Shown piece after piece: positions 1-64,000 of a DNA stretch of 64,000 nucleotides (positions within the stretch are counted from its first letter, which is position 1; the number at the start of each line of letters is the position of its first letter). A program made the translations under genes and the position numbers. The notes beneath the pieces are model-generated. The model was not told the DNA's origin, searched no databases, and saw only the letters and a program-made list of their open reading frames with translations. Origin of the DNA: Thiolapillus brandeum (GTDB lineage: Bacteria > Pseudomonadota > Gammaproteobacteria > Chromatiales > Chromatiaceae); NCBI RefSeq assembly GCF_000828615.1, contig NZ_AP012273.1, positions 620,001 through 684,000 of the forward strand. Reading direction: 5' to 3'.

Positions 1-577
1 ACAGGTAAGGATAGAAAATGGTTGAAATCAATGTCCTTGAAATGCTGTTCCGGCAATAGGCGCGCTTTACTTTTTTCCATAAGCGAGACTTGAAACCCTG
101 GTCGTTGTATATGGCGATGAACAACCGACCATCTTCTGCCACAGGAATGACGATGTTTTCCAATGCGCGCCACATATCTCCCGTATGGTGTAGCACGCCC
201 CAGGAATAGGTTATGTCGAATGTTCCAAGACTTTTCAGAAAGTCCGGATCCAGTACGGAACCCTGCATGATTTGCTATTCCAGAGTCTCAGCAAAGTAAC
301 GCTGGCGCAGGGTTTCCGCGCAGGCAACGGAGGCGGGATCAAAATCAAAAGAGGTAACCCTGGCCCCAAGGCGCCGGGCAGCAAGAGAAAACAGGCCACT
401 ACCGCAGCCTGCATCCAGAAAGGTTTTCCCCTTCAGATCCTGCACCTGAAGCATATCCTGAAGAGACTTCTCCGCTTCCAGGATTTTGTCTTCGTCCAGT
501 GTATTGAGAAATGCACGCCAATTGTCTCCAAAAGCAAAACGGATTCCCTGCCGGATTTCATGCTGTGCGTCAGACAT
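1..577 (-). pseudogene. SAM-dependent methyltransferase interrupted by an in-frame amber codon
   Basis: The minus strand encodes a class I methyltransferase. The SAM-binding motif DAGCGSGLFSL lies near residue 55, followed by an acidic strand end (SFDFDPASV). The reading frame stops at TAG (275-277), but the same frame continues without another stop to the window edge. That continuation has typical post-motif sequence: FDITYSWGVLHHTGDMW, then LFIAIYNDQG. One nonsense codon therefore splits an otherwise intact gene, which is also cut by the window edge. It starts 8 bases after the end of the upstream small gene (586-888), so the two look co-transcribed. The substrate is unknown; a sugar or glycan role is only suggested by the nearby glycosylation genes. 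It could be a real pseudogene, a sequencing error or, less likely, readthrough. Confidence 0.7.
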
Positions 578-585
578 GGATGCCC

Positions 586-888
586 CTACAGCTTGGTAGC
601 CAATGCTTCAATCAGCTTGTTGACTGTAGCAGAGTCCTGCCCCTGCGCTTCCAGGTTGGCCATCAGTGCTTTGAGGAACCTGGCTTTTACATAGAAGTTC
701 ATGGGATTGCTTTCTGCGTACAGGAATATTTGTTTGAGTACTTTTTCAAACTTCTTGCGATCCTTGCTGCGGGTGAGGCGTTCTTCCAGGGTGAGGCCCT
801 TGGGCGGGAACTGGCGGGCAAACTCTTCGGATATCTCCTTGGCGAAATGGATTGCCTGGGAGGCGTCAAACCATTGTAAAATTGCCAT
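586..888 (-). CDS. Hypothetical protein of 100 residues
   Basis: A compact, charged, apparently helical soluble protein (MAILQWFDASQAIHFAKEI at the start, ending IEALATKL) with no signal peptide or membrane segment. I do not recognise the family. It lies directly upstream of the interrupted methyltransferase on the same strand and diverges from the TPR glycosyltransferase gene at 1020. Its codon use and dense helical heptads look like a real gene. It may be functionally tied to the methyltransferase, but nothing in the sequence proves that. Confidence 0.6.
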   Translation of the reverse strand: MAILQWFDASQAIHFAKEISEEFARQFPPKGLTLEERLTRSKDRKKFEKVLKQIFLYAESNPMNFYVKARFLKALMANLEAQGQDSATVNKLIEALATKL

Positions 889-1019
889 AAATGAACCGTA
901 CCAGTTTGGGGCGGGCTAATGCTGTCAGGATACTTTATTCGTCTGCCAGGGGTCAAATTGGGCGGGGAGACAAGTACCTCATGATCTGGTGGCAACTCAA
1001 TTAGGATGGCTTGGAGAGT

Positions 1020-2885
1020 ATGGTGGACGGACAATCGCTGATCACCCTGGGAAACACCTTTGAGGATGAGGGGCAGCTGGATAAGGCAGAGCAATTGTAT
1101 CGGCAGGCTTTGCAGTATCCGGAGGTTCTGGCAAGGGCCCGGGTGAATCTGGGAAATATTGCTTCAGCCCGTGGTGACGGGCAGAAGGCATTGGAAAACT
1201 ACAGGAAGGCCGTGTCGGCTGATCCGGATTATGCCGGTGGTTACGCAAACCTGGGGCGCCTGCATTTTCTGAACAACCAGTTTGAGGCAGCGGTGTCCCA
1301 GTACCGTAAAGCCGCAGCATTGCTCCATGGCCCGGCAAAGGCAGAGATTCTGGTTAGTTTGGGCAATGCCCTGAACTACCTGGAACAAAGGGAAGAGGCG
1401 AGGAAGGTACTCGAAGAGGCTCTGTCCATCACTCCGGGGCATCCGTGGGCGCACAAGCAGCTGGGCCATATTCTCATGGTGCTCAAGCAACTGCCGGAAT
1501 CCATGGATCATCTGAATAAGGCTTTAGAGGCCTTGCCTGATGATGCGGATATATATACCTGGCTGGGAAAGGTGCTCTGTGACCAGGGATTCGTGGAGGA
1601 CTCCGTTCAACATCTGAAGGCAGCGCTTGATATCACACCGGATCACATATATTTGCGGGGTATGGCCATATTCACCATGAACTACCTTCCCGGCATCAGT
1701 GGTGAGGCGCTCTATAACGAGCACCTGGATTATGCCGATCGTTTCTGCAAGCCTTTTTATCCGAAGCAGCCTGTATATGCCAATACGCCTGAACCTGAGC
1801 GGAGACTTCGGGTCGGTTATGTATCTTCAGACTTCAGAACGCATCCTGTTTCCGTTTTTCTGGAGCCTTTGTTGGAACAGCATGATCGAAACAGGTTCGA
1901 GATCCACTGTTTTTACAACAACCGGCGCATTGACGGGATAACCACGAGACTGAAAAAACTGTCTGACCGGTGGCATGAGATTGCTGACAGGGACGATGAA
2001 GCCGTTGCCAGCCTGATCAAAAGCGAGGGGATCGATATCCTGGTGGATCTGAATGGATTGACTGATGGGCACAGGTTGCTGGTGTTTGCCAGAAAACCTG
2101 CGCCCATACAGATGACCTGGTTGGGATATCTGGGAACCACGGGATTGCAAACCATGGACTACCGGATATGTGATCGATTCACAGATCCTCCCGGGCTGAC
2201 GGAAAAGTTCCACACGGAAATCCTGCTCAGGATGCCGGATTCCCAGTGGTGCTACCGCTGTTATGAAGAGTTGCCTCCTGTTGGTCCACAACCCATGGAT
2301 AGCAATGGTTACCCGCTGTTGGGGTCGTTCAATAATGTCGCCAAGCTCAATGATGAGGTACTGGAACTTTGGGCGCAGATATTGAACAGGCTGCCCCATG
2401 CCAAAATTGCGTTCGCCGGCATTCCCGAAGGATACGCGCGAGAACGGATTCTGAAGAAAATGGGCGGTGCCGGTATTGTTCCGGAGCGCATCGGGTTTCT
2501 CCATCGGGTATCCTACAGGGAATACCTTGCAGCTATATCCAAGGTGGATATTGCGCTGGACCCTTTTCCCTATAATGGTGGAACCACCTCTGTGGATACG
2601 TTGGTCATGGGGGTTCCATTGGTTTCCCTGGAGGGTGGCCATTCCATTGCCCGTGGTGGTTGCAGTCTTTTGTCGAATCTGGGGTTGCAGGAGCTACTGG
2701 CCGCAAACAAGGATGAATATATCGAAAAGGCGTGCAGGTTGGTGGGCTCTCCAGACTATCTGCGCGAGCTCCGCAGAACCCTTCGGGAACGGGTCGAGGC
2801 TTCGCCGCTGATGGATAGTATTCGGTTTACCATGGCTTTGGAGGAGAACTATCGCCGTTGCTGGGTATCCTGGTGCAATAAATAA
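1020..2885 (+). CDS. TPR-containing O-GlcNAc transferase-like (SPINDLY-type) glycosyltransferase
   Basis: About 620 residues. The first ~220 residues are tetratricopeptide repeats (units such as AEQLYRQAL, ALENYRKAV, AVSQYRKAA). The rest is a GT41 (OGT/SPINDLY) catalytic region: RVGYVSSDFRTHPVS (a conserved N-terminal catalytic-domain motif), IDILVDLNGLTDGHR, PIQMTWLGYLGTTG, GSFNNVAKL and DPFPYNGGTTSVDTLVMGVPLVSL. GT41 enzymes transfer sugars such as GlcNAc from UDP-sugars to Ser/Thr of proteins in the cytoplasm. No signal peptide is seen. The next gene is the pilin and the one after is a TMTC-like enzyme, so surface protein glycosylation is a reasonable inference. ATG at 1020 is chosen; an in-frame TTG at 1011 is an alternative. 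A strong terminator follows. Confidence 0.85.
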   Translation: MVDGQSLITLGNTFEDEGQLDKAEQLYRQALQYPEVLARARVNLGNIASARGDGQKALENYRKAVSADPDYAGGYANLGRLHFLNNQFEAAVSQYRKAAALLHGPAKAEILVSLGNALNYLEQREEARKVLEEALSITPGHPWAHKQLGHILMVLKQLPESMDHLNKALEALPDDADIYTWLGKVLCDQGFVEDSVQHLKAALDITPDHIYLRGMAIFTMNYLPGISGEALYNEHLDYADRFCKPFYPKQPVYANTPEPERRLRVGYVSSDFRTHPVSVFLEPLLEQHDRNRFEIHCFYNNRRIDGITTRLKKLSDRWHEIADRDDEAVASLIKSEGIDILVDLNGLTDGHRLLVFARKPAPIQMTWLGYLGTTGLQTMDYRICDRFTDPPGLTEKFHTEILLRMPDSQWCYRCYEELPPVGPQPMDSNGYPLLGSFNNVAKLNDEVLELWAQILNRLPHAKIAFAGIPEGYARERILKKMGGAGIVPERIGFLHRVSYREYLAAISKVDIALDPFPYNGGTTSVDTLVMGVPLVSLEGGHSIARGGCSLLSNLGLQELLAANKDEYIEKACRLVGSPDYLRELRRTLRERVEASPLMDSIRFTMALEENYRRCWVSWCNK

Positions 2886-2901
2886 TTGCGAGGCCTAAAA
2901 A

Positions 2902-2923
2902 AATCCCCGCTGAAGCGGGGATT
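2902..2923. terminator. Bidirectional rho-independent terminator
   Basis: A perfect 9-bp stem (AATCCCCGC/GCGGGGATT) with a TGAA loop, preceded by A-rich and followed by T-rich sequence. It can terminate both the TPR glycosyltransferase gene on the plus strand and pilA on the minus strand. Confidence 0.8.
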
Positions 2924-3001
2924 CTTTTAGGGGCCTGTCGATTCCCGGAGAGAGAGTCGTCAAATCGGCAGACCCCGGTAAACGTCCGTAGAATCGAAAG
3001 A

Positions 3002-3415
3002 TTAACGGAAGTTTGCAGGTACGTACTTTTCGTCGCAAGTGGTAGAACCGTCCCAGCCGGTAATTTCATTGTTGGCGGTAGCTGCGGTCAGAACCAGGTT
3101 GCAGTTTGCAGGTACACCAGTTGCAGCCTTAACAACCACTGTCATGGCGCCGGCGTTGGAAACGGTCAGGTTCTGGCACCACTGGGAGGCGTTGGTGGAG
3201 CAGCCGGAAGAGGTTACGTTAGCGGGGAAATGTGTTTTGGAGTTGTAGAACTCGGTTACGGATGCTTTACAGGCACTCAGTGTGGCCGCGCACTCAGAAA
3301 CCTTGGCGCGAACAGTGTAGTCCTTGTATGCGGGGATGGCGATGGCGGCCAGGATACCTACGATGGCAACCACGATCATCAGTTCGATAAGGGTAAAACC
3401 TTGTTGTTTTTTCAT
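3002..3415 (-). CDS. pilA: Type IV major pilin
   Basis: A 137-residue type IVa pilin. The start gives [20 protein letters not shown], with a short basic leader, the PilD cleavage site G|F, Glu at mature position 5 and a hydrophobic N-terminal helix. The globular domain ends with the disulfide-loop pattern near the C-terminus ([14 protein letters not shown]), with more cysteines upstream. This ATG is preferred over an upstream one because AAGGAG lies at correct spacing and the leader begins there. A sigma-54 promoter lies 83 bases upstream. The flanking putative glycosyltransferases suggest the pilin may be glycosylated; the Ser/Thr-rich middle would allow it. Confidence 0.95.
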
Positions 3416-3497
3416 CTTGGAAAACTCCTTTGTTTGCTGAAAAATTAGGGTGAAAACGTATTGGACAATCACCAGTCACTGTTTACGCGATAAGTGA

Positions 3498-3513
3498 TGC
3501 ATATACCGTGCCA
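3498..3513 (-). promoter_or_regulatory. Sigma-54 promoter of pilA
   Basis: The minus strand reads TGGCACGGTATATGCA. The -24 GG and -12 GC elements are exactly 10 bases apart, matching the RpoN consensus except for one base in the -12 box. Pilin genes of Pseudomonas and relatives are classically RpoN/PilR dependent. The predicted transcript has a leader of about 70 bases. Confidence 0.75.
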
Positions 3514-3663
3514 ACATTTTGAAATTGGTTATATGTTTGATATGCATGAGGAATACTGGATTGAGGATTGGCGGCGGGAGCGACAAAAATTGTCACTTTC
3601 AGGGAAGAATGGTCAGAATTGGTAACTTGGCAATGATGATCGTTATGAAAGGGCTGCCAGAGG

Positions 3664-3693
3664 CCGTTGAAAAAACCGTTTTTCTACAGCCTG
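3664..3693. repeat. Solo terminal hairpin of the five-hairpin repeat
   Basis: The sequence GGCCGTTGAAAAAA...TTTTTCTACAGCC closely matches the first hairpin (terminal part) of the 160-bp repeats at 5907-6066 and 12642-12801. The rest of the element is absent, so it is probably a decayed or solo end. Confidence 0.5.
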
Positions 3694-3836
3694 GTAAAGG
3701 TTCTTCATAAAGAGTGGGTGGTATCCATTTGCGCCAGACGGGGAATGCCGGGACGTATTCCGAATTGCGCTATGCCTGGGCTTGGGGTAGATTGGCTTTC
3801 TTCCCTGTTTTCACTACCCGGTTATCCCGCATTGCT

Positions 3837-5873
3837 ATGAGAACTTCTGCCAAAACTGGCCGATTGAGTCCATGGTTTCCATGGGCCATCATGCTGATTG
3901 CTACAGCCGCGACTGTTTTTGCCTATTGGCCGGGGCTTTCGGGGCCATTTCTGTTTGATGACAGTGTCGCCATTCAGAACAACGAATATCTGAAAATTAC
4001 CGATCTTGACTTGAAAAGCCTCAAACTGGCGGCGTTTTCCCATGAGACTGGTGTGCTGTATCGGCCGGTCGCCATGAGCAGTTTTGCCTTGAACTACTAT
4101 TTTTGGGGTAGTGACAGCTTTTCCTTCAAGGTCGTGAACCTGATCATTCATTTGCTGAATGGATGGCTGATATTTTTCCTGGTGCGTACCCTGGCCGGGT
4201 TAAGAGAAGGTTCCGACAGTGTGGGAAACCAACTCCTGGCTGCAGCCGTTGCCCTGGTGTGGCTGGTTCATCCGATCAATCTCACCAGCGTATTATATGT
4301 CGTGCAGCGCATGACATCGCTCTCCACCTTGTTCGTGTTGCTGGCTTTGCTGGCTTATGTCTTGGGACGAATGGCCTGGCGGGCTTCCCGGCATGGCAAG
4401 GCTTCTGCCTGGTTCGCCGGTGCCGGGTTGAGTTTTGTGTTGGCATTGTTCAGCAAGGAAAATGCCATGCTGCTGCCTTTCTACATCTTTCTTGTGGAAT
4501 GGCTGTTTCTTGAGGGGCTGTCCACCCATCGGCATGGCCGGGCGCATGTTTACGGGGTGGTGCTGAGCTGGTTGCTGATTCCCCTGGCCCTTGGCCTGGC
4601 ATTCTATATTTATATGGAAATGTGGGGTGGGTTCTATGTCCGTGACTTCAGCTTGATGGAAAGGCTGCTCACCGAGTTCAGGGTGCTGTTTTATTATATG
4701 GGTCTGATTGTCTTTCCCAGGCCGGGAGAATACAGCCTTTTCCACGATGATTTTCCCCTTTCAACGGGCGTGTTTGCTCCCTGGACAACCGCCGTGTCCA
4801 TGGTTGGAATAGGGGGTCTGGTGTATCTCGCCCTGCGTTTCAGAAAGAGCCATACCCTGGCCAGTTTCGGCATATTGTTGTTTTTGGTTTCCCACCTGAT
4901 GGAATCCACCATCATTCCCCTGGAGCTGATCCATGAACATCGGAATTACCTGGGGTCATTTGGCATCGTGCTGGCTGTGCTTGTTGGCATAAAGTCCCTT
5001 GCCAGGCCCTGGTTGACGCCTTCATTGAGGGGCATGCTGATAGCGGTTCTTGGTGTTTTCCTGGTAGCGATTACCCATGCGAGGGCTTTATCCTGGCAGG
5101 ATATCAACCGTCTATCCTTTTCCATGCTCAACAAGCATCCGGAATCAGCCCGGGTCAACTACCAGGCTGCCATGGTTTACCTGAAGCTTTCAGCGGATCC
5201 CATGAGTGATGTGCGGCAGCGTGACGAATTCCGGCAACTTGCGGTAGAACGCTTTTACCATGCTGCCCAACTGAATCCCCACGATGCGGGATCGCTTTTG
5301 GCTATCATGATGATTGATGCGCTGAACAGAAAAGCTATCCACAAAGCCAAAATGGATGAATTGCTGGGCAAACAAGCGCCAAAAATCATACCTTTGGATG
5401 TCCCCCAGGGCATTTCAGAAATGGCTGCCAGGCGCTTGAAAGACGAACTGCCCAGTGAACTTGCTACGGACAACCTGCTGCGTATCAGTGTTTGTGAGCG
5501 CCAGGCAGATTGCAAGTTCCATGATGGGGAGGTAGATGCATTGTTCAATGCTTTCCTGGACAATCCCGGACTACCAGGGAATTCCAACAGAATGGCGAAT
5601 CTGTTGGGGGAGCTGGCTTTACGCGCTTATGCCAGGAAAGACCTGGCCAAAGCTCAGGCGATGATAAAGAAGGCGATCCAGATCAATCCCACTATGGCCA
5701 TGTTCAAATTGAATGGGGCGGTGATCATGGCCACTTCGGGGGACCAGGATCAGGCCATGGCTTACTTGAAGCAGATCCTGTCCAAACCTCAACCCGATGC
5801 GATCAGAATCCGGGCTGAAGAGATGCTGCAAAGCCTGCGCAGAGGAGCTTCGTTAGTTGCGCCGCCAGACTGA
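3837..5873 (+). CDS. TMTC-like membrane protein glycosyltransferase with C-terminal TPRs
   Basis: About 680 residues with roughly ten hydrophobic segments and then a soluble TPR-like region. Early in the protein, YWPGLSGPFLFDDSVAIQNN resembles the FDD-x-x-x-I-x-N loop of GT-C/TMTC O-mannosyltransferases. Later come LYRPVAMSSFALNY and a VVQRMTSLSTLFVLLALLAY helix. The C-terminal third has TPR-like units (ALRAYARKDLAKAQAMIKKA). GT-C enzymes of this kind use polyprenyl-phosphate sugars on the periplasmic side. ATG 3837 is preferred to GTG 3714 because the first transmembrane segment follows soon after. It lies near pilA and upstream of manC, so mannosylation of pilin or another exported protein is a hypothesis. 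The exact donor and target are unknown. Confidence 0.65.
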   Translation: MRTSAKTGRLSPWFPWAIMLIATAATVFAYWPGLSGPFLFDDSVAIQNNEYLKITDLDLKSLKLAAFSHETGVLYRPVAMSSFALNYYFWGSDSFSFKVVNLIIHLLNGWLIFFLVRTLAGLREGSDSVGNQLLAAAVALVWLVHPINLTSVLYVVQRMTSLSTLFVLLALLAYVLGRMAWRASRHGKASAWFAGAGLSFVLALFSKENAMLLPFYIFLVEWLFLEGLSTHRHGRAHVYGVVLSWLLIPLALGLAFYIYMEMWGGFYVRDFSLMERLLTEFRVLFYYMGLIVFPRPGEYSLFHDDFPLSTGVFAPWTTAVSMVGIGGLVYLALRFRKSHTLASFGILLFLVSHLMESTIIPLELIHEHRNYLGSFGIVLAVLVGIKSLARPWLTPSLRGMLIAVLGVFLVAITHARALSWQDINRLSFSMLNKHPESARVNYQAAMVYLKLSADPMSDVRQRDEFRQLAVERFYHAAQLNPHDAGSLLAIMMIDALNRKAIHKAKMDELLGKQAPKIIPLDVPQGISEMAARRLKDELPSELATDNLLRISVCERQADCKFHDGEVDALFNAFLDNPGLPGNSNRMANLLGELALRAYARKDLAKAQAMIKKAIQINPTMAMFKLNGAVIMATSGDQDQAMAYLKQILSKPQPDAIRIRAEEMLQSLRRGASLVAPPD

Positions 5874-5906
5874 TACCCAACATGGGGCTGATGACCCGTC
5901 AATTCC

Positions 5907-6066
5907 AAGGCTGTTGAAAAATACCATTTTTCGGCAGCCTGATTGCCGCACAAAGATGTGCGGCCATTTTCAATGGCCATAAGTCATTGAAAATGGAGGA
6001 AAGACAAAATCGCATTTTTGTCTTTCCGAGTTGAAAAAGCCCAAGGAAGGGCTTTTTCAACATCCT
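5907..6066 (-). repeat. 160-bp five-hairpin MITE-like repeat, copy A
   Basis: Ends are related inverted repeats (AAGGCTGTTGAAAAA and CTTTTTCAACATCCT). Five hairpins follow each other: 5909-5939, 5945-5964, 5965-5995 (11-bp stem), 5998-6027 (about 12-bp stem) and 6030-6061 (13-bp stem). A nearly identical copy in opposite orientation lies at 12642-12801 inside a transposase gene. There is no coding capacity. Here it sits in the gap after the TMTC-like gene and may act as a terminator. Confidence 0.8.
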
Positions 6067-6162
6067 GTTAAAGTCATTTGGTTCGGGTATTTGCTTTCGC
6101 CTTGCTGCCCGCTCTTTTGAGCAAGCTGTGATGGCCGTGGTGATGTTGAGGAAACGTAGATC

Positions 6163-7578
6163 ATGATACCGGTTATTCTTTCTGGTGGATCCGGAACCCG
6201 GCTGTGGCCGGTTTCCAGGAAGACGCATCCCAAGCAGTTCTGGCCGCTGGTATCGGATCTGAGTCTGCTGCAAATGACTTGCCAGCGCCTGCAAGGCTAT
6301 GCCGGCATTCAGCCGCCAATCGTTGTCTGCAATTCGGAACATCGTTTTTTTGTGGCCCATCAGCTTGAGGAGATGGGGCAGCAGGATGCCGCTATTTTAC
6401 TGGAACCCGTCGGACGAAATACCGCACCTGCTATAGCGGTGGCTGCTTTGCATGCCCGGCGTAATGGGAATGATCCAGTGATGCTGGTGTTGCCATCAGA
6501 TCACCTGATCAGTGATCCGGACAGTTTCTATCGTAGCCTCGAAGAGGCCGAGGGCCTGTCAGCAGAAGGGTATCTGGTCACTTTCGGTGTTGTTCCCAAC
6601 CGTGTGGAAACCGGTTATGGCTATATCAAGGCCGGATCAAAGCTCAGCGAGGATATGGATGCCTGCTCTATCGATCGGTTTGTGGAGAAACCTGCCCTGG
6701 CTGAAGCAACGAGCTTCGTAGAGAGCGGAGCATATTACTGGAACAGTGGGATGTTCATGTTCCGGGCTTCCCGGTTTCTCGATGAACTGGAAAGGTTTTC
6801 TCCGGACATATTTTCCGGAGCAAAGGCTGCCTACGACGGAAGCACCCGGGATCTGGATTTCATTCGTCTGGATGAAGCCCCTTTTGCCGGCATTCCTGGC
6901 AACTCGGTGGACTATGCCGTAATGGAGCATACAGACAAGGGGGTGGTCGTACCGCTTGATGCGGGATGGAGTGATGTCGGTTCCTGGTCTTCTCTTTGGG
7001 AATTGGGAGAAAAGGATGGTTTCGGCAATGTGACCCGTGGGGATGTTCTGGCTCTGGATTCGGAAAACTGTTATTTGCACTCTGATGGTCGGCTGCTTGC
7101 TGTTATCGGTGTCCATGACCTGGTCGTTGTGGATACCCCCGATGTGGTGATGATTGCCCAACGTGATTTTTCCCAGCGAGTGGGAGAACTGGTGAGCGAA
7201 CTGGATGATGTGCAAAGACAGGAAACCGATGTTCATACCATAGTGCATCGCCCTTGGGGTTGCTTCCAGGGCATAGACCGGGATGAGCGGTACCGGGTGA
7301 AGCGGATTTCCGTCAGGCCCGGGGCCAGATTGTCTCTGCAAATGCATCACCATCGTGCTGAACACTGGATAGTAGTGAAAGGAACGGCAAGAGTAACCTG
7401 TGGTGACAAGACATTTCTGCTTTCGGAGAATGAGTCAACCTATATTCCCGTGGGAGAAAAGCACTGCCTGGAAAATCCGGGAATTGTTCCCCTGGACCTT
7501 ATAGAGATTCAGTCGGGAAGCTATCTGGGAGAGGATGATATCGTGCGTTTTGAAGATCTCTATGGCAGAGAGACCTAG
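6163..7578 (+). CDS. manC: Mannose-1-phosphate guanylyltransferase / mannose-6-phosphate isomerase
   Basis: A 471-residue bifunctional enzyme of the ManC/CpsB/AlgA family, full length. The N-terminal nucleotidyltransferase domain has SGGSGTRLWPVSR, the PKQF lysine, LPSDHLI and RFVEKP. The C-terminal type II phosphomannose isomerase cupin has a His-rich motif LQMHHHRAEHWIVVKGTARV. It isomerises fructose-6-P to mannose-6-P and makes GDP-mannose from mannose-1-P and GTP in the cytosol. A phosphomannomutase is not in the window. GAGGA lies upstream of ATG 6163. GDP-mannose could feed exopolysaccharide, LPS or the neighbouring TMTC-like glycosyltransferase through a polyprenyl-P-mannose. Confidence 0.93.
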   Translation: MIPVILSGGSGTRLWPVSRKTHPKQFWPLVSDLSLLQMTCQRLQGYAGIQPPIVVCNSEHRFFVAHQLEEMGQQDAAILLEPVGRNTAPAIAVAALHARRNGNDPVMLVLPSDHLISDPDSFYRSLEEAEGLSAEGYLVTFGVVPNRVETGYGYIKAGSKLSEDMDACSIDRFVEKPALAEATSFVESGAYYWNSGMFMFRASRFLDELERFSPDIFSGAKAAYDGSTRDLDFIRLDEAPFAGIPGNSVDYAVMEHTDKGVVVPLDAGWSDVGSWSSLWELGEKDGFGNVTRGDVLALDSENCYLHSDGRLLAVIGVHDLVVVDTPDVVMIAQRDFSQRVGELVSELDDVQRQETDVHTIVHRPWGCFQGIDRDERYRVKRISVRPGARLSLQMHHHRAEHWIVVKGTARVTCGDKTFLLSENESTYIPVGEKHCLENPGIVPLDLIEIQSGSYLGEDDIVRFEDLYGRET

Positions 7579-7882
7579 CAACAACTGTTAAGGAAGCTTG
7601 ATTTGCTCTGCACGAAGCCGCTTGGGTGCAAAGCATTCGCCAGCCAGGGCGGAGTTCATCGGGAATGCTCCAATGGTTCCCATTCGATGGTTTTGGCATA
7701 TACAGGAGTTCGACCTGGGAATATGAACAGGAATAATGGCTCCCGACTTCCTGCCTGCATGGTCCATGCGTTGCTCTACTTCCTGTTTCCATAGGCTTGT
7801 CCCGGAAGTTTTGTTGCGGGTTCATGAATGGACCAGGGAAACAATGCCGGTAAAATTCCTTATATGTAAAAGATCGGGCTGA
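7579..7882. other. Intergenic stretch with nothing recognised
   Basis: About 300 bases between manC and the small membrane-protein gene. No convincing ORF, RNA structure, terminator or repeat was found. Confidence 0.5.
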
Positions 7883-8221
7883 ATGATGCGGATCCTGGGC
7901 GAGGAAATTGATCCAAAGGCGAATATACGGGCAGCCTATCTGGCCCACCGCGTGCTTTGGGGGGTGTTGCTGATTTCCATTTTGCTGGATTTCTTTACCA
8001 CGCTGCAGTTCATGCTCAGGGATGGTGTTCAACACGAAGGAAATGCGGTGGTGCGTTGGTTGGTTCAGGTTTTGGGTGTCGTGCCTGGAATACTTGTGGG
8101 CAAACTGTTGCAGCTGATCGCTGTGCTCGGACTTACGGCCCTGTCATACAGGATGGCACCCGCTGTAGTCATCGTCGTAGTGTTTTCCAATTGCCTGGCG
8201 GTGCTGATGAACCTGTATTGA
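7883..8221 (+). CDS. Small inner-membrane protein
   Basis: A 112-residue protein with three or four hydrophobic segments: VLWGVLLISILLDFFTTLQFML, LVQVLGVVPGILVGKLLQLIAVLGL and MAPAVVIVVVFSNCLAVLMNLY. The pattern of a membrane helix carrying DFFTT, then a short linker and paired helices, recalls DUF5658-type proteins, but this is only an impression. The function is unknown. A second ATG directly follows the first. It stands alone between manC and the AhpD-like gene. Confidence 0.6.
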   Translation: MMRILGEEIDPKANIRAAYLAHRVLWGVLLISILLDFFTTLQFMLRDGVQHEGNAVVRWLVQVLGVVPGILVGKLLQLIAVLGLTALSYRMAPAVVIVVVFSNCLAVLMNLY

Positions 8222-8476
8222 TGATGTGCCTGGCCGAAACAGCTGGTTCTTCGCTTTGACGTCAACAGGCCAGGGATGCAGACAAGATCACTGCGCCAGG
8301 TTGTGGCCTTTGCCAAAAGCTCAGCCATTGCCTGCGTGCCAATGGGTGCTGCATTGGTTGGGTATGTGAAATAATCAGGTTGGCATCCGTTGATCCGCAT
8401 CACCCATTCCCGTATCACCATCTGTGGAAAGAGGCGGGTGGATTGCTGGTGAATTTCAATCTCCGGGAGATCCGAT

Positions 8477-9031
8477 ATGCGCATTTCTGTTTTGGGTTCA
8501 CAGCCTCATCTGGCCGACGTATTCAAGACCTTCCCTGAAACCGTGCGTCCCTTGCTGGAATACCATGACCTGCTGCTACGTGGGCCATCCCCCCTGAGTG
8601 TTGCAGAGCGTGAGCTGATTGCAGCCTATGTTTCCGGCCTCAACGCCTGTGATTTTTGTTTTGGTGCCCACCAGATTATTGCAGAGGCAGCCGGGGTGGA
8701 TGAGGTGGTATTCCAACAACTGTTGGAGGATGTCGATAGTGCCCCCGTAGATGATGTGCTCAAGCCCATTCTCCACTATGTAAAAACCCTGACGCTGTCA
8801 CCGGCGAAAGTGACCGATGCCCAGGCCCAGGCCATCCGTGATGCGGGTTGGGATGATCGCGCCATTCATGATGCAGTGGCCGTGTGCGCCCTGTTCAACC
8901 TCATGAACCGCCTGGTGGAAGGCATGGGTGTGGAAAGCAGTGAAGCGGTACGTGCCAGCCAAAGGCAACGCAATGGAAAGATCACTGATACTCAGTACCG
9001 GGATTTTGGAAGGATGCTGGGTATCGAATGA
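8477..9031 (+). CDS. AhpD-like peroxidase-related protein (carboxymuconolactone decarboxylase fold)
   Basis: A 184-residue all-helical protein with the AhpD-type redox motif CDFCFGAH (Cys-x-x-Cys-x3-His) in the segment ERELIAAYVSGLNACDFCFGAHQIIAEAAG. The Cys pair plus His is the active site of alkylhydroperoxidase D-like proteins, which act in peroxide defence or as thiol oxidoreductases. The length fits the 'peroxidase-related enzyme' subfamily. ATG 8477 is kept. The gene converges on the beta-helix gene at 9076. The natural reductant or substrate cannot be told from sequence. Confidence 0.85.
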   Translation: MRISVLGSQPHLADVFKTFPETVRPLLEYHDLLLRGPSPLSVAERELIAAYVSGLNACDFCFGAHQIIAEAAGVDEVVFQQLLEDVDSAPVDDVLKPILHYVKTLTLSPAKVTDAQAQAIRDAGWDDRAIHDAVAVCALFNLMNRLVEGMGVESSEAVRASQRQRNGKITDTQYRDFGRMLGIE

Positions 9032-9075
9032 TTCACGGGTTTCCGGTGGATTCAGATAGCCGCAGTTTCGCCCTC

Positions 9076-10530
9076 TTATTCGAATCCGTCCTTCATAATG
9101 GTTTGGCCGCTGCCGGCATCAGTAACCTGCCAGGGGCCGAGATCGGGTGGATCCAGCCGCAGACTGCCGGCCCTGTCCACTGGCACATCGCTCAGAAGAT
9201 TGCCGGTTTCCAGGAAGGGGGCGCTGCTGGTGGGCCTGAAACCCGTGTCTGCCACCATGCCGCTGACCGGGAAGTTTTCGTACCAGCTGGTACTGAAGTT
9301 GGTGTTGTGCTGGTCCGTGGCTGAAGGCTCGAACTGCTCGAAATAGCCGCCGGAGAAGTAGTTGCCGGAAAAATTGTTGTGTCCTTCGGTGGAATCGTCC
9401 TGCTGCACCAGCAATACGTTGTTGTTTGCGCTCACACTGGTGCCTGAGCGTGAGATGCCCAGGAAAACGTTGTTTTGCACGGTATTGCCGGTGGAGTCAT
9501 AAACGAACTGCAGTACATGGTCCCAGGTGCTTTCGCCGATAAACAGATTATGGGCGATGAGATTGTTGCTCGAACCCAGGTTGGGGTTGTCGGTCTCCTG
9601 CCAGAAACTGGTGCCATGGAGCTGATACAAGCCAACGATATTGTTACGGAACACCGAGTTTCTTACCGAGGTCAGATTGGGGCCCTGGGCCTGGCCATCA
9701 TGGAAGTAGTTGTTCTCCACCAGGATGAATTCGGATACGCCCTGACCCAGACCGTTTCTGGCGCTGCCGTCGCACAAGGGATCATCAAAGGCGATCCCCT
9801 CGTCCTCGCAGGTACTCAGGGGATCAGCGTTGATCTGGAAATCCGAGTTGGAGTTGTCATACACCTCGTTGTTTCTGGCGATCATCCAGTCACTGCCATT
9901 GGACAGATAGATGCCATGCCCGTCGCCGTCGCCAGCGCCGTGGGCGACGTTATTGTCCACTACTATCCAGTCCGAACCGCCTGAAAAGATGGGGTCCCGG
10001 TACTGGTCTCTGACGTGGTTGTTGAGGATGGCGACGCCTTTCTGGTGTTCATTGGTGTAATACCCGCCAACCGCGCGTACGCCGTAGTCACCACCGACCA
10101 GAGTAAAGCCATCTACGGCGACATAGTCTGCGTACTCAAGGTTGAAACAGGTGGCACGGCCACTGCTGCAACAGTTCACCGTAACACCAGGATCGGCCTT
10201 CAGCACAATGGGCGCGTCATAGGTTCCGGAGGAATCGCTGTCCAGGGCCCAGCAACCGGCATAGTCTCCCGGATGAAAGCGGATTTCCTCGCCAGCGGTG
10301 ACCTGATTGAAGGCGCTGGTTACAGACATGGGGTTGCCCGCCGTACCGTCCCCGTTGCCAGTGGGACTGACATGGAGGATGTGCGCAGGGGAATAGCCGG
10401 GGTCGGTGTAATAGCGGTTGAAACGTTCTGGTGTATCAAAGAAGCGCTCTCCCCGATTGGGCACACTGACGGCCCAACTGGCACTGGTGGTGGATAATAA
10501 AATAAGTAAAATCAGTGTGTTGTATATCAT
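9076..10530 (-). CDS. Secreted right-handed beta-helix protein
   Basis: A 484-residue exported protein. It has a signal peptide (MIYNTLILLILLSTTSASWA), then a pectate-lyase-like parallel beta-helix with regularly spaced Asn/Val turns (ILNNHV, VVDNNV, IARNNEVYDN, LVENNYFHDG, VFRNNIVG, LIAHNLFIG, VQNNVFLG, FSGNYFSGG). Several Cys pairs (VNCCSSGRATC, CEDEG...LCDG) suggest disulfides. It ends in MKDGFE, like the DGFE-type tails seen at the ends of some gammaproteobacterial exported proteins. Such folds bind or cleave polysaccharides, but no catalytic triad is assigned here. It is probably periplasmic or extracellular and may act on exopolysaccharide. Confidence 0.8.
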   Translation of the reverse strand: MIYNTLILLILLSTTSASWAVSVPNRGERFFDTPERFNRYYTDPGYSPAHILHVSPTGNGDGTAGNPMSVTSAFNQVTAGEEIRFHPGDYAGCWALDSDSSGTYDAPIVLKADPGVTVNCCSSGRATCFNLEYADYVAVDGFTLVGGDYGVRAVGGYYTNEHQKGVAILNNHVRDQYRDPIFSGGSDWIVVDNNVAHGAGDGDGHGIYLSNGSDWMIARNNEVYDNSNSDFQINADPLSTCEDEGIAFDDPLCDGSARNGLGQGVSEFILVENNYFHDGQAQGPNLTSVRNSVFRNNIVGLYQLHGTSFWQETDNPNLGSSNNLIAHNLFIGESTWDHVLQFVYDSTGNTVQNNVFLGISRSGTSVSANNNVLLVQQDDSTEGHNNFSGNYFSGGYFEQFEPSATDQHNTNFSTSWYENFPVSGMVADTGFRPTSSAPFLETGNLLSDVPVDRAGSLRLDPPDLGPWQVTDAGSGQTIMKDGFE

Positions 10531-10754
10531 GGTCGGGGTTACTGCCTGGAAGTTGGTGAATGGCCGGAATACGGTTGTCGGGGTTTGGACAACAGAACTT
10601 GCAGTTTATTCCATCAGGTACACAAAGATGAGGACGCGGTCACGCTGCCAGACTTTTTTGTGTGCACCGCAGCATAAACGGTGATACCCGGCTTATGCGC
10701 CTCATTTCAGGCGTCGGGAGAGGGTAAGACTACGGGGCATGTCGGTATTTTCCT

Positions 10755-10928
10755 ACAAGCAGCCAGGAGTTTTCCCATGGCTTCAGGGCATCCGCCGGCT
10801 TAGGATACAACCATTGCCACGGTGTTGTTCAAGGACGAGCAGGTAGACAGGAGGTTTACCTGGAATGGATTTCCGGTTTCGTGGTGATGGCTAAGCCCCG
10901 GACGCAAGGATGCGCCCGGGGTTTTTTT
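10755..10928 (+). ncRNA. Candidate CsrB/RsmZ-family CsrA-sponge sRNA
   Basis: No ORF is credible here, but at least five hairpins present GGA in or near their loops. H1 is 10761-10782 (AGCCA stem, GGAG in loop). H2 is 10827-10840 (loop AAGGAC). H3 is 10841-10861 (8-bp stem, loop AGGAG). H4 is 10862-10874 (loop TGGAT). H5 is 10896-10921 (loop AAGGAT), which is also the terminator. Clustered GGA-loop hairpins ending in an intrinsic terminator are the hallmark of CsrB, CsrC, RsmX, RsmY and RsmZ RNAs that titrate CsrA/RsmA. The 5' end is a guess, and no GacA/UvrY activator site was identified. It may instead be an unrelated structured RNA. Confidence 0.45.
10896..10928 (+). terminator. Strong rho-independent terminator
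   Basis: A GC-rich stem CCCCGG-A-CGC / GCG-C-CCGGGG closes an AAGGAT loop and is followed by seven T. No protein gene ends upstream on this strand, which implies a non-coding transcript. Confidence 0.85.
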
Positions 10929-10951
10929 CTGGGTTCCATATCCCAATTTGA

Positions 10952-11050
10952 AGCCAGTATTGTGGATTCAGTAAATTCCATTGATCGGGCCACGGTACAT
11001 TGCCAAAATGGCAGGAGTTGCGACGAAGTGGAGAATCACCAATACTGGCT
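10952..11050. repeat. 99-bp inverted-repeat mini-element
   Basis: The ends AGCCAGTATTG (10952-10962) and CCAATACTGGCT (11039-11050) are inverted repeats, with extra imperfect pairing inward (GGATTC against GAATC). There is no coding capacity. It may be a small MITE or the remains of an IS whose middle was lost. Confidence 0.45.
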
Positions 11051-11303
11051 GTCAGGTAGAAGTGTATTGATCGGTTCCCCTCTGCACCCGGACTACCAAC
11101 AGACACAAAAGCCTATCTCAAGCGTGTTAAGGATGTTTATGTCCGGATGCCTATCGGGTGAGTTCGCAGTTGATCGAACGTGTGCGCAGCGGCACATGGA
11201 ACCCCGACGAAGATGAGAATGACAATGAACACCGCAATGCACTCGCCGCACACGGCTACTGGCAAGCTTATCAGTCCGTACGCAAAAGCATCGACAAAGC
11301 GTA

Positions 11304-11486
11304 ACCGGCGCGTTGCAGTTACGCGGCGACAATGGTCTGGTGTTTACTTCCAGCCGCTATACGGCCACAGTCAAGGCATATGGGCTGACCCAAGAGTTCA
11401 TCATGCCGTGCAGCCCGGAACAGAACGGCATGATCGAACGGTTCATCCGTACCCTGAAGGAAGAATGTGTATGGCATTATCACTTT
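11304..11486 (+). pseudogene. IS3-family (IS2-like) transposase fragment, upstream part
   Basis: This encodes the middle and end of an integrase core: RGDNGLVFTSSRYTAT with the second Asp, then CSPEQNGMIERFIRTLKEEC with the catalytic Glu. The N-terminal part is missing. The frame runs to WHYHF and is then broken by the left end of the IS3-like copy 1. The rest of the gene appears 6.7 kb away at 18175-18299. Upstream sequence (11085-11300) contains fragments of another frameshifted ORF (for example SSQLIERVRSGTWNPDEDEN) that I do not recognise. Confidence 0.7.
11449..11486 (+). repeat. 38-bp direct repeat, left copy
   Basis: Identical to 18176-18213. It lies at the left junction where the IS2-like transposase gene is split. 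It is far longer than a normal IS3 target duplication. Confidence 0.85.
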
Positions 11487-11563
11487 CCCCCTGTGTCAGC
11501 ATAGTTGTCCGCTCACCTTGGTGAGCAATATTTCCTAATCAGGGAGCGGAAGGTGAAGCTACA

Positions 11564-12070
11564 GTGGCAAGATATAGCCAGGAATTCAAAGAGAAGATCG
11601 TTCAGAAGATGATGCCGCCCAATGCGCAGAGTATCGCCCAGATTCATCGAGATACCGGAGTCTCTGAACCCACGCTGTATAATTGGCGAAATCAGTATAA
11701 AAACGCAGGTAGAGCCGTGCCGGCAGATCCATCCAATCCGGAAAACTGGTCAGCTGAGGACAAGTTGGCCGTTGTTATAGAAACAGCCTGCTTGAATGAG
11801 CAGGCATTGTCTGAGTATTGTCGCAAGAAAGGACTTTATGTCGAACAGATCAATCGCTGGAAGGAACTGGCCCTGGGTGGCTATGAGGCGCGAGGGCGTT
11901 TGTCAGCCAATGAACGTCGAGAGCTTAAGCAGACGAAAAAACAGAAGCGCCAGATAGAAAAGGAGCTTAAGCGTAAAGAGAAAGCGTTGGCGGAGACAGC
12001 AGCACTTTTGGTGCTGTCAAAAAAGTGCAATGCCATCTGGGGGAAAAAGAGGACGATTGATTTCCTCTGA
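11564..12070 (+). CDS. IS3-like element OrfA, copy 1
   Basis: A 168-residue protein with an N-terminal helix-turn-helix (YSQEFKEKIVQKMMPP...IHRDTGVSEPTLYNWRNQY). A second HTH-like segment and a Lys/Arg-rich coiled coil follow (RRELKQTKKQKRQIEKELKRKEKALAETAALL). It starts at GTG 11564, 72 bases from the IS end. It is nearly identical to copy 2 (16572-17078); the C-terminus reads IWGKKRTIDFL here against IWGEKRTIDFL there. It should bind the IS ends. OrfB starts within its tail in the +1 frame. Confidence 0.85.
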   Translation: MARYSQEFKEKIVQKMMPPNAQSIAQIHRDTGVSEPTLYNWRNQYKNAGRAVPADPSNPENWSAEDKLAVVIETACLNEQALSEYCRKKGLYVEQINRWKELALGGYEARGRLSANERRELKQTKKQKRQIEKELKRKEKALAETAALLVLSKKCNAIWGKKRTIDFL

Positions 12071-12641
12071 AAACCGTCAGATGGCGATGAAAGTGATTGA
12101 AGAGGCAATGATTGCGGGAGCACGTCAAGTCCAAGCGTGCCAGCTCATGGGGATTGATGCACGCACACTACGGCGTTGGCAAAAACAGCTACTTGCTTCT
12201 CAGGAAGTGCAGGATCAACGCAAAACAGCGGCGGCTGATCGAGTGCCTGCCAACAAGCTCAGTGAAACAGAGAAAGAGCGGATTATTGAGGTGTGTAATC
12301 TTCCTGAATACAAGAGCTTACCTCCCTCTCAGATCGTTCCTATGCTCGCAGATAAAGGGGAATATATTGCCTCAGAATCCAGCTTTTATTGCATCCTGAG
12401 CGCGGTTAACCAGGTCAATCGCAGAGGCCGTGCCCAGAGGCCAAAGAACAGCATGAAGCCGAAAGGCTACAACGCAACAGGTCCCAATCAGATCTGGAGT
12501 TGGGACATTACCTATTTGGCCTCAACCGTTCGTGGTACTTTTTACTACCTGTACCTGATCGAAGATATTTTCAGTCGCAAGATCGTGGGCTGGGAAATTC
12601 ATGAAAGAGAAAGTGCCGAGCATGCCAGTCAACTCATTAGC
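12030..12641 (+). pseudogene. IS3-like element OrfB, truncated by the five-hairpin repeat
   Basis: It contains the OrfB HTH (MGIDARTLRRWQKQLL) and the first catalytic Asp (IWSWDITYL), and ends after EHASQLI. The reading frame then runs into the inserted repeat and stops at about 12818. The DNG and E parts of the DDE triad, present in copy 2, are missing, so this copy cannot be active. Confidence 0.9.
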
Positions 12642-12801
12642 AGGGTGTTGAAAAAGTCCATCCATGGGCTTTTTCAACTCGAAAAGACAAAAATGCGATT
12701 TTGTCTTTCCTCCATTTTCAATGACTTATGGTCATTGAAAATGGCCGCACATCCTTGTGCGGCAATCAGGCTGCCGAAAAATGGTGTTTTTCAACAGCCT
12801 T
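12642..12801 (+). repeat. 160-bp five-hairpin MITE-like repeat, copy B
   Basis: Nearly identical (a handful of mismatches) to copy A at 5907-6066 in the opposite orientation, with the same five hairpins and related ends (AGGGTGTTGAAAAAG and TTTTTCAACAGCCTT). It sits in the orfB gene that is uninterrupted in copy 2, so it moved as a unit. The right flank is the start of an IS110 element, so no target duplication can be read. Confidence 0.85.
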
Positions 12802-12819
12802 GTATGTCCAAAAAGTAGT

Positions 12820-12960
12820 ATGTTGAGGCTCGGGAGAGGCAGATCGACACAGCCTTGGTGAAACACACCGTTAGCAGCACGGATCGCCTCTCCCTCTTCT
12901 GACCATAACCCGAACAGTTGCCTGGGCTAACAGCCCGTATCCTCACAAGAATGGGAGATC
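12820..12960 (+). ncRNA. Candidate IS110 bridge (seek) RNA region
   Basis: This is the non-coding left end of the IS110 element upstream of its transposase ATG (12966). It contains a strong stem, GGGAGAGGC pairing with GCCTCTCCC, with GATC/GATC continuing inward and a loop of about 40 bases. IS110-group elements carry a structured guide RNA at this location. The 3' non-coding end of this IS is only about 26 bases, consistent with a 5' RNA. Loop-to-target matches were not verified. Confidence 0.4.
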
Positions 12961-12965
12961 AGAAT

Positions 12966-13915
<950 letters not shown>

Positions 13916-13941
13916 GGCTTCTTGAAAACACAGTTGCTGTT

Positions 13942-14455
13942 AAGTGGAATTACTTCAGAAATCTATGTCAGTATAACGCTAACGACGGGCATGGTGGATC
14001 AAGGATCGGCTGCCTTGGTGAAAGCACGCTGCTGGAATCTGTTCTCCAGGAGTTGGCTGCCTTAGAGACCCATGCGGAGTGTGTTGTACACCGATGGATA
14101 TCAACCTCGGATGGAAGGCTTGATCAGCCTGTTCCAGGCTGCCAAAGCACTGGCCAAAGGTTATCGGAATAGCTGAATCTTCATGACCATGATTGACATG
14201 ATCGCCAGCCCGGCAGGTTCCGCAGTCAAATCCACATGAAATGACGAAGAGTCCAGGAAGATACGCGCCTGGATCAGTTGGAACTACTGCGCTAACGACC
14301 GCCTTTAGGCGGTTCATGAATTGACCGCTTTTAGCGGCTCACAAGATCAACGCCCTCGGATTTTCCTGGGGATACTTGCGGGCACAGGAAGATTGAAAAA
14401 TAGAGGTTTTGTATGTCTGTCACTGTCGATAGCGTGAAAACATCTGCTTAGATGT
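13942..14455 (+). other. Degenerate ISL3-like transposase remnant and hairpins
   Basis: No intact gene is present. Around 14105-14210 the plus strand encodes YQPRMEGLISLFQAAKALAKGYR followed by MTMIDMIA-like sequence. This resembles the end of ISL3-family transposases (typically QAAKRKARGYR then TMIYL), with stops on either side. At 14298-14313 ACCGCCTTTAGGCGGT is a perfect palindrome, followed by a second short hairpin (GACCGCTTTTAGCGGCTC). The remaining bases show nothing recognised. Confidence 0.4.
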
Positions 14456-14470
14456 ATGTGGTGGTGGCTA

Positions 14471-16156
14471 ATGAATAAATATACCCTGGTGCTTTTCATG
14501 TTATTTACTTATGGGTTTCACGGATCTTCCCTCGCCGATGAAACCATTAAGTATAGAACAACAATAAATAAACTTAAAAATACCAATCAGTGGCAGGTCA
14601 CTTATGAATTTAGTAAACCTGTTTCTAAAATTGTGTTTCTAACGAATCCACGTGATTATAGAAAAAATACATGGAAGATTGACTCTAGTGGGGCGGTTTT
14701 AAAAATCTTTCCGGCGAAGCAGGAAATTACGTTCAAGGAACCAACTGATTTAGTGAATATTTTGGTTACAGGAAAATACAATACTATGCTAAACAGAAAT
14801 TACACGCCAATTCTGGATTTTTCAGATAATAGTGCGGCAATATTTCTAGGGCATTTTGTTCTGTCGAATGTGGAATCTGAAGACAATGTATATAATTCTG
14901 AATTTATCAAAAATGAACTTCTTTTAATAAATAGTAATACAAGTTATGTTTATTATAACAATGAAATAGGAAAAAACATATTTTCCTCGTCAGGGTTATC
15001 TAACAAGTACGCTTATTTTGGAGATATGGAGCCAATGTCCGGGGGAAAATATTCAGTCATCCTGGATAGTGGTGCGCCTCGCTGGATTCGTAAAGCTTAC
15101 CTGGACGCCATTCCTAAACTTATATCCTATTATGAGTCGTCTTTCCGAAATAGTCTTGCTTCAAAGCCAGATATATTTATTAGCTATGAGCACTCCGAAG
15201 TATCGCCATCATCAGATGGTGGAGTATCAGAAAATCAGCTTGCAATAAATTTTGTTGGCGAATCATGGGAAGGCTCGGAAAAATCTAATTTAATAAATAT
15301 ATTGTATCTTTTGTCGCATGAGGTATTTCATTTATGGAATGACTACCTGGTAAACAGCAAAAACGATAAGCAAAACATATGGTATAAGGAGGGTGGTGGT
15401 GACTACTTTGCGGCGAGGTCGTTATATGATCTAAATTATATCTCGGAAGAGAAATATATAAATATTGTTTCCAACTATGTAAGAAAGTGTGGTGATTTAT
15501 TATACGAGTCACCCATCAGTGATATGCATCGCCATAGATCAAGTAAGGCTATATATTATTGCGGTTCATCTATGTGGTACCTTGCTTACTTAATGGACAA
15601 GGCGAATAATAGCCTCTCAAATGAGGATTACTCGTTAGATGTACATGAACTATCCGATAATTATAACTCCTTCTTTATTGGTTATGGCGCCTCTGTTGAC
15701 GATATTGATATGCTTAATTTACTATTCGATGGGAAAAATATAGGTAAGGATCGTCAGCTAATATATGAAAAAATATTTTCACGATACGGGGTATCTTTTA
15801 ATAAAATACCAACAAGGTCTTACCAAACAAAGATAGGAGGACTTGCTTTGGCGCATATTATGAATGATAAGTGCGGAAGAATTGGGTTTTGGAGGGAGCA
15901 TGATGATTTTAAGACAGAAGCAATGAGTGGCTGTAGATATTTTCAAGATGAATTCCAAGTAATATCAATTGATGGACATTCACTGATTACAGAGGGTGAA
16001 AAGGCCTATCGCGTTCTTAATAAGAAGTGCGGTTCGAAGAAAGCAATTAAGATCGGCCTGATTGACGGCATGGATTTTTCTCTTGAGTGCGATGCCATAC
16101 CCAAAGAGTCACCAGTATTTATTTCTGAACCTATATTGCCTGATGGACATCTCTAA
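14471..16156 (+). CDS. Secreted M61-like zinc metallopeptidase (AT-rich cargo gene)
   Basis: About 560 residues. It has an N-terminal signal peptide (MNKYTLVLFMLFTYGFHGSSLA), a beta-rich N-terminal region and the zinc motif HEVFHLWN (His-Glu-x-x-His). About 20 residues on comes WYKEGGGDYFAARSLYDL, which supplies the third zinc ligand Glu as in gluzincins such as M61 glycyl aminopeptidases. The C-terminal part has several cysteines and a possible PDZ-like segment. The gene is strikingly AT-rich with many AAA/ATA/TTA codons, unlike everything around it, so it was probably acquired from an AT-rich donor. It is bracketed by inverted IS110 ends and direct IS3-like copies. ATG 14471 gives the cleanest signal peptide. 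Confidence 0.75.
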   Translation: MNKYTLVLFMLFTYGFHGSSLADETIKYRTTINKLKNTNQWQVTYEFSKPVSKIVFLTNPRDYRKNTWKIDSSGAVLKIFPAKQEITFKEPTDLVNILVTGKYNTMLNRNYTPILDFSDNSAAIFLGHFVLSNVESEDNVYNSEFIKNELLLINSNTSYVYYNNEIGKNIFSSSGLSNKYAYFGDMEPMSGGKYSVILDSGAPRWIRKAYLDAIPKLISYYESSFRNSLASKPDIFISYEHSEVSPSSDGGVSENQLAINFVGESWEGSEKSNLINILYLLSHEVFHLWNDYLVNSKNDKQNIWYKEGGGDYFAARSLYDLNYISEEKYINIVSNYVRKCGDLLYESPISDMHRHRSSKAIYYCGSSMWYLAYLMDKANNSLSNEDYSLDVHELSDNYNSFFIGYGASVDDIDMLNLLFDGKNIGKDRQLIYEKIFSRYGVSFNKIPTRSYQTKIGGLALAHIMNDKCGRIGFWREHDDFKTEAMSGCRYFQDEFQVISIDGHSLITEGEKAYRVLNKKCGSKKAIKIGLIDGMDFSLECDAIPKESPVFISEPILPDGHL

Positions 16157-16180
16157 CAGCAACTGTGTTTTCAAGAAGCC

Positions 16181-16546
<366 letters not shown>

Positions 16547-16571
16547 TCAGGGAGCGGAAGGTGAAGCTACA

Positions 16572-17078
16572 GTGGCAAGATATAGCCAGGAATTCAAAGA
16601 GAAGATCGTTCAGAAGATGATGCCGCCCAATGCGCAGAGTATCGCCCAGATTCATCGAGATACCGGGGTCTCTGAACCCACGCTGTATAATTGGCGAAAT
16701 CAGTATAAAAACGCAGGTAGAGCCGTGCCGGCAGATCCATCCAATCCGGAAAACTGGTCAGCTGAGGACAAGTTGGCCGTTGTTATAGAAACAGCCTGCT
16801 TGAATGAGCAGGCATTGTCTGAGTATTGTCGCAAGAAAGGACTTTATGTCGAACAGATCAATCGCTGGAAGGAACTGGCCCTGGGTGGCTATGAGGCGCG
16901 AGGGCGTTTGTCAGCCAATGAACGTCGAGAGCTTAAGCAGACGAAAAAACAGAAGCGCCAGATAGAAAAGGAGCTTAAGCGTAAAGAGAAAGCGTTGGCG
17001 GAGACAGCAGCACTTTTGGTGCTGTCAAAAAAGTGCAATGCCATCTGGGGGGAAAAGAGGACGATTGATTTCCTCTGA
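16572..17078 (+). CDS. IS3-like element OrfA, copy 2
   Basis: A 168-residue DNA-binding protein nearly identical to the copy at 11564-12070. It has an N-terminal HTH (IHRDTGVSEPTLYNWRNQY), a second helical region and a basic coiled coil (TKKQKRQIEKELKRKEKAL), and begins with GTG. The last 41 bases overlap orfB, which is read in the +1 frame relative to orfA. IS3 elements usually use a -1 frameshift, so OrfB may be made from its own start or by a different recoding event. It is expected to cooperate with OrfB in binding the inverted repeats. Confidence 0.87.
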   Translation: MARYSQEFKEKIVQKMMPPNAQSIAQIHRDTGVSEPTLYNWRNQYKNAGRAVPADPSNPENWSAEDKLAVVIETACLNEQALSEYCRKKGLYVEQINRWKELALGGYEARGRLSANERRELKQTKKQKRQIEKELKRKEKALAETAALLVLSKKCNAIWGEKRTIDFL

Positions 17079-18144
17079 AAACCGTCAGATGGCGATGAAA
17101 CTGATTGAAGAGGCAATGATTGCGGGAGCACGTCAAGTCCAAGCGTGCCAGCTCATGGGGATTGATGCACGCACACTACGGCGTTGGCAAAAACAGCTAC
17201 TTGCTTCTCAGGAAGTGCGGGATCAACGCAAAACAGCGGCGGCTGATCGAGTGCCTGCCAACAAGCTCAGTGAAACAGAGAAAGAGCGGATTATTGAGGT
17301 GTGTAATCTTCCTGAATACAAGAGCTTACCTCCCTCTCAGATCGTTCCTATGCTCGCAGATAAAGGGGAATATATTGCCTCAGAATCCAGCTTTTATCGC
17401 ATCCTGAGCGCGGTTAACCAGGTCAATCGCAGAGGCCGTGCCCAGAGGCCAAAGAACAGCATGAAGCCGAAAGGCTACAACGCAACAGGTCCCAATCAGA
17501 TCTGGAGTTGGGACATTACCTATTTGGCCTCAACCGTTCGTGGTACTTTTTACTACCTGTACCTGATCGAAGATATTTTCAGTCGCAAGATCGTGGGCTG
17601 GGAAATTCATGAAAGAGAAAGTGCCGAGCATGCCAGTCAACTCATTAGGAAGACCTGCCTGGCCGAGAACATCCATCAGGAAGGATTGGTACTGCATTCG
17701 GATAACGGCAGTCCCATGAAGGGAGCAACCATGTTGGCGACATTGCAAAAGTTGGGTGTGGTACCGTCCTTTAGCCGCCCTTCCGTCAGTGATGACAACC
17801 CTTTTTCTGAAAGCTTATTTCGCACGTTGAAGTACACACCCTCCTTTCCCAATCAGCCATTTGGAGGACTGGATGCCGCAAGGGAATGGGTACACAGCTT
17901 CGTTGAATGGTACAACCACCAGCATCGTCATAGTGCGATTCGCTACGTGACACCCAATCAACGGCACAGTGGCGAGGAGATGACCATTCTGGAGCAAAGA
18001 AAGGAGGTCTACGGTGCAGCGAAAGAAAAGAATCCTGCTCGTTGGTCTGGTCAGATCAGGAACTGGAACAGGATTGAAAACGTCTGGTTGAATCCGCCGA
18101 AAGACGTGCGGGCTGAAGCGCAAAAACTGGCGTTGGTCGCTTGA
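17038..18144 (+). CDS. IS3-like element OrfB, DDE transposase
   Basis: A 368-residue transposase with an N-terminal HTH (MGIDARTLRRWQKQLL), a spacer domain and an rve-type RNase H-fold core. The acidic triad is visible: IWSWDITYL (Asp), LHSDNGSPMKG (Asp) and DDNPFSESLFRTLKY (Glu). The Asp-to-Glu spacing is about 35 residues, as in IS3 enzymes. The C-terminus (WYNHQHRHSAIRYVTPNQRH) is typical. It catalyses IS excision and integration. The protein looks complete and potentially active, unlike copy 1. The ATG at 17038 lies inside orfA; translation coupling or recoding is likely. Confidence 0.9.
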   Translation: MPSGGKRGRLISSENRQMAMKLIEEAMIAGARQVQACQLMGIDARTLRRWQKQLLASQEVRDQRKTAAADRVPANKLSETEKERIIEVCNLPEYKSLPPSQIVPMLADKGEYIASESSFYRILSAVNQVNRRGRAQRPKNSMKPKGYNATGPNQIWSWDITYLASTVRGTFYYLYLIEDIFSRKIVGWEIHERESAEHASQLIRKTCLAENIHQEGLVLHSDNGSPMKGATMLATLQKLGVVPSFSRPSVSDDNPFSESLFRTLKYTPSFPNQPFGGLDAAREWVHSFVEWYNHQHRHSAIRYVTPNQRHSGEEMTILEQRKEVYGAAKEKNPARWSGQIRNWNRIENVWLNPPKDVRAEAQKLALVA

Positions 18145-18174
18145 TTAAATCGGACAACTTTGTTGACAAACACC

Positions 18175-18299
18175 GGTACCCTGAAGGAAGAATGTGTATG
18201 GCATTATCACTTTATCACTTTGAATCAATCAGTCATGCACGGGAAGTGATTGGGCGTTGGATACGCCACTACAATACCGAGCGCCCACACCGGGATTGA
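18175..18299 (+). pseudogene. IS3-family (IS2-like) transposase fragment, downstream part
   Basis: It starts with a second copy of the 38-bp segment encoding TLKEECVWHYHF. An 8-bp tandem duplication (ATCACTTT twice) shifts the frame. The sequence then continues as FESISHAREVIGRWIRHYNTERPHRD and stops. Removing the duplication joins it perfectly to the fragment at 11304-11486, so both come from one gene split by about 6.7 kb of insertions. Confidence 0.8.
18176..18213 (+). repeat. 38-bp direct repeat, right copy, plus 8-bp tandem duplication
   Basis: Identical to 11449-11486. It is followed immediately by ATCACTTT, which repeats its last 8 bases (18206-18213 and 18214-18221). The 8-bp tandem looks like an excision or target-duplication scar. 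Confidence 0.85.
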
Positions 18300-18324
18300 C
18301 TTGTTAGGCGTTTTCTGCAATATT

Positions 18325-18339
18325 TACCAAATATTGGTA
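18325..18339. promoter_or_regulatory. Palindromic operator upstream of parD
   Basis: TACCAAATATTGGTA is a 15-base palindrome lying 20 bases before the parD ATG. ParD antitoxins usually repress their own operon through such a site. AT-rich -10-like sequence overlaps it. Confidence 0.55.
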
Positions 18340-18358
18340 TTTTATGAGGATTGCCCAA

Positions 18359-18598
18359 ATGGCGAAAAACACCAGTGTGAGCTTGGGAGACCACTTCGAC
18401 CAGTTTATTGCCACCCAACTTTCGACGGGGCGCTACGGTTCTGCCACAGAGATAGTGCGAGCAGGATTGCGCCTTCTTGAGAACGAAGAGCAGAAACTGG
18501 AAACACTGCGCCAGTTGATTGCAGAAGGCCGCGCCAGCGGGACGGCTGAGTACAGCTACGAAACGTTTATGGATGAACTCGATAAAGACCTGAATTAA
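18359..18598 (+). CDS. parD: ParD-family antitoxin
   Basis: A 79-residue antitoxin. The N-terminal ribbon-helix-helix reads MAKNTSVSLGDHFDQFIATQLSTGRYGSATEIVRAGLRLLEN, the standard ParD/CopG DNA-binding fold. The acidic, probably disordered C-terminus (YSYETFMDELDKDLN) would wrap the toxin. ATG 18359 is preferred to ATG 18344 because GAGG sits at proper spacing and MAKNTSVSL aligns with ParD starts. Its stop overlaps the parE start by one base, so the two are translationally coupled. It lies inside an integron cassette, which is typical of stabilising TA cassettes. Confidence 0.9.
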   Translation: MAKNTSVSLGDHFDQFIATQLSTGRYGSATEIVRAGLRLLENEEQKLETLRQLIAEGRASGTAEYSYETFMDELDKDLN

Positions 18599-18900
18599 TG
18601 GGTGCATTTTCTCTTACCCATGCAGCTAAGAATGATTTGCGCGGAATTGCCCGTTTCACCGAAGAACGCTGGGGACGCGCACAGCGCAGGCATTATCTGA
18701 AAGGATTGGACGAGGCTTTCAAAATGCTGGCTGATTCCCCCAAACTGGGAAATTCCTGCGATTACATTGAGCCAGGCCTTCGCAAGTACCCTTTCCAAAG
18801 CCACGTAGTTTTTTACGACCTTCTCTCCGATGAAGCGATTCAAGTGGTCCGTGTTCTTCACAAAAGCATGGATGTTCATCAGGCCGTCTTCCCCGCCTAA
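18598..18900 (+). CDS. parE: ParE-family toxin
   Basis: A 100-residue RelE/ParE-fold toxin: LTHAAKNDLRGIARFTEERWGRAQRRHYLKGLDEAFKMLADSPKLG, then GLRKYPFQSHVVFYDLLSDEAIQVVRVLHKSMDV. The conserved Tyr-Pro-Phe and the final VVRVLHKSMD strand are characteristic. ParE toxins poison DNA gyrase. The stop codon lies within the attC 5' core site, as is common for cassette genes. The gene appears intact. Confidence 0.9.
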   Translation: MGAFSLTHAAKNDLRGIARFTEERWGRAQRRHYLKGLDEAFKMLADSPKLGNSCDYIEPGLRKYPFQSHVVFYDLLSDEAIQVVRVLHKSMDVHQAVFPA

Positions 18901-18963
18901 CGTCGCAATTATCTGGCGGTGAAAAGCAGAGCGAAGCGGCGCTTTTTACCGTCCATGTTGAAT
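18895..18963 (+). other. attC recombination site
   Basis: 5' core GCCTAAC and 3' core GTTGAAT fit RYYYAAC and GTTRRRY. Between them, GGCGGTGAAAAGC and GCTTTTTACCGTCC form an imperfect palindrome, giving the hairpin needed for IntI recognition. Length is 69 bases, in the usual attC range. Confidence 0.75.
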
Positions 18964-19213
18964 TGCCTTTATAGATAGTCCGTCCTGCTTGTTCATCGTT
19001 TTTATCCTAAGCTGTTCAAGTGGGACAGGCACCCGCCGGGGACGACTATGGAGCGCCAGGCACCTGATGCTTACTAACATACTGCCGCCCCGGCAGGTGT
19101 CATCGGTTTCGATAACGAACACTCAGGGAATGCCGCCAACGCCTTCCTATAATGCCTTCGCAGAAACCGATTGCCTGACCCTCTTCCAACTCTAGCAGAT
19201 CAGGAGCGTCAAT

Positions 19214-19331
19214 ATGAACCCCTTCTCCGAATATGCAGCCATCATTGGCATCGATTGGGCGGATCGCAAGCATGATCTTTGCCTGAAAACGCCCGATGAT
19301 GATTCCCTTGAATATTCCGTTTTGGAACATA
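19214..19331 (+). pseudogene. IS110-family transposase N-terminal fragment
   Basis: MNPFSEYAAIIGIDWADRK followed by HDLCLK is the start of a DEDD transposase of a different IS110 subgroup from the one at 12966. It is cut after about 40 residues by the IS256-family element at 19332. A TATAAT-like -10 lies at 19150. The bases between the attC site and this start (18964-19213) show nothing else recognised. Confidence 0.75.
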
Positions 19332-20729
19332 GAGCTATGCTCGAAACTGGTGTACGGAGTAATTGAAAAAGGCGGCGTACCTTGCTGAAATCGGTTTTTC
19401 GGAACTGATGAACAGCAGAGGAGTACGCCACCATGAGCAAAGATAACGTAGTTGCCTTGTCGTCGCCAGAGGAGATTGAGGATCCGTTGACCGAGCTGTT
19501 ACACAACGGCGCCAAGCGACTGATTCAGCAGGCGATCGAGGCAGAACTGGCCGATTTGCTGGCACGCTACACGGGGGAAGTGGACGAACAGGGCCGGCGA
19601 ACGGTGGTTCGCAATGGCTACCTGCCGGAGCGGGAGATCCTGACCGGCGTGGGTCCGGTGTCGGTCAAGGTGCCGAAGGTTCGCAGCCGCGGTGAGGAGG
19701 CGGTGGTATTTAGATCCTCGCTGGTGCCACCCTACGTGAGGAAGGCCCGTCGGGTAGAGGCAGCCCTGCCCTGGCTGTATTTGAAAGGCATCTCGACCGG
19801 TCAGATGCAGGAGGCCCTGGAAGTGCTGGTCGGTTCCGAGGCGAAAGGGTTGTCGGCCTCGGTGATTGGCCGCCTGAAACGGGACTGGGAAGCGGAATAT
19901 ACCGAATGGTGCTGCCGGGATGTGAGCCGGGATCGCTGGGTTTATTGGTGGGCAGACGGCATCTACAGCGGCCTGAGGGCCGAGCGCCAGAAGCTGTGCG
20001 CCCTGGTGATCATCGGGGTCAATGAGCGGGGCGAAAAGCATTTTCTGGCCATTGAGGACGGGGTGCGGGAATCCACACAGAGTTGGCGGGAGGTACTGCT
20101 GGACCTGAAGAAGCGTGGTCTTGAGGAAGCGCCGAAACTGGCTGCGGGAGATGGTGCTCTGGGCTTCTGGGCAGCGCTGGATGAGGTGTATCCCGAGACC
20201 CGTCATCAGCGCTGCTGGGTGCATAAGACGGCGAACGTGCTGAACTATCTTCCCAAGGGTGTACAGCCCAAGGCGAAGAAGGCGTTGCAGGAGATCTGGA
20301 TGGCCGAGAACCGGGCCTCGGCCCACAAGGCCCTCGCTCACTTTGTGAAGACCTACCAAGCCAAGTACCCGAAGGCGGTGGCCTGCCTGGAGAAGGACCG
20401 GGAGGCCCTGCTGGCCTTCTACGATTTCCCGGCCGAGCACTGGGTGCACATTCGGACGACGAATCCGATCGAATCGACTTTTGCCACGATCCGTCACCGA
20501 ACGGACCAGACGAAAGGCTGCGTGAGCCGGAACACCATGCTGGCGATGCTCTACAAGCTGGGGATGAGTGCCGAGAAGCGCTGGCGCAGGATCCGGGGAT
20601 TCAATTACCTGGCCAAAATCATCGAGGGTGTAAAATTCAGAGATGGAGTGGAAGAGGAAGTGAACAACGAAACCGACGACAGCAGGAACGTCGCCTGATC
20701 AGGCTGTACACCAGATTTGACTATAGCTC
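19332..20729 (+). mobile_element. IS256-family insertion sequence, complete
   Basis: About 1.4 kb with imperfect inverted repeats of about 26 bases: GAGCTATGCTCGAAACTGGT at the left, and on the right ACCAGATTTGACTATAGCTC, the complement of GAGCTATAGTCAAATCTGGT. No 8-9 bp target duplication is evident, so flanks may have rearranged. Confidence 0.85.
19433..20698 (+). CDS. IS256-family transposase
   Basis: A 421-residue mutator-type (Transposase_mut) enzyme, full length. Catalytic Asp residues are in WVYWWADGIYSGLR (first) and KLAAGDGALGFWAAL (second). The RCWVHKTANVLNYLPK block is the family C/H-type signature. The Glu lies in HIRTTNPIESTFATIRHRT, typical for the family. Codon use is GC-rich, unlike the AT-rich cargo gene nearby. 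GAGG near 19420 provides a plausible ribosome-binding site for ATG 19433. It catalyses cut-and-copy transposition of its IS and probably remains functional. Confidence 0.93.
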   Translation: MSKDNVVALSSPEEIEDPLTELLHNGAKRLIQQAIEAELADLLARYTGEVDEQGRRTVVRNGYLPEREILTGVGPVSVKVPKVRSRGEEAVVFRSSLVPPYVRKARRVEAALPWLYLKGISTGQMQEALEVLVGSEAKGLSASVIGRLKRDWEAEYTEWCCRDVSRDRWVYWWADGIYSGLRAERQKLCALVIIGVNERGEKHFLAIEDGVRESTQSWREVLLDLKKRGLEEAPKLAAGDGALGFWAALDEVYPETRHQRCWVHKTANVLNYLPKGVQPKAKKALQEIWMAENRASAHKALAHFVKTYQAKYPKAVACLEKDREALLAFYDFPAEHWVHIRTTNPIESTFATIRHRTDQTKGCVSRNTMLAMLYKLGMSAEKRWRRIRGFNYLAKIIEGVKFRDGVEEEVNNETDDSRNVA

Positions 20730-21020
20730 GCTGCTAAGTCCTCTTGGCCTAAACGAGTCTTTAATCTTTAGAAAAATTTTTGGGAAACCAGAACCCCTAT
20801 GTCGACTCGATTTTCGACAAACCTAATTATTGCCCCGGCTGCTCTTTTCACGGACTGCTACGCAGTACGCTCCCAAATGGCTGGACGCCGCAATTCGTAT
20901 ACTTCCTTGGGCTCCACTCTGGTGCCTTTGACATGTCGGGTCTCCCGTGTCGCCGCAACCGGGGACTACCGCCTTCGCTGGCGGGCAGTGTTTGGAGAGT
21001 GAGGATTGTGACACTTGTTC

Positions 21021-21112
21021 GCCAAATCTGAAAATAGCAAATGCCACATTGCTTGATGCTAACTGGCAAATCCAGAAATAGCTGCCCACACGGCGGCAAA
21101 TCTGGATATAGC
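21021..21112 (+). repeat. Three 18-base direct repeats in a 458-bp gap
   Basis: GCCAAATCTGAAAATAGC (21021), GGCAAATCCAGAAATAGC (21065) and GGCAAATCTGGATATAGC (21095) share a core with unequal spacing of 44 and 30 bases. They lie downstream of nrdB. The rest of the gap 20730-21187 has short ORFs but nothing recognised. Confidence 0.55.
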
Positions 21113-21187
21113 CTTTCGGAATCTGATTTTTCCCTTGGAAAATCTAGCCCTACGGTTGTGCCTACGATTCGGACATTGTTTTCCACT

Positions 21188-22351
21188 TCAATCCCAACTC
21201 AAAGCCCCTCCGGTCTGATACTCGGTAACCGTTGTCTCAAAAAAGTTCTTCTCCTTGCGCATATTCGCCTGCTCGTCCAGCCAGGGCAGGGCGCATTCGG
21301 CGCCGGGGAAGGGTTCTTCCCAGCCGAGCTGTACGGCGCGGCGGTTGGCGATGAAGCGGAATTGTTCCATGTGATCTTCCTTGCGGTAGCCGAGGATGGG
21401 GTCGCGCAGGATGTAACCTGCGTAGTTTTCTTCGCAGGCGTGGGCCTCTTCCCACATTTCCTTGATGGCCCTGGGGTCGAGGCTGACGTTTTCTTCGTGG
21501 ATGATCTGCTTGACCACGCGGATGCCGAAGGAGGCATGCAGCACTTCGTCGCGCATGATGTACTGGAACTGTTCGGCGGTGCCTTTCATCAGGCCGCGGC
21601 GTTGCAGGGCGAAGATGGGGCTGAAGCCGTTGTAGAACCAGCAGCCTTCGAAGATGCCGGCGAAGAAGCTGTAGGCCATGACGAAGTTTTCCAGCTCGTC
21701 GCGGTCGGTGAGATCGATATCGGCTCGCAACACGGATTCGAGGCGACGGTTGGCCATCTGGATCTTGCCGTTGATCTCGGGCACCACCCGGTAGCGGTTG
21801 TAGATTTCACCCTGATCCAGTCCGATGGTTTCGATGCAGTGCTGGTAGGTCCAGGTATGCAGGGATTCTTCGTACACCTGCCGCGCCTGGTAGATCTGCA
21901 GTTCCGGTGCGGACATCTTTTCCATTACCGCCAGCCCGATATTGCGCATGGCGAGGATGTCGGAGGTGGTGAGATAGGACAGCACATTCTCGTACACATG
22001 CCGTTCTTCCAGCGTGAGGTTGTGCTGGTAGTCCTGCACGTCCTGGGCCATGTTGATGTCCAGAGGTGTCCAGTGGTTCTTGTTGGCGTTGAGGAAGTAT
22101 TCCCAGGCCCAGGGGTACTTGAAGGGCGCCAGCTGGTTGATGTCGGTGAAGCCGTTGATGACACGCTTGTCGTCCGGGTTCACCGGCTTGATATCGACGG
22201 GTGCGGGCGCTTCGGGCGCTGCGCTGTCCGTAGCGACGGGCGGCACCTGAGTTGTACTTTCAGGGGCAGGCGGGTTGACAGGTGTTGCCGCTTTCACGGG
22301 TTCCAGTTTGGCTTCTTTGGCCGGTGTGAGGGGATCGTCCCAGTTCAACAT
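21188..22351 (-). CDS. nrdB: Class I ribonucleotide reductase beta subunit
   Basis: About 387 residues. After a Pro/Ala-rich N-terminal extension of roughly 55 residues comes the ferritin-like R2 core. Visible metal and radical site elements include QVYEESLHTWTYQHCIETI (Glu, His, and the radical-type Tyr four residues after the His), then FFAGIFEGCWFYNGF and MRDEVLHASFGIRVV (Glu...His). It generates the tyrosyl/metal radical for NrdA and supplies dNTPs. ATG 22351 is chosen because AGGAG precedes it and it begins MLNWDDP. It lies 23 bases after nrdA in one operon. The long low-complexity N-terminus is unusual compared with E. coli R2. Confidence 0.93.
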   Translation of the reverse strand: MLNWDDPLTPAKEAKLEPVKAATPVNPPAPESTTQVPPVATDSAAPEAPAPVDIKPVNPDDKRVINGFTDINQLAPFKYPWAWEYFLNANKNHWTPLDINMAQDVQDYQHNLTLEERHVYENVLSYLTTSDILAMRNIGLAVMEKMSAPELQIYQARQVYEESLHTWTYQHCIETIGLDQGEIYNRYRVVPEINGKIQMANRRLESVLRADIDLTDRDELENFVMAYSFFAGIFEGCWFYNGFSPIFALQRRGLMKGTAEQFQYIMRDEVLHASFGIRVVKQIIHEENVSLDPRAIKEMWEEAHACEENYAGYILRDPILGYRKEDHMEQFRFIANRRAVQLGWEEPFPGAECALPWLDEQANMRKEKNFFETTVTEYQTGGALSWD

Positions 22352-22374
22352 GATCTTTATCTCCTGATGCCGGT

Positions 22375-25242
22375 TTACTGGCAGGCTTCGCATTCGGGGT
22401 CGAGGATGGAGCAGGCCTTGGGCGCGGCGCCGGGGGCGGCACCGAGCAGGTTGACCTTGCCTTCGTCATTGCCGCTGCTGGTGGTCTTCTCCTGTCCGGT
22501 GGCGCCCATGGAGCGCAGGTAATAGGTGGTCTTGAGGCCGCGCACCCAGGCGAGCTTGTACAGGTTGTCCAGCTTTTTGCCGGAAGGTTCAGCCATATAC
22601 AGGTTCAGGCTCTGAGCCTGGTCGATCCACTTCTGTCGGCGTGATCCGGCCTCCACCAGCCAGCGCGGGTCCACCTCGAAGGCCGTGGCGTACAGGGCCT
22701 TGAGATCTTCGGGCACCCGGTCGATGGGCTGCACCGATCCGTCATAGTATTTCAGGTCATTGACCATGACTTCGTCCCACAGGCCGAGCTTTTTCAAATC
22801 ATGCACCAGGTACGGGTTGACCACGGTGAACTCGCCGGACAGGTTGGATTTGACGAACAGGTTCTGGTAGGTGGGCTCGATGGACTGGCTCACGCCGCAG
22901 ATGTTGGAAATGGTGGCCGTGGGGGCGATGGCCATGGTGTTGGAGTTGCGCATGCCCACGGTTTTGACCCGCTCGCGCAGATGATCCCAGTCCAGGGTGA
23001 TGCTGTCGTCCACCTGCAGGTAGCCGCCGCGCTGTTCCGCCAGTTCCGCCAGGGAGTCGTAGGGCAGAATACCCTGGCTCCACAAAGAGCCGTCGAAGCT
23101 GGAATACCTGCCGCGTTCTTCGGCCAGGTCGGTGCTGGCCTTGATGGTGTAGTAGCTCACCGCTTCCATGGAGCGATCGGCGAACTCCAGAGCCTCTTCA
23201 CTGGAATACACGATGCGCTGCTTGTACAGGGCATCCTGGAAACCCATGATGCCCAGACCCACCGGGCGGTGGCGCAGGTTGGAGTTGCGCGCCTGGGGCA
23301 CGGAGTAGTAGTTGTACTCGATGACGTTGTCCAGCATGCGCATGGCGGTGGAGATGGTCTTCTCCAGCTTTTCCATGTCCAGGCCGTCCTCGTTTACATG
23401 GCGCACCAGATTCACTGAACCCAGATTGCACACGGCAATCTCGTTCTGGTTGGTGTGCAGGGTGATCTCGGTGCACAGGTTGGAGGAGTGCACCACGCCC
23501 TGGTGACGGTTGGTGTAGCGCACGTTGCAGGGATCCTTGAAGGCCACCCAGGGATGGCCGGTCTCGAACAGCATGCCCAGCATCTTGCGCCACAGATCCA
23601 CGGCCTTCATGGTCTTGTGGATGTTCATCTCGCCGCGGGCGGCCTTCGCCTCATAGTTGCAGTAGGCTTCCTCGAAGGCCTTGCCGGTGAGATCGTGCAG
23701 GTCGCTGGTCTCGTCGGGGGAGAACAGGGTCCAGTCGCCATCCTCGGCCACGCGTTTCATGAACAGGTCCGGAATCCAGTTGGCGGTGTTCATGTCGTGG
23801 GTGCGGCGGCGCTCGTCACCGGTGTTCTTGCGCAGGTCGAGAAACTCCTCGATGTCGATATGCCAGGTCTCGAGGTAGGCGCAGACGGCGCCCTTGCGTT
23901 TGCCGCCCTGGTTCACGGCCACGGCGGTGTCGTTGGCGACCTTGAGGAAAGGCACTACGCCCTGGCTCTTGCCGTTGGTGCCCTTGATGTGGGAGCCCAG
24001 GCCGCGCACCGGGGTCCAGTCGTTGCCCAGGCCGCCGGCGAACTTGGACAACAGGGCATTGTCGCGGATGGCGGAATAGATGCCGTCGAGGTTGTCGGGC
24101 ACGGTGGTCAGGTAGCAACTGGACAGCTGCGGGCGCAGGGTGCCGGAGTTGAACAGGGTGGGCGTGGAACTCATGAAGTCGAAGCTGGACAGCAGATGGT
24201 AGAACTCGATGGCCTTGCCTTCGCGGTCGATCTCGTTGATGGCCAGGCCCATGGCCACACGCATGAAAAAGGCCTGGGGCAGTTCGAAACGGGTGCCCTT
24301 GTCGTCGTGGATGAAGTAACGGTCGTACAGGGTCTGCAGGCCAAGGTAGGTGAAGTTCAGGTCACGTTCCGCCTGCAGGGCGCCGGTAATGCGGGCCATG
24401 TCGTACTGGGCCAGGCGGGGATCCAGCAGTTCCAGATCGACGGCGCGTTTGATATAGCTCTGGAAGTAGTCGCTGTACACGGCGGCCAGTTGCTCCTGGG
24501 TATCCACCCGGGGCATGTCCAGGAAGTCCAGGGCTTCCTTGCGCAGGATGTCCATGAGCAGGCGTGCGGCGGCGTAGGAATAGTTGGGTTCCTTTTCGAT
24601 CAGGGTGCGGGCGCTCATTACCAGTGTCTGGGAGACATCTCCCTCCTTCACGCCGTCGAACAGGTTGCGGCAGCTGTCGTCGAGGATGACCTGGGGATCG
24701 GTCTCGTCCAGGCCACGGCAGGATTCTTCCACCAGGGTGCGCAGGCGCTGCACGTTCAGTGGTTGCACACTGCCGTCGGCCAGGATGATGTTGACCAGAT
24801 GTTCTTCCTCGCCGGCCTCCTTGCGCGCCTGCTCGCGCTCCTGGGCGCGGGCCTCGCGGTACAGGACGTAGTCCCGGGCCACTTTGTGTTCCCCGGTACG
24901 CATCAGGGCCAGTTCCACCTGATCCTGGATGTCCTCTATATGAACTGTGCCGCCATCGGGATTACGCCGCACCAGGGCTTCGGTGACCTGCCGGGTAATG
25001 TTGCGCACCACGTCATGCACCCGGGCGGATGCGGCAGCATTGCCGCCCTCCACGGCCAGGAAGGCCTTGGTCACGGCGATGGTGATCTTGTTGGCGTCGA
25101 AGTTGGTGACCTTGCCGTTGCGACGGATTACGCGCAGTTCGCCCCAACCATTGTCTTCGGCTGGAGGAGGGGTGGGGATGTCGTCAGCGCTGGGGGGTAC
25201 GGCAATATTGTCGTCCATAGCGGGTGTTTCGGTGGTGGCCAT
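22375..25242 (-). CDS. nrdA: Class I ribonucleotide reductase alpha subunit, with two ATP-cones
   Basis: A 955-residue catalytic subunit. After a Pro-rich start come two ATP-cone regions (LRVIRRNGKVTNFDANKI...; VNIILADGSVQPLNVQRLRTLVEES), then the 10-stranded barrel. The active-site loop is NLCTEITL (Cys, Glu), with a substrate segment AVCNLGSVNLVRHV and the finger region PTATISNICGVSQSIEPTYQNLFVKSN. The redox tail CSILDPECEACQ holds the re-reducing Cys pair. It reduces ribonucleotides to deoxyribonucleotides. The doubled ATP-cone matches Pseudomonas-type NrdA and implies dATP-dependent oligomer control. A sigma-70 promoter overlapped by NrdR boxes lies about 140 bases upstream. Confidence 0.95.
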   Translation of the reverse strand: MATTETPAMDDNIAVPPSADDIPTPPPAEDNGWGELRVIRRNGKVTNFDANKITIAVTKAFLAVEGGNAAASARVHDVVRNITRQVTEALVRRNPDGGTVHIEDIQDQVELALMRTGEHKVARDYVLYREARAQEREQARKEAGEEEHLVNIILADGSVQPLNVQRLRTLVEESCRGLDETDPQVILDDSCRNLFDGVKEGDVSQTLVMSARTLIEKEPNYSYAAARLLMDILRKEALDFLDMPRVDTQEQLAAVYSDYFQSYIKRAVDLELLDPRLAQYDMARITGALQAERDLNFTYLGLQTLYDRYFIHDDKGTRFELPQAFFMRVAMGLAINEIDREGKAIEFYHLLSSFDFMSSTPTLFNSGTLRPQLSSCYLTTVPDNLDGIYSAIRDNALLSKFAGGLGNDWTPVRGLGSHIKGTNGKSQGVVPFLKVANDTAVAVNQGGKRKGAVCAYLETWHIDIEEFLDLRKNTGDERRRTHDMNTANWIPDLFMKRVAEDGDWTLFSPDETSDLHDLTGKAFEEAYCNYEAKAARGEMNIHKTMKAVDLWRKMLGMLFETGHPWVAFKDPCNVRYTNRHQGVVHSSNLCTEITLHTNQNEIAVCNLGSVNLVRHVNEDGLDMEKLEKTISTAMRMLDNVIEYNYYSVPQARNSNLRHRPVGLGIMGFQDALYKQRIVYSSEEALEFADRSMEAVSYYTIKASTDLAEERGRYSSFDGSLWSQGILPYDSLAELAEQRGGYLQVDDSITLDWDHLRERVKTVGMRNSNTMAIAPTATISNICGVSQSIEPTYQNLFVKSNLSGEFTVVNPYLVHDLKKLGLWDEVMVNDLKYYDGSVQPIDRVPEDLKALYATAFEVDPRWLVEAGSRRQKWIDQAQSLNLYMAEPSGKKLDNLYKLAWVRGLKTTYYLRSMGATGQEKTTSSGNDEGKVNLLGAAPGAAPKACSILDPECEACQ

Positions 25243-25382
25243 GCGGTATTTTCTCCCTGGGGTGTTTTGGTATTGCCTGAGCCCGTGGGTTCAGGTGGCA
25301 GCGCAAGGAATATCGTTTTGATGGCCGCCTGTTGGTATTTTTTTGCGGGCCGGATTCAGATCTTCCTTTTGGCAGTGTTTGG

Positions 25383-25427
25383 CATCATATATGGGCGATA
25401 TTTTCCCGTCAACCACAACATCTTGTG
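25383..25427 (-). promoter_or_regulatory. nrdAB promoter overlapped by two NrdR boxes
   Basis: On the minus strand TTGACG (25412-25407), a 17-base spacer and TATGAT (25389-25384) form a near-consensus sigma-70 promoter. CACAACATCTTGTG (25414-25427) matches the NrdR box palindrome. A weaker box (25383-25396) starts exactly 31 bases away, three helical turns, covering the -10. This is the usual paired arrangement for NrdR repression. Confidence 0.7.
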
Positions 25428-25476
25428 TATAAAGGGGTGAAAAAGGGTGTGATTGCTGTGTAAATGCTGTGGATAA
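25424..25476 (-). promoter_or_regulatory. Two DnaA boxes upstream of nrdA
   Basis: The minus strand contains TTATACACA (25424-25432) and TTATCCACA (25468-25476). Both match the DnaA box TTATnCACA exactly, and the first overlaps an NrdR box. DnaA control of nrdAB is known in E. coli. Confidence 0.65.
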
Positions 25477-25720
25477 AACCGGGGGCAAAGGGAATAGCAC
25501 TGGCAATTCAGGGACTTGGATTTTGTTCAGAATATCAGGGAATACTCAAGCAGCCGGGGTTTGAAAGCAGAACCAACCCCTGCCATATGTCCGCTACCAT
25601 TGGGGAAGGGAAAGTGCGCCCATTGATCCTGACTGAAATCGGAACATGAAGCGAAGCGGTGAATGGTGTCCGGGGTGTGCATTCACCTAACCGGGAATCC
25701 CATCTCCATCACATGGGTGG

Positions 25721-28558
25721 ATGCAGCATTTGACCGGGGTTCAAGGGTACAATGGCCGCATCGAACTGTTTGTATGGAAAACCCCTTTGTCTGAAACAAT
25801 CTATTTGCCTGGCCAGCGCTGGCTGAGCGACACGGACCCGGATCTGGGTCTGGGCCTGGTCACTGAAATCGAACCCCGCCGTTTGACACTGCTGTTCCCT
25901 GCCATCGGTGAAAGCCGGGTCTATGCTTTGCCGGACGCGCCACTCACGCGGCTGGTGCTGGAGCCTGGGGACAGTTTGCAGGACGATCAGGAAGAGCCTC
26001 TCACCGTAGTCGAGATCGAGGAACGGGAGGGATTGTTCATTTATCTCTGCCGCAATGAACAGGGCGAGTCACGGCGTCTGGCGGAGATGGATGTCAGTCC
26101 GCATCTGCAGCTCAATCGCCCCCGGGAAAAACTCCTGGCCGGACGCCTGGACAGCAATAGCTGGTTCGATCTGCGCCAGCAATCCTGGCAACAGATGGCT
26201 GCTGAGGCTGTCTCACCCGTTCAGGGATTGGCAGGGCCGCGCATCAGCCTGATTCCTCATCAGCTGTATATTGCCTGGCAGACCGCCCGACGCTTTCTGC
26301 CCCGGGTGCTGCTGGCGGACGAGGTGGGTCTGGGCAAGACCATAGAAGCCGGTTTGATCCTGCATCGCATGCTGCTTGCGGGACGTGCCCGGCGGGTGCT
26401 GATCGTGGTGCCTGATCCCCTGCTGCACCAGTGGCTGGTGGAGATGCTGCGCCGCTTCAATCTGCGCTTCGCTCTGTTCGACAAGGAACGTTTTGAGGCT
26501 TCGGATTCGGACAATCCCTTTGCCGACGAGCAGCAGGTGCTGTGCAGCCTGGATTTCCTCCTGTCCGCGCCAAAGATCGCCCGGGCGGCCCTGGAAGAGG
26601 AGTGGGATCTGCTGGTGGTGGACGAGGCTCATCACCTGCACTGGAGCGAAGAGGAGTCCAGCCTGGAATACGATCTGGTGGAAGCCCTGGCGGAACAGGC
26701 CCTGGGGGTGTTGTTGCTCAGCGCGACCCCCGAACAACTGGGCCGGGCGGGGCATTTTGGCCGCCTGCGCCTTCTCGATCCGCATCGTTATCCTGATTAC
26801 CAGAGCTTTCTGGACGAGGAAACCCGCTATCAGCAGGTCGCGGATATCGCCGCCCGGCTTCTGGATGACCAGGCCCTGAAGCCGGAGCAGCAGGATCTGC
26901 TGGAACAGTTGCTGGGGGATGTGGCGGATCTGGATCCCGGGCATATCGTGCGGCGTCTGGTGGATCGCTTCGGCACGGGCCGGGTCATGTTCCGCAACAC
27001 CCGGCACCGGGTGCAGGGCTTTCCCCGGCGGGTACTGCATGTGAGTGAACTGGACTGGCCGGCACCCTATGCCGCTATCGAGGATCCGGCCCAGGCCCTG
27101 GCGCCGGAACGCCATGTCCCGGGCTGGCAGGATTGTGACCCACGCCTGGGATGGCTGGCAGCCCTGCTCAATGAGTTGGCGCCCCAAAAGGTGCTGCTCA
27201 TCTGCGCCAGCAGGGAAACCGTGCTGGAACTCCAGGAATGGCTGCGCCTGCGCCATGCCATTCACGCGGCAGTCTTCCATGAAGACATGGAAATTGTGGA
27301 GCGTGACCGGGCAGCAGCTTTTTTCGCCGACGCTGAAGAAGGCAGCCAGATCCTGCTGTGCTCGGAGATCGGTAGCGAGGGCCGCAACTTCCAGTTCGCC
27401 CGCCACCTGGTGCTCTTCGATCTGCCTCTGGAACCGGATCTTCTGGAACAACGCATCGGCCGCCTGGACCGTATCGGCCAGGGGCAGTTCATAGACCTGC
27501 ATCTGCCCCTGATGCAGGGCAGCCCCATGGAAGGCCTGTACCGCTGGTATCAGGAAGGGTTGAATGCTTTCGAGCAGCCCTCCGCCGTAGCCGTCACCTT
27601 GTACGAGGAATTCTCCAACCTGTTGCACGAAGCCCTGGAAGAACCGGCTCTGACAGAAGCCCTGCTGGAAAAGGTGGTGCAGCGCCGCGTGGCCCTGGAA
27701 GAGAAACTGGCCCGGGGGCGGGATCGTTTGCTGGAGCTGCAATCCTGTGACCAGGACAAGGCCGCCAGTCTGGTGGCGCAGATCGAGGAACAGGAAACTG
27801 ATTCCACGGTGGCGGATTACATGCTGCGCTACTGGGATGCATTTGGCGTGGAACATGAACCGGGACCGGGAAAATCCCTGGTGCTGAAACCGGGCGAGCA
27901 TATGCGCCAGGAACGCTTTCCCGGCCTGGCGGAAGACGGTGCGACGGTGACCTTTGAGCGCAATGATGCTCTGGTGCATGAAGACCGCCAGTTCCTGACC
28001 TGGGAGCACCCCATGGTGCGTGGCGCCCTGGAGGAGCTGGTGAGTGGCGACCTGGGCAGTGCGGCTTTCCTGGTTCTGGAGAACGGCCCTCTGCCATCGG
28101 GCACTCTGTTGCTGGAGTTGGTTTTTGTGCTCAATTGCGCCGCCCCCCGGGAGTTGGAAGCCAGCCGCTACCTGCCGCCGACGACACTGCGCCTGGTGCT
28201 GGATCGCCAGGGCAAGGACTATGCCGCCTTGCTGCCGGCGGGAAAACTGCGCGGTCGCTCCATGCACCGGGACCGGCCCACTGCCGCCAAGGTCATCAAG
28301 TCCCAGGCAGAATTGCTGCGCGGACTCATCGTTCAGGGTGAACAACAAGTGGCAAAGCAGGCCCGGGAGGTGGTGGATCACGCCCTGGATCGAATGCGCG
28401 CCGAACTGGAGGAAGAGCAGCACCGGCTGCAAAGTCTGAGTGACGGCTCAGCCATGGAAGAGTTGCAGCTGCTGGAAGGCCACCAGGCCCTGTTGGAGGA
28501 ATATCTGCCCCGCACCCGTCTGCGCCTGGATGCCTTGCGTTTGTTCGTACGGGTATGA
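25721..28558 (+). CDS. rapA: RNA polymerase-associated Swi2/Snf2 ATPase RapA
   Basis: A 945-residue protein of the normal RapA length. N-terminal Tudor-like domains (PGQRWLSDTDPDLGLGLVTEIEPRRLTLLFP) are followed by a Snf2 helicase core: motif I LLADEVGLGKTIEAGLIL, motif II LLVVDEAHHL, motif III LLLSATPEQL, and C-terminal lobe ILLCSEIGSEGRNFQFARHLVLFDLP with EQRIGRLDRIGQ (motif VI). A C-terminal RapA-specific region follows. RapA binds core RNA polymerase and helps recycling under stress. The start may be slightly downstream, since homologues begin near PGQRW. It diverges from nrdA and is followed closely by the patatin gene. Confidence 0.95.
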   Translation: MQHLTGVQGYNGRIELFVWKTPLSETIYLPGQRWLSDTDPDLGLGLVTEIEPRRLTLLFPAIGESRVYALPDAPLTRLVLEPGDSLQDDQEEPLTVVEIEEREGLFIYLCRNEQGESRRLAEMDVSPHLQLNRPREKLLAGRLDSNSWFDLRQQSWQQMAAEAVSPVQGLAGPRISLIPHQLYIAWQTARRFLPRVLLADEVGLGKTIEAGLILHRMLLAGRARRVLIVVPDPLLHQWLVEMLRRFNLRFALFDKERFEASDSDNPFADEQQVLCSLDFLLSAPKIARAALEEEWDLLVVDEAHHLHWSEEESSLEYDLVEALAEQALGVLLLSATPEQLGRAGHFGRLRLLDPHRYPDYQSFLDEETRYQQVADIAARLLDDQALKPEQQDLLEQLLGDVADLDPGHIVRRLVDRFGTGRVMFRNTRHRVQGFPRRVLHVSELDWPAPYAAIEDPAQALAPERHVPGWQDCDPRLGWLAALLNELAPQKVLLICASRETVLELQEWLRLRHAIHAAVFHEDMEIVERDRAAAFFADAEEGSQILLCSEIGSEGRNFQFARHLVLFDLPLEPDLLEQRIGRLDRIGQGQFIDLHLPLMQGSPMEGLYRWYQEGLNAFEQPSAVAVTLYEEFSNLLHEALEEPALTEALLEKVVQRRVALEEKLARGRDRLLELQSCDQDKAASLVAQIEEQETDSTVADYMLRYWDAFGVEHEPGPGKSLVLKPGEHMRQERFPGLAEDGATVTFERNDALVHEDRQFLTWEHPMVRGALEELVSGDLGSAAFLVLENGPLPSGTLLLELVFVLNCAAPRELEASRYLPPTTLRLVLDRQGKDYAALLPAGKLRGRSMHRDRPTAAKVIKSQAELLRGLIVQGEQQVAKQAREVVDHALDRMRAELEEEQHRLQSLSDGSAMEELQLLEGHQALLEEYLPRTRLRLDALRLFVRV

Positions 28559-28565
28559 TGACTGC

Positions 28566-30755
28566 ATGAAACCTGGTATCGGAAAATACCTGTTGTGCTT
28601 GCTGCTGACAGTGCCTGTGGTGCTGGCGAATGCCGCAGAGCGCCCCAGGGTCGGCCTGGTACTCAGTGGTGGAGGCGCCCGGGGCGCGGCGCACATCAGT
28701 GTACTCAAAGTCATCGAGGAACAGGGCGTTCCCATCGATTATATCGCGGGCACCAGTATGGGAGCCATCATCGGAGGCTTGTATGCCTCGGGCCTGTCTC
28801 CGGAAGAGATTGAGAAACGCCTGGCCGCCATGGATTGGGGCGACATGCTCACGGACAGTCCCAAAAGGGAAGACCTGAGCTACCGGCGCAAACGCGAGGA
28901 CGAGGAAGTTCTGGTGCGCTACGCGGCGGGTTTCAGGGATGGCAAGGTGCAACTGCCTCAGGGATTGCTGCAGGGACAAAAGCTGTTGCTGTTCCTGCGG
29001 GAGCTGACCCTGCCGGTGGCGGATGTCGAGGATTTTGACCAGCTGCCCATCCCTTTCCGCGCCGTGGCCACGGACATCAGCACCGGGCAGGCGGTGGTGC
29101 TGGATCATGGGGATCTGGCCCTGGCCATGCGCGCCAGTTCGTCCATTCCCAGTGTGTTCTCTCCCGTGGAGCTGGATGGCCGGCTGCTGGTGGATGGCGG
29201 CGTGAGCAACAACCTGCCCGTGGACATCGTACGCGCCATGGGCGCTGACAGGCTCATCGTGGTGGATGTGAGTACGCCCCTGGCAAAGCGTGAAGAACTC
29301 GGCAGCGTTATTTCCATCACCGATCAGCTGACCACCATAATGACCCGGCGCAATACCGAACGCAGTATCAAGGCGCTCAGCAAAGAGGATGTGTTGGTGG
29401 TGCCGGATCTTTCGTCCGTGACCACCACGGATTTTGCCAATTCCATGAAGGCCCTCAAACCCGGGATGGTGGCCGCGAGAAAGCAGCAGGCCCGGCTGGC
29501 GCGTATTGCCCAGGAAACGGCTGGAGCATCCGGATCCCCGGGGCCTGAAGCCGTCGTGCAAAAGCCTTTGCCGGTCATCAGCTTCATGGAACTGAACAAT
29601 GATTCAGGTCTTTCCGACAAGGCCATAGAGCGCTACTTCGCAACGGTAAAACTGGGACAGCCTCTGGATGTTCAGGCTCTCGAAGCCGCCATTTCGGAGT
29701 TGTATGGACTGGATTTGTTTAAACAGATCAGCTACCGGCTGGTATCCAGGGACGGTGAAACAGGCGTCGAGATCAGTGTCCGGAAAAAGCCCTGGGGGCC
29801 CAATTATCTCCAGGCAGGCTTGCAGTTTCATGGAGACTGGAACGATGAGAATGGTTTCAATCTGGGCATGAGTTACACGCGCGCTGCGGTGAACCCTCTT
29901 GGGGGGGAGTTTCGCGCCATTCTGGAACTGGGAGACCGCCCCCGGCTGCAGGGAGAGTTCTACCAGCCCCTGGATACGAACCGGGCCTTTTTTGTCCATC
30001 CCCAGCTGGAATATACGCGCAACACCATCGGTTATTACACCGAAGGGGACAAGTTGGGGGAATACGATCTCAGTGAAACTCAGCTGTCTCTGGATTTCGG
30101 ATTGAACCTGTCCAGTTGGGGGGAGTTGCGTTTGGGCTGGCGTGGTGGCCGGGCTGATGTGGAAATCCGCAGCGGTTTTCCCGGTGTCGTGGAAGGCGTG
30201 TCGGATACCGGTGAGCTGCACCTGGATTTTGGTGTGGATACCCTGGACAGCCTGTACTTCCCCACCAGCGGTCACTGGATGCGGGCGGAATTGAGCAGCC
30301 ATGACCGGCGCTGGGGTGATGACAACGATTTCCACCAGCTTTACCTGGATGCCGGCATGGCCATGACCCGGGATCGGGATACCCTGTTCTTCCGGGGGCA
30401 GGCGGGATTCACTCTGGACAGCAATGCCCCCCTGTACGGCCTGTTCCGGCTGGGCGGTTTTCTCGATCTTTCAGGCTTCCATGTGAATGAGCTGACCGGA
30501 CAGCATATGGGGCATGGTCTGCTGGGGTATATGCGTCGTCTGGATGATGGCGGTTTGGCGCCCTTGTACCTGGGAGCGACTCTGGAAGCGGGAAATACCT
30601 GGCAGGCGGCCGGGGACATTGGTAATGACTGGTTGCTGGGGGGCAGCATGTTCCTGGGGCTGGATACCCTGTTGGGGCCTCTGTATATGGGCTATGCCCT
30701 CGGTGAAGATGATCACGGAAGCCTGTTCATGTATTTTGGCGCGCCTATCAAGTAG
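28566..30755 (+). CDS. Patatin-like phospholipase with POTRA and outer-membrane barrel (type Vd, PlpD-like)
   Basis: About 729 residues. Signal peptide MKPGIGKYLLCLLLTVPVVLANA is followed by a patatin domain with oxyanion loop GLVLSGGGARGAAH, nucleophile elbow GTSMG (Ser) and catalytic Asp in VDGGVSNN. After a linker near residue 325 comes a POTRA-like region (ISELYGLDLFKQISYRLVSRDGETGVEISVRKKPW). A C-terminal 16-strand-type beta barrel follows with alternating aromatic strands, ending GSLFMYFGAPIK. This layout is the type Vd autotransporter, which presents or releases a lipase across the outer membrane. ATG 28566 is chosen for its signal peptide. It lies 7 bases after rapA. Confidence 0.9.
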   Translation: MKPGIGKYLLCLLLTVPVVLANAAERPRVGLVLSGGGARGAAHISVLKVIEEQGVPIDYIAGTSMGAIIGGLYASGLSPEEIEKRLAAMDWGDMLTDSPKREDLSYRRKREDEEVLVRYAAGFRDGKVQLPQGLLQGQKLLLFLRELTLPVADVEDFDQLPIPFRAVATDISTGQAVVLDHGDLALAMRASSSIPSVFSPVELDGRLLVDGGVSNNLPVDIVRAMGADRLIVVDVSTPLAKREELGSVISITDQLTTIMTRRNTERSIKALSKEDVLVVPDLSSVTTTDFANSMKALKPGMVAARKQQARLARIAQETAGASGSPGPEAVVQKPLPVISFMELNNDSGLSDKAIERYFATVKLGQPLDVQALEAAISELYGLDLFKQISYRLVSRDGETGVEISVRKKPWGPNYLQAGLQFHGDWNDENGFNLGMSYTRAAVNPLGGEFRAILELGDRPRLQGEFYQPLDTNRAFFVHPQLEYTRNTIGYYTEGDKLGEYDLSETQLSLDFGLNLSSWGELRLGWRGGRADVEIRSGFPGVVEGVSDTGELHLDFGVDTLDSLYFPTSGHWMRAELSSHDRRWGDDNDFHQLYLDAGMAMTRDRDTLFFRGQAGFTLDSNAPLYGLFRLGGFLDLSGFHVNELTGQHMGHGLLGYMRRLDDGGLAPLYLGATLEAGNTWQAAGDIGNDWLLGGSMFLGLDTLLGPLYMGYALGEDDHGSLFMYFGAPIK

Positions 30756-30779
30756 TCTCTCGGGTCAGAATCCCTGGAC

Positions 30780-31748
30780 TCAGGTTGGGGCCGCGGCAGC
30801 GGAACGGTAACGCTGTACCAGTTCATGCACCAGGGGTGTGCATATCGATTTGATGGCAATGTCCAGCATACCGCCGGGGATCATCAGGGTATTGCGCCGC
30901 GTCATCCTGGCGCCTGGGATCTGCGCCAGCAGGCTGGGAAAATCATAGCGCGCCGGTTCACGAAAGCGAATGACCACGATGCTTTCATCCAGGCTGGGGA
31001 TCTCACGCAGCTCAAAGGGATTGGAAGTATCCGTCAGAGGCACGCGCTGGAAATTGATATCCGTGAGGGAGAACTGGGGCGTGATGTAGGCGATGTAGTC
31101 CTCCATGCGTCGCATAATGGTGTGGGTGGTGGATTCCGGTGATTTCTGCTTCTCATGGGCGTCCCGGTAGATCTTCTGTATCCACTCCAGATTGATGACC
31201 GGCACCACGCCGATGAGCAGATCCACCCATTGGGCAATATCGATCCCACGCATTTTGCGTTCCTTGAGTTTCTTGCGCCGGCGGATGATCACTGGATTGT
31301 GGGATGCCGACATTTCCCGGTGCGTCCAGGAATTTTCCGCGCAGCCCCCGTGCATGCCATCGTAGATGAGCAGATCCGTGCCGTTGGGCACTTCTTCCCA
31401 GGAGGTGAATGAGCCCACGGGTACGCCGTAGATATCCGCCAGCGTCTCGTTCTCCACATAACGCCGGCACAGGCCGGTGCCCGAGCGGGAGTATTCCCGG
31501 AACAGGCCTTCCAGGCGATCCAGGAAATTGGCTTCCGGTGCGAAGTGACTCAGGCAGCGGCCTTGCTTCTCGGCCTGGGATACCATGTGTTGCATGCGTT
31601 TACGGTCATAACGGCGGAAGGCATTGCCGTCCACGCGGAAGGCGGTGATGCCTTCGCGGCGGAAAATATTGTCGAAGATCCGCCGGAAAGTGGTAGTGCC
31701 TGCTCCGGATGAGCCGGTGATTGCAATGATCGGATGCTTGGAAGACAT
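30780..31748 (-). CDS. Phosphoribulokinase-like protein lacking key catalytic residues
   Basis: A 322-residue homologue of class I (proteobacterial) phosphoribulokinase. It aligns without gaps to Rhodobacter PRK over the first 49 residues: P-loop GSSGAGTTT, Arg31 and Arg49 are present. The catalytic base Asp42 is Asn, and His45 is Arg (VDGNAFRRYDR instead of EGDAFHRFNR). The Walker-B-like YEGLHG is YDGMHG. A basic insert (NPVIIRRRKKLKERKMRG) precedes VDLLIGVVPVINLEWIQKIYRD. The C-terminal half (INFQRVPLTDTSNPF, ESIVVIRFREPARYDFPSLL, IPGGMLDIAIK) is well conserved. It may be a kinase with a different substrate, a regulator or an inactive paralogue. No RuBisCO gene is adjacent. Confidence 0.85.
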   Translation of the reverse strand: MSSKHPIIAITGSSGAGTTTFRRIFDNIFRREGITAFRVDGNAFRRYDRKRMQHMVSQAEKQGRCLSHFAPEANFLDRLEGLFREYSRSGTGLCRRYVENETLADIYGVPVGSFTSWEEVPNGTDLLIYDGMHGGCAENSWTHREMSASHNPVIIRRRKKLKERKMRGIDIAQWVDLLIGVVPVINLEWIQKIYRDAHEKQKSPESTTHTIMRRMEDYIAYITPQFSLTDINFQRVPLTDTSNPFELREIPSLDESIVVIRFREPARYDFPSLLAQIPGARMTRRNTLMIPGGMLDIAIKSICTPLVHELVQRYRSAAAAPT

Positions 31749-31943
31749 GAATCCGTCCGTCCTGTTCAGGGAATCGGACGATCATTTATAACACAGGAAT
31801 AAAACCATGTGCAAAACATGGAAAACAGCTGTCATGAATTGATCAAAGGCCTTTCCGGCAGGTTGAACAGGACTCAGGTGGTCAAGGTCCGGGAATTTTC
31901 TGCGGCCCCTCTTCCCGGAAAGAGAAGAGGGGAAGAGCCGTTA

Positions 31944-32330
31944 TCAGTCCTGAAGTTGCTGTATGGCTCGTTCAATCATGGTCCGGGCTTCTTCAGCCAC
32001 GGCACGCACATCCGCAGCTTCGGACAAGCCGAGAACCGCTACGGGATCCATGAAGCTCACCACGGTCTTGTCTCCTTCCTCGCGCATGATGAAGTTGCAG
32101 GGCAGCAGGGTTCCCGCGTTGGGTTCTGCTGTGATCACCCGATCCGCCAGCTTGGGGTTGCAGGCGCCGTAAATGTGATAGGCAGGTATGTCCTTGTCCA
32201 TCTTGTTCTTGAAGATGGCCTGCACGTCCACGTCACTGACCACGCCCAGATGGTTGGCCATCAGGATTTCCCTGACCTTGTCCAGGGCGGCATCAAAAGG
32301 CATGTCCAGGGTTATGTTCATTTCGTACAT
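31944..32330 (-). CDS. DUF302 family protein
   Basis: A 128-residue DUF302 domain protein: MYEMNITLDMPFDAALDKVREILMANHLGVVSDVDVQAIFKNKM, then YHIYGACNPKLADRVITAEPNAGTLLPCNFIMREE. The conserved block around GACNP and LLPCN carries two cysteines typical of the family. DUF302 proteins are small cytoplasmic or periplasmic proteins of unknown function, often near redox and sulfur genes. No signal peptide is seen here. It stands alone, divergent from the CBS gene. Confidence 0.85.
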   Translation of the reverse strand: MYEMNITLDMPFDAALDKVREILMANHLGVVSDVDVQAIFKNKMDKDIPAYHIYGACNPKLADRVITAEPNAGTLLPCNFIMREEGDKTVVSFMDPVAVLGLSEAADVRAVAEEARTMIERAIQQLQD

Positions 32331-32588
32331 GGGTTTGTCCTCACTGTATTTGTTGTGAGTGCGAGTTTAGACCTGGAGAAAGGATATTGCATTGAAATGT
32401 CGCAACCGTCATTGGCCGGACTGGCATGCCGGCGGGGTTCCGGGATCGGACATGGGACGCACCAACAGCTTTTCCGCCAAGGTCTAAGATGGCATGGTAT
32501 CCGTAGCGTTGTAATATGCAGATCGGAATGTGTGGATTCAAAGAGGGATTCACAATAACTCAGGTCAACCACAAAGAGGTACAAAGCT

Positions 32589-33035
32589 ATGTTGGTAAAA
32601 GATGTCATGACCCGGGGTGCGCGCAGCGTTACCCGGGATACTCCGATTCAGGAAGTGGCTTCCCTGATGTGTCTGTACCGTTACAGCGGCCTGCCCGTCG
32701 TGGAGGACGAAAAACTCATCGGCTTCATTGCCGAAAAGGATGTACTGGCGCAGCTGTTTCCCAGTGTCGAGGATGCCATGGAAGGTATGGCTACCATTGA
32801 TTTGAAGGAAAAGGCCCGGGAATACAAATCCATCATGAGTCGCAAGGTGGGAGATCTCATGACCCGGGGGGCAAAAACGGTTTCCCCGGATATGCCTGTA
32901 CTCAAGGCCGCAATCATCATGGCCAACAATCGCTTCCGCCGTATTCCTGTGGCTGAAGGTGACAAGCTGGTGGGAATGCTCAGCCTGGGAGATATTCACA
33001 AGGCTATCTTTCACCAGAGTCTGACCGAGAGCTGA
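32589..33035 (+). CDS. Tandem CBS-domain protein
   Basis: A 148-residue protein made of two CBS domains: MLVKDVMTRGARSVTRDTPIQEVASLM...RYSGLPVVEDEKLIGFIAEKDVL and VGDLMTRGAKTVSPDMPVLKAAIIMANNRFRRIPVAEGDKLVGMLSLGDI. Such stand-alone pairs bind adenosine nucleotides and sense energy state. An AAAGAGGT ribosome-binding site precedes the ATG. No partner domain is present, so the regulated target is unknown. Confidence 0.9.
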   Translation: MLVKDVMTRGARSVTRDTPIQEVASLMCLYRYSGLPVVEDEKLIGFIAEKDVLAQLFPSVEDAMEGMATIDLKEKAREYKSIMSRKVGDLMTRGAKTVSPDMPVLKAAIIMANNRFRRIPVAEGDKLVGMLSLGDIHKAIFHQSLTES

Positions 33036-33262
33036 CAGCTGTGGATTCGCTGACATACAGCCCTCCAGGCACAGCCTGAACAAAACAAAAAACCAGTGTG
33101 AACCCATACTGTCCGGCACAACCAGGAAGCATCCCGTACCCCTTGCAGACAAGGGCGTAGTGAAATGGCAGTAGGTTGCCTGTGGTTACTGTTCCACCGG
33201 ATGCTCCATTGAAGTAGGGCTGAATGCCGAAGGCAAACCCGTTGGCTGAATGTGGAAAACGG

Positions 33263-33282
33263 CGGTACATCCCTGTACCGCA
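33263..33282. terminator. Hairpin between convergent genes
   Basis: GCGGTACA/TGTACCGC, an 8-bp stem with a TCCC loop but no T-run. It may mark the end of either transcript. The gap 33036-33300 holds nothing else recognised. Confidence 0.35.
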
Positions 33283-33300
33283 GTCTGACAGGCCCGGCTC

Positions 33301-33759
33301 TCAGGCGGCTTCCTGGATATGGGCTGCCTTGGCCTGCCGCGCCTTTTCGGCTTCTTCTGTGGAGTAGGCCTTACCTGACCAGAGCATCTCGTAGGCGATT
33401 TCCTCGTTGCCGTTCTCGCACAGCTCCAGAACCTTCTGGAACAGGGGCTGGAAGGTTTCGCTGCGGTGGGATTGCTCATGTTCCTCGAAGGATTTCCAGA
33501 AGGTCACGATCAGGGCTTCCTTTCCCTTCAGGGGGCTTTCCACGGCCTGTCCCACGGTGCTGCCCTCGTTGGAAATGTTGCCGCTGTTGAGGGAGACGAA
33601 ACCGCCAACGAAGCCGGTATCGGAATGGTAGGTCTTCACGTTCTCGCAAAGATAGGCTACCCGTTCCTGCAGGTCGTCCACGGTGTATTCAGGTTTGAGG
33701 ATGACGCGGTTTACAGTGACCACACCATCATGGGGGAAGTTTTCGATTAAGGCAGACAT
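33301..33759 (-). CDS. Hypothetical soluble protein, possibly a monooxygenase-like ferredoxin fold
   Basis: A 152-residue protein with no signal or membrane segment. The central part (VVTVNRVILKPEYTVDDLQERVAYLCENVKTYHSDTGFVGGFVSLNSG...KEALIVTFWKSFEEHEQSH) resembles the strand-helix pattern of ABM/EthD-type dimeric alpha-beta proteins, in particular 'FVGGFVSLN' and 'ALIVTFWKSFEEHEQSH'. A helical Ala/Glu-rich C-terminus follows. The family is not firmly recognised. It has a good ribosome-binding site (GAGAGA) before the ATG and lies alone between the CBS gene and the GGDEF-EAL gene. Confidence 0.6.
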   Translation of the reverse strand: MSALIENFPHDGVVTVNRVILKPEYTVDDLQERVAYLCENVKTYHSDTGFVGGFVSLNSGNISNEGSTVGQAVESPLKGKEALIVTFWKSFEEHEQSHRSETFQPLFQKVLELCENGNEEIAYEMLWSGKAYSTEEAEKARQAKAAHIQEAA

Positions 33760-33998
33760 GGTTCTCTCTCCGTTAGTTATAAAATAAACTGTTGCGCCAA
33801 TTAAGACAGCTTGGTTGAAATTAAGTTCATTATTAAATTCTTATTAAAGCGGTGGGTTTTGCAGACTCAGGCAGAGGCTCCTACCGGCTGTACAGCATTT
33901 TTGGATAAGAGGATTGGATCAGGCAGGGTTCTATCCGCAAGCCCCTGACAGGGCTCCGGTTATGAAACCATATGCGCAAGGAAATGCTACCCTGGCTA

Positions 33999-36464
33999 TT
34001 ACCCTGCCTTTGGTGGGGCTTGTGTTTTTCCGGGCAACAGATCGTTCAGTGGTGCCGGCCGTCCGATATAGAAACCCTGGGCGTAGTCCACGCCAATCAT
34101 TTTGAGCTGATCCATGATTTTCTGGTTGGCGACGAACTCGGCGATGGTTTTCTTGCCCATGAGTTGGCCGATCTCATTGATGGATCGCACCATGGCCAGG
34201 CTGATGGGATCTTTATCCATCTCATGAACGAACTTGCCGTCGATTTTCAGGAAATCCACGGGGAGATCCTTGAGATAGCCATAGGATGACATGCCGCTGC
34301 CAAAGTCGTCCAGGGCGAACAGGCAGCCCGCTTCTCTTAGTTCCGAGATGAAACGGCGGGCTCTGGACAGGTTGGTGATCGCCACGGTTTCGGTGATTTC
34401 CAGGCAGATCTTGTTGATCGGCAGATTTGGTGTGTGCAGTTGTTCCAGGATGAAATCCAGGAACAGGGGGTCTGCCACAGAGGCTCCTGACAGGTTGATG
34501 GTGATCAGGGATGGCAGGGAAGCCGGATCAGGGTGTGTCGCCAGCCAATGGAAGGTGCCGCGCACTACCCAGCGGTCGATAACGGATATGAGATTGTAGC
34601 GTTCCGCCGGAGGCAGGAAGTTGTCAGGGGTAATCAGGTTGTCATCCGGATCCTCCATGCGCAACAGGATTTCCATGGCTAGGGGAGGGGCTCCCGGGAC
34701 GGCATCCACCTTTATGATGGGCTGCTGATAAAGCAGGAACCGCCCCTGGTCGAAGGCGGACTCGATGCTGTTGATCCAGTCGATTTCGCCACGTTGCTTA
34801 TGCAAGGCCTCATCATCGGTTTGGTTGGTGATGGATATGCGGTTCCTGCCTTCCTCTTTGGCGCGGTAACAGGCAGCGTCAGCCAGGCGCAGTAACTCCG
34901 TAATGGGCTGATTTCTGTTGGCGATGACCACCAGACCGATGCTCAGACCGATGGAGAAAATTTTGTTCTCCCAATAGAAACGATAGTCACGGGCAGCAGT
35001 CAACAGGCTGTTGCCGATTTTCATGGCGCAATCCAGAGGGCAGTTCGCCAGGATCAGGCCAAATTCATCTCCCCCCAGGCGCCCCAGAATGTCCTGGTCG
35101 CGAATGTTGTTCTGGAGCAGGGATGCCAGCTGGCGTAGCAACTCATCGCCCGCAGCATGCCCGCAACTGTCGTTGATGAGCTTGAATCTGTCGAGATCCA
35201 GGTACATCAAACAGTGCTTGCTGGTATTGCTGCTATTGTCCAGAAGTTCCTGCAGGGATTGCTCGAAGCTGTGCCGGTTGAGAAGGTTGGTCAGGAAATC
35301 ATGATTGGCCTGGAACAGCAACTGCTCGGCCATTTTGCGGCTTTCCGCAATATTCCGGAGGTAGGCCGTGAACAGGATATGTTCGCCTTCATCGATGCGG
35401 GTGATGGCCAGTTCCACCGGGAACTCGCTCCCATCGGCGTGCAGGGCAGTGGTTTCAATACGGGTACCCAGGATAGTGCTTTTGCCGGACTGTAACTGGC
35501 GCCTGAGTCCCTTGTAATGCATTTCCCGGAGCGATGGTGGCACCAGGATTTCGCCCATGCGCTTGCCCAATACTTCCTGCCGGGAATACCCAAAGGTCCT
35601 TTCCGCTGCCGGATTGAACTCAAGGATGCAGTCATGCTTGTCAATGGTGATGATGCAATCCAGGGCTGTTTCGACAATGGCGCTCTTGCGTTTCTCGCTC
35701 TGGGTAAGTTCGTCCAGCATCTGTTGGCGGACTTTGGCGTGAGTGCGCAAAACACGGGCGCCAATGATCAGACTGATAATGCCAATCAGCCACAGCGCCA
35801 GCAGTATGATGGATTTGGATGTAGTGGCTTTTGCTTCATGTGCCCGCAAATCCTTCATGGGGAGTTTTATGCCGATTCCCCCTCCGGGTTTGCCGATTTC
35901 AAAGCCCTGGTTCTTATGACATAGCAGACAGCCTTCATTGGCAATCAGGGGCTGCATCAGGCGCAGATATTCCTCGCCATCGATCCGGGTGAATTCCAGG
36001 ACTTCCTGTTCACCGTTGTAGAGACGTTTTAGCGCACCTGTCTCCCATGCATCGGGAGTGTTTTCTGCAGCCAGGGGAGTGAGGCTGGTTACCCGGCCGG
36101 TTACGCCGTAGAGATGGCCGTAGCCAGTATCCAGCTCACGAATGATTCGGGCAGGGTTGATAAGCGTTAGAGCAATTCCCGAAGGCGTGACGATATCCCT
36201 TTCCGGAATATGGGACAGGTTGGGATCAGGGGGATAATCAGCTGTTTCGGGCACATATATCCGTCCATGCTGGGTTGCCCACAAGCGGATAGCCTGATCC
36301 TTGTTGAAATAGGCGCGTGCCTCGATGGTGGCCAGGGTGAGGGTGCTGTTCATCTCTGCCGAAATGGTCCAGGCCGCAATCAGCAGAATGGAAATGGTCC
36401 ACAGAATGCCCAGTACCAGGATGAAGCGCTGTGGGCTGGATTGGTCCAGCGAATTTATGCGCAT
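33999..36464 (-). CDS. Haem-sensor PAS-GGDEF-EAL cyclic-di-GMP protein
   Basis: An 821-residue membrane protein. TM helix ~14-36 is followed by a periplasmic Tll0287-like (DUF3365) domain whose IANEGCLLCHKNQGF contains a CxxCH haem c site. TM helix ~218-240 comes next, then a PAS domain (AIVETALDCIITID...EFNPAAERTFGYSRQE). The GGDEF domain has the intact RLGGDEFGL. The EAL domain reads MEILLRM (EIL, with the catalytic Glu kept), NLSG, ICLEITET, ALDDFGSG and LKIDG, so most phosphodiesterase residues are present. It probably senses redox, NO or O2 and adjusts c-di-GMP. It diverges from mobB next to the nos/men region, but a link to denitrification is inference. Confidence 0.88.
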   Translation of the reverse strand: MRINSLDQSSPQRFILVLGILWTISILLIAAWTISAEMNSTLTLATIEARAYFNKDQAIRLWATQHGRIYVPETADYPPDPNLSHIPERDIVTPSGIALTLINPARIIRELDTGYGHLYGVTGRVTSLTPLAAENTPDAWETGALKRLYNGEQEVLEFTRIDGEEYLRLMQPLIANEGCLLCHKNQGFEIGKPGGGIGIKLPMKDLRAHEAKATTSKSIILLALWLIGIISLIIGARVLRTHAKVRQQMLDELTQSEKRKSAIVETALDCIITIDKHDCILEFNPAAERTFGYSRQEVLGKRMGEILVPPSLREMHYKGLRRQLQSGKSTILGTRIETTALHADGSEFPVELAITRIDEGEHILFTAYLRNIAESRKMAEQLLFQANHDFLTNLLNRHSFEQSLQELLDNSSNTSKHCLMYLDLDRFKLINDSCGHAAGDELLRQLASLLQNNIRDQDILGRLGGDEFGLILANCPLDCAMKIGNSLLTAARDYRFYWENKIFSIGLSIGLVVIANRNQPITELLRLADAACYRAKEEGRNRISITNQTDDEALHKQRGEIDWINSIESAFDQGRFLLYQQPIIKVDAVPGAPPLAMEILLRMEDPDDNLITPDNFLPPAERYNLISVIDRWVVRGTFHWLATHPDPASLPSLITINLSGASVADPLFLDFILEQLHTPNLPINKICLEITETVAITNLSRARRFISELREAGCLFALDDFGSGMSSYGYLKDLPVDFLKIDGKFVHEMDKDPISLAMVRSINEIGQLMGKKTIAEFVANQKIMDQLKMIGVDYAQGFYIGRPAPLNDLLPGKTQAPPKAG

Positions 36465-36614
36465 ATCGTCGCATGCCGGAATGTCAACGAACTTGAAATA
36501 TATGCTACATCAGGGGTGGACATGGTTTTAGAGTCTTTAGTCTGTGCCAGCAGTAGATGATTCTGATATGGTTTGCTTCTTTTGACAAGCCAGAGTAACA
36601 CTGACTAAACCGTG

Positions 36615-37148
36615 ATGACATCAGACTTTCCAATACCTGTATTGGGTTTTGCAGCATTTTCCGGCAGCGGCAAGACCAGTTTGCTTGAAAGGCTGATTCC
36701 CCGATTGCGTCAACAGGGGTTGAGACTGGCATTGATCAAGCATTCCCATCATGACTTTGAGATGGATAAGCCGGGTAAGGACAGTGACCGGTTGCGCCGG
36801 GCAGGAGCGGGCCAGATACTCCTGGCGTCAAAATACCGTACCGCCTGGATACGTGAAGGTGATGGAGCTACGGAGCCGGATCTTGGGGAGCTGTTGTCCC
36901 GTCTTGATATTCGTGGGTTGGATCTGGTGCTGGTCGAGGGGTTTCGTGATGAACCCATTGCCAAGATGGAGATTCATCGCCCGACCCTGGGCAAACCCCT
37001 GTTATGCCGCGAGGACAGCAGGATTATTGCCCTGGCTTGCGATGAGCCCCCCGGGCAGGAAGTTGCAGTGCCTGTGTTGGCCCTGAATGATCCTGATTCC
37101 ATCGCCCGTTTTGTCCTTTCCTGGCTGGTGGATTCTCAGAGAGAATGA
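36615..37148 (+). CDS. mobB: Molybdopterin-guanine dinucleotide biosynthesis adapter MobB
   Basis: A 177-residue P-loop GTPase. Walker A is GFAAFSGSGKTSLLERLIP, followed by LIKHSHHDFEMDKPGKDSDRLRRAGA, the MobB signature that binds MGD partners, and the LVEGFRDEPIAKMEIHR motif. It helps MobA attach GMP to molybdopterin for bis-MGD enzymes such as nitrate reductase. A GTG three bases earlier is an alternative start. Its stop overlaps the menE start (ATGA), so it belongs to the menaquinone operon, an unexpected pairing that fits an anaerobic respiration unit. Confidence 0.9.
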   Translation: MTSDFPIPVLGFAAFSGSGKTSLLERLIPRLRQQGLRLALIKHSHHDFEMDKPGKDSDRLRRAGAGQILLASKYRTAWIREGDGATEPDLGELLSRLDIRGLDLVLVEGFRDEPIAKMEIHRPTLGKPLLCREDSRIIALACDEPPGQEVAVPVLALNDPDSIARFVLSWLVDSQRE

Positions 37149-38512
37149 TTCCGCCCGAGGCAGGCTTTCGCCTGATTCACCAATCCCAATGTTATACCGC
37201 AGAGGATTTCTCCCGGTTGCAGGAACCGTTGCGTCATTGCCTGCAGGCATTGGGGCTCAAACCGGGAATGACGCTGGTTTGCCGGTTCCGGGACCGATTC
37301 CTGTACGCACAGCTGCTGTTCCTGTTACCTCGCATGGGCTGCCTGTTCTTGCCCCTTGACCCCGACCTGCCTTCCGCCATCAGCGGGAAGCTGCTGAATG
37401 CTGCCGGTGAACATATCCTTTTGCAGGATGGGGCGGCTTTGAGGAATCCTGACCACAAATGCCATGGCAGCGTAGCTGAGCAGCCTCTGGAATCCGGGGC
37501 TCCCTGCCTGTTGTTGGCGACCAGTGGCACCACAGGCCGGCCCCGTCTCGTGGAGCTGACCGGAGATGCACTGCAGCACAGCGCTCGGGCCGCCTGTGAT
37601 TTCCTGCAGTTGGAGCAGGGGGACCGTTGGCTGGCCTGCCTTCCCCTGCATCATATTGGTGGTCTGAGCGTGTTGCTGCGCTGCGCCTGGCGTGGCGCCA
37701 CGGCGGTTCTGGCCGATGGTTTTTCACCCCGGCATGTCCTTCAGCAATTGTACGAATACCGGATCACCCATGTGTCCCTGGTGCCGACCATGTTGTACCG
37801 ATTGCTCGAACAAAAGACCCGTCCTCCCGACTCCCTGCGAGTGGTGCTGCTGGGCGGGGCATCGTCCAGCCAGTCCCTGGTTGATGAGGCCATGCAGAAG
37901 GATTGGCCGGTGTGTCCCAGTTACGGATTGACGGAAGCGGCTTCCCAGGTGGCCACGGTGTATCCGCCGAAGCCGGGCTGGCAGGAGGGGGAGGCGGGTA
38001 TGCCTCTGCCACACATGGAACTGGAAGTGCAGGAGCAAACCGGTGCCATCCGTATTCGTGGTCCTTCCGTGGCTTGTTGTTACCGACAGGAAACGGGGGC
38101 GCGTTTTCCCCTTCTGGACGCTGATGACTGGCTGGATACGGGGGATGTCGGCTGGCTGGATGATGCGAGTGGTTTGCATGTTGTTGGCAGACGGGATGAT
38201 ATGCTCATCAGTGGCGGGGAGAATATTCATCCTGCCATTGTGGAAGGGGTTTTCTCCGAATGCCCCGGGGTGGGACAGGTGGCTGTCACGGCTCTGAATG
38301 ATGCCTGTTGGGGGGATGCCCTGGTGCTGTTGTATCAGGGAACGGCTTTGCCCGAAACCGTGAAGCGCTGGGCCAGAGAACGCCTCCGGGCCGGGTTTCT
38401 TCCCCGGTATATGCTTCCGGTGGATGAATTGCCGCGAAATGCCCTGGGCAAACTGCTGCGTTCAGAGTTGAAGCAAATTGCCCGGGAGCGGCTTCAATCG
38501 GTCAAAGCCTGA
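37145..38512 (+). CDS. menE: O-succinylbenzoate-CoA ligase
   Basis: A 455-residue ANL-superfamily adenylating enzyme. The P-loop is LLATSGTTGRPRLVEL, followed by CLPLHHIGGLSVLLRCAWRGA, LLGGASSS, SYGLTEAASQVATVYP, DDWLDTGDVGWLDDASGLHVVGRRDDMLISGGENIHPAIVE (hinge) and the catalytic Lys in NALGKLLRSEL. It activates o-succinylbenzoate to its CoA ester for menaquinone synthesis. Overlap with mobB indicates translational coupling. Its 3' end overlaps by 19 bases the convergent thioesterase gene. Confidence 0.92.
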   Translation: MIPPEAGFRLIHQSQCYTAEDFSRLQEPLRHCLQALGLKPGMTLVCRFRDRFLYAQLLFLLPRMGCLFLPLDPDLPSAISGKLLNAAGEHILLQDGAALRNPDHKCHGSVAEQPLESGAPCLLLATSGTTGRPRLVELTGDALQHSARAACDFLQLEQGDRWLACLPLHHIGGLSVLLRCAWRGATAVLADGFSPRHVLQQLYEYRITHVSLVPTMLYRLLEQKTRPPDSLRVVLLGGASSSQSLVDEAMQKDWPVCPSYGLTEAASQVATVYPPKPGWQEGEAGMPLPHMELEVQEQTGAIRIRGPSVACCYRQETGARFPLLDADDWLDTGDVGWLDDASGLHVVGRRDDMLISGGENIHPAIVEGVFSECPGVGQVAVTALNDACWGDALVLLYQGTALPETVKRWARERLRAGFLPRYMLPVDELPRNALGKLLRSELKQIARERLQSVKA

Positions 38513-38901
38513 AGTTTCTCTCTCAGGCCGGGGGGCAGAGGCAGGCTTCCATGCCGCTTGCGGTCGATGAATACGTGGCGGGTGGTGGCGCTGGCGCACA
38601 GCTGTTCTTTCTTCAGAAACCGGTAGTGGAATCCCATGGAGCTGTTGCCCGGCGGCAGAGCGTGTATCCGGATTTCGATTTCGTCATCCAGTTCCATGGG
38701 CAGGTGGAAATCCGCTTCTGCATGCACCAGGGGCACCAGGCAGACGCCTTCCTGTAGCAAACCCTTGAGATCCTGGCCCAGTTCCCGCATCAGGGCACTG
38801 TAGGCATCGTGGGCATGGCTGAACAGGTGGGCATGGAACATCAGGCCGGCGGCGTCGACTTCATGGAAGGGAACCCTGAACAGGTAACGATATGCGCTCA
38901 T
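38494..38901 (-). CDS. menI: Hotdog-fold thioesterase, probable DHNA-CoA thioesterase
   Basis: A 135-residue 4HBT/YbgC-type thioesterase: FRVPFHEVDAAGLMFHAHLFSHAHDAYSALMRELG (catalytic Asp region), then VCLVPLVHAEADFHLPMELDDEIEIRIHA and a final strand. ATG 38901 is chosen (MSAYRYLF) rather than longer forms. It overlaps the menC end by 41 bases on the same strand. In cyanobacteria and plants a hotdog protein of this class hydrolyses 1,4-dihydroxy-2-naphthoyl-CoA, and its position between menE and menC supports that role. Enzymes of this family are promiscuous, so the symbol is tentative. Confidence 0.75.
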   Translation of the reverse strand: MSAYRYLFRVPFHEVDAAGLMFHAHLFSHAHDAYSALMRELGQDLKGLLQEGVCLVPLVHAEADFHLPMELDDEIEIRIHALPPGNSSMGFHYRFLKKEQLCASATTRHVFIDRKRHGSLPLPPGLREKLQALTD

Positions 38902-39931
38902 GTATGCCAAGCCCCGGGATACTGGAAAGATGAAGGCATCCTGCCTCAATGACAGGGGGGCTGGCAACATCCTTTTGCAGCCAGCTGCTGGTGGCCAGGC
39001 CATGCGCCAATCCTGGATTCAGGCTGTCTACTGCCGCGGCCAGCTGACAGGCGGCGTGTACGCCAATGGCGGATTCCAGTGTGGTTGTTACCACGCACTG
39101 CTTGCCGACCACCCGGGCGCGTTCCGCCATCTTGAAACCAGACCTGATACCACCCAATACCGTGGGTTTGAGCACCAATCGTCGGATGTTGCTGTCCAGT
39201 ACTTCCTGGAAGTGCAAATGCCCGAGAGATTCGTCCAGGGCAAGGGGTACCGGGGTTTGTTCCTGCAACCGGGACAGGGCTTCGAGGCTTCCCGTCTGCA
39301 GGGGCTCTTCCAGTGATTCTATGGGTAAACCTTCCAGGCCGTTGATGAAGCGCCGGGCAGTGTCGTAGTCCCAGGCGCCATTGGCATCCAGACGCAGGCG
39401 CATTCCCGGCTGAAGGCGGCTGCTGAGTTGCCGCAGGCAGAGTATCTCCTCTTCCATCGGGCGGTGACCGGCCTTGATTTTGACAATATGGAAGCCTTGA
39501 GCAACAGCAGTATCCAATTCATCGAGACAGGCTGTACCGCTTATGCTGTTGGCTTCTATGCAGTTGCTGGCCCCAGGGCTGAGAAGAAATCTCAGGGGCT
39601 TGCCGATTTCCTGAGCTAGGATATCCAGGGCGGCGCATTCAAGGGCATGGCTGGCAGCAGGGAAGTTGGCGCGGCACCGTGCCGCTTCGTTCAACAGGCT
39701 ATCCGGGTCCGGGAATTTCTTTCGGGTCCACTGTTCCAGTATGGCCTGGGTTTCCTGCGCTGACTCCGTGCCGCTGCCCGCTAGTGGCGCACAGTCGCCC
39801 AGGCCTCGAAGTGGTCCTCTTCCGGCCTGTAGTATCCACCCATGCCGGATCGGCAGCTGGCCCTGCCGGCGCCCAGGCCAGTCGGCGATCAAAGGCAGTG
39901 CGTAGTGCTGGTGATGGATTGGGATGTTCAT
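38861..39931 (-). CDS. menC: O-succinylbenzoate synthase
   Basis: A 356-residue enolase-superfamily enzyme. Catalytic residues are visible: KIKAG (Lys of the KxK motif), RLDANGAWD (Asp), IESLEEPL (Glu), PLALDES (Asp) and VLKPTVLGGI (Lys). It dehydrates SHCHC to o-succinylbenzoate, the step before MenE. The gene faces away from nosZ, and the two share a 199-base divergent region containing an FNR-like site. The C-terminus overlaps the menI start. A MenH (SHCHC synthase) was not found in the window. Confidence 0.92.
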   Translation of the reverse strand: MNIPIHHQHYALPLIADWPGRRQGQLPIRHGWILQAGRGPLRGLGDCAPLAGSGTESAQETQAILEQWTRKKFPDPDSLLNEAARCRANFPAASHALECAALDILAQEIGKPLRFLLSPGASNCIEANSISGTACLDELDTAVAQGFHIVKIKAGHRPMEEEILCLRQLSSRLQPGMRLRLDANGAWDYDTARRFINGLEGLPIESLEEPLQTGSLEALSRLQEQTPVPLALDESLGHLHFQEVLDSNIRRLVLKPTVLGGIRSGFKMAERARVVGKQCVVTTTLESAIGVHAACQLAAAVDSLNPGLAHGLATSSWLQKDVASPPVIEAGCLHLSSIPGLGIHERISLPVQGSLP

Positions 39932-39965
39932 TGTTTGGGTAGATTCGAAAATTCCGTTATTGTTT

Positions 39966-39979
39966 TTGATTTATGTCAA
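39966..39979 (+). promoter_or_regulatory. FNR/DNR-type site upstream of nosZ
   Basis: TTGATttatGTCAA matches the FNR/DNR palindrome TTGATnnnnATCAA with one mismatch. It lies 151 bases before nosZ and 35 before menC (other strand). A second palindrome, TGTGTGaaatgaCACACA, follows at 39988-40005. A -10 box was not clearly identified. Confidence 0.65.
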
Positions 39980-40130
39980 ACCAAGACTGTGTGAAATGAC
40001 ACACACTACCTCTGTCCGTTTAATCGGCATCCTGCCAGTTTGTGGCGGGCCAACTTTATTGAGTGATCGGGGGTGATGTTTTGCCCCTGTTATCAGTCGT
40101 TTATAAGGTAGTTACCAGAAGGAGAATACC

Positions 40131-42443
40131 ATGAAAATACGCAAGCCTATGCTTGCCTCCCTTATCGCTTTGACGGTGGGACTGACAGCTGGAGGCCAGG
40201 CCTGGTCTCAGGATACGTTGAAAGACGTGATGAAGAAGCGCGGTCTGACCGAAAAAGATATATTGGCGGCAGCGAAAACCTATACCCCGACCGGTGGTCG
40301 TGACGAGTACCTCGCATTCAGTTCTGGCGGTCAGAGCGGTCAGGTCATCGTGTATGGCGTTCCGTCCATGCGCATTCTCAAGTACATCGGCGTGTTTACT
40401 CCTGAACCCTGGCAGGGTTATGGTTTCGACGACGAATCCAAGGAAGTGCTGGCCCAGGGCCGCATCGAGGGTAAGGATATCGTTTATGGTGATACCCACC
40501 ACCCCGCCTTTTCCGAGACCAAGGGTGATTACAATGGTAAATACCTGTTTATCAATGACAAGGCCAACCCGCGTATTGCTGTTATCGATCTGAAGGACTT
40601 TGAGACCAAGCAGATCGTGGTCAACCCCCTGTTCCGTTCCGAGCACGGTGGCGCTTTTGTTACGCCCAATACGGAATATGTCATGGAAGCCACTCAGTAT
40701 GCTCACCCCTACAAGGGTAGCGGATTCGTACCTCTTTCGGATTTCAATGAGAAATACCGCGGGGGTCTGACTTACTGGAAGTTCAACATGGAAAAGGGCA
40801 AGATCGAGCCCGAAAATTCCTTCACCTTTGAACTGCCTCCCTACAGCCAGGATCTGTCTGATGCGGGCAAGGGGCCTACTTACGGTTGGGGCTTCACCAA
40901 CTCCTTCTGCTCCGAGCGTTATGTAGGTGGCATCGAGAAAGGCCGTCCCCCCTTCGAGGCGGGCTGTTCCTCCAAAGATACCGACTTCATGCATTTGACC
41001 AACTGGAAGAAAGCTTCCGAACTGGTCAAGGCCGGCAAGATCGGCAAGAAAGTCAACGGCATGACCCTCATTTCTATGAAGGAAGCCGTGGCCAACAACC
41101 TGCTGTATCTGATTCCCGAGCCCAAGTCACCCCATGGTGTTGACGTGGTTCCTACCGGTGACAAGATCGTTGTATCGGGCAAACTGGACAGCCACACTTG
41201 GGTATATGACTGGAAGAAGATCCAAAAAGTCATGAAGAACAAGAAGTTCGAAGGCAAGGATCCTTATGGTATTCCCATCATTGCCTTGAAAGACGCGCTG
41301 GACAAATCAGTGGCTGTGGGTCTTGGCCCTCTGCACACCCAGTTCGATTCCAAGAAGTGCGTGGCTTACACTTCCATTTATGTGGACTCCATGATTACCA
41401 AGTGGGACTACTGTAAAGGTAAGGTGCTGGATCAGCTGCCTATTCACTATAACGTAGGCCACCTGGTGGCAATGGAAGGTGACTCAGTTTCCCCTGATGG
41501 CAAGTACCTGATCGCTCTGAACAAGCTGGCTATCGACCGTTTCAACCCGGTCGGTCCCCTGCATCCGCAGAACCACCAGCTCATCGATATCAGTGGCGAC
41601 AAGATGCAACTGTTGTACGACATGCCTGTTCCTCTGGGCGAACCGCACTATGTTGTCGCCATCAAGGCAGACAAACTGAAGCCGGAGATTCGTTACAGAT
41701 CCGGCTGGAACAGCCGCAAAGACGAGCGCTCTCCCTGGAAGACCCGTGCGGGCCGCGAAAAGATCGAGCGTACCTGTGACGCCAATGGCAAGTGCACCGT
41801 CAATGTATATGGCACCGCGATCCGGTCTCACCTGACTCCGGAGATCATCGAAGTTACTGAAGGTGATACCGTTTCCATCCACGTTACCAACCTGGAACGC
41901 GCCGAGGACGAGGTTCACGGTTACGCCATGTACGGTCATAACGTCCAGCTGTCCATCGAGCCGGGCAAGACCGCAAGTACGACCTTCGTTGCTGACAAGG
42001 CTGGTGTTTATCCTTACTACTGCACCGAGTTCTGCTCCGCGCTCCATCTGGAGATGCAGGGTTATCTCCTGGTTCAGCCCAAGGGATACAAGGCCAAGTC
42101 TGGTGGTCTGAAAGCCGGCACCAACTACACTGAAGCTGATTACAAGAAGCAGGTAAAGACCAACATCGATACCCAGGCGGTAATCAACCAGGTCGTTGGT
42201 TTCATCACCAGCCACAACTACAAGGACTTCCCGACCGTAGTTGCATTGGTTGAGGATGCTACCGACCAGCTGGGCTTCGCCAAGGAAGCCAAGGCCAAGG
42301 CCGAAGCAGCGGCTGCCAAGAAAGACTGGAACAACGCCATGCTTTGGGCGAACCAGTGGTGGCAGTATCAGGTCAAGACCGCAGACCTCGGTTTGCGCGC
42401 CAAGACCTATCTGGAAGAGCACGGCGCCAAGAAAGTCAAGTAA
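40131..42443 (+). CDS. nosZ: Nitrous-oxide reductase, clade II (Sec-exported)
   Basis: A 770-residue multicopper enzyme that reduces N2O to N2 in the periplasm. The N-terminus MKIRKPMLASLIALTVGLTA is a plain Sec signal with no twin arginine, the hallmark of clade II. Propeller CuZ ligand regions include GDTHHPAFSET, RSEHGG and PKSPHGVDV. The C-terminal cupredoxin has the CuA motif TEFCSALHLEMQGYL with a preceding Cys (YYCTEFC) and HGYAMYGHNVQL. The final ~120 residues form an Ala/Lys-rich extension (EAKAKAEAAAAKKDW) typical of longer clade II proteins. AGAAGGAG precedes the ATG. It is the first gene of the nos cluster and carries an FNR-like site upstream. Confidence 0.96.
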   Translation: MKIRKPMLASLIALTVGLTAGGQAWSQDTLKDVMKKRGLTEKDILAAAKTYTPTGGRDEYLAFSSGGQSGQVIVYGVPSMRILKYIGVFTPEPWQGYGFDDESKEVLAQGRIEGKDIVYGDTHHPAFSETKGDYNGKYLFINDKANPRIAVIDLKDFETKQIVVNPLFRSEHGGAFVTPNTEYVMEATQYAHPYKGSGFVPLSDFNEKYRGGLTYWKFNMEKGKIEPENSFTFELPPYSQDLSDAGKGPTYGWGFTNSFCSERYVGGIEKGRPPFEAGCSSKDTDFMHLTNWKKASELVKAGKIGKKVNGMTLISMKEAVANNLLYLIPEPKSPHGVDVVPTGDKIVVSGKLDSHTWVYDWKKIQKVMKNKKFEGKDPYGIPIIALKDALDKSVAVGLGPLHTQFDSKKCVAYTSIYVDSMITKWDYCKGKVLDQLPIHYNVGHLVAMEGDSVSPDGKYLIALNKLAIDRFNPVGPLHPQNHQLIDISGDKMQLLYDMPVPLGEPHYVVAIKADKLKPEIRYRSGWNSRKDERSPWKTRAGREKIERTCDANGKCTVNVYGTAIRSHLTPEIIEVTEGDTVSIHVTNLERAEDEVHGYAMYGHNVQLSIEPGKTASTTFVADKAGVYPYYCTEFCSALHLEMQGYLLVQPKGYKAKSGGLKAGTNYTEADYKKQVKTNIDTQAVINQVVGFITSHNYKDFPTVVALVEDATDQLGFAKEAKAKAEAAAAKKDWNNAMLWANQWWQYQVKTADLGLRAKTYLEEHGAKKVK

Positions 42444-42511
42444 GGCGCTTTTCCCCGGCCCTGCCTTGATCAAAGGCAAGGTGTCGGGGAACTCATTCAG
42501 GCTGTAATATC

Positions 42512-42533
42512 GGGGGGTGAGTTTTCACCCCCT
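42512..42533 (+). terminator. Hairpin between nosZ and the first cytochrome
   Basis: GGGGGTGA/TCACCCCC stem with a short GTTT loop, followed by a T/C-rich run just before the ribosome-binding site of the next gene. It probably reduces readthrough so that nosZ mRNA dominates. Confidence 0.6.
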
Positions 42534-42559
42534 TCTTTCTTTCAGGAGAACATGTCGTT

Positions 42560-42901
42560 ATGAAAAAACAATTTATCGTTGCCGTTACGGTTTCTGCGGT
42601 ATTGGGCATTAGCGCCTTTGCCAGCAACGCTTCTGCTGCCAGCGGCAAGCGCCTGTTCATGACTTGCACCGCTTGTCATGGCAAGGATGGCAAAAGCCCC
42701 ATCATGCCAGCCTATCCCAAGATTGCCGGTCAGAATAAGGAGTATGTGTTGCAGCAGGTCAAGGACATCATGTCCGGCAAGCGGGCCAATGGCCAGTCTA
42801 TGGCTATGAAAGGCGTACTGGTCACTCCGACTGGTGAGCCGCGTTTCAGTGATGAGGATCTGAACGTGCTGGCGGACTATGTGTCCAAGCTGGCGCCCTG
42901 A
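42560..42901 (+). CDS. Monohaem cytochrome c of the nos cluster
   Basis: A 113-residue exported cytochrome c. The signal peptide runs to FASNASA, the haem site is CTACHG (CxxCH) near residue 36, and the methionine ligand lies in the C-terminal half (QSMAMKGVL or similar). It fits class I cytochrome c553/c5-like size. In clade II nos clusters, small cytochromes c carry electrons from the NosGH quinol dehydrogenase to NosZ. It follows nosZ by 116 bases with its own ribosome-binding site (CAGGAGA) and is followed by a strong terminator. NosC1-like is plausible but not certain. Confidence 0.9.
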   Translation: MKKQFIVAVTVSAVLGISAFASNASAASGKRLFMTCTACHGKDGKSPIMPAYPKIAGQNKEYVLQQVKDIMSGKRANGQSMAMKGVLVTPTGEPRFSDEDLNVLADYVSKLAP

Positions 42902-42920
42902 TCAGGATCGTCCGATGGCG

Positions 42921-42947
42921 ACGGCCTGCATCTGCAGGCCGTTTTTG
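42921..42947 (+). terminator. Rho-independent terminator after the monohaem cytochrome
   Basis: ACGGCCTGC/GCAGGCCGT, a 9-bp perfect stem with an ATCT loop, followed by TTTTGTTTT. Confidence 0.8.
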
Positions 42948-42975
42948 TTTTCAGCAATAAAAACATAGAAATAAC

Positions 42976-43653
42976 ATGTATAGAATCGTTCTGTTGTGGC
43001 TGTCAGTGCTGGCAGTAAGTCAGGCAACGGGTGAAGAGCGGGTGATACCGGATTTTGACCCGGATATTGGTGAAGAGATCATGGAAATCTGTGCCGGTTG
43101 TCATGGTGTTTATGCCCAGGGAACGCCTGATGGTGAGTATCCGCGATTGGCAGGTTTGAATCCGGCCTATCTGGAGCATGAGATCAAGCTGTTCAAGACC
43201 CGAAAACGCATCAATATCCCCATGATTCCCTATGCCAATGATCGGGAATTACCGCCGGATGACGTGAAGAATATCACCGCCTATGTTGCCAGCATCCGGT
43301 TGCCGCGCCACATGAGCAAATTGGACAAAACCAAGGAATTCGACCCCCTTGCCCGACTGGAAGAAAGCAAGAAAGTCACCAATATTCCTCATTATCCTGG
43401 TGATCCGGAAGCGGGGGGCAAGTTGTATCGTCAGGAATGCGCCAGCTGTCATGGGCGCAAGGGTGAAGGAAAATGGAAAAAGCAGGTGCCCATGCTGACG
43501 GGACAGCACAGCAACTATTTGTTGCGTCAGGTGGAAAAGATCAGAAAAGGCAAACGCTTCCATGATTCGGAAGATGATGCGGAACTGTTTCGCAGCTATA
43601 CCAACGAGGAAATTGCCAATATTCTCGCCTGGTTGTCGTATCAGGATGACTGA
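42976..43653 (+). CDS. Dihaem cytochrome c (first)
   Basis: A 225-residue exported dihaem cytochrome. A signal peptide (MYRIVLLWLSVLAVSQATG) is followed by two class I modules. Haem 1 is CAGCHG and haem 2 is CASCHGRKGEG, each followed by a PxLAG/PMLTGQ turn and an Met-ligand segment (NIPMIPYAND; probable). It resembles cytochrome c4/NosC2-like proteins. It should relay electrons between the NosGH module and NosZ or a terminal oxidase. It follows the terminator at 42921-42947, suggesting partial uncoupling from nosZ. Confidence 0.88.
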   Translation: MYRIVLLWLSVLAVSQATGEERVIPDFDPDIGEEIMEICAGCHGVYAQGTPDGEYPRLAGLNPAYLEHEIKLFKTRKRINIPMIPYANDRELPPDDVKNITAYVASIRLPRHMSKLDKTKEFDPLARLEESKKVTNIPHYPGDPEAGGKLYRQECASCHGRKGEGKWKKQVPMLTGQHSNYLLRQVEKIRKGKRFHDSEDDAELFRSYTNEEIANILAWLSYQDD

Positions 43654-43835
43654 TTACCGAAAAACCACAGTAAATGTATCTATTTGTGGTCTAACGAATT
43701 GTTAGAGTTTGCACTTGATTTTCCTCAAGTGCAGGGTATGGTTGGAATGTTACTATTTCATGGTTTTTTAATAAGGGGTCAGGCCTGCATCTGGGTGGCG
43801 CCTGCCCACGGTCATTTTTTTGGAGACTTTTAGAT

Positions 43836-44555
43836 ATGAACAAACGTTTGATGGCGTCCATGCTGACTATTACTGCGGCCATGCTGGCCAGTGGCAGTGC
43901 CTTTTCCAATGAGTGGATGTCCAAGGGTGGCGAACGGGATGAAACCCTGAAACTGAAACCGAACCATGAAGATGGCATCGAAGTATTCGAGGTTTGCGCC
44001 GCCTGTCATTTGACTGAAGGTTGGGGTACGAAAGATGGCACTTTCCCTCAGATTGCCGGTCAGCATCAGACGGTGCTGGTCAAGCAGTTGACCGATATCC
44101 GTGAAGGCCATCGTGACAACCCCACCATGTATCCTTTTGCCAAGCCTGAGTCCATTGGTGGTCCCCAGGCCATGGAAGATGTTACCTATTATATCTCCAC
44201 CCTGAAAATGAACCCGGATAACGGCAAGGGCGAGTGGGCGGAAGGTACTCCTGAATATGAACATGGCAAGCAATTGTTCAAGGACAATTGCGTGAAGTGC
44301 CATGGTGACAAGGGTCAGGGAAATGCCAAGAAATTCTATCCCAGGATCCAGGGCCAGCACTACAAGTACATGGTGCGCCAGTTCGAGTGGATTCGCGACG
44401 GCAAGCGTCGTAACGCCAATCCGGATATGGTCAAGCAGATCAAGGAATTCAGTAATGAAGACATGAAGCATGTGATCAATTACGTTTCCCGCATTCCTGT
44501 GCCCAAGGAAGATCTGGCGCCATCCAAGGATTATGTCAATCCCGATTACGATTGA
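43836..44555 (+). CDS. Dihaem cytochrome c (second)
   Basis: A 239-residue exported dihaem cytochrome with a signal peptide (MNKRLMASMLTITAAMLASGSAFS), haem sites CAACHL and CVKCHGDKGQG, and module turns FPQIAGQHQ and YPRIQGQHYKYM. It is a second c4-like protein with a layout matching its upstream neighbour, so the two may be old duplicates. GGAGA lies before the ATG. A large hairpin region follows, ending this transcriptional segment. The cluster therefore carries five c-type haems in three proteins. Confidence 0.88.
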   Translation: MNKRLMASMLTITAAMLASGSAFSNEWMSKGGERDETLKLKPNHEDGIEVFEVCAACHLTEGWGTKDGTFPQIAGQHQTVLVKQLTDIREGHRDNPTMYPFAKPESIGGPQAMEDVTYYISTLKMNPDNGKGEWAEGTPEYEHGKQLFKDNCVKCHGDKGQGNAKKFYPRIQGQHYKYMVRQFEWIRDGKRRNANPDMVKQIKEFSNEDMKHVINYVSRIPVPKEDLAPSKDYVNPDYD

Positions 44556-44596
44556 GATAGCCCCTTAGCCCGGGCAAGCACCGGGCTGGTGTGGCA

Positions 44597-44666
44597 TTTG
44601 GGGGGCTTCCTGACCGGAAGCCCCCAAACAGAAAAAAGCGATTCGTCGCTTTTTTCTGTTTGGGGC
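44597..44666 (+). terminator. Tandem hairpins with competing pairings
   Basis: Hairpin one pairs GGGGGCTTCC with GGAAGCCCCC (44601-44625). Hairpin two is a 17-bp perfect stem, CAAACAGAAAAAAGCGA with its complement, around a TTCG loop (44625-44662). The CCCC at 44622-44625 can instead pair with GGGG at 44663-44666, so the two structures compete. This is probably a terminator or attenuator before nosB. Confidence 0.7.
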
Positions 44667-44778
44667 ACGCCAAACCCTGAGTATTATGTGGCTGAAATTG
44701 CGAGAAATCATGGCCACTGGTGACAAATAGGCTTATTTTTGTCAGACCCGTTCTTCAACCCAACAGGTAAGTAATATC

Positions 44779-46026
44779 ATGTCCAAGCGCGTAATCCTTT
44801 CCAACCTGCTGATACTTGCCAGTATTGCACTCTTGGCAGTCATCTATTTCGCTCCGGCCTGGTGGGTGTCATTGACTGCACCCAACTATCCCAAAGAAGC
44901 TTTCCCTGATGGGGTTCGCATTGAATTTCATATGAACGGGGTATTCAATGGCTGCAAAAAGGTAGACAAGAAGGAGATCGAGGAAAGTGAGGCTCTGGAT
45001 TGTGTCCACGAGATGGATACCATCAACCATTATGTGGGCATGTATCCCATTGCTGCCGGTGGTGTTGTCGAGCGGGCTTTCTCTCCCTTTCTGATTGCGT
45101 TTCTGGCGGTGATGTTGCTGGGATTTGCCTGCACCAAGCCAAAGATCCGGGTACCTCTTATGGCGGTGGGTTTCAGTGCCATCGCTATCTGGATGTATAT
45201 GACCTGGTATGGCAAGGATGGCCTCAAGTATCAGAATGCCGGCTATATTGAAGCTCTGGTGACTTCCATGGATCAGGACACTGATCGCGGCAGTGACCGC
45301 AATAAAAATGATGAGCTCATCGAACGTATGAAAAACGCCATTCCGGAAGACGTGGTTTCTGTAGAAGAGCAGAAAGACAGCAGTGATGAAATGGTCAAGA
45401 AACTGGCCGGATTGGGTGGTGCCCTGGTCAATGACAAGGATCTTGGCGTAACCCTGGATGATGTGGCGGAAAAAGGGGCTACTGGTGATGCAAAGACCGA
45501 TAACATCGCTTTGCTCAAAGGCTCGTTCCTCATCGATCAGAAGAAAAAGCCAGCCAATGAGCGTGAGGAATGGGTCGGCAGCAACGCACAGATCATGCGC
45601 TGGCACTATGCCAAGAGCCTGGGACGCTATTTCAACAACCAGGAGGAAATCCGGCCCATGGTGAAGAAAATGACCATGGCTTCGCATATCGTATTCTGGG
45701 GCATTATTGCCGCAATGATCCTGCTGGTATGGGGGGCGAGAAAGAACAATGGCATCCTGTACTGGCTGTTGATCGCAGTTCCCATGGCGTTGCCGGTATT
45801 CTTCATTATCGAGTATTCCGCCTGGCTATGGTGGTACGGCCATAATCTGAATGCCATGGGTGCATTTACCGTCAAGCCCTTCATGCCTACGGTGTTTGGC
45901 CAGGGCAAGGTGGCGCAGTTCACCACTCATTCCTATCCGGATATTGGTTTTGGCCTGATGATGCTCATGGCTGCCCTGCTGGCAATTGCCGCCCTGCTGC
46001 GGATCAAGGACGCCCGGCAGCAGTGA
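44779..46026 (+). CDS. nosB: NosB-like membrane protein with a large soluble insert
   Basis: A 415-residue integral membrane protein. Its first TM (LLILASIALLAVIYFAPAWWVSL) is followed by a short periplasmic loop, two TMs (~95-150), and a ~150-residue charged soluble region (DQDTDRGSDRNKNDELIERMKN...EEWVGSN). Further TMs near the C-terminus follow (SHIVFWGIIAAMILLVWGA, LLIAVPMALPVFFIIEYSAWLWWYGH, GFGLMMLMAALLAIAALL). Position between the cytochromes and nosD is where clade II clusters carry nosB, whose role is unresolved but linked to N2O respiration. The long insert could mediate protein contacts. It overlaps nosD at TGATG. Confidence 0.75.
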   Translation: MSKRVILSNLLILASIALLAVIYFAPAWWVSLTAPNYPKEAFPDGVRIEFHMNGVFNGCKKVDKKEIEESEALDCVHEMDTINHYVGMYPIAAGGVVERAFSPFLIAFLAVMLLGFACTKPKIRVPLMAVGFSAIAIWMYMTWYGKDGLKYQNAGYIEALVTSMDQDTDRGSDRNKNDELIERMKNAIPEDVVSVEEQKDSSDEMVKKLAGLGGALVNDKDLGVTLDDVAEKGATGDAKTDNIALLKGSFLIDQKKKPANEREEWVGSNAQIMRWHYAKSLGRYFNNQEEIRPMVKKMTMASHIVFWGIIAAMILLVWGARKNNGILYWLLIAVPMALPVFFIIEYSAWLWWYGHNLNAMGAFTVKPFMPTVFGQGKVAQFTTHSYPDIGFGLMMLMAALLAIAALLRIKDARQQ

Positions 46027-47360
46027 TGCGCCTGCGCATCTGGGGCTTGTTGTTTCTGCTCCTGCCCGCGGTTGGCACCGCGGGCTATCCTTCCCTGCAG
46101 GCCCTGGTGGACAAGACTCCGAAGGGCGGAACCCTGGTTCTGGAACCTGGTACCTATGCGGGGCGGGTGCTCATCACCAAGCCCCTGGTAATCGATGGCC
46201 GGAACAAGGCAACGGTGGATGCTGGCGGCAAGGGTTCAGTCATTGTCATCAAAAGTGATGGAGTGACGCTGAAGAATCTTCATCTGACCAACTCCGGTGA
46301 ATCCACCAATGATCTGGATTCCGGTGTGCAGGTGCGCGGCAACTTCAACGTCATCAAGAACAACATCATAGACAATGTACTGTTCGGTGTGGATCTTCAG
46401 CAATCGCGCAACAATATCGTTAAGCGCAACCATATCCGTTCCAAGGACGAGTTCTCTCTGGGGCAGAAAGGGGACTCGGTGCGCCTTTGGTACAGCTTTG
46501 AGAACAAGGTGCTGGACAATGTAACGGATCATGTACGGGACATGGTAGTGTGGTATTCCGCGAATAATGTCATTTCAGGCAATCACACAACCAACAGCCG
46601 TTACTCCCTGCATTTCATGTACTCCCGTTATAACCTGGTGGAGAACAATGACTATGTCAACAATGCCGTGGGAATTTTCCTGATGTACAGTGACAGTGTC
46701 GTGGTGCGGAACAATCACATCGCGCACGCCGCAGGCCCCACAGGAATCGGCATTGGCTTCAAGGAAACTTCTGATCTCACCATCGAGGGCAACAAGATAC
46801 TGTATTGCGCCAGTGGCTTGTACATCGATGTGTCCCCTTTTCAACCCGATACCACCAATCGCTTCAATGATAACCTGATTGCCTACAATGGTATTGGTAT
46901 CCGCTTTCTCAATGACTGGCACAGCAATATCTTCAGAGACAACCGTTTCGTGGACAATCTGACCCAGATCGTGGTTTCGGGAGGTGGAAGCGCCAATCAC
47001 AATGACTGGAAAGGCAACTATTGGAGTGACTATGAAGGTTTTGATCAGAATGGAGATGGTGTGGGCGACACTCCCTATGAACTCTATGCCTACGCAGATC
47101 GCCTGTGGCAAAACGAACCCTACGCGCAGTTTTTCAAGGGATCGCCCTTACTAGAGGTGTTGGACTTCCTGGAACGGCTGGCGCCTTTTTCCAAACCACG
47201 TCTGCTGGTGCGCGATAAAAAACCCTACCTGAGCTTACTGGCCATGAACGATCGGCCAGTACCTTCAAAGTCGGCGGCCAAGGCTGCGCCGACAGCGGAA
47301 CAGGACCCTGCTGATCTGAGCAAGGCCCTGGACGCCCTGCGCAAGAGCCTGGAGAACTGA
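46026..47360 (+). CDS. nosD: NosD periplasmic copper-assembly protein
   Basis: About 444 residues. A signal peptide (MRLRIWGLLFLLLPAVGTAGYP) is followed by a right-handed parallel beta-helix with repeated N-x-I/V turns (IKNNIIDNVLFGVDLQQSRNNIVKRNHI, VSGNHTTNSRYSLHFMYSRYNLVENNDYVNNAVGIFLMYSD). The terminal region has NHNDWKGNYWSDYEGFDQNGDGVGDTPYEL. NosD works with NosF and NosY to deliver copper or sulfur for CuZ assembly. A GTG three bases upstream is an alternative start. The C-terminus has a longer Ala/Pro/Lys-rich tail than usual. Confidence 0.93.
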   Translation: MRLRIWGLLFLLLPAVGTAGYPSLQALVDKTPKGGTLVLEPGTYAGRVLITKPLVIDGRNKATVDAGGKGSVIVIKSDGVTLKNLHLTNSGESTNDLDSGVQVRGNFNVIKNNIIDNVLFGVDLQQSRNNIVKRNHIRSKDEFSLGQKGDSVRLWYSFENKVLDNVTDHVRDMVVWYSANNVISGNHTTNSRYSLHFMYSRYNLVENNDYVNNAVGIFLMYSDSVVVRNNHIAHAAGPTGIGIGFKETSDLTIEGNKILYCASGLYIDVSPFQPDTTNRFNDNLIAYNGIGIRFLNDWHSNIFRDNRFVDNLTQIVVSGGGSANHNDWKGNYWSDYEGFDQNGDGVGDTPYELYAYADRLWQNEPYAQFFKGSPLLEVLDFLERLAPFSKPRLLVRDKKPYLSLLAMNDRPVPSKSAAKAAPTAEQDPADLSKALDALRKSLEN

Positions 47361-47361
47361 T

Positions 47362-48210
47362 ATGAGCAAGAAACCCCAAAAACGCCTCACGCCCAAGCAG
47401 AAGGAGCGCCGCAAGTTTTTGCGTTCCATTGCCTTGACGGTGGGGGTGAGCAGTGTTGCCCTGTTGGGCATGGTGCCGGTACTGGGCAAATGGGTGCAGC
47501 GTCTGCGTCCACCCGGCGCCCTCAGGGAAGAGAAATTTCTGGCCGCCTGCATCAAGTGTGGGCAATGCGTTCAGGTCTGTCCTGTGGAAGCCATCAAACT
47601 GGCGGACATGACGGATGGTCTTGGTGTCGGTGTTCCGCATATCGATCCCCGCGAACAGGCTTGTGACTTCTCCTGCGACGGCCTGCAATGTGTGCTGGCC
47701 TGCCCGACAGGGGCTCTTATCCATGAGATTTCCTTCGAATCGGAAGTGGATATGGGGGTTGCCCGGGTTGTGAATCCCGCCAAGTGCCTCGCGGTGCAGG
47801 GCAAGGGTTTCAAGGGTCTGGCCAGGGGCGCGGATTTCAAGGGGAAATTGCGTTACGCGGAGATCGATCGCTGGAATCCCATCGACCTTGCGGATCACCC
47901 GTATGATCTGGAGCTTTGCGATTTGTGCGTGCGGCAGTGTCCCATCGAACTCAATATCGCCAAATGCGCCGCAGAAGATGCAGAGAAAAAACAGGGCAAG
48001 GTGGATCTGGTGGCGGTGCGGCAAAAGAACGAATGCGCGCCCAAACATGCCATCGAATTGCAGAATATAAACGGCGTGATGACGCCGGTGATCCTGGACG
48101 GCTGCGTAGGTTGCGGGGTCTGTGAAATGGTATGCCCGGTAGAACCGGCAGTCATCGTCATGGACAGCAGCGAGAGTCGCGCCAACAGCAAGGGGATGAG
48201 AACGCTATGA
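47362..48210 (+). CDS. nosG: NosG/NapG-like ferredoxin, quinol dehydrogenase module
   Basis: A 282-residue iron-sulfur protein with a twin-arginine-type signal (ERRKFLRSIALTVGV). It has four Cys clusters: CIKCGQCVQVCP; CDFSCDGLQCVLACP; CDLCVRQCP; CVGCGVCEMVCP. These would bind four [4Fe-4S] centres. Together with NosH it accepts electrons from menaquinol and passes them to periplasmic cytochromes c. The stop overlaps the nosH start (ATGA). Clade II clusters use NosGH in place of NosR, and no nosR is present here. Confidence 0.92.
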   Translation: MSKKPQKRLTPKQKERRKFLRSIALTVGVSSVALLGMVPVLGKWVQRLRPPGALREEKFLAACIKCGQCVQVCPVEAIKLADMTDGLGVGVPHIDPREQACDFSCDGLQCVLACPTGALIHEISFESEVDMGVARVVNPAKCLAVQGKGFKGLARGADFKGKLRYAEIDRWNPIDLADHPYDLELCDLCVRQCPIELNIAKCAAEDAEKKQGKVDLVAVRQKNECAPKHAIELQNINGVMTPVILDGCVGCGVCEMVCPVEPAVIVMDSSESRANSKGMRTL

Positions 48211-49178
48211 GTACTGTCTTCGAATCAATCCGCGTATTGCTGGGTGGTGCGCCCAAGCGCATCGCCAAAAAAGATCTTCCGGAAGAAGTGCGTGAACTGC
48301 ATGCACATAAATTTGCAGATAAGGAACGCATTGAGAAAATTCATATCGAGCTGGCGGAAAAACATGCCAATCCACCTCCCGAGCGTCTCAGGCGCAGGCG
48401 TTGGCTGGTGCTCATCGCGGTGAACCTGCTGTTTGTATTGTCCTACCATTTGGATATTCAGTTGCTCGAAGGCGCCCTGACGGCTTCCCGTTTTGCCGGT
48501 TTCCATATGGCGGATCTCAATTCCGCTTTGCAGGTCATGCTGGCCTTCAAGCACGTGGTCATCAATCTGGTCATCGGCACAACTACGGTATTCATCCTCT
48601 GGTGGTTGCTCGGAGGCCGTACCTTCTGTTCCTGGGTTTGTCCCTACCACCTGGTGGCGGAATGGGCCGAGATGCTGCACCTGAAACTCGTGGATAAGGG
48701 CTGGGCCAAGGATATCCAGTTCGACCGCCGTTCCCGCACCTGGCTGTGGTTGGTGTTCGTGATTCTGGCAATAGTGACCGGTTATACGGTGTATGAAAGC
48801 ATTTCGCCCACGGGTATTCTCAGCCGGGCACTGATCTATGGACCGGGTGTGGCCCTGATATGGGTGGCTATGCTGCTGCTGTTTGAGATTTTCTTTTCCC
48901 GCCGGGCCTGGTGCCGTTATGCCTGTCCCATCGGCCTGACCTATGGCATCGTGGGAGCGACCTCGCCATTTACCGTGCACTACAAGCTCCCCAACTGTTT
49001 CCATGAAGGGGAGTGCCGCAAGGTCTGCCTGGTGCCTCATGTGCTGGACACCGTGCTCAAGGGCAAGGCGAAAGCTCTGGAAGTGGATATCGGCGCCGAT
49101 TGCACCCGCTGTTTGCGCTGTGTGGATGCCTGTCCGACGGGCGCCCTGACCTTCAAGTACAAAGGCTTGAGTTCATGA
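48207..49178 (+). CDS. nosH: NosH/NapH-like membrane iron-sulfur protein
   Basis: About 323 residues. A soluble N-terminus is followed by four or five TMs (LVLIAVNLLFVLSYHL, VVINLVIGTTTVFILWWLLGG, TWLWLVFVILAIVTGYTVYES, GVALIWVAMLLLFEIFFS). The CSWVCPYHLVAEWAEMLHLK and CRYACPIGL motifs follow. A C-terminal ferredoxin-like CTRCLRCVDACP ends the protein. NapH/NosH proteins are the membrane anchors that oxidise quinol, with iron-sulfur sites facing the cytoplasm. ATG 48207 is chosen because MSTVFES matches family starts and overlaps nosG by 4 bases. Confidence 0.92.
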   Translation: MSTVFESIRVLLGGAPKRIAKKDLPEEVRELHAHKFADKERIEKIHIELAEKHANPPPERLRRRRWLVLIAVNLLFVLSYHLDIQLLEGALTASRFAGFHMADLNSALQVMLAFKHVVINLVIGTTTVFILWWLLGGRTFCSWVCPYHLVAEWAEMLHLKLVDKGWAKDIQFDRRSRTWLWLVFVILAIVTGYTVYESISPTGILSRALIYGPGVALIWVAMLLLFEIFFSRRAWCRYACPIGLTYGIVGATSPFTVHYKLPNCFHEGECRKVCLVPHVLDTVLKGKAKALEVDIGADCTRCLRCVDACPTGALTFKYKGLSS

Positions 49179-49246
49179 CGGCAAACGGTTCGGCCTGTGT
49201 TATTCTCCCGCCTCTCGTTGAGTCCTGAATCAGGCGGGTTTTACAG

Positions 49247-50110
49247 ATGGCAATGATTGAGTTCCAGAAAGTGACCAAGCGGTTTCGCCGCGTGGATGTG
49301 CTCAAGGGTATAGACCTGAACATCGACCGCGGTGACCGGGTGGCTCTCGTAGGCTCCAACGGCGCAGGCAAGACCACCATGATCCGTTGCCTGCTGGGTG
49401 AATATCAGTGTGGCGGCAAAGTGATCGTCGATGGTCTGGAACCACGCAAGCACCGTACCGAGGTGCTCAGGCAGGTGGGCTTTGTGCCGCAGATATCGCC
49501 GCCCCTGAAAATGCCTGTGGGGCAGTTGATCCGGTTTGCCGCAGGGGTTTGTGACAGCGATCCACAGAAGATGGTCGAAGTGGCGGAAAAGCTGGGCCTG
49601 GATATAAACAGGATGCGCCACCAGCCTTTCAACAAGCTCTCCGGGGGCCAGAAGCAGAAGCTGCTCATCAGCATTGCTCTGGGGCGGGATTGTGAATTGC
49701 TGGTACTGGACGAGCCTGCCGCCAACCTGGATCCCGAAGCCCGTCACATCTTCTTCCAGTTGCTGGAAGAGAAGCGCGACAAGGCGGCCATGATCATTTC
49801 CAGTCATCGCCTGGATGAGGTGGCCTCCCTGGTGAATCGGGTGGTGGAAATGGATCAGGGACAGATCGTGCTCAATGATCATGTGGCTGACGACGTGGAC
49901 CTGACCCGTATGCTCAGCTGCCGCCTGGTACTGACCCGGGCGAGTGAGGCATTTGCCCGAACCATCGAAGAGTGGCAATTTACGGACGTGCGTGAGGGTA
50001 TCATCTGGGAGGGTCGTGTAGCCGGTCCTGACAGGCTACGCTTTCTCGGCATGCTGTCCCGCTACGCCGCCATCCTCAAGGCCATCCATCTCGATGAGGC
50101 GGCAGACTGA
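49247..50110 (+). CDS. nosF: NosF ABC-transporter ATPase
   Basis: A 287-residue ATPase: Walker A LVGSNGAGKTTMIRC, signature KLSGGQKQKLLISIALGR, Walker B LLVLDEPAANLDPEARH and switch His SSHRLDEV. It energises NosY for CuZ maturation together with NosD. GTTTTACAG precedes the ATG with no strong ribosome-binding site. Its stop overlaps nosL by one base, so it is part of the nosF-L-Y block. Confidence 0.93.
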   Translation: MAMIEFQKVTKRFRRVDVLKGIDLNIDRGDRVALVGSNGAGKTTMIRCLLGEYQCGGKVIVDGLEPRKHRTEVLRQVGFVPQISPPLKMPVGQLIRFAAGVCDSDPQKMVEVAEKLGLDINRMRHQPFNKLSGGQKQKLLISIALGRDCELLVLDEPAANLDPEARHIFFQLLEEKRDKAAMIISSHRLDEVASLVNRVVEMDQGQIVLNDHVADDVDLTRMLSCRLVLTRASEAFARTIEEWQFTDVREGIIWEGRVAGPDRLRFLGMLSRYAAILKAIHLDEAAD

Positions 50111-50589
50111 TGCGGGCGGCGTTTCTTTGTGTCAGCCTGTTGCTGCTGGCGGCCTGTTCGGGTGAGCCGGATACCGGGCCTGGCAAGATACGCTGGGACC
50201 GGGAAGTCTGTGAGCGCTGCGCCATGGCGGTCAGCGATCACAACTATGCGGCCCAGGTTCGGGGTGGACCTGCCGGTCAAAAAGGTAAACTGTACAAATT
50301 CGATGATATCGGTTGCGCGGTGATCTGGCTGGATCAGCAGCCCTGGAAAGATGATCCGAGGACCGAAGTCTGGGTTGCTGACTATCACAATGGTGACTGG
50401 ATAGATGCACGCAAGGCCTGGTATGTGAAAGGCAAGATCACTCCCATGGGATACGGTCTGGGAGCGACGCCCGAGCAGGAACCGGGAGCCCTGGATTTCA
50501 CCCGGGCACGCAAGCATATCTATGAGGTGGAAGATCAGACCCATGCCCATCGTGGTGATGAACATCAGCATCCGGCAGCCGGAGAGTAA
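50110..50589 (+). CDS. nosL: NosL-like copper-binding lipoprotein
   Basis: A 159-residue lipoprotein with lipobox LLLLAACSGEP. It has the Cu-related motif VCERCAMAVSDHNYAAQVR (Cys-x-x-Cys-x-Met) and FDDIGCAVIWL, as in NosL copper chaperones, and a His-rich tail (HAHRGDEHQH). NosL supplies Cu(I) to NosZ in the periplasm. It overlaps nosF and precedes nosY by six bases. Confidence 0.92.
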   Translation: MRAAFLCVSLLLLAACSGEPDTGPGKIRWDREVCERCAMAVSDHNYAAQVRGGPAGQKGKLYKFDDIGCAVIWLDQQPWKDDPRTEVWVADYHNGDWIDARKAWYVKGKITPMGYGLGATPEQEPGALDFTRARKHIYEVEDQTHAHRGDEHQHPAAGE

Positions 50590-50595
50590 GCCATT

Positions 50596-51423
50596 ATGAG
50601 ACATCTTTTTCTGACTGCCATGGCCGACATCAGCGAATCCCTGCGTTCGCGCTGGTTCATGGTCTATTCCCTGGTGTTCGGTGGCGTGGTGGTGGCCTTG
50701 TTTGCCTCCGGCCTGACGGAATCACGCATCATGGGATTCACCGGCCTGTCTCGCATGCTGGTCACCTACCTGCAGATCACCATGGCGGTGCTGCCCCTGT
50801 TCGTGCTCATTACCACCGTGCGATCCGTGGCCGGGGACCGGGAGGCGGGTATTTTTGAATACATGCTTTCCCTGCCCGTGAGCCTGGCCAGCTGGTTCTG
50901 GGGCAAGTTGCTGGGACGTTTCTTCGTGGTTTTCCTGCCCGTGGTGCTGGCCATGTTTGCTGCGGTAGCCTGGGGCATGTTCAAGGGCGTGGAAATCCCC
51001 TGGACCCAGGTGTTGTTCTATACCGGCTTTCTCATTTCCCTGGCCTGGTGTTTTCTGGGTATCGGCATGCTGGTATCCACTCTGGCACGTTCTTCCGATG
51101 TGGCCACGGGCTCGGCCTTTCTCATCTGGCTGTTCCTGTTGCTGTTCCTGGATCTGATCCTGTTGGGTTCCCTGATCAAGCAGGGGCTGCCGCCGGAGAC
51201 TATTATCGCCATTGCCCTGGCCAACCCTCTGCAGGTGTTCCGCACAGGGGCCATGCTGTTGTTCGATCCCCAGCTGGTGCTGCTGGGGCCGTCGGCTTAT
51301 GTGATTCTGGACAATTTCGGGGAGACCGGCTATCTGATCTGGGCTTTGGCATACCCCTTCGTTCTGGGGACTGTTACCGCCTGGCTGGGATATCGCCTGT
51401 TCCGCAAAGGCGATTTGCCATAA
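50596..51423 (+). CDS. nosY: NosY ABC-transporter permease
   Basis: A 275-residue protein with six hydrophobic segments (FMVYSLVFGGVVVALFASGL, MAVLPLFVLITTVRSVAGDREAGIFEYMLSLPVS, FFVVFLPVVLAMFAAVAWGMF, VLFYTGFLISLAWCFLGIGMLV, FLIWLFLLLFLDLILLG, YLIWALAYPFVLGTVTAWLGYRLF). The SVAGDREAGIFEYMLSLP loop is the typical coupling region of ABC-2 permeases such as NosY. It forms the NosDFY assembly factor with nosD and nosF. Confidence 0.92.
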   Translation: MRHLFLTAMADISESLRSRWFMVYSLVFGGVVVALFASGLTESRIMGFTGLSRMLVTYLQITMAVLPLFVLITTVRSVAGDREAGIFEYMLSLPVSLASWFWGKLLGRFFVVFLPVVLAMFAAVAWGMFKGVEIPWTQVLFYTGFLISLAWCFLGIGMLVSTLARSSDVATGSAFLIWLFLLLFLDLILLGSLIKQGLPPETIIAIALANPLQVFRTGAMLLFDPQLVLLGPSAYVILDNFGETGYLIWALAYPFVLGTVTAWLGYRLFRKGDLP

Positions 51424-51432
51424 ACTCCGCTC

Positions 51433-51900
51433 ATGGCTGAACGTAAAGCGTGGATTATTCCTGTTGTCCTTTTGATTGCTGGTGCCGTTCTGGGAGGCGT
51501 GGCCTGGTATTTTCGTGACTATTTCGAACCCCCTCCTGCCCAGGTGCTCTCCCTGGATGATTGCGACCTGCATCAGGGGCCTTGCCGTCGTTCCCTTCCC
51601 GGCGGGGGCGAAGTGCTGTTCTCCATCGAGCCGCGCAGCATCCCGCTGACCAGGCCCTTGAAGCTGAAAGTCCAGGTAAAGGGCGCCAGGGCCCAAAAAG
51701 TGGAAGTGGACTTCTCCGGCGTGACCATGAACATGGGCTACAATCGGCCGCAGCTGAAAAAAATGGCGGATGGCAGTTTCGTGGGCGATGGCCTGCTCCC
51801 GGTGTGTATCCGCCAGCGCATGGACTGGGAGGCAAAGGTCATCCTGCGTACCGACCGGGGTGGTTTCATCCTTCCCTGGCGGTTTGAAACCGTCAAATAG
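51433..51900 (+). CDS. Membrane-anchored periplasmic protein of the nos cluster
   Basis: A 155-residue protein with one N-terminal TM (IIPVVLLIAGAVLGGVAWYF) and a periplasmic beta-rich domain. Features are CDLHQGPC, SIEPRSIPLTRPLKLKVQVKGARAQKVEVDFSGVTMNMGYNRPQLKKMADGSFVGDGLLPVC and a final CIRQRMDW. The MNMGYNR segment recalls Met-rich copper sites of YtkA-like proteins, but homology is not proved. It lies 9 bases after nosY and 6 bases before menF, so it is probably co-transcribed. A role in copper delivery to NosZ is a working guess. Confidence 0.6.
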   Translation: MAERKAWIIPVVLLIAGAVLGGVAWYFRDYFEPPPAQVLSLDDCDLHQGPCRRSLPGGGEVLFSIEPRSIPLTRPLKLKVQVKGARAQKVEVDFSGVTMNMGYNRPQLKKMADGSFVGDGLLPVCIRQRMDWEAKVILRTDRGGFILPWRFETVK

Positions 51901-51906
51901 ATCCCC

Positions 51907-53283
51907 ATGGCCCGGCAAGCCGACAAACTGCAACCCGTACCCGTCTGGCTGGGCCGGCTGCGCATGGAACTGCGCCAGTTGGCCATGCCGGTGCTCATGT
52001 CCTCGCGTCGGGGACTCCTGTCCGTTTCCTTTGAAGTACCTCTGACGCCGCTGGATGCTCCCCCCGCAGATGCCCAGGTATGGCAGTTCTGGCAGCGACC
52101 GGAGTCGGAACACTGCCTGCTGGGTTTGGGTCTGGCGCATCGGGAAACGGCTTCCGGTTCCCGGCGCTTTCATCATCTCGATGCAGTCTGGCAGGGTTTG
52201 CGCGGAGGTTGGACGCGGATTTCCCAGGGGCATGCCCGGCCCCGGGCACGGGCGTTTCTAGGCTTCGCCTTTGACCCGGGGTTTCAACCCGACGATGCCT
52301 GGGAAGGCTTTGAGAATGCCCTCATCCAGATCCCCAGGCTGCTGGTGGAATGGCACCATGGGTGCTGTGTGATCAGCTTCAATTGTCATCTTGACCAGGC
52401 AGGCAAACCAGAGCAGTTGTTCTCCCGGTGGATGGATGATCTGGATCTGTTGCTGAAACATACCGAAACCGCCGAAAAATCAGTCTCTTCCTGCCTGATC
52501 CGGGAACAGCCCAGTGCCGGATCCTGGCAACGGCAGGTGGCGGATGCCGTGAATGCTGCTGAACGGGGAGATCTGGACAAGGTCGTCCTTAGCCGAAGCC
52601 TGAAACTGCGGTTCAACCGCCCCGTGGAGCATCGCCGCCTCCTGTCGGGGCTGGCCCGGCGCTATCCAGGCTGTAATATCCTGTCTGTGAGTTTTGGTGG
52701 GGACGTGTTGCTCGCCGCTACGCCGGAACGCCTGTTGCACACCAGTGCACAGAGGGTCCACTGCGATGCTCTGGCGGGAACGCTCCCGGTGGATGCCCGG
52801 AACCGCGATGCCGATATGGAAGCCCATGAACATGCGCCCGTGGTGAGCGCTATCCGCAATGCTCTGGATCCCCTGTGCAAGGAACTGAGTGTGGATGAAT
52901 GCCCGGGCAGGCTGAACCTGAATAATCTGGCTCACCTGTACACGGCCATCCGTGGCGAACTCAGGCCCGGAATCCGTGCCATGCAGATCCTGGACAGACT
53001 GCATCCCACGCCTGCCGTCGGTGGCATGCCGCGAAAGCAGGCCCTGGAATGGATGGGGCAGGATGAGCGCTGGCAGCGGGGCTGGTACACGGGTGGGTTC
53101 GGCTGGCTGGGAGACAACAATCAGGCGGATCTCTCGGTATTGTTGCGCTGTGCCCGCATACATGGCAACAGGGCCAGCCTGTATGCCGGTGCGGGCATTA
53201 CCCGGGTCTCCGATCCCCAAAGGGAACTGCGGGAAACAGAGATGAAGTTCGAGCCCATGTTGCGTGCCCTGACCGAATGTTGA
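51907..53283 (+). CDS. menF: Isochorismate synthase
   Basis: A 458-residue chorismate-binding enzyme (MenF/EntC type). Motifs include DKVVLSRSLKLRF, LLAATPERLLH, ALAGTLP, LAHLYTAIRG, LHPTPAVGGMP and WYTGGFGWLGD, with a final YAGAGITRVSDPQRELRETEMKFEPM. It converts chorismate to isochorismate, the first menaquinone step. It overlaps menD by 7 bases (ATGTTGA), a translational coupling. The gene lies immediately downstream of the nos cluster with a 6-base gap. Confidence 0.92.
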   Translation: MARQADKLQPVPVWLGRLRMELRQLAMPVLMSSRRGLLSVSFEVPLTPLDAPPADAQVWQFWQRPESEHCLLGLGLAHRETASGSRRFHHLDAVWQGLRGGWTRISQGHARPRARAFLGFAFDPGFQPDDAWEGFENALIQIPRLLVEWHHGCCVISFNCHLDQAGKPEQLFSRWMDDLDLLLKHTETAEKSVSSCLIREQPSAGSWQRQVADAVNAAERGDLDKVVLSRSLKLRFNRPVEHRRLLSGLARRYPGCNILSVSFGGDVLLAATPERLLHTSAQRVHCDALAGTLPVDARNRDADMEAHEHAPVVSAIRNALDPLCKELSVDECPGRLNLNNLAHLYTAIRGELRPGIRAMQILDRLHPTPAVGGMPRKQALEWMGQDERWQRGWYTGGFGWLGDNNQADLSVLLRCARIHGNRASLYAGAGITRVSDPQRELRETEMKFEPMLRALTEC

Positions 53284-54971
53284 AGGATCCCGCGAAAATC
53301 AACCTGGAAGCCAGCCTGGCCCTTCTGGATGGTCTGGTTGGTGCCGGGCTGGAGCGCCTGGTGTATTCCCCGGGCTCGCGCAACACGCCTCTGACCCTGG
53401 CGGCCATACGTCACGCTCAGGTGGATGAATGCCCGGCCGTGGACGAGCGCAGCGCTGCCTGGCTGGCGTTGGGCATGGCCAGGGTCTCCAGGCGTCCCGT
53501 GGCCCTGGTATGCACCTCAGGAACGGCCGTGGCCAACTGGCACCCCGCCGTGGTGGAAGCGGATCGGCAGGGTATTCCATTGGTGCTGATCAGTGCCGAC
53601 CGCCCCTGGGAGCTGCAGCAATGCGCGGCCAATCAAAGCATCGATCAGGAGGGGCTGTTCGGGCGTCATGTGCGTGCCTTTCATCCGCTCTCACCGCCGG
53701 ATGGACTCAGTGATTCCATCCGGCGCCTGCGGGCCCTGGGGCGTCAGTTGCTGCGGGAATCCCTGGGCGTGGATCCGGGGCCTGTGCATCTGAACTTTCC
53801 TTTTCGTGAGCCCCTGGTACCCCTGGAGCCACCGGGCGTATCTCCTGCCGTAACGGTAGAGCCTTTGTACTCTCCCGTTCCGGCTCTGGCGCCCGGGGAG
53901 CTGGCATTACTGGCCCGGCAACTGAAGCAGGGCAACGGCGTCATTGTCTGCGGTCCCGGAGATCCCCTGCCGGAAGTGCTGCGACTGGGCGAGGCCTGCG
54001 GCGCGCCGGTGCTGGCGGATCCGCTTTCGGGATTGCGTTTCACCGGCTCCCGGGAGACCGATCCGCTGGCCGGTTACGATCTGTTCCTTCGTGATCAGGC
54101 CCTTGCTCGGAATCTGCAGCCTGACTGGATACTGCATTTTGGGGGCTTGCCGGTATCCCGGTCCCTGCAGAATTGGCTGGCCGGGCAGACCCAGGCCCGG
54201 TATTGGTGGGTGAATCCTGCTGGCCGGACCCTGGATCTGCCCGGTGCCAGTGTGGAAACCCTGCCGGTCAGTCCCGATTGGTTGAGCCAGGCGCTGCCGG
54301 CAATGCTGCCAGCCGGAAAATCCCGGGATTGGTGCCAGGCCTGGCAACAGCAGGAACGGCGGGTTCGTCGATTGCTGGAACAGGTATCCCCGCCCCTGGA
54401 AGTACAGGTGCTGCGGCGCCTGGTGGATCAACTGCCCGATGACAGTCTGCTGTTCCTGGCCAACTCCCTGCCGGTACGCTTTTTCGATGCCTGTTCCGGT
54501 ATCCGGCATACGAATGTTGCTGTGTACGGCAATCGTGGCGCCAGCGGCATCGACGGCAATCTCTCGACCCTGGCAGGCCTGACAAGGGCCTGGCATGGAT
54601 CCGGCCTGGCAGTGGGCATTGTGGGAGACCTGGCGTTCTTTCACGATCTCAATGCCCTGTCCCTGTGCCGGCAACAGGATATCCTGCTGCTGTTGTTCAA
54701 TAATGGTGGCGGTGGGATATTCGACTACCTGCCCCAGGTGGGCCTGGCGGAACACGAGCAGGGGTGGCGCACCCCGGTTCCCCTGGCCTATGAGCACCTG
54801 GCCGCAGCCTTTGGCATCCCGTATCAACGTCTGGAGCAGGTGGAGGATATGGAATCCGTGCTGACGGGGCTGCTGCCGGAAAAGGGCTGCCGCCTGCTGG
54901 AGATTGTTATTGACGCAGAGGTCAGCCGTCAGCAGTATCAGGAATTCACCAACCAATTCACGGAAAACTGA
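53277..54971 (+). CDS. menD: SEPHCHC synthase (MenD)
   Basis: A 564-residue ThDP-dependent enzyme. The N-terminal PYR domain reads LVYSPGSRNTPLTLAAI...VDERSAAWLALGMAR and VCTSGTAVANWHPAVVEA. The C-terminal PP domain has FLANSLPVRFFD, NRGASGIDGNLSTLAG, VGDLAFFHDLNAL and FNNGGGGIFDYLP (Mg-ThDP binding). It condenses isochorismate and 2-oxoglutarate, then decarboxylates. Its stop abuts the menB ATG, with no spacing. All expected blocks are present. Confidence 0.94.
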   Translation: MLKDPAKINLEASLALLDGLVGAGLERLVYSPGSRNTPLTLAAIRHAQVDECPAVDERSAAWLALGMARVSRRPVALVCTSGTAVANWHPAVVEADRQGIPLVLISADRPWELQQCAANQSIDQEGLFGRHVRAFHPLSPPDGLSDSIRRLRALGRQLLRESLGVDPGPVHLNFPFREPLVPLEPPGVSPAVTVEPLYSPVPALAPGELALLARQLKQGNGVIVCGPGDPLPEVLRLGEACGAPVLADPLSGLRFTGSRETDPLAGYDLFLRDQALARNLQPDWILHFGGLPVSRSLQNWLAGQTQARYWWVNPAGRTLDLPGASVETLPVSPDWLSQALPAMLPAGKSRDWCQAWQQQERRVRRLLEQVSPPLEVQVLRRLVDQLPDDSLLFLANSLPVRFFDACSGIRHTNVAVYGNRGASGIDGNLSTLAGLTRAWHGSGLAVGIVGDLAFFHDLNALSLCRQQDILLLLFNNGGGGIFDYLPQVGLAEHEQGWRTPVPLAYEHLAAAFGIPYQRLEQVEDMESVLTGLLPEKGCRLLEIVIDAEVSRQQYQEFTNQFTEN

Positions 54972-55805
54972 ATGAACGGCAAAATCAACTGGACGCCTGT
55001 GGCGGGAAAAAACTACTCGGATATCCGCTATGAGCGGCTCGATGGCATAGCCAAGATCACCATTGCCCGGCCCGAGGTGCGCAATGCCTTTCGCCCGCGC
55101 ACGGTGGAAGAGCTGATCGATGCCTTCCATCATGCCCACCATGCGCCGGATATCGGCGCCATCATTCTCACCGGGGAAGGGGAGCTGGCTTTTTGTTCCG
55201 GTGGTGATCAGAAGGTGCGCGGTACGGATGGAGGTTACAAGGATGAGGAAGGTGTGCAGCATCTGAATGTTCTGGATCTGCAGATGCAGATCCGCCGCCT
55301 GCCCAAGCCCGTAGTAGCCATGGTGGCGGGCTATGCCGTCGGTGGGGGGCATGTCCTGCACCTGGTCTGCGATCTCACCATCGCTGCCGAGAATGCCCGC
55401 TTTGGTCAGACCGGCCCCAGGGTGGGGTCCTTCGATGCCGGCCTGGGAGCAGGGTTGCTGGCGCGTACGGTAGGTCTGAAAAAGGCCAAGGAGATCTGGT
55501 TTCTGTGCCGCCAGTACACGGCCCAGGAGGCCCTGGACATGGGGTTGGTGAACACCGTGGTGCCCCTGGACAGGCTGGAGGCCGAGACTCTGGACTGGTG
55601 CCGGCAGATGTTGCGTCATTCCCCCAGCAGCCTGCGCCTGCTGAAGGCGGGCTTCAATGCCGATACCGATGGACTGGCGGGCATTCAGGAACTGGCGGGC
55701 AATGCCACGGCACTTTTCTACATGTCCGGGGAAGCCAGGGAAGGCCGTGATGCCTTCCTGGAAAAGCGCCCGCCGGACTTTACCCGGTTTCCCCGCCGCC
55801 CATGA
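54972..55805 (+). CDS. menB: 1,4-dihydroxy-2-naphthoyl-CoA synthase
   Basis: A 277-residue crotonase-fold enzyme with MenB landmarks: [74 protein letters not shown] and the C-terminal [23 protein letters not shown]. It cyclises o-succinylbenzoyl-CoA to DHNA-CoA, whose thioester would then be cleaved by the MenI-like protein at 38494. It starts directly after the menD stop. Confidence 0.94.
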
Positions 55806-55854
55806 TTCCCTCCGCCACTCCGGGAAGGGATGCCGTCCGGTTTTACTTCGGTTC

Positions 55855-56736
55855 ATGAGCAGCCCCTGGATCTCCGCTATCCGGCCCAAGACCCTGGGGT
55901 TGTCCGTCAGTCCGGTGCTTCTGGGTACCATCCTGGGGGTCGTACAGCAGGGCCGCATTCACTGGCTCCCGGCCCTGGCTGCCTTACTGGCGGCCATGGC
56001 CATCCAGATTGGTACCAATCTGCACAATGATGCCGCTGATCATCTCAAAGGCACGGATACTCCCGACCGCCTGGGACCGGCACGGGCTTCAGCTTTGGGC
56101 CTGCTCGATCCCTGGCAGGTGAAACAGGGCGCTCTTGCGGCCTTTGGCCTGGCGTTTCTCCTGGGTATCTACCTGGTGATTTGGGGCGGCTGGCCGATTC
56201 TTCTCCTGGGATTGGCTTCCCTCCTGGCGGGAGCCGCGTACTCCGGTGGACCCTGGCCCATTTCCGAGTCGCCATTGGGAGAGATATTCGTAGGGTTGTT
56301 CTTTGGGTTGGGCGCCGTGGCGGGGAGTTTTTACCTGCAGACCGGCCAGTGGGACGGGAAAGTGCTGTCTCCGGCTGGGGCCCTGGGTGCCTTTGCTGCC
56401 GCTGTGCTGGTAGTGAACAACTACCGGGATCGGTTCACGGATGCGCTGGCGGGGCGCAGGACCCTGGCGGTGCTTCTGCCTCTTTCCGCCAGCCGGGTTG
56501 AATATGCCTTACTCATGCTGGGTCCATTTTTGCTGCCTGGAGTGTTGTGGCGCACACAAGGCTTTGCATGGCTGCTGCTGCCAGCACTGGCAGGAGCCCT
56601 GTATCTGGTCTATCTCATGTATCATCTGCCTCATGGCCGGGAGCTGAATCGGCTGCTGGGGCTTACCGCACGCTTTCAGTTGATCTTTTCCCTGTTGTTT
56701 TGTGTCCAGTTGCTCCTGGAGCATCAGAGAAGCTGA
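55855..56736 (+). CDS. menA: 1,4-dihydroxy-2-naphthoate octaprenyltransferase
   Basis: About 293 residues with eight or nine TMs and the UbiA-family first Asp-rich motif NLHNDAADHLKGTDTPDR. The second motif region is VVNNYRDRFTDALAGRRTLAV. It attaches a polyprenyl tail to DHNA to form demethylmenaquinone. ATG 55855 (MSSPWISAIRPKTL) is chosen; longer forms lack coding character. It closes the menFDBA block. The final methylation enzyme (UbiE/MenG) is not in the window. Confidence 0.92.
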   Translation: MSSPWISAIRPKTLGLSVSPVLLGTILGVVQQGRIHWLPALAALLAAMAIQIGTNLHNDAADHLKGTDTPDRLGPARASALGLLDPWQVKQGALAAFGLAFLLGIYLVIWGGWPILLLGLASLLAGAAYSGGPWPISESPLGEIFVGLFFGLGAVAGSFYLQTGQWDGKVLSPAGALGAFAAAVLVVNNYRDRFTDALAGRRTLAVLLPLSASRVEYALLMLGPFLLPGVLWRTQGFAWLLLPALAGALYLVYLMYHLPHGRELNRLLGLTARFQLIFSLLFCVQLLLEHQRS

Positions 56737-56856
56737 TTTTAGGCTTGCAGTGGACAGAAAATCGCGCTCCAATTGCAATTTCATGCTGATTGTCACCCTG
56801 AACCAAAGAGTGCAGTCTTTATTTTTTTCCGGAACAGGTCCATAGCGAGGTTTTTC

Positions 56857-58620
56857 ATGAAAAGTTTTCTCAAGACGGCAATGGCCTCCCTGGTGGGCCT
56901 GGTATTGTTCCTTGTACTACTGGTGATGTTGGCTGGTGTGATCATCACCAGTCAGGAAGCACCAAAGCCTCTGGAAGACAACACCCTGTTGGTGGTGAAC
57001 CTTTCTGTGCCCATCAGCGACAAAGCGCCGCGGCAGAAGTTTTCGGACGTGATCGGTGGGGCCATCCGGAAGAAGGACGCTGGACAACAGTCCCTGCGTA
57101 CCCTGGTCAGGGCGATACACAAGGCTGCCGGGAATGATCATATCAGCGCACTCTATCTGAAAGGCAATGTGGTGCGGAAGGGTTATGCTTCCGGTTGGGC
57201 AGCCCTCAAGGAAGTACGTGAGGCGGTTGCGGCTTTCAGAGATGCTGGCAAGCCGGTGATCACCTGGCAGGAAGACCTGGATGAGGAAACTCTGTATGTG
57301 GTGTCTCCTGCGAATGAGATCGTACTCAATCCCATGGCGTTGATGGAGTTCAACGGTTTTGCTGCCGAGGTCAAGTATTACCGCCAGGCTTTTGAAAAGT
57401 ATGGGATCGATGTTCAGGTGACCCGGGTGGGCAAGTACAAGTCGGCGGTGGAGCCTTTTCTCCTGGATCACATGAGTGACGAGAGCCGGGAACAGCTCAA
57501 TTCTCTGCTGAATGACATGTTCGATGAAGCCGTGGCGGATATTGCCAGGAGCCGCAAGCTGTCGCCGGACAGTCTCTACAGCCTGGCGCAGAATGAAGCC
57601 GTGATTCCCGCCCGGGAAGCCCTTTCCCGGGGATTTGTCACCAGTGTGGACTATTACGATGTGGTCCTGAAACGGCTGCGCGAGCTTACGGATACCAAGG
57701 CGGGTGAAGAAATCGAGCGCCTGGTGGGAGTATCCGATTTTCTTGCCAGCGTCGAAAAGGAAAGTGAAGACAAGGACAAGCTTGTGGTGATTTATGCCGA
57801 GGGTGACATTGTCTCCGGCAATGATGAGGATGAAGTGGCCGGCACCTATATTTCCCGCCTGCTGCGTAAGGCCAGAGAAGACGATGATGTGAAAGCCGTG
57901 GTGCTGCGCGTGAACAGTCCCGGCGGCAGCGCTGATGCTTCGGATATCATCCAACGCGAAACCATATTGCTGAAGAAGGAAAAACCTTTGATCGTCTCCA
58001 TGGGTACGGTGGCGGCCTCCGGGGGTTACTGGATCTCTGCCTACGGGGATGAGATCTATGCCGAACCCAATACCATTACCGGGTCTATCGGCGTATTTGG
58101 CATGTATCTCAATATCAAGAAACTGGTGAATGAGTTTGGTGTCAAGGTGGAAACCGCGCGCACGGCTCCGGCAGCGGATATCTACAGCCTGTTCCGTCCC
58201 AAGACGGAGCGGGAGTTAGCGGTCATCCAGAAGTTTGTCGACAGTATCTATGACCAGTTCCTGGACAAGGTTTCCGAGGGGCGCAAGCTGGATCGTGCGG
58301 CCGTGCATGAGATCGCCCAGGGCCGGGTATGGTCCGGGAAACAGGCGCGGCAGTTGGGGCTGGTGGACAAGTTTGGTGGTCTTGAAGATGCTATTGCGGC
58401 CGCTGCGGACAAGGCAGGTCTGAAAGACTATCGCGTAGAGGAGTATCAGCAGCCCGGCAGCTTTATGGATGACATCATGGAGGAGCTGGGTTTCAGCGCG
58501 TCCGTGAAAACCGGAGTGCCCCTGCTGGATTCCATGTGGGAAGAGTTGGGTTATCTGCTGCAAAAGGCGGATTCCAAGGGTATTTATGTGCGCCTTCCCT
58601 ATGACCTGAGCGTACACTGA
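56857..58620 (+). CDS. sppA: Signal peptide peptidase SppA (67-kDa type)
   Basis: About 587 residues. An N-terminal TM (TAMASLVGLVLFLVLLVMLAGVII) is followed by two tandem S49 domains. The general-base Lys lies in VTRVGKYKSAVEPFLLD of the N-domain. The nucleophile Ser is in MGTVAASGGYWISAYGDEIYAEP of the C-domain, as in E. coli SppA. It degrades cleaved signal peptides in the inner membrane. The start is taken at ATG 56857 with GCGAGG before it; the upstream ORF extension is not supported. It is followed by a membrane protein gene 11 bases later. Confidence 0.93.
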   Translation: MKSFLKTAMASLVGLVLFLVLLVMLAGVIITSQEAPKPLEDNTLLVVNLSVPISDKAPRQKFSDVIGGAIRKKDAGQQSLRTLVRAIHKAAGNDHISALYLKGNVVRKGYASGWAALKEVREAVAAFRDAGKPVITWQEDLDEETLYVVSPANEIVLNPMALMEFNGFAAEVKYYRQAFEKYGIDVQVTRVGKYKSAVEPFLLDHMSDESREQLNSLLNDMFDEAVADIARSRKLSPDSLYSLAQNEAVIPAREALSRGFVTSVDYYDVVLKRLRELTDTKAGEEIERLVGVSDFLASVEKESEDKDKLVVIYAEGDIVSGNDEDEVAGTYISRLLRKAREDDDVKAVVLRVNSPGGSADASDIIQRETILLKKEKPLIVSMGTVAASGGYWISAYGDEIYAEPNTITGSIGVFGMYLNIKKLVNEFGVKVETARTAPAADIYSLFRPKTERELAVIQKFVDSIYDQFLDKVSEGRKLDRAAVHEIAQGRVWSGKQARQLGLVDKFGGLEDAIAAAADKAGLKDYRVEEYQQPGSFMDDIMEELGFSASVKTGVPLLDSMWEELGYLLQKADSKGIYVRLPYDLSVH

Positions 58621-58631
58621 ACGACAGGAGT

Positions 58632-59333
58632 ATGGCAATGGATGAAGCGCTGAAGGAAAAGGATGAAGGCAAAGGTGGTTTGCGTGGGGTGCATGTGCTG
58701 TGGATCGTACTGGGAACCATACTGGTGACGGCTGCAGTCACATTCTGGGCCGTGCGGACTTACATCTATGCACGGGATTTCAAGCCTGTGGAACTGAGCC
58801 AGAAGGAGCAGAAGCAGCTACAGGGAAAACTTCGCCTCTTGGGCTATCAGCCCCAGGTTCCAGCGTCTTCCGCTTCAGCAGACAGGAAGGAAACGGATCA
58901 GCAATGGTTACGCCCGGAACCCTACCAGGAGCAGGGAGGCCAACACGCCCTGTTCTTTACTGAAAGGGAACTCAATGGTCTGTTGGCCAACAACCCGGAC
59001 ATGGCGCGCAAGTTGGCGGTGGATCTGTCGGACGATATGGTGAGTGCGCGTATGCTGGTACATGTGGATCCGGACTTTCCGCTTCTCGGTGGTAAAACCC
59101 TACGGGTTTCAGCCGGAGTGGAAGCGGGTTTTCATTCGGGACGTCCCGTGATCAGACTGCGCGGTGTCAGCGTCATGGGGATTCCCGTGCCCAATGCCTG
59201 GCTGGGTGGCCTGAAAAACGTGGATCTCATCAGCGAGTTTGGGGATGCCAACGGCTTCTGGAAATCGTTTGCCGACGGGGTCGAGGATATTCAGGTGGAA
59301 GACGGGCGGCTGAAGATTACTCTCAAGGAATAA
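58632..59333 (+). CDS. Hypothetical inner-membrane-anchored protein
   Basis: A 233-residue protein with one N-terminal TM (VLWIVLGTILVTAAVTFWAVRTYIYA), then a Gln/Glu-rich linker and a C-terminal domain: LFFTERELNGLLANNPDMARKLAVDLSDDMVSARMLVHVDPDFPLLGGKTLRVSAGVEAGFHSGRPVIRLRGVSVMGIPVPNAWLGGL. The pattern 'LTE.ELNGLL..N' and repeated lipid-like beta strands resemble YpmS/DUF2140-type lipid-binding proteins, though I cannot assign it firmly. It is co-directional with sppA. GACAGGAGT precedes the ATG, a good ribosome-binding site. Confidence 0.6.
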   Translation: MAMDEALKEKDEGKGGLRGVHVLWIVLGTILVTAAVTFWAVRTYIYARDFKPVELSQKEQKQLQGKLRLLGYQPQVPASSASADRKETDQQWLRPEPYQEQGGQHALFFTERELNGLLANNPDMARKLAVDLSDDMVSARMLVHVDPDFPLLGGKTLRVSAGVEAGFHSGRPVIRLRGVSVMGIPVPNAWLGGLKNVDLISEFGDANGFWKSFADGVEDIQVEDGRLKITLKE

Positions 59334-59339
59334 GGCTGA

Positions 59340-60155
59340 TCAAAAACCGCGTGCCTGCTTGATGGCTTCGTAGGCTTTGCGTATTTCCCGGGTCTTGCGC
59401 GTGGCGACTTTCATCATTTCTTCAGGCAGACCCTTGGCCACCAATTTGTCCGGGTGGTGCTGGCTCATGAGGCGGCGGTAGGCTTTTTTCACTTCTGCGT
59501 CACTGGCGTCCCTGGTGATGCCGAGCATGGTGTAGGCATCTTTCAGGGAAGGCGTGCCACTGGTGGTTCCCTGAGAGCCCTGGTGGTTCCCGCCGTGGCC
59601 GCCAGCCTGCTGGGCGCGGATCATGCGTTCAAGCTGGCGGAACAGGAATTCGGGAATCCCCAGCTGTCGGCAGATATGCAGCAGCATCTGCTCTTCGGCG
59701 GTATCCATGCGTCCATCAGCCCAGGCCGCCTGGATCTGGATCTCCAGGAACATCTGTATCAGGGTAGTGCGGCGGCGGCATTCCCGGCGAAACTGTTGCA
59801 GCACTTCGTCCAGGGGGAAATCGTGGCGTTTGCCCTGGTTGAACAGTTCGATAGCGGCGCGGCGCATGTCTGGCGGCAGATCCATTTGGGCCATAATGGC
59901 TTTGGCCTGGCTGATTTCTTCCGGAGATACTCGTCCGTCGGCCTTGGCAAGATGTCCCATCACCGAGAAGGTGGCGGTGAAGAAAGCGCTTTGTATGCGC
60001 TCCTGTTCGGCCCGGGAACCGCCCATGCTGTCTTTTTCCAGGCCGGCCAGTCCCTTGTCAAAATTATGTCCGAGCACACTGCCCAGGAGTGCGCCCAGGG
60101 GGCCACCCAGCATGAAGCCGAATACACCTCCGGCCAGTTTTCCCCACCAACTCAT
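59340..60155 (-). CDS. djlA: DnaJ-like membrane protein DjlA
   Basis: A 271-residue protein. The N-terminal TM (GKLAGGVFGFMLGGPLGALLGSVLGHNFD) is Gly-rich as in DjlA. A central TerB domain follows (FFTATFSVMGHLAKADGRVSPEEISQAKAIMAQMDL). The C-terminal J domain is SLKDAYTMLGITRDASDAEVKKAYRRLMSQHHPDKLVAKG, with an intact HPD motif. It recruits DnaK to the membrane and affects envelope stress signalling. It converges with the hypothetical gene at 58632. Confidence 0.94.
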   Translation of the reverse strand: MSWWGKLAGGVFGFMLGGPLGALLGSVLGHNFDKGLAGLEKDSMGGSRAEQERIQSAFFTATFSVMGHLAKADGRVSPEEISQAKAIMAQMDLPPDMRRAAIELFNQGKRHDFPLDEVLQQFRRECRRRTTLIQMFLEIQIQAAWADGRMDTAEEQMLLHICRQLGIPEFLFRQLERMIRAQQAGGHGGNHQGSQGTTSGTPSLKDAYTMLGITRDASDAEVKKAYRRLMSQHHPDKLVAKGLPEEMMKVATRKTREIRKAYEAIKQARGF

Positions 60156-60240
60156 GAAAGTTTACCGCTAGAGATTTGTTGATCCGGTCCTGTTGGCCGA
60201 AGAATATCTGAATCCATACATCCAGGTAATACCAGAATGC

Positions 60241-60274
60241 CTGCCGTGAAGAGGGTTCACTGTTTTCACGGCAG
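60241..60274. terminator. Hairpin downstream of the yegP-like gene
   Basis: CTGCCGTGAA pairs with TTCACGGCAG (10-bp stem, 14-base loop). It lies between the ends of djlA's upstream region and the YegP-like gene on the minus strand. The T-rich side is on the plus strand, so its direction is unclear. Confidence 0.4.
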
Positions 60275-60296
60275 GAGGTTTCTTTTCAATATCCTG

Positions 60297-60632
60297 TCAG
60301 GTCTTGGCTTCTACAACCGGTGCATCAGGAGCATTGCGCCCCACGGAATCAATTCCGTTGTTGCGGCCCTTCTCGGTCTTGTACATCTGGCTCTTGCCAA
60401 TGATCTGGCCATTGGTGGCATTCAGGGTGAAAAAGAATTTGCCATTGGTGGCCGTCTTCTTTTCAAAACGCTTGGGATCCTGGCTGTTCTTGCGCACGGA
60501 CTCGATGCCATTGGCGCAGCTCTTGGGCGCAGCGTATCCCTGGCTCTGCAGAATGGTCTCGCCGTTGCCGGCTTTGAGTACGAAGTAGTGTTTGCCGTCC
60601 TTGCCGACGGAAGTAACGAACTTGCCTGCCAT
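60297..60632 (-). CDS. yegP: YegP-family tandem DUF1508 protein
   Basis: A 111-residue protein made of two DUF1508 repeats: KFVTSVGKDGKHYFVLKAGNGETILQSQGYAAPKSCANGIESVRKN and KKTATNGKFFFTLNATNGQIIGKSQMYKTEKGRNNGIDSVGRN. Each repeat is a small beta-beta-alpha unit with conserved FxLxAxNGxxIxxSQ. The role is unknown, though related proteins are stress-associated. The ribosome-binding site is AAGGAG. Confidence 0.93.
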   Translation of the reverse strand: MAGKFVTSVGKDGKHYFVLKAGNGETILQSQGYAAPKSCANGIESVRKNSQDPKRFEKKTATNGKFFFTLNATNGQIIGKSQMYKTEKGRNNGIDSVGRNAPDAPVVEAKT

Positions 60633-60676
60633 GATGGTCTCCTTTCAAAGGTTGCTTGTGGTGGTTCCAGGTTGGT

Positions 60677-61102
60677 TCAGACATCGGTTTCAACATCATC
60701 GACATCGATCTGCCCGGTGATCCTGCGCCGGATGTGCGACCAGGATATGCCCACGGCCAGTAACAGTGACAATAGTGACAATGCCACATAACCGAGCATG
60801 GATTTGTTGTCCAGAGACAGCCAGCCATAGAAAATCATGGCCCAGATCAGGCTGCCAAACAGAGCGATAACCAGTACGGAGCCGCCGAATCCCAGAGAAC
60901 GGGCGGTGGCGCGTAAATAGATGGCCCAGCCGATGATGAGAACCACGGCTGAGAGTATGATCATGGGGTCCAGCTTGTTCTCGCTTTGAATGAACCAGTG
61001 TATCCAGGAGTTTCCGGACGGATTGTAGGTGGCGAACACCAGAACAAAGGCAACCACCAGACGAATGAGAAAGTTGCTCCAGTGAAAAGCTGTGACTGCC
61101 AT
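60677..61102 (-). CDS. Small four-TM membrane protein (DUF6524-like)
   Basis: A 141-residue protein with four predicted TMs: FLIRLVVAFVLVFATYNPSG, PMIILSAVVLIIGWAIYLRA, SVLVIALFGSLIWAMIFYGWL and LGYVALSLLSLLLAVGISW. The loop 'YNPSGNSWIHW' resembles DUF6524-type proteins, a tentative match. The C-terminus is acidic (QIDVDDVETDV). It is unlinked by overlap to its neighbours, and its function is unknown. Confidence 0.7.
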   Translation of the reverse strand: MAVTAFHWSNFLIRLVVAFVLVFATYNPSGNSWIHWFIQSENKLDPMIILSAVVLIIGWAIYLRATARSLGFGGSVLVIALFGSLIWAMIFYGWLSLDNKSMLGYVALSLLSLLLAVGISWSHIRRRITGQIDVDDVETDV

Positions 61103-61140
61103 GAAGAACGGCTCCCTTGATTCTTGTTGCTCCGCAGTAT

Positions 61141-61172
61141 AGCAGGCCGTTGAAAAAAGTCATGTTTTCAGG
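61141..61172. repeat. Partial end of the five-hairpin repeat
   Basis: AGGCCGTTGAAAAAAGTCATGTTTTCAG resembles the terminal hairpin of the 160-bp repeat, most like the solo copy at 3664. It is degenerate, and the rest of the element is absent. Confidence 0.4.
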
Positions 61173-61190
61173 GGGAATCCCCGGGGTGTT

Positions 61191-61583
61191 TCAAGATCCC
61201 GAATAAAGCCAGGGCAATGGATTGCGGGTCAAGGCGACGGCAACCATGTAGGTGAAGCAACCGTAGGCGGCCATCAGGGACAGGTAACGGCGCCGCCGGG
61301 TACGCCCCCGCAGGGCCAGAGCACCGAACACGATATAGGCAATCAGGGCGCTGAGCTTGGCGGTGAGCCAGGGACTGGTGCCGGGGTATTGGTGGAGGTT
61401 CCAGGCCATCCACAGGCCGCTGAAAAACAGGGTGCTGTCCACCAGGTGCGGAACTGTGCGTACCCAGCGCTGGTGCAACAGGGGTGAGCCCTTGAGCATC
61501 AGGACGCTGCGCAGGGTGAAGCCGATCAGGGACAGAACCACGCAGCTGATGTGAATCAGCTTGACCAGATTGTGATCGATCAT
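61191..61583 (-). CDS. SirB2-family membrane protein
   Basis: A 130-residue protein with four TMs: [64 protein letters not shown] and [22 protein letters not shown]. It contains the SirB-type motif '[17 protein letters not shown]'. The family is an unresolved membrane protein group. Its start overlaps the nadA stop by 4 bases, so the two are co-translated. Confidence 0.85.
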
Positions 61584-62641
61584 TTGCGGGGAGCGCCGCT
61601 GATCCCCTGATTCCTGGCGAAGTCCAGCATACGCTGAATGGGCGTTACTGCCCGGGCGCGGACGGATTCCTCAATGTGGATTTCATTGTGGCCCTGGATG
61701 AGCAACTGCTCCAGGTTCTGCAGGGCATTCATGGCCATCCAGGGACAGTGGGCGCAGGATACGCAGGTGGCGCCTTCGCCGGCGGTGGGGGCGGAAAGCA
61801 GCTTCTTGTCCGGAGCCAGTTGTTGCATCTTCCAGAAGATACCGTCATCCGTGGCGACGATAAATTCCTTGTTGGGCATTTCCTGCACCGCTTTGATCAG
61901 AGCCGTGGTGGAACCCACCACGTCTGCCTGTTCGATGACGCTTTCCGGGGATTCCGGGTGTACCAGGACAGCCGCCTCTGGGTGCAGACGGTGCAGGCGT
62001 TCCAGACCAAAAGCCTTGAATTCTTCATGTACCACGCAGGAGCCGGGCCAGAGCAGCATATCGGCACCAGTCTCCGACTGGATGTAGTGGCCCAGATGTT
62101 TGTCAGGAGCCCAGAGAATCTTTTCTCCCTGTTCCTTGAGATGCTGGACGATGGGCAGGGCAATGCCTGAGGTGACCATCCAGTCGGCCCTGGCCTTGAC
62201 TTCGGCGCTGGTGTTGGCGTACACCACCACCGTGTGATCAGGATGGGCATCGCAAAAAGCGCTGAACTCAGCCGCCGGGCAGCCTTCATCCAGGGAGCAT
62301 GTGGCGTCCAGGTCAGGCATCAACACGCGCTTTTCCGGGTTCAGGATCTTGGCGGTCTCTCCCATGAAGCGCACGCCGCAGACGATCAGGGTGTCGGCAT
62401 TGGATTCCGCGCCGTAGCGCGCCATCTCCAGGGAGTCCGCTACACAGCCGCCGGTTTCCTCGGCCAGTTCCTGGAGGTCGCCATCCACATAATAGTGAGC
62501 GACCAGCACGGCATTGTTCTTCTTCAGGAGTTCCCTGATGCGATCCTTCAGGCCGTGTTTTTCTTCTGGGGTGAGTTCCGGCCATTTGGGATGGGCGGGT
62601 ACCTGGATTTCCTTGGCGCTGGTGGGTTCGCTGGTAGTCAT
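61580..62641 (-). CDS. nadA: Quinolinate synthase
   Basis: A 353-residue NadA. The three iron-sulfur Cys sites are visible: [25 protein letters not shown] and [13 protein letters not shown]. Other landmarks are [34 protein letters not shown] and [20 protein letters not shown]. It condenses dihydroxyacetone phosphate with iminoaspartate to make quinolinate for NAD. nadB and nadC are not in the window. It is followed (minus strand) by a SirB-like gene, coupled by overlap. Confidence 0.95.
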
Positions 62642-62692
62642 TGGAGAAAACGGGTTGCAGTGATATGCCCTTATTATGAACGACGCAGAGCC

Positions 62693-63586
62693 TTACCGCC
62701 ACAGCCAGGCAGCGCCGCGTACGCCGCTGCTGTCTCCGTGCGTGGGAGGCAGCAGTCGGGTGGTGCAGACATCGGAAAACACATAGGGCTCCCACAGGCG
62801 GGGAACATTCTCATACAGGCGTTCGATTCCGGACAAGCCTCCGCCCAGGACGATGACATGGGGGTCGAGGATATTGATGATCCCGGCCAGGCTCCTGGCC
62901 AGGCGGTGCTCGTAGATGGCCAGAGTCTCCCGGGCCAGGGCGTCGTCTTCAGCAGCGCTGGCCACGATGTCCGGTCCTGCGAGCGCCTGTCCGGTGCGGC
63001 GCTGATGCTCTGCCGCCAGTCCCGGGCCTGAGAGAAAGGTCTCGATACAGCCCTGTTTGCCACACCAGCAGCCGGGACCGGGAAGCTCATCCCTGTCAGG
63101 CCAGGGCAGAGGATTGTGCCCCCATTCGCCGGCAATGGCATTGGGGCCATCCAGCAAATGGCCATGAACGGCAATGCCGCCGCCTGTGCCCGTGCCGATG
63201 ATGACGCCAAAGGCGGTTGGCGCACCCTGGCCGGCGCCGTCCACGGCTTCGGACAGGGTGAAACAGTCAGCATCATTGGCCATACGCAGAGGCCTGTTCA
63301 GGAGATCTTCCAGATCAGCCTTGAGGTTGTGTCCATTCAGGCAGGTGGAGTTTGCATTGCGCATGAGCCCGGTAGCGGGAGAGAGGGATCCTGGTGTGCC
63401 CAGTCCCAGAGGAAGCTGCCTGCCCGCCCTGGTTTCCATTTGCCTGTGCAGGGCGGCAATGGCTTTCAGAGTAGCCGGGTAATCACCCGCTGGCGTAGGA
63501 CACCGGGTGCGCAGCAGTTCAGTGCCATCCCCGCCCAGGAGGATGGCTTCGATCTTGCTGCCGCCCAGATCCACCCCGGCCAGCAT
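62693..63586 (-). CDS. ROK-family sugar kinase (N-acetylglucosamine kinase/fructokinase-like)
   Basis: A 297-residue ROK kinase. The N-terminal ATP-binding DLGGSKIEAILLGGDGTELLRTRCPTP is followed by LGLGTPGSLSP, the catalytic region LRMANDADCFTLSEAVDGAGQG and GTGTGGGIAVHGHLLDGPNAIAGEWGHNPL. The zinc motif is CWCGKQGCIETFLSG (Cys-x-Cys-Gly-x2-Gly-Cys-x-Glu). The layout fits NagK or Mak, but the exact sugar cannot be told. It lies 6 bases after the truncated upstream gene. Confidence 0.9.
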   Translation of the reverse strand: MLAGVDLGGSKIEAILLGGDGTELLRTRCPTPAGDYPATLKAIAALHRQMETRAGRQLPLGLGTPGSLSPATGLMRNANSTCLNGHNLKADLEDLLNRPLRMANDADCFTLSEAVDGAGQGAPTAFGVIIGTGTGGGIAVHGHLLDGPNAIAGEWGHNPLPWPDRDELPGPGCWCGKQGCIETFLSGPGLAAEHQRRTGQALAGPDIVASAAEDDALARETLAIYEHRLARSLAGIINILDPHVIVLGGGLSGIERLYENVPRLWEPYVFSDVCTTRLLPPTHGDSSGVRGAAWLWR

Positions 63587-63592
63587 AATGGA

Positions 63593-64000
63593 TCATTCCC
63601 GGGCTTCTGTGGCAGGGGATGTGTCCCCGGCTTCATCTCCCGGTGCTTCTACGGCTTCTTCTGTTTGGCCGGAAGGATTGGTGAAGCGGTCGTTGAGTTG
63701 TTGTACGAACTTGTCAGCCCGGTTGACGAGTGCAGAGAGCTTGCGCCGGGTGCCGCGTCCCCAGCCAGCCGGAGTCTTTGCCATCAGGCTGCGCCAGGGA
63801 CGGGTGCTCCTGTGGAAGGCAGCTGCCAGATTGATTTTCACGGGCAGCCCCTGTTCCTGCTTGACCAGCCATCCCGTCAGGCTGCGGGCCGCCAGCCGGC
63901 GCAGTGCCAGATGCAGGGCAAAACCGCCGCCAAGAACCACGGCCAGTACAATGCCGCTGTGCAGGGTGCTTTCGTGCGTCCATTGCCACCAGGTGCCCAG
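63593..64000 (-). CDS. Membrane protein, N-terminus cut by the window edge
   Basis: The minus-strand frame is open to the edge, beginning LGTWWQWTHESTLHSGIVLAVVLGGGFALHLALRRL, so the true start is outside the window. One TM segment (IVLAVVLGGGFALHLAL) is followed by a basic region (KINLAAAFHRSTRPWRSLMAK) and an acidic C-terminal tail. I do not recognise the family. GTG 63940 could be an internal start but is unlikely, because the reading frame continues upstream. It is directly upstream of the ROK kinase gene. Confidence 0.6.
   Translation of the reverse strand: MGTWWQWTHESTLHSGIVLAVVLGGGFALHLALRRLAARSLTGWLVKQEQGLPVKINLAAAFHRSTRPWRSLMAKTPAGWGRGTRRKLSALVNRADKFVQQLNDRFTNPSGQTEEAVEAPGDEAGDTSPATEARE

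Follow-up and report, generated by a model that had tools for sequence, protein, structure and literature searches.

A mobile, structure-conserved five-hairpin element with candidate CsrA/RsmA-binding loops in Thiolapillus brandeum and other Pseudomonadota

Two inverted copies of a short sequence lie within the 64,000-nucleotide stretch of the Thiolapillus brandeum genome analyzed here (the window), and they raise the question of what kind of unit is built almost wholly of hairpins, how it moves, and why its fold is kept. The first-pass annotation, made from the letters of the window, had placed this near-identical pair at 5907-6066 (plus strand) and 12642-12801 (minus strand). The pairing held, at 95% identity, while the right edge proved to lie 1 base further out, the terminal CCTG ending at 6067 in copy A and at 12641 in copy B. 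Based on sequence search and target-duplication analysis, supplemented by folding for copy A, copy A occupies 5907-6067 on the plus strand and copy B 12641-12801 on the minus strand. Copy A is followed on the right by TTAA (6068-6071) and preceded on the left by TTCC, such that its left duplication is not intact; the right end of copy B is followed by CTAA (12637-12640, minus strand). Copy B does cut an orfB, the second ORF of an insertion sequence (IS) with an integrase-core transposase (12030-12640, plus strand), as the annotation had it, but this is not a clean insertion, as its other side is an IS110-type element adjoining the left end of the copy (12802-13726, plus strand; PF01548, PF02371). 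The claim that the element moved as a unit was instead borne out by a different copy in the same genome (locus L027, C1:886420), where the same gene contains the element with both sides present (PF00665, PF13683). The two flanks of this locus, 400 bp each, match an uninterrupted IS copy in the window (17249-18044), on which they have exactly 4 bp in common, the CTAA duplication; the empty site thus lies at 17645-17648 (TTAG on the plus strand, CTAA on the minus strand). Elsewhere, one copy of the element forms an in-frame open insertion within another gene. Two solo hairpins are, by eye, probable single-end remnants on the plus strand, one H1-like at 3664-3693 and one at 61141-61172 (TAGCAGGCCGTTGAAAAA followed by degenerate sequence) that matches the end pattern with one mismatch, but neither was among the covariance-model matches (E <= 1e-3, 150 of 1549 candidates scored). 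A tRNA scan of the window detected none.

The element, about 160 bp long and present in many copies, encodes no transposase, in agreement with its initial description as a non-autonomous mobile unit. Alignment of the host copies, which the first-pass annotation had proposed as a check, uncovered a 4-bp target duplication of the form YTAR, identical at fixed positions in 19 of 40 copies, against 4.5 on average under permutation (none of 10,000 permutations reached the observed count). Terminal repeats differ between lineages, and the other lineage tested (genome G158) makes the same type of duplication: 31 of the 34 copies measurable among 40, the second end not being found in 6, bear it when located with a pattern that fixes AA at the ends (permutation mean 13.6; 0 of 10,000). 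In that genome the end pattern matches 280 sites at two or fewer mismatches, and no partner IS emerged among the first of these sites. The host also harbors the kind of partner that had been sought, an IS with matching terminal repeats: a resident IS5-family IS of about 1.3 kb, found with both ends at two loci (L074 and L075), as a truncated copy on C3, and as a fragment on C2. Its end (CAGGGTGTTGAAAAA) resembles that of the element (CAGGCTGTTGAAAAA), and it too generates YTAR duplications (TTAA and TTAG); it differs in having a full transposase gene and, by eye, none of the element's hairpins inside its ends. A relative of the host IS5 transposase was absent from 18 of 19 other element-bearing genomes at E <= 1e-5, the remaining genome (G325) giving one weak match. 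With terminal repeats common to an autonomous IS5-family IS in the same genome, the element is almost certainly a miniature inverted-repeat-type unit (MITE), that is, a short non-autonomous DNA transposon.

The annotation had allowed that only two copies might exist. At least 40 near-full copies were recovered by BLAST of the host genome (40 of 109 candidates scored), and at least 56 full-length copies by the covariance model (rows above 110 bits; 150 of 1549 candidates scored). BLAST matches were also present in 13 of 14 relatives within the genus. With the host genome among those counted, the covariance model matched 56 of 274 genomes in a sample of the class and 40 of 249 in a sample of the phylum; because these scans used stricter filters and scored the best 10 to 11 candidates per genome, their per-genome copy numbers are minima. 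Conservation of the five-hairpin module extends through many families within the class and into other Pseudomonadota classes. Distant blastn of copy A against plasmid and phage collections returned no match, nor did Rfam on the window at the gathering threshold. At a relaxed E value across eight loci, all Rfam matches to the element were sub-threshold (RsmV on L056, E 0.024, and on L053; TD-2 on L041). Among these eight loci a single Rfam match passed its threshold, to an SRP RNA in the sequence flanking the element at L045.

Folding copy A as RNA, another check proposed at the outset, yielded the five expected hairpins (H1 5908-5940, H2 5945-5964, H3 5965-5995, H4 5998-6027, H5 6030-6061), with stems reaching 15 bp rather than the 13 bp first described, at -86.3 kcal/mol (z -12.2; 0 of 200 shuffles as good); the single-stranded DNA fold scored -57 (z -11.6; again 0 of 200). 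Exactly five hairpins were obtained for 38 of 41 diverse elements folded without the covariance model. Two-sided change was observed in 22 of 52 pairs among 28 aligned copies and in 50 of 52 pairs among 46 model-fitted rows. In those rows 511 cells were doubly changed, compared with 126.5 when shuffled, and pairing stood at 95.8%, compared with 37-48% when partners were slid. Selection acting on a single-stranded form has very probably maintained the fold. Over long divergence stem G-T exceeds A-C (74 vs 36; 24 vs 7 elements), an excess that is only a hint, since the covariance model rewards G-U and young copies do not show it (10 vs 17 events in 36 of 40 host copies; 2 vs 2 in 19 G158 copies of one length).

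The loops of H2 and H5 mostly read (A)NGGAN closed by a C-G pair, on one strand, which is the published CsrA/RsmA site with its loop motif ANGGAN (PMC3856055, PMC3791407, as given in the excerpts available). In copy B both are intact (H2 AAGGAU, H5 AUGGAU). Copy A carries AAAGAU in H2 (5945-5964, plus strand), where most copies have AAGGAU closed by C-G, and is the sole one of 36 host copies of equal length to lack GGA there; its H5 (6030-6061, plus strand) reads GUUGAAAAAGCCC-AAGGAA-GGGCUUUUUCAAC, a GGA loop on what in this lineage is a two-way terminator-like stem. Among the five loops listed for the host copies, the N of H5 is the freest base while GGA hardly varies: in the 36 copies the first N is A in 9, T in 14, G in 10, and C in 3, the second is A in 29 and T in 7, and the other motif bases are altered in at most one copy. 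Of the 52 pairs, one alone is invariant (46 of 46 rows), the C-G that closes the loop of H5. Across the 41 diverse elements GGA occurred in the H2 loop of 39 and, by reading, in the H5 loop of 38 (missing in L059, L068, and L093); a recount with a stem rule gave 37 for H5, with partly different misses. In a larger set of 130 elements, the 101 that fold into exactly five hairpins (the other 29 being left out) had GGA in 98 H2 loops and 94 H5 loops, as opposed to 2, 2, and 1 in H1, H3, and H4. The string CA(N)GGANG occurred exactly twice on the GGA strand in 98 of the 130, and in 106 the opposite strand had none (shuffles, 0.08). One group (L144-L223; 80 of 114 stretches analyzed) was retrieved with a pattern fixing CANGGANG in H2, so that its H2 count is circular and only H5 is independent; CANGGANG and RUACARGGAUGU are published forms of the CsrA/RsmA site, as excerpted in the sources. 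The loops of H3 and H4 are conserved as well, which CsrA does not explain.

GGA hairpins also vary in number and persist on other stems. The 205-207-bp forms in G158 have extra GGA hairpins, bringing the total to 3-4 motifs; a form without H3 and H4 (L285) likewise carries extra ones, and L165 has an extra CCAGGGATGG hairpin. In other classes, where the stems are different, both H2 and H5 bear GGA in six of nine loci (L258, L261, L262, L263, L265, L266), a count favored by our choice of the strand with more motifs; L259 has one motif, L264 lacks GGA in H2 by eye, and L260 was left out. In the phylum sample csrA was present in 39 of 40 element-bearing genomes (the exception, G519, is 74% complete) and in 119 of 209 genomes with no match, a comparison confounded with phylogeny. 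A paper on an IS200-derived sRNA suggested, in its available portion, CsrA among the proteins worth testing, and among the top-ranked matches of literature searches that combined CsrA or the CsrA motif with MITEs, with repeats, or with RNA from transposons, no paper on CsrA sites in a MITE was listed.

An alternative account is that the element is a 3'-end module, tolerated or favored behind genes, whose stems end or protect transcripts and whose GGA loops are incidental. With genes called by an ORF scoring of our own in place of a standard gene caller, 32 gene 3' ends and a single gene start fell within 30 bp of the element at 60 host loci; at 14 of the 60 loci the gene ends within 2 bp of it, so that the YTAR duplication holds its TAA or TAG stop. 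In the named set (89 elements, a 90th match clipped at its locus end being excluded) there were 33 gene 3' ends and 13 starts. The YTAR target would by itself favor TAA and TAG stops and intergenic DNA, however, and the excess in G158 was slight (11 ends vs 8 starts). The terminator role suggested in the first-pass annotation is possible for H5 of the host lineage (AAAAAGCCC...GGGCTTTTT, on both strands, judged by reading), but lineages ending in GGAAGCTCTGA lack the T-run, and a terminator accounts neither for five ordered hairpins nor for GGA loops. Orientation to genes showed no consistent bias in the three sets: gene ends pointed at the H1 versus the H5 side in 22 vs 33 cases in the host (51 of 60 loci, omitting 8 without a called neighbor and 1 overlapping a gene), 47 vs 39 in the named set (74 of 89), and 25 vs 16 in G158 (35 of 40, omitting 2 overlapping a called gene and 3 without a neighbor). 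Host adjacency within 30 bp (11 vs 21) leaned the wrong way for sense transcripts. We regard the 3'-end account as improbable.

The same lack of orientation bias sits comfortably with the somewhat stronger, though still unlikely, alternative of purely selfish DNA: an IS5-type MITE without RNA function, in which template switching from one palindrome arm to the other (mutational correction) keeps the hairpins perfect and the loops are relics of common ancestry. Mobility is demonstrated, arm-to-arm copying can create compensatory change in a DNA palindrome, and both wobble kinds occur among the mismatches of young copies. Arm-to-arm copying leaves loops unprotected, yet the GGA of H2 and H5 persists where stems differ; within the host the two N positions vary and GGA does not, and GGA hairpins have multiplied in the long forms. 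A further possibility, that the folded strand is itself the transposition substrate, as in REP, IS608, or attC-like elements, would suit the strong folding of the single-stranded DNA, and the asymmetry between strands in loops and in G-T pairs fits single-stranded DNA as well as RNA. Exact 4-bp target duplications together with terminal repeats indicate double-strand DDE transposition, however, and such duplications persist both in the form without H3 and H4 (CTAA on both sides of L285) and in a single-hairpin form of about 44 bp (TTAT on both sides of L090). The REP-like or single-strand-transposed element envisaged at first is therefore highly unlikely, given duplications expected of a DDE transposase and ends resembling those of the resident IS5-family IS.

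The explanation that we consider best, at roughly even likelihood, is a mobile, structure-conserved element with candidate CsrA/RsmA-binding hairpins, perhaps acting as a decoy RNA. Binding of CsrA/RsmA is itself about evenly poised; transcription of the element, and any effect on the element or its host, we infer. The order of events would be as follows: IS5-type transposases that duplicate YTAR would move the element; read-through transcription of a copy on its GGA strand would produce RNA; and CsrA/RsmA dimers would bind the H2 and H5 loops of that RNA. The copies together might then form a decoy pool for CsrA/RsmA or, alternatively, might place CsrA sites on neighboring transcripts. A bolder version, which we rate as somewhat less likely, is a superfamily of mobile CsrA/RsmA decoys, five-hairpin RNAs with two to four CsrA-binding loops, spread in Gammaproteobacteria and other Pseudomonadota classes, in which terminal repeats and perhaps transposase partners have changed while the RNA was kept, yielding a dispersed CsrA sink in genomes with dozens of copies.

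Bacterial MITEs are usually seen as lineage-specific IS debris. Here the conserved part is the body, as a fold that recurs in dozens of families, and not the ends, and the loops of this body correspond to the site that a global regulator recognizes. Should CsrA bind it, mobile elements would feed into the Csr/Rsm network from dispersed positions and in variable copy number. Even without CsrA binding, a structured family with two-sided change in nearly all of its pairs and no above-threshold Rfam family marks a gap in RNA and transposon catalogues. Conservation across families, compensatory change, and the GGA loops are new relative to the first-pass annotation, lying beyond what it could see in the window.

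The Csr/Rsm decoy RNAs are single chromosomal sRNA genes. The element differs from them in being mobile, in its dozens of copies, and in falling below Rfam thresholds, with RsmV sub-threshold in two of eight loci. Prokaryotic MITEs, for which stable stem-loop transcripts have been described (PMC10969869), are likewise short, non-coding, multi-copy, and intergenic, with terminal repeats and target duplications in common with IS; the available text of that source mentions neither a body conserved as a five-hairpin fold across many families while terminal repeats vary, nor conserved GGA loops. REP/BIME sequences with their RAYT transposases (PMC1525189, in the part available) are also intergenic, palindromic, and of high copy number, with insertion sequences inserting at them, but the element has 4-bp target duplications, IS5-type ends, a length of about 160 bp, and five ordered hairpins. 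The duplications present speak against membership in the REP/RAYT group, which is defined by single-strand transposition and no target duplication. With the decoy RNAs, as far as the excerpted accounts of CsrB, RsmX/Y/Z, and RsmV extend (PMC3856055, PMC3791407), the element has in common that more than one hairpin presents GGA within an (A)NGGAN loop on a closing C-G pair, mostly two per element and as many as four in the long forms of G158, and the AAGGAU loop of RsmZ hairpin 2 recurs in the element itself.

Both places at which the first-pass annotation had put a repeat of five hairpins carry it, at 5907..6067 (+; copy A) and 12641..12801 (-; copy B), and a search of the whole host genome (3.15 Mb in three contigs, with the window at C1:620001-684000) recovered many more copies. 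BLAST with copy A found at least 40 near-full copies at 92-100% identity (the best 40 of 109 candidates were scored); a covariance model gave at least 110 matches at E ≤ 1e-3, including at least 56 that were full-length and above 110 bits. Once aligned, the copies have clear ends and a 4-bp YTAR target duplication, the consensus layout of oriented host copies being YTAR-CAGGCTGTTGAAAAA...TTTTTCAACATCCTG-YTAR. At fixed positions, the outer four bases were identical on both sides in 19 of 40 host copies (permutation mean 4.5; 0 of 10,000 permutations reached 19). Where (C/T/A)TAR flanks both ends, as in 20 host copies, 19 are direct repeats, among them the asymmetric TTAG/TTAG and CTAA/CTAA. In several other host copies the duplication, by eye, is a few bases out of place, or one end has changed; copy A is an example of an altered end.

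An uninterrupted site lies within the window itself. It corresponds to the insertion in L027, a host copy at C1:886420 inside a transposase gene, whose 400-bp flanks align to 18044-17645 (99.5%) and 17648-17249 (99%). The two flank matches overlap by four bases, and CTAA, single in the empty site, is doubled in L027. The insert, a 161-bp element plus 4 bp, amounts to 55 codons (165 bp), in frame and without a stop, and the interrupted transposase frame is still open (423 aa, PF00665 and PF13683; L027 1000-2271). As a transposon, the element is a MITE.

Shortened and altered forms also occur in the host. A 95-97-bp form contributed eight further rows at E ≤ 1e-11 among the model matches listed; it is a recurring deletion that retains hairpins H1 and H5 (L077, L085, L086, L137-L143), and some of its copies have duplications (e.g. 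TTAA/TTAA in L140, TTAT/TTAT in L142). A form of about 44 bp with one hairpin, both ends, and TTAT on each side (L090 312-361) is possibly the smallest version of the element. In several copies (L010, L018, L028, L035, L040) GTTGC/GCAAC replaces CAGG/CCTG, as if it were a variant terminus.

A resident IS5-family IS has matching terminal repeats. Three of the five PF01609 matches in the host genome adjoin element-like ends, at C1:2970510 and C2:391 (both ends at each) and at C3:6178 (one end), and a protein search with the transposase found full-length copies at 100% and 98%, a C3 copy of residues 1-280, and a C2 fragment. The 361-aa partner is of the IS5 family (NF033581, 272 bits against a cut-off of 140; PF05598, PF01609); the ends of the IS read CAGGGTGTTGAAAAACCCC and CAGGCCGTTGAAAATATCCC, with TTAA on the flanks at one locus (L074) and TTAG at another (L075). 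A search for its relatives in 19 other element-bearing genomes gave one weak match only (34% identity), so the transposases of other element lineages are probably different, or lost. The same body occurs with three terminal-repeat classes: CAGGCTGTTGAAAAA, GGAAGCTCTGAATAA-like and GAGGGTGTCGCAAAA-like. Genome G158, of the GGAAGCTCTGAATAA-like class, has 280 end sites at ≤2 mismatches and none for the reversed pattern. Its outer four bases were identical in 31 of 34 measurable copies (40 fetched), as TTAA (16), CTAA (12), ATAA (2) and AAAA (1), with AA fixed in the end pattern. The terminal repeats of host and G158 differ and the target type is alike.

Among relatives, 13 of 14 sampled genomes of the genus had BLAST matches, and the full-length ones were mostly at 75-87% identity. 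Two-sided change was seen in 22 of 52 predicted pairs when 28 copies were aligned. Screening with the covariance model built from this alignment, at E ≤ 1e-4 and with the own genome counted, gave matches in 56 genomes of the 274 sampled from the class, spread over 44 of 222 genera and 37 family labels, and in 40 of the 249 sampled from the phylum, spread over 18 of 132 genera. In 46 model-fitted rows, an alignment fitted to the structure itself, 95.8% of cells pair and two-sided change occurs at 50 of 52 pairs; doubly changed cells number 511 vs 126.5 in shuffles, which ignore relatedness. Sliding the partners by 1-3 columns lowers pairing to 37-48%. Single folds made free of the model gave exactly five hairpins in 38 of 41 diverse elements and in 101 of 130 of a larger set. 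The 5' arm of H4 differs between the host (GGAAAGACAAAA), L044 (GGAAGCGGGAAA), L122 (GCAAAGCAAAAA) and L120 (GCCATCGGAAAA), and the 3' arm is complementary in every case. Both the mobility of the element and its conserved fold are close to certain.

Two loops are alike across these differing stems. Typically, H2 holds CA-NGGA-NG within its stem, and H5 holds CA(N)GGANG in most elements. GGA is in the H2 loop of 39 and, by reading, the H5 loop of 38 of the 41 diverse elements (absent from H5 in L059, L068 and L093), and in 98 (H2), 94 (H5), 2 (H1), 2 (H3) and 1 (H4) of the 101 five-hairpin elements, the H2 figures being circular for loci fetched by a motif-containing pattern. On the GGA strand of 130 elements, CA(N)GGANG has exactly two occurrences in 98, three in 3, one in 25 and none in 4; the opposite strand has none in 106 (base-shuffled mean 0.08). 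In a comparison of 36 host copies of equal length, H5 has A9 T14 G10 C3 at its first N and A29 T7 at its second, and the two N positions of H2 vary in 3 and 4 copies; every other motif base in either hairpin is changed in at most one copy. Copy A is the host copy that has lost GGA in H2. Six of nine loci from other classes have two motifs, with stems again different and H2/H5 loops such as CCAAGGATGG/CCATGGATGG (L258), GCAGGGATGC/CCATGGATGG (L261) and CCACGGATGG/CCAAGGATGG (L266). Long forms in G158 have four motifs (L290 three); L285 has H1 plus four GGA hairpins, lacks H3 and H4, and has CTAA on each side. L165, a long form unrelated to these, carries an additional CCAGGGATGG hairpin; its strict-motif total is two.

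These loops resemble CsrA/RsmA sites, given in the literature as RUACARGGAUGU from SELEX, with GGA in hairpin loops (PMC3856055), as ANGGAN, with AAGGAU the loop of RsmZ hairpin 2 (PMC3791407), and as CANGGANG (PMC6849547). Two csrA matches occur in the host. Within the phylum sample, a csrA match was obtained for 39 of the 40 genomes carrying the element vs 119 of the 209 without an element match, a comparison confounded by phylogeny; the exception, G519, is 74% complete. The association could have failed this test and did not, the same confounding applying. G415 has nine CsrA matches and at least 11 model matches of the element, and csrA copy number may be worth comparing with element number.

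Elements overlap a called gene at 1 of 60 host, 1 of 89 named-set and 2 of 40 G158 loci (criteria differ slightly), and within 30 bp of host elements gene ends number 32 and gene starts 1. A gene ends ≤2 bp away at 14 of 60 host loci, so the YTAR duplication carries its TAA or TAG stop. Orientation to genes had no consistent bias in the host, the named set or G158; within 30 bp in the host it leans 11 vs 21, the wrong way for sense transcripts. Because of this orientation, because transcription is presumed, because CsrA does not account for the likewise conserved H3 and H4 loops, and because young copies have no wobble preference in their stems, we hold the predicted binding of CsrA to be evenly balanced. 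That the element is a mobile decoy is somewhat less probable, and we keep it as the bold case. Among the papers listed, titles and opening lines of abstracts yielded no account of this element or of a MITE with CsrA sites; the novelty lies in a MITE body that is an RNA-like fold conserved across many families, with regulator-type loops.

Copy B had been described as lying inside an orfB gene, which holds for one side (+), matching the L027 flank; the other side is an IS110-type element (also +). Since its right flank is that of L027 (98.75%), copy B looks like a rearranged descendant of that insertion. The IS110-type element (12802-13726) adjoins the left end of the MITE, and the junction falls at the identical base, between GGACATAC and AAGGCTGTTG, in a second species of the genus (L062 1661-1796, G013; 92% identical for 137 bp, at which point the contig ends). 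This arrangement suggests that the IS110-type element targets the MITE, as some IS target REPs.
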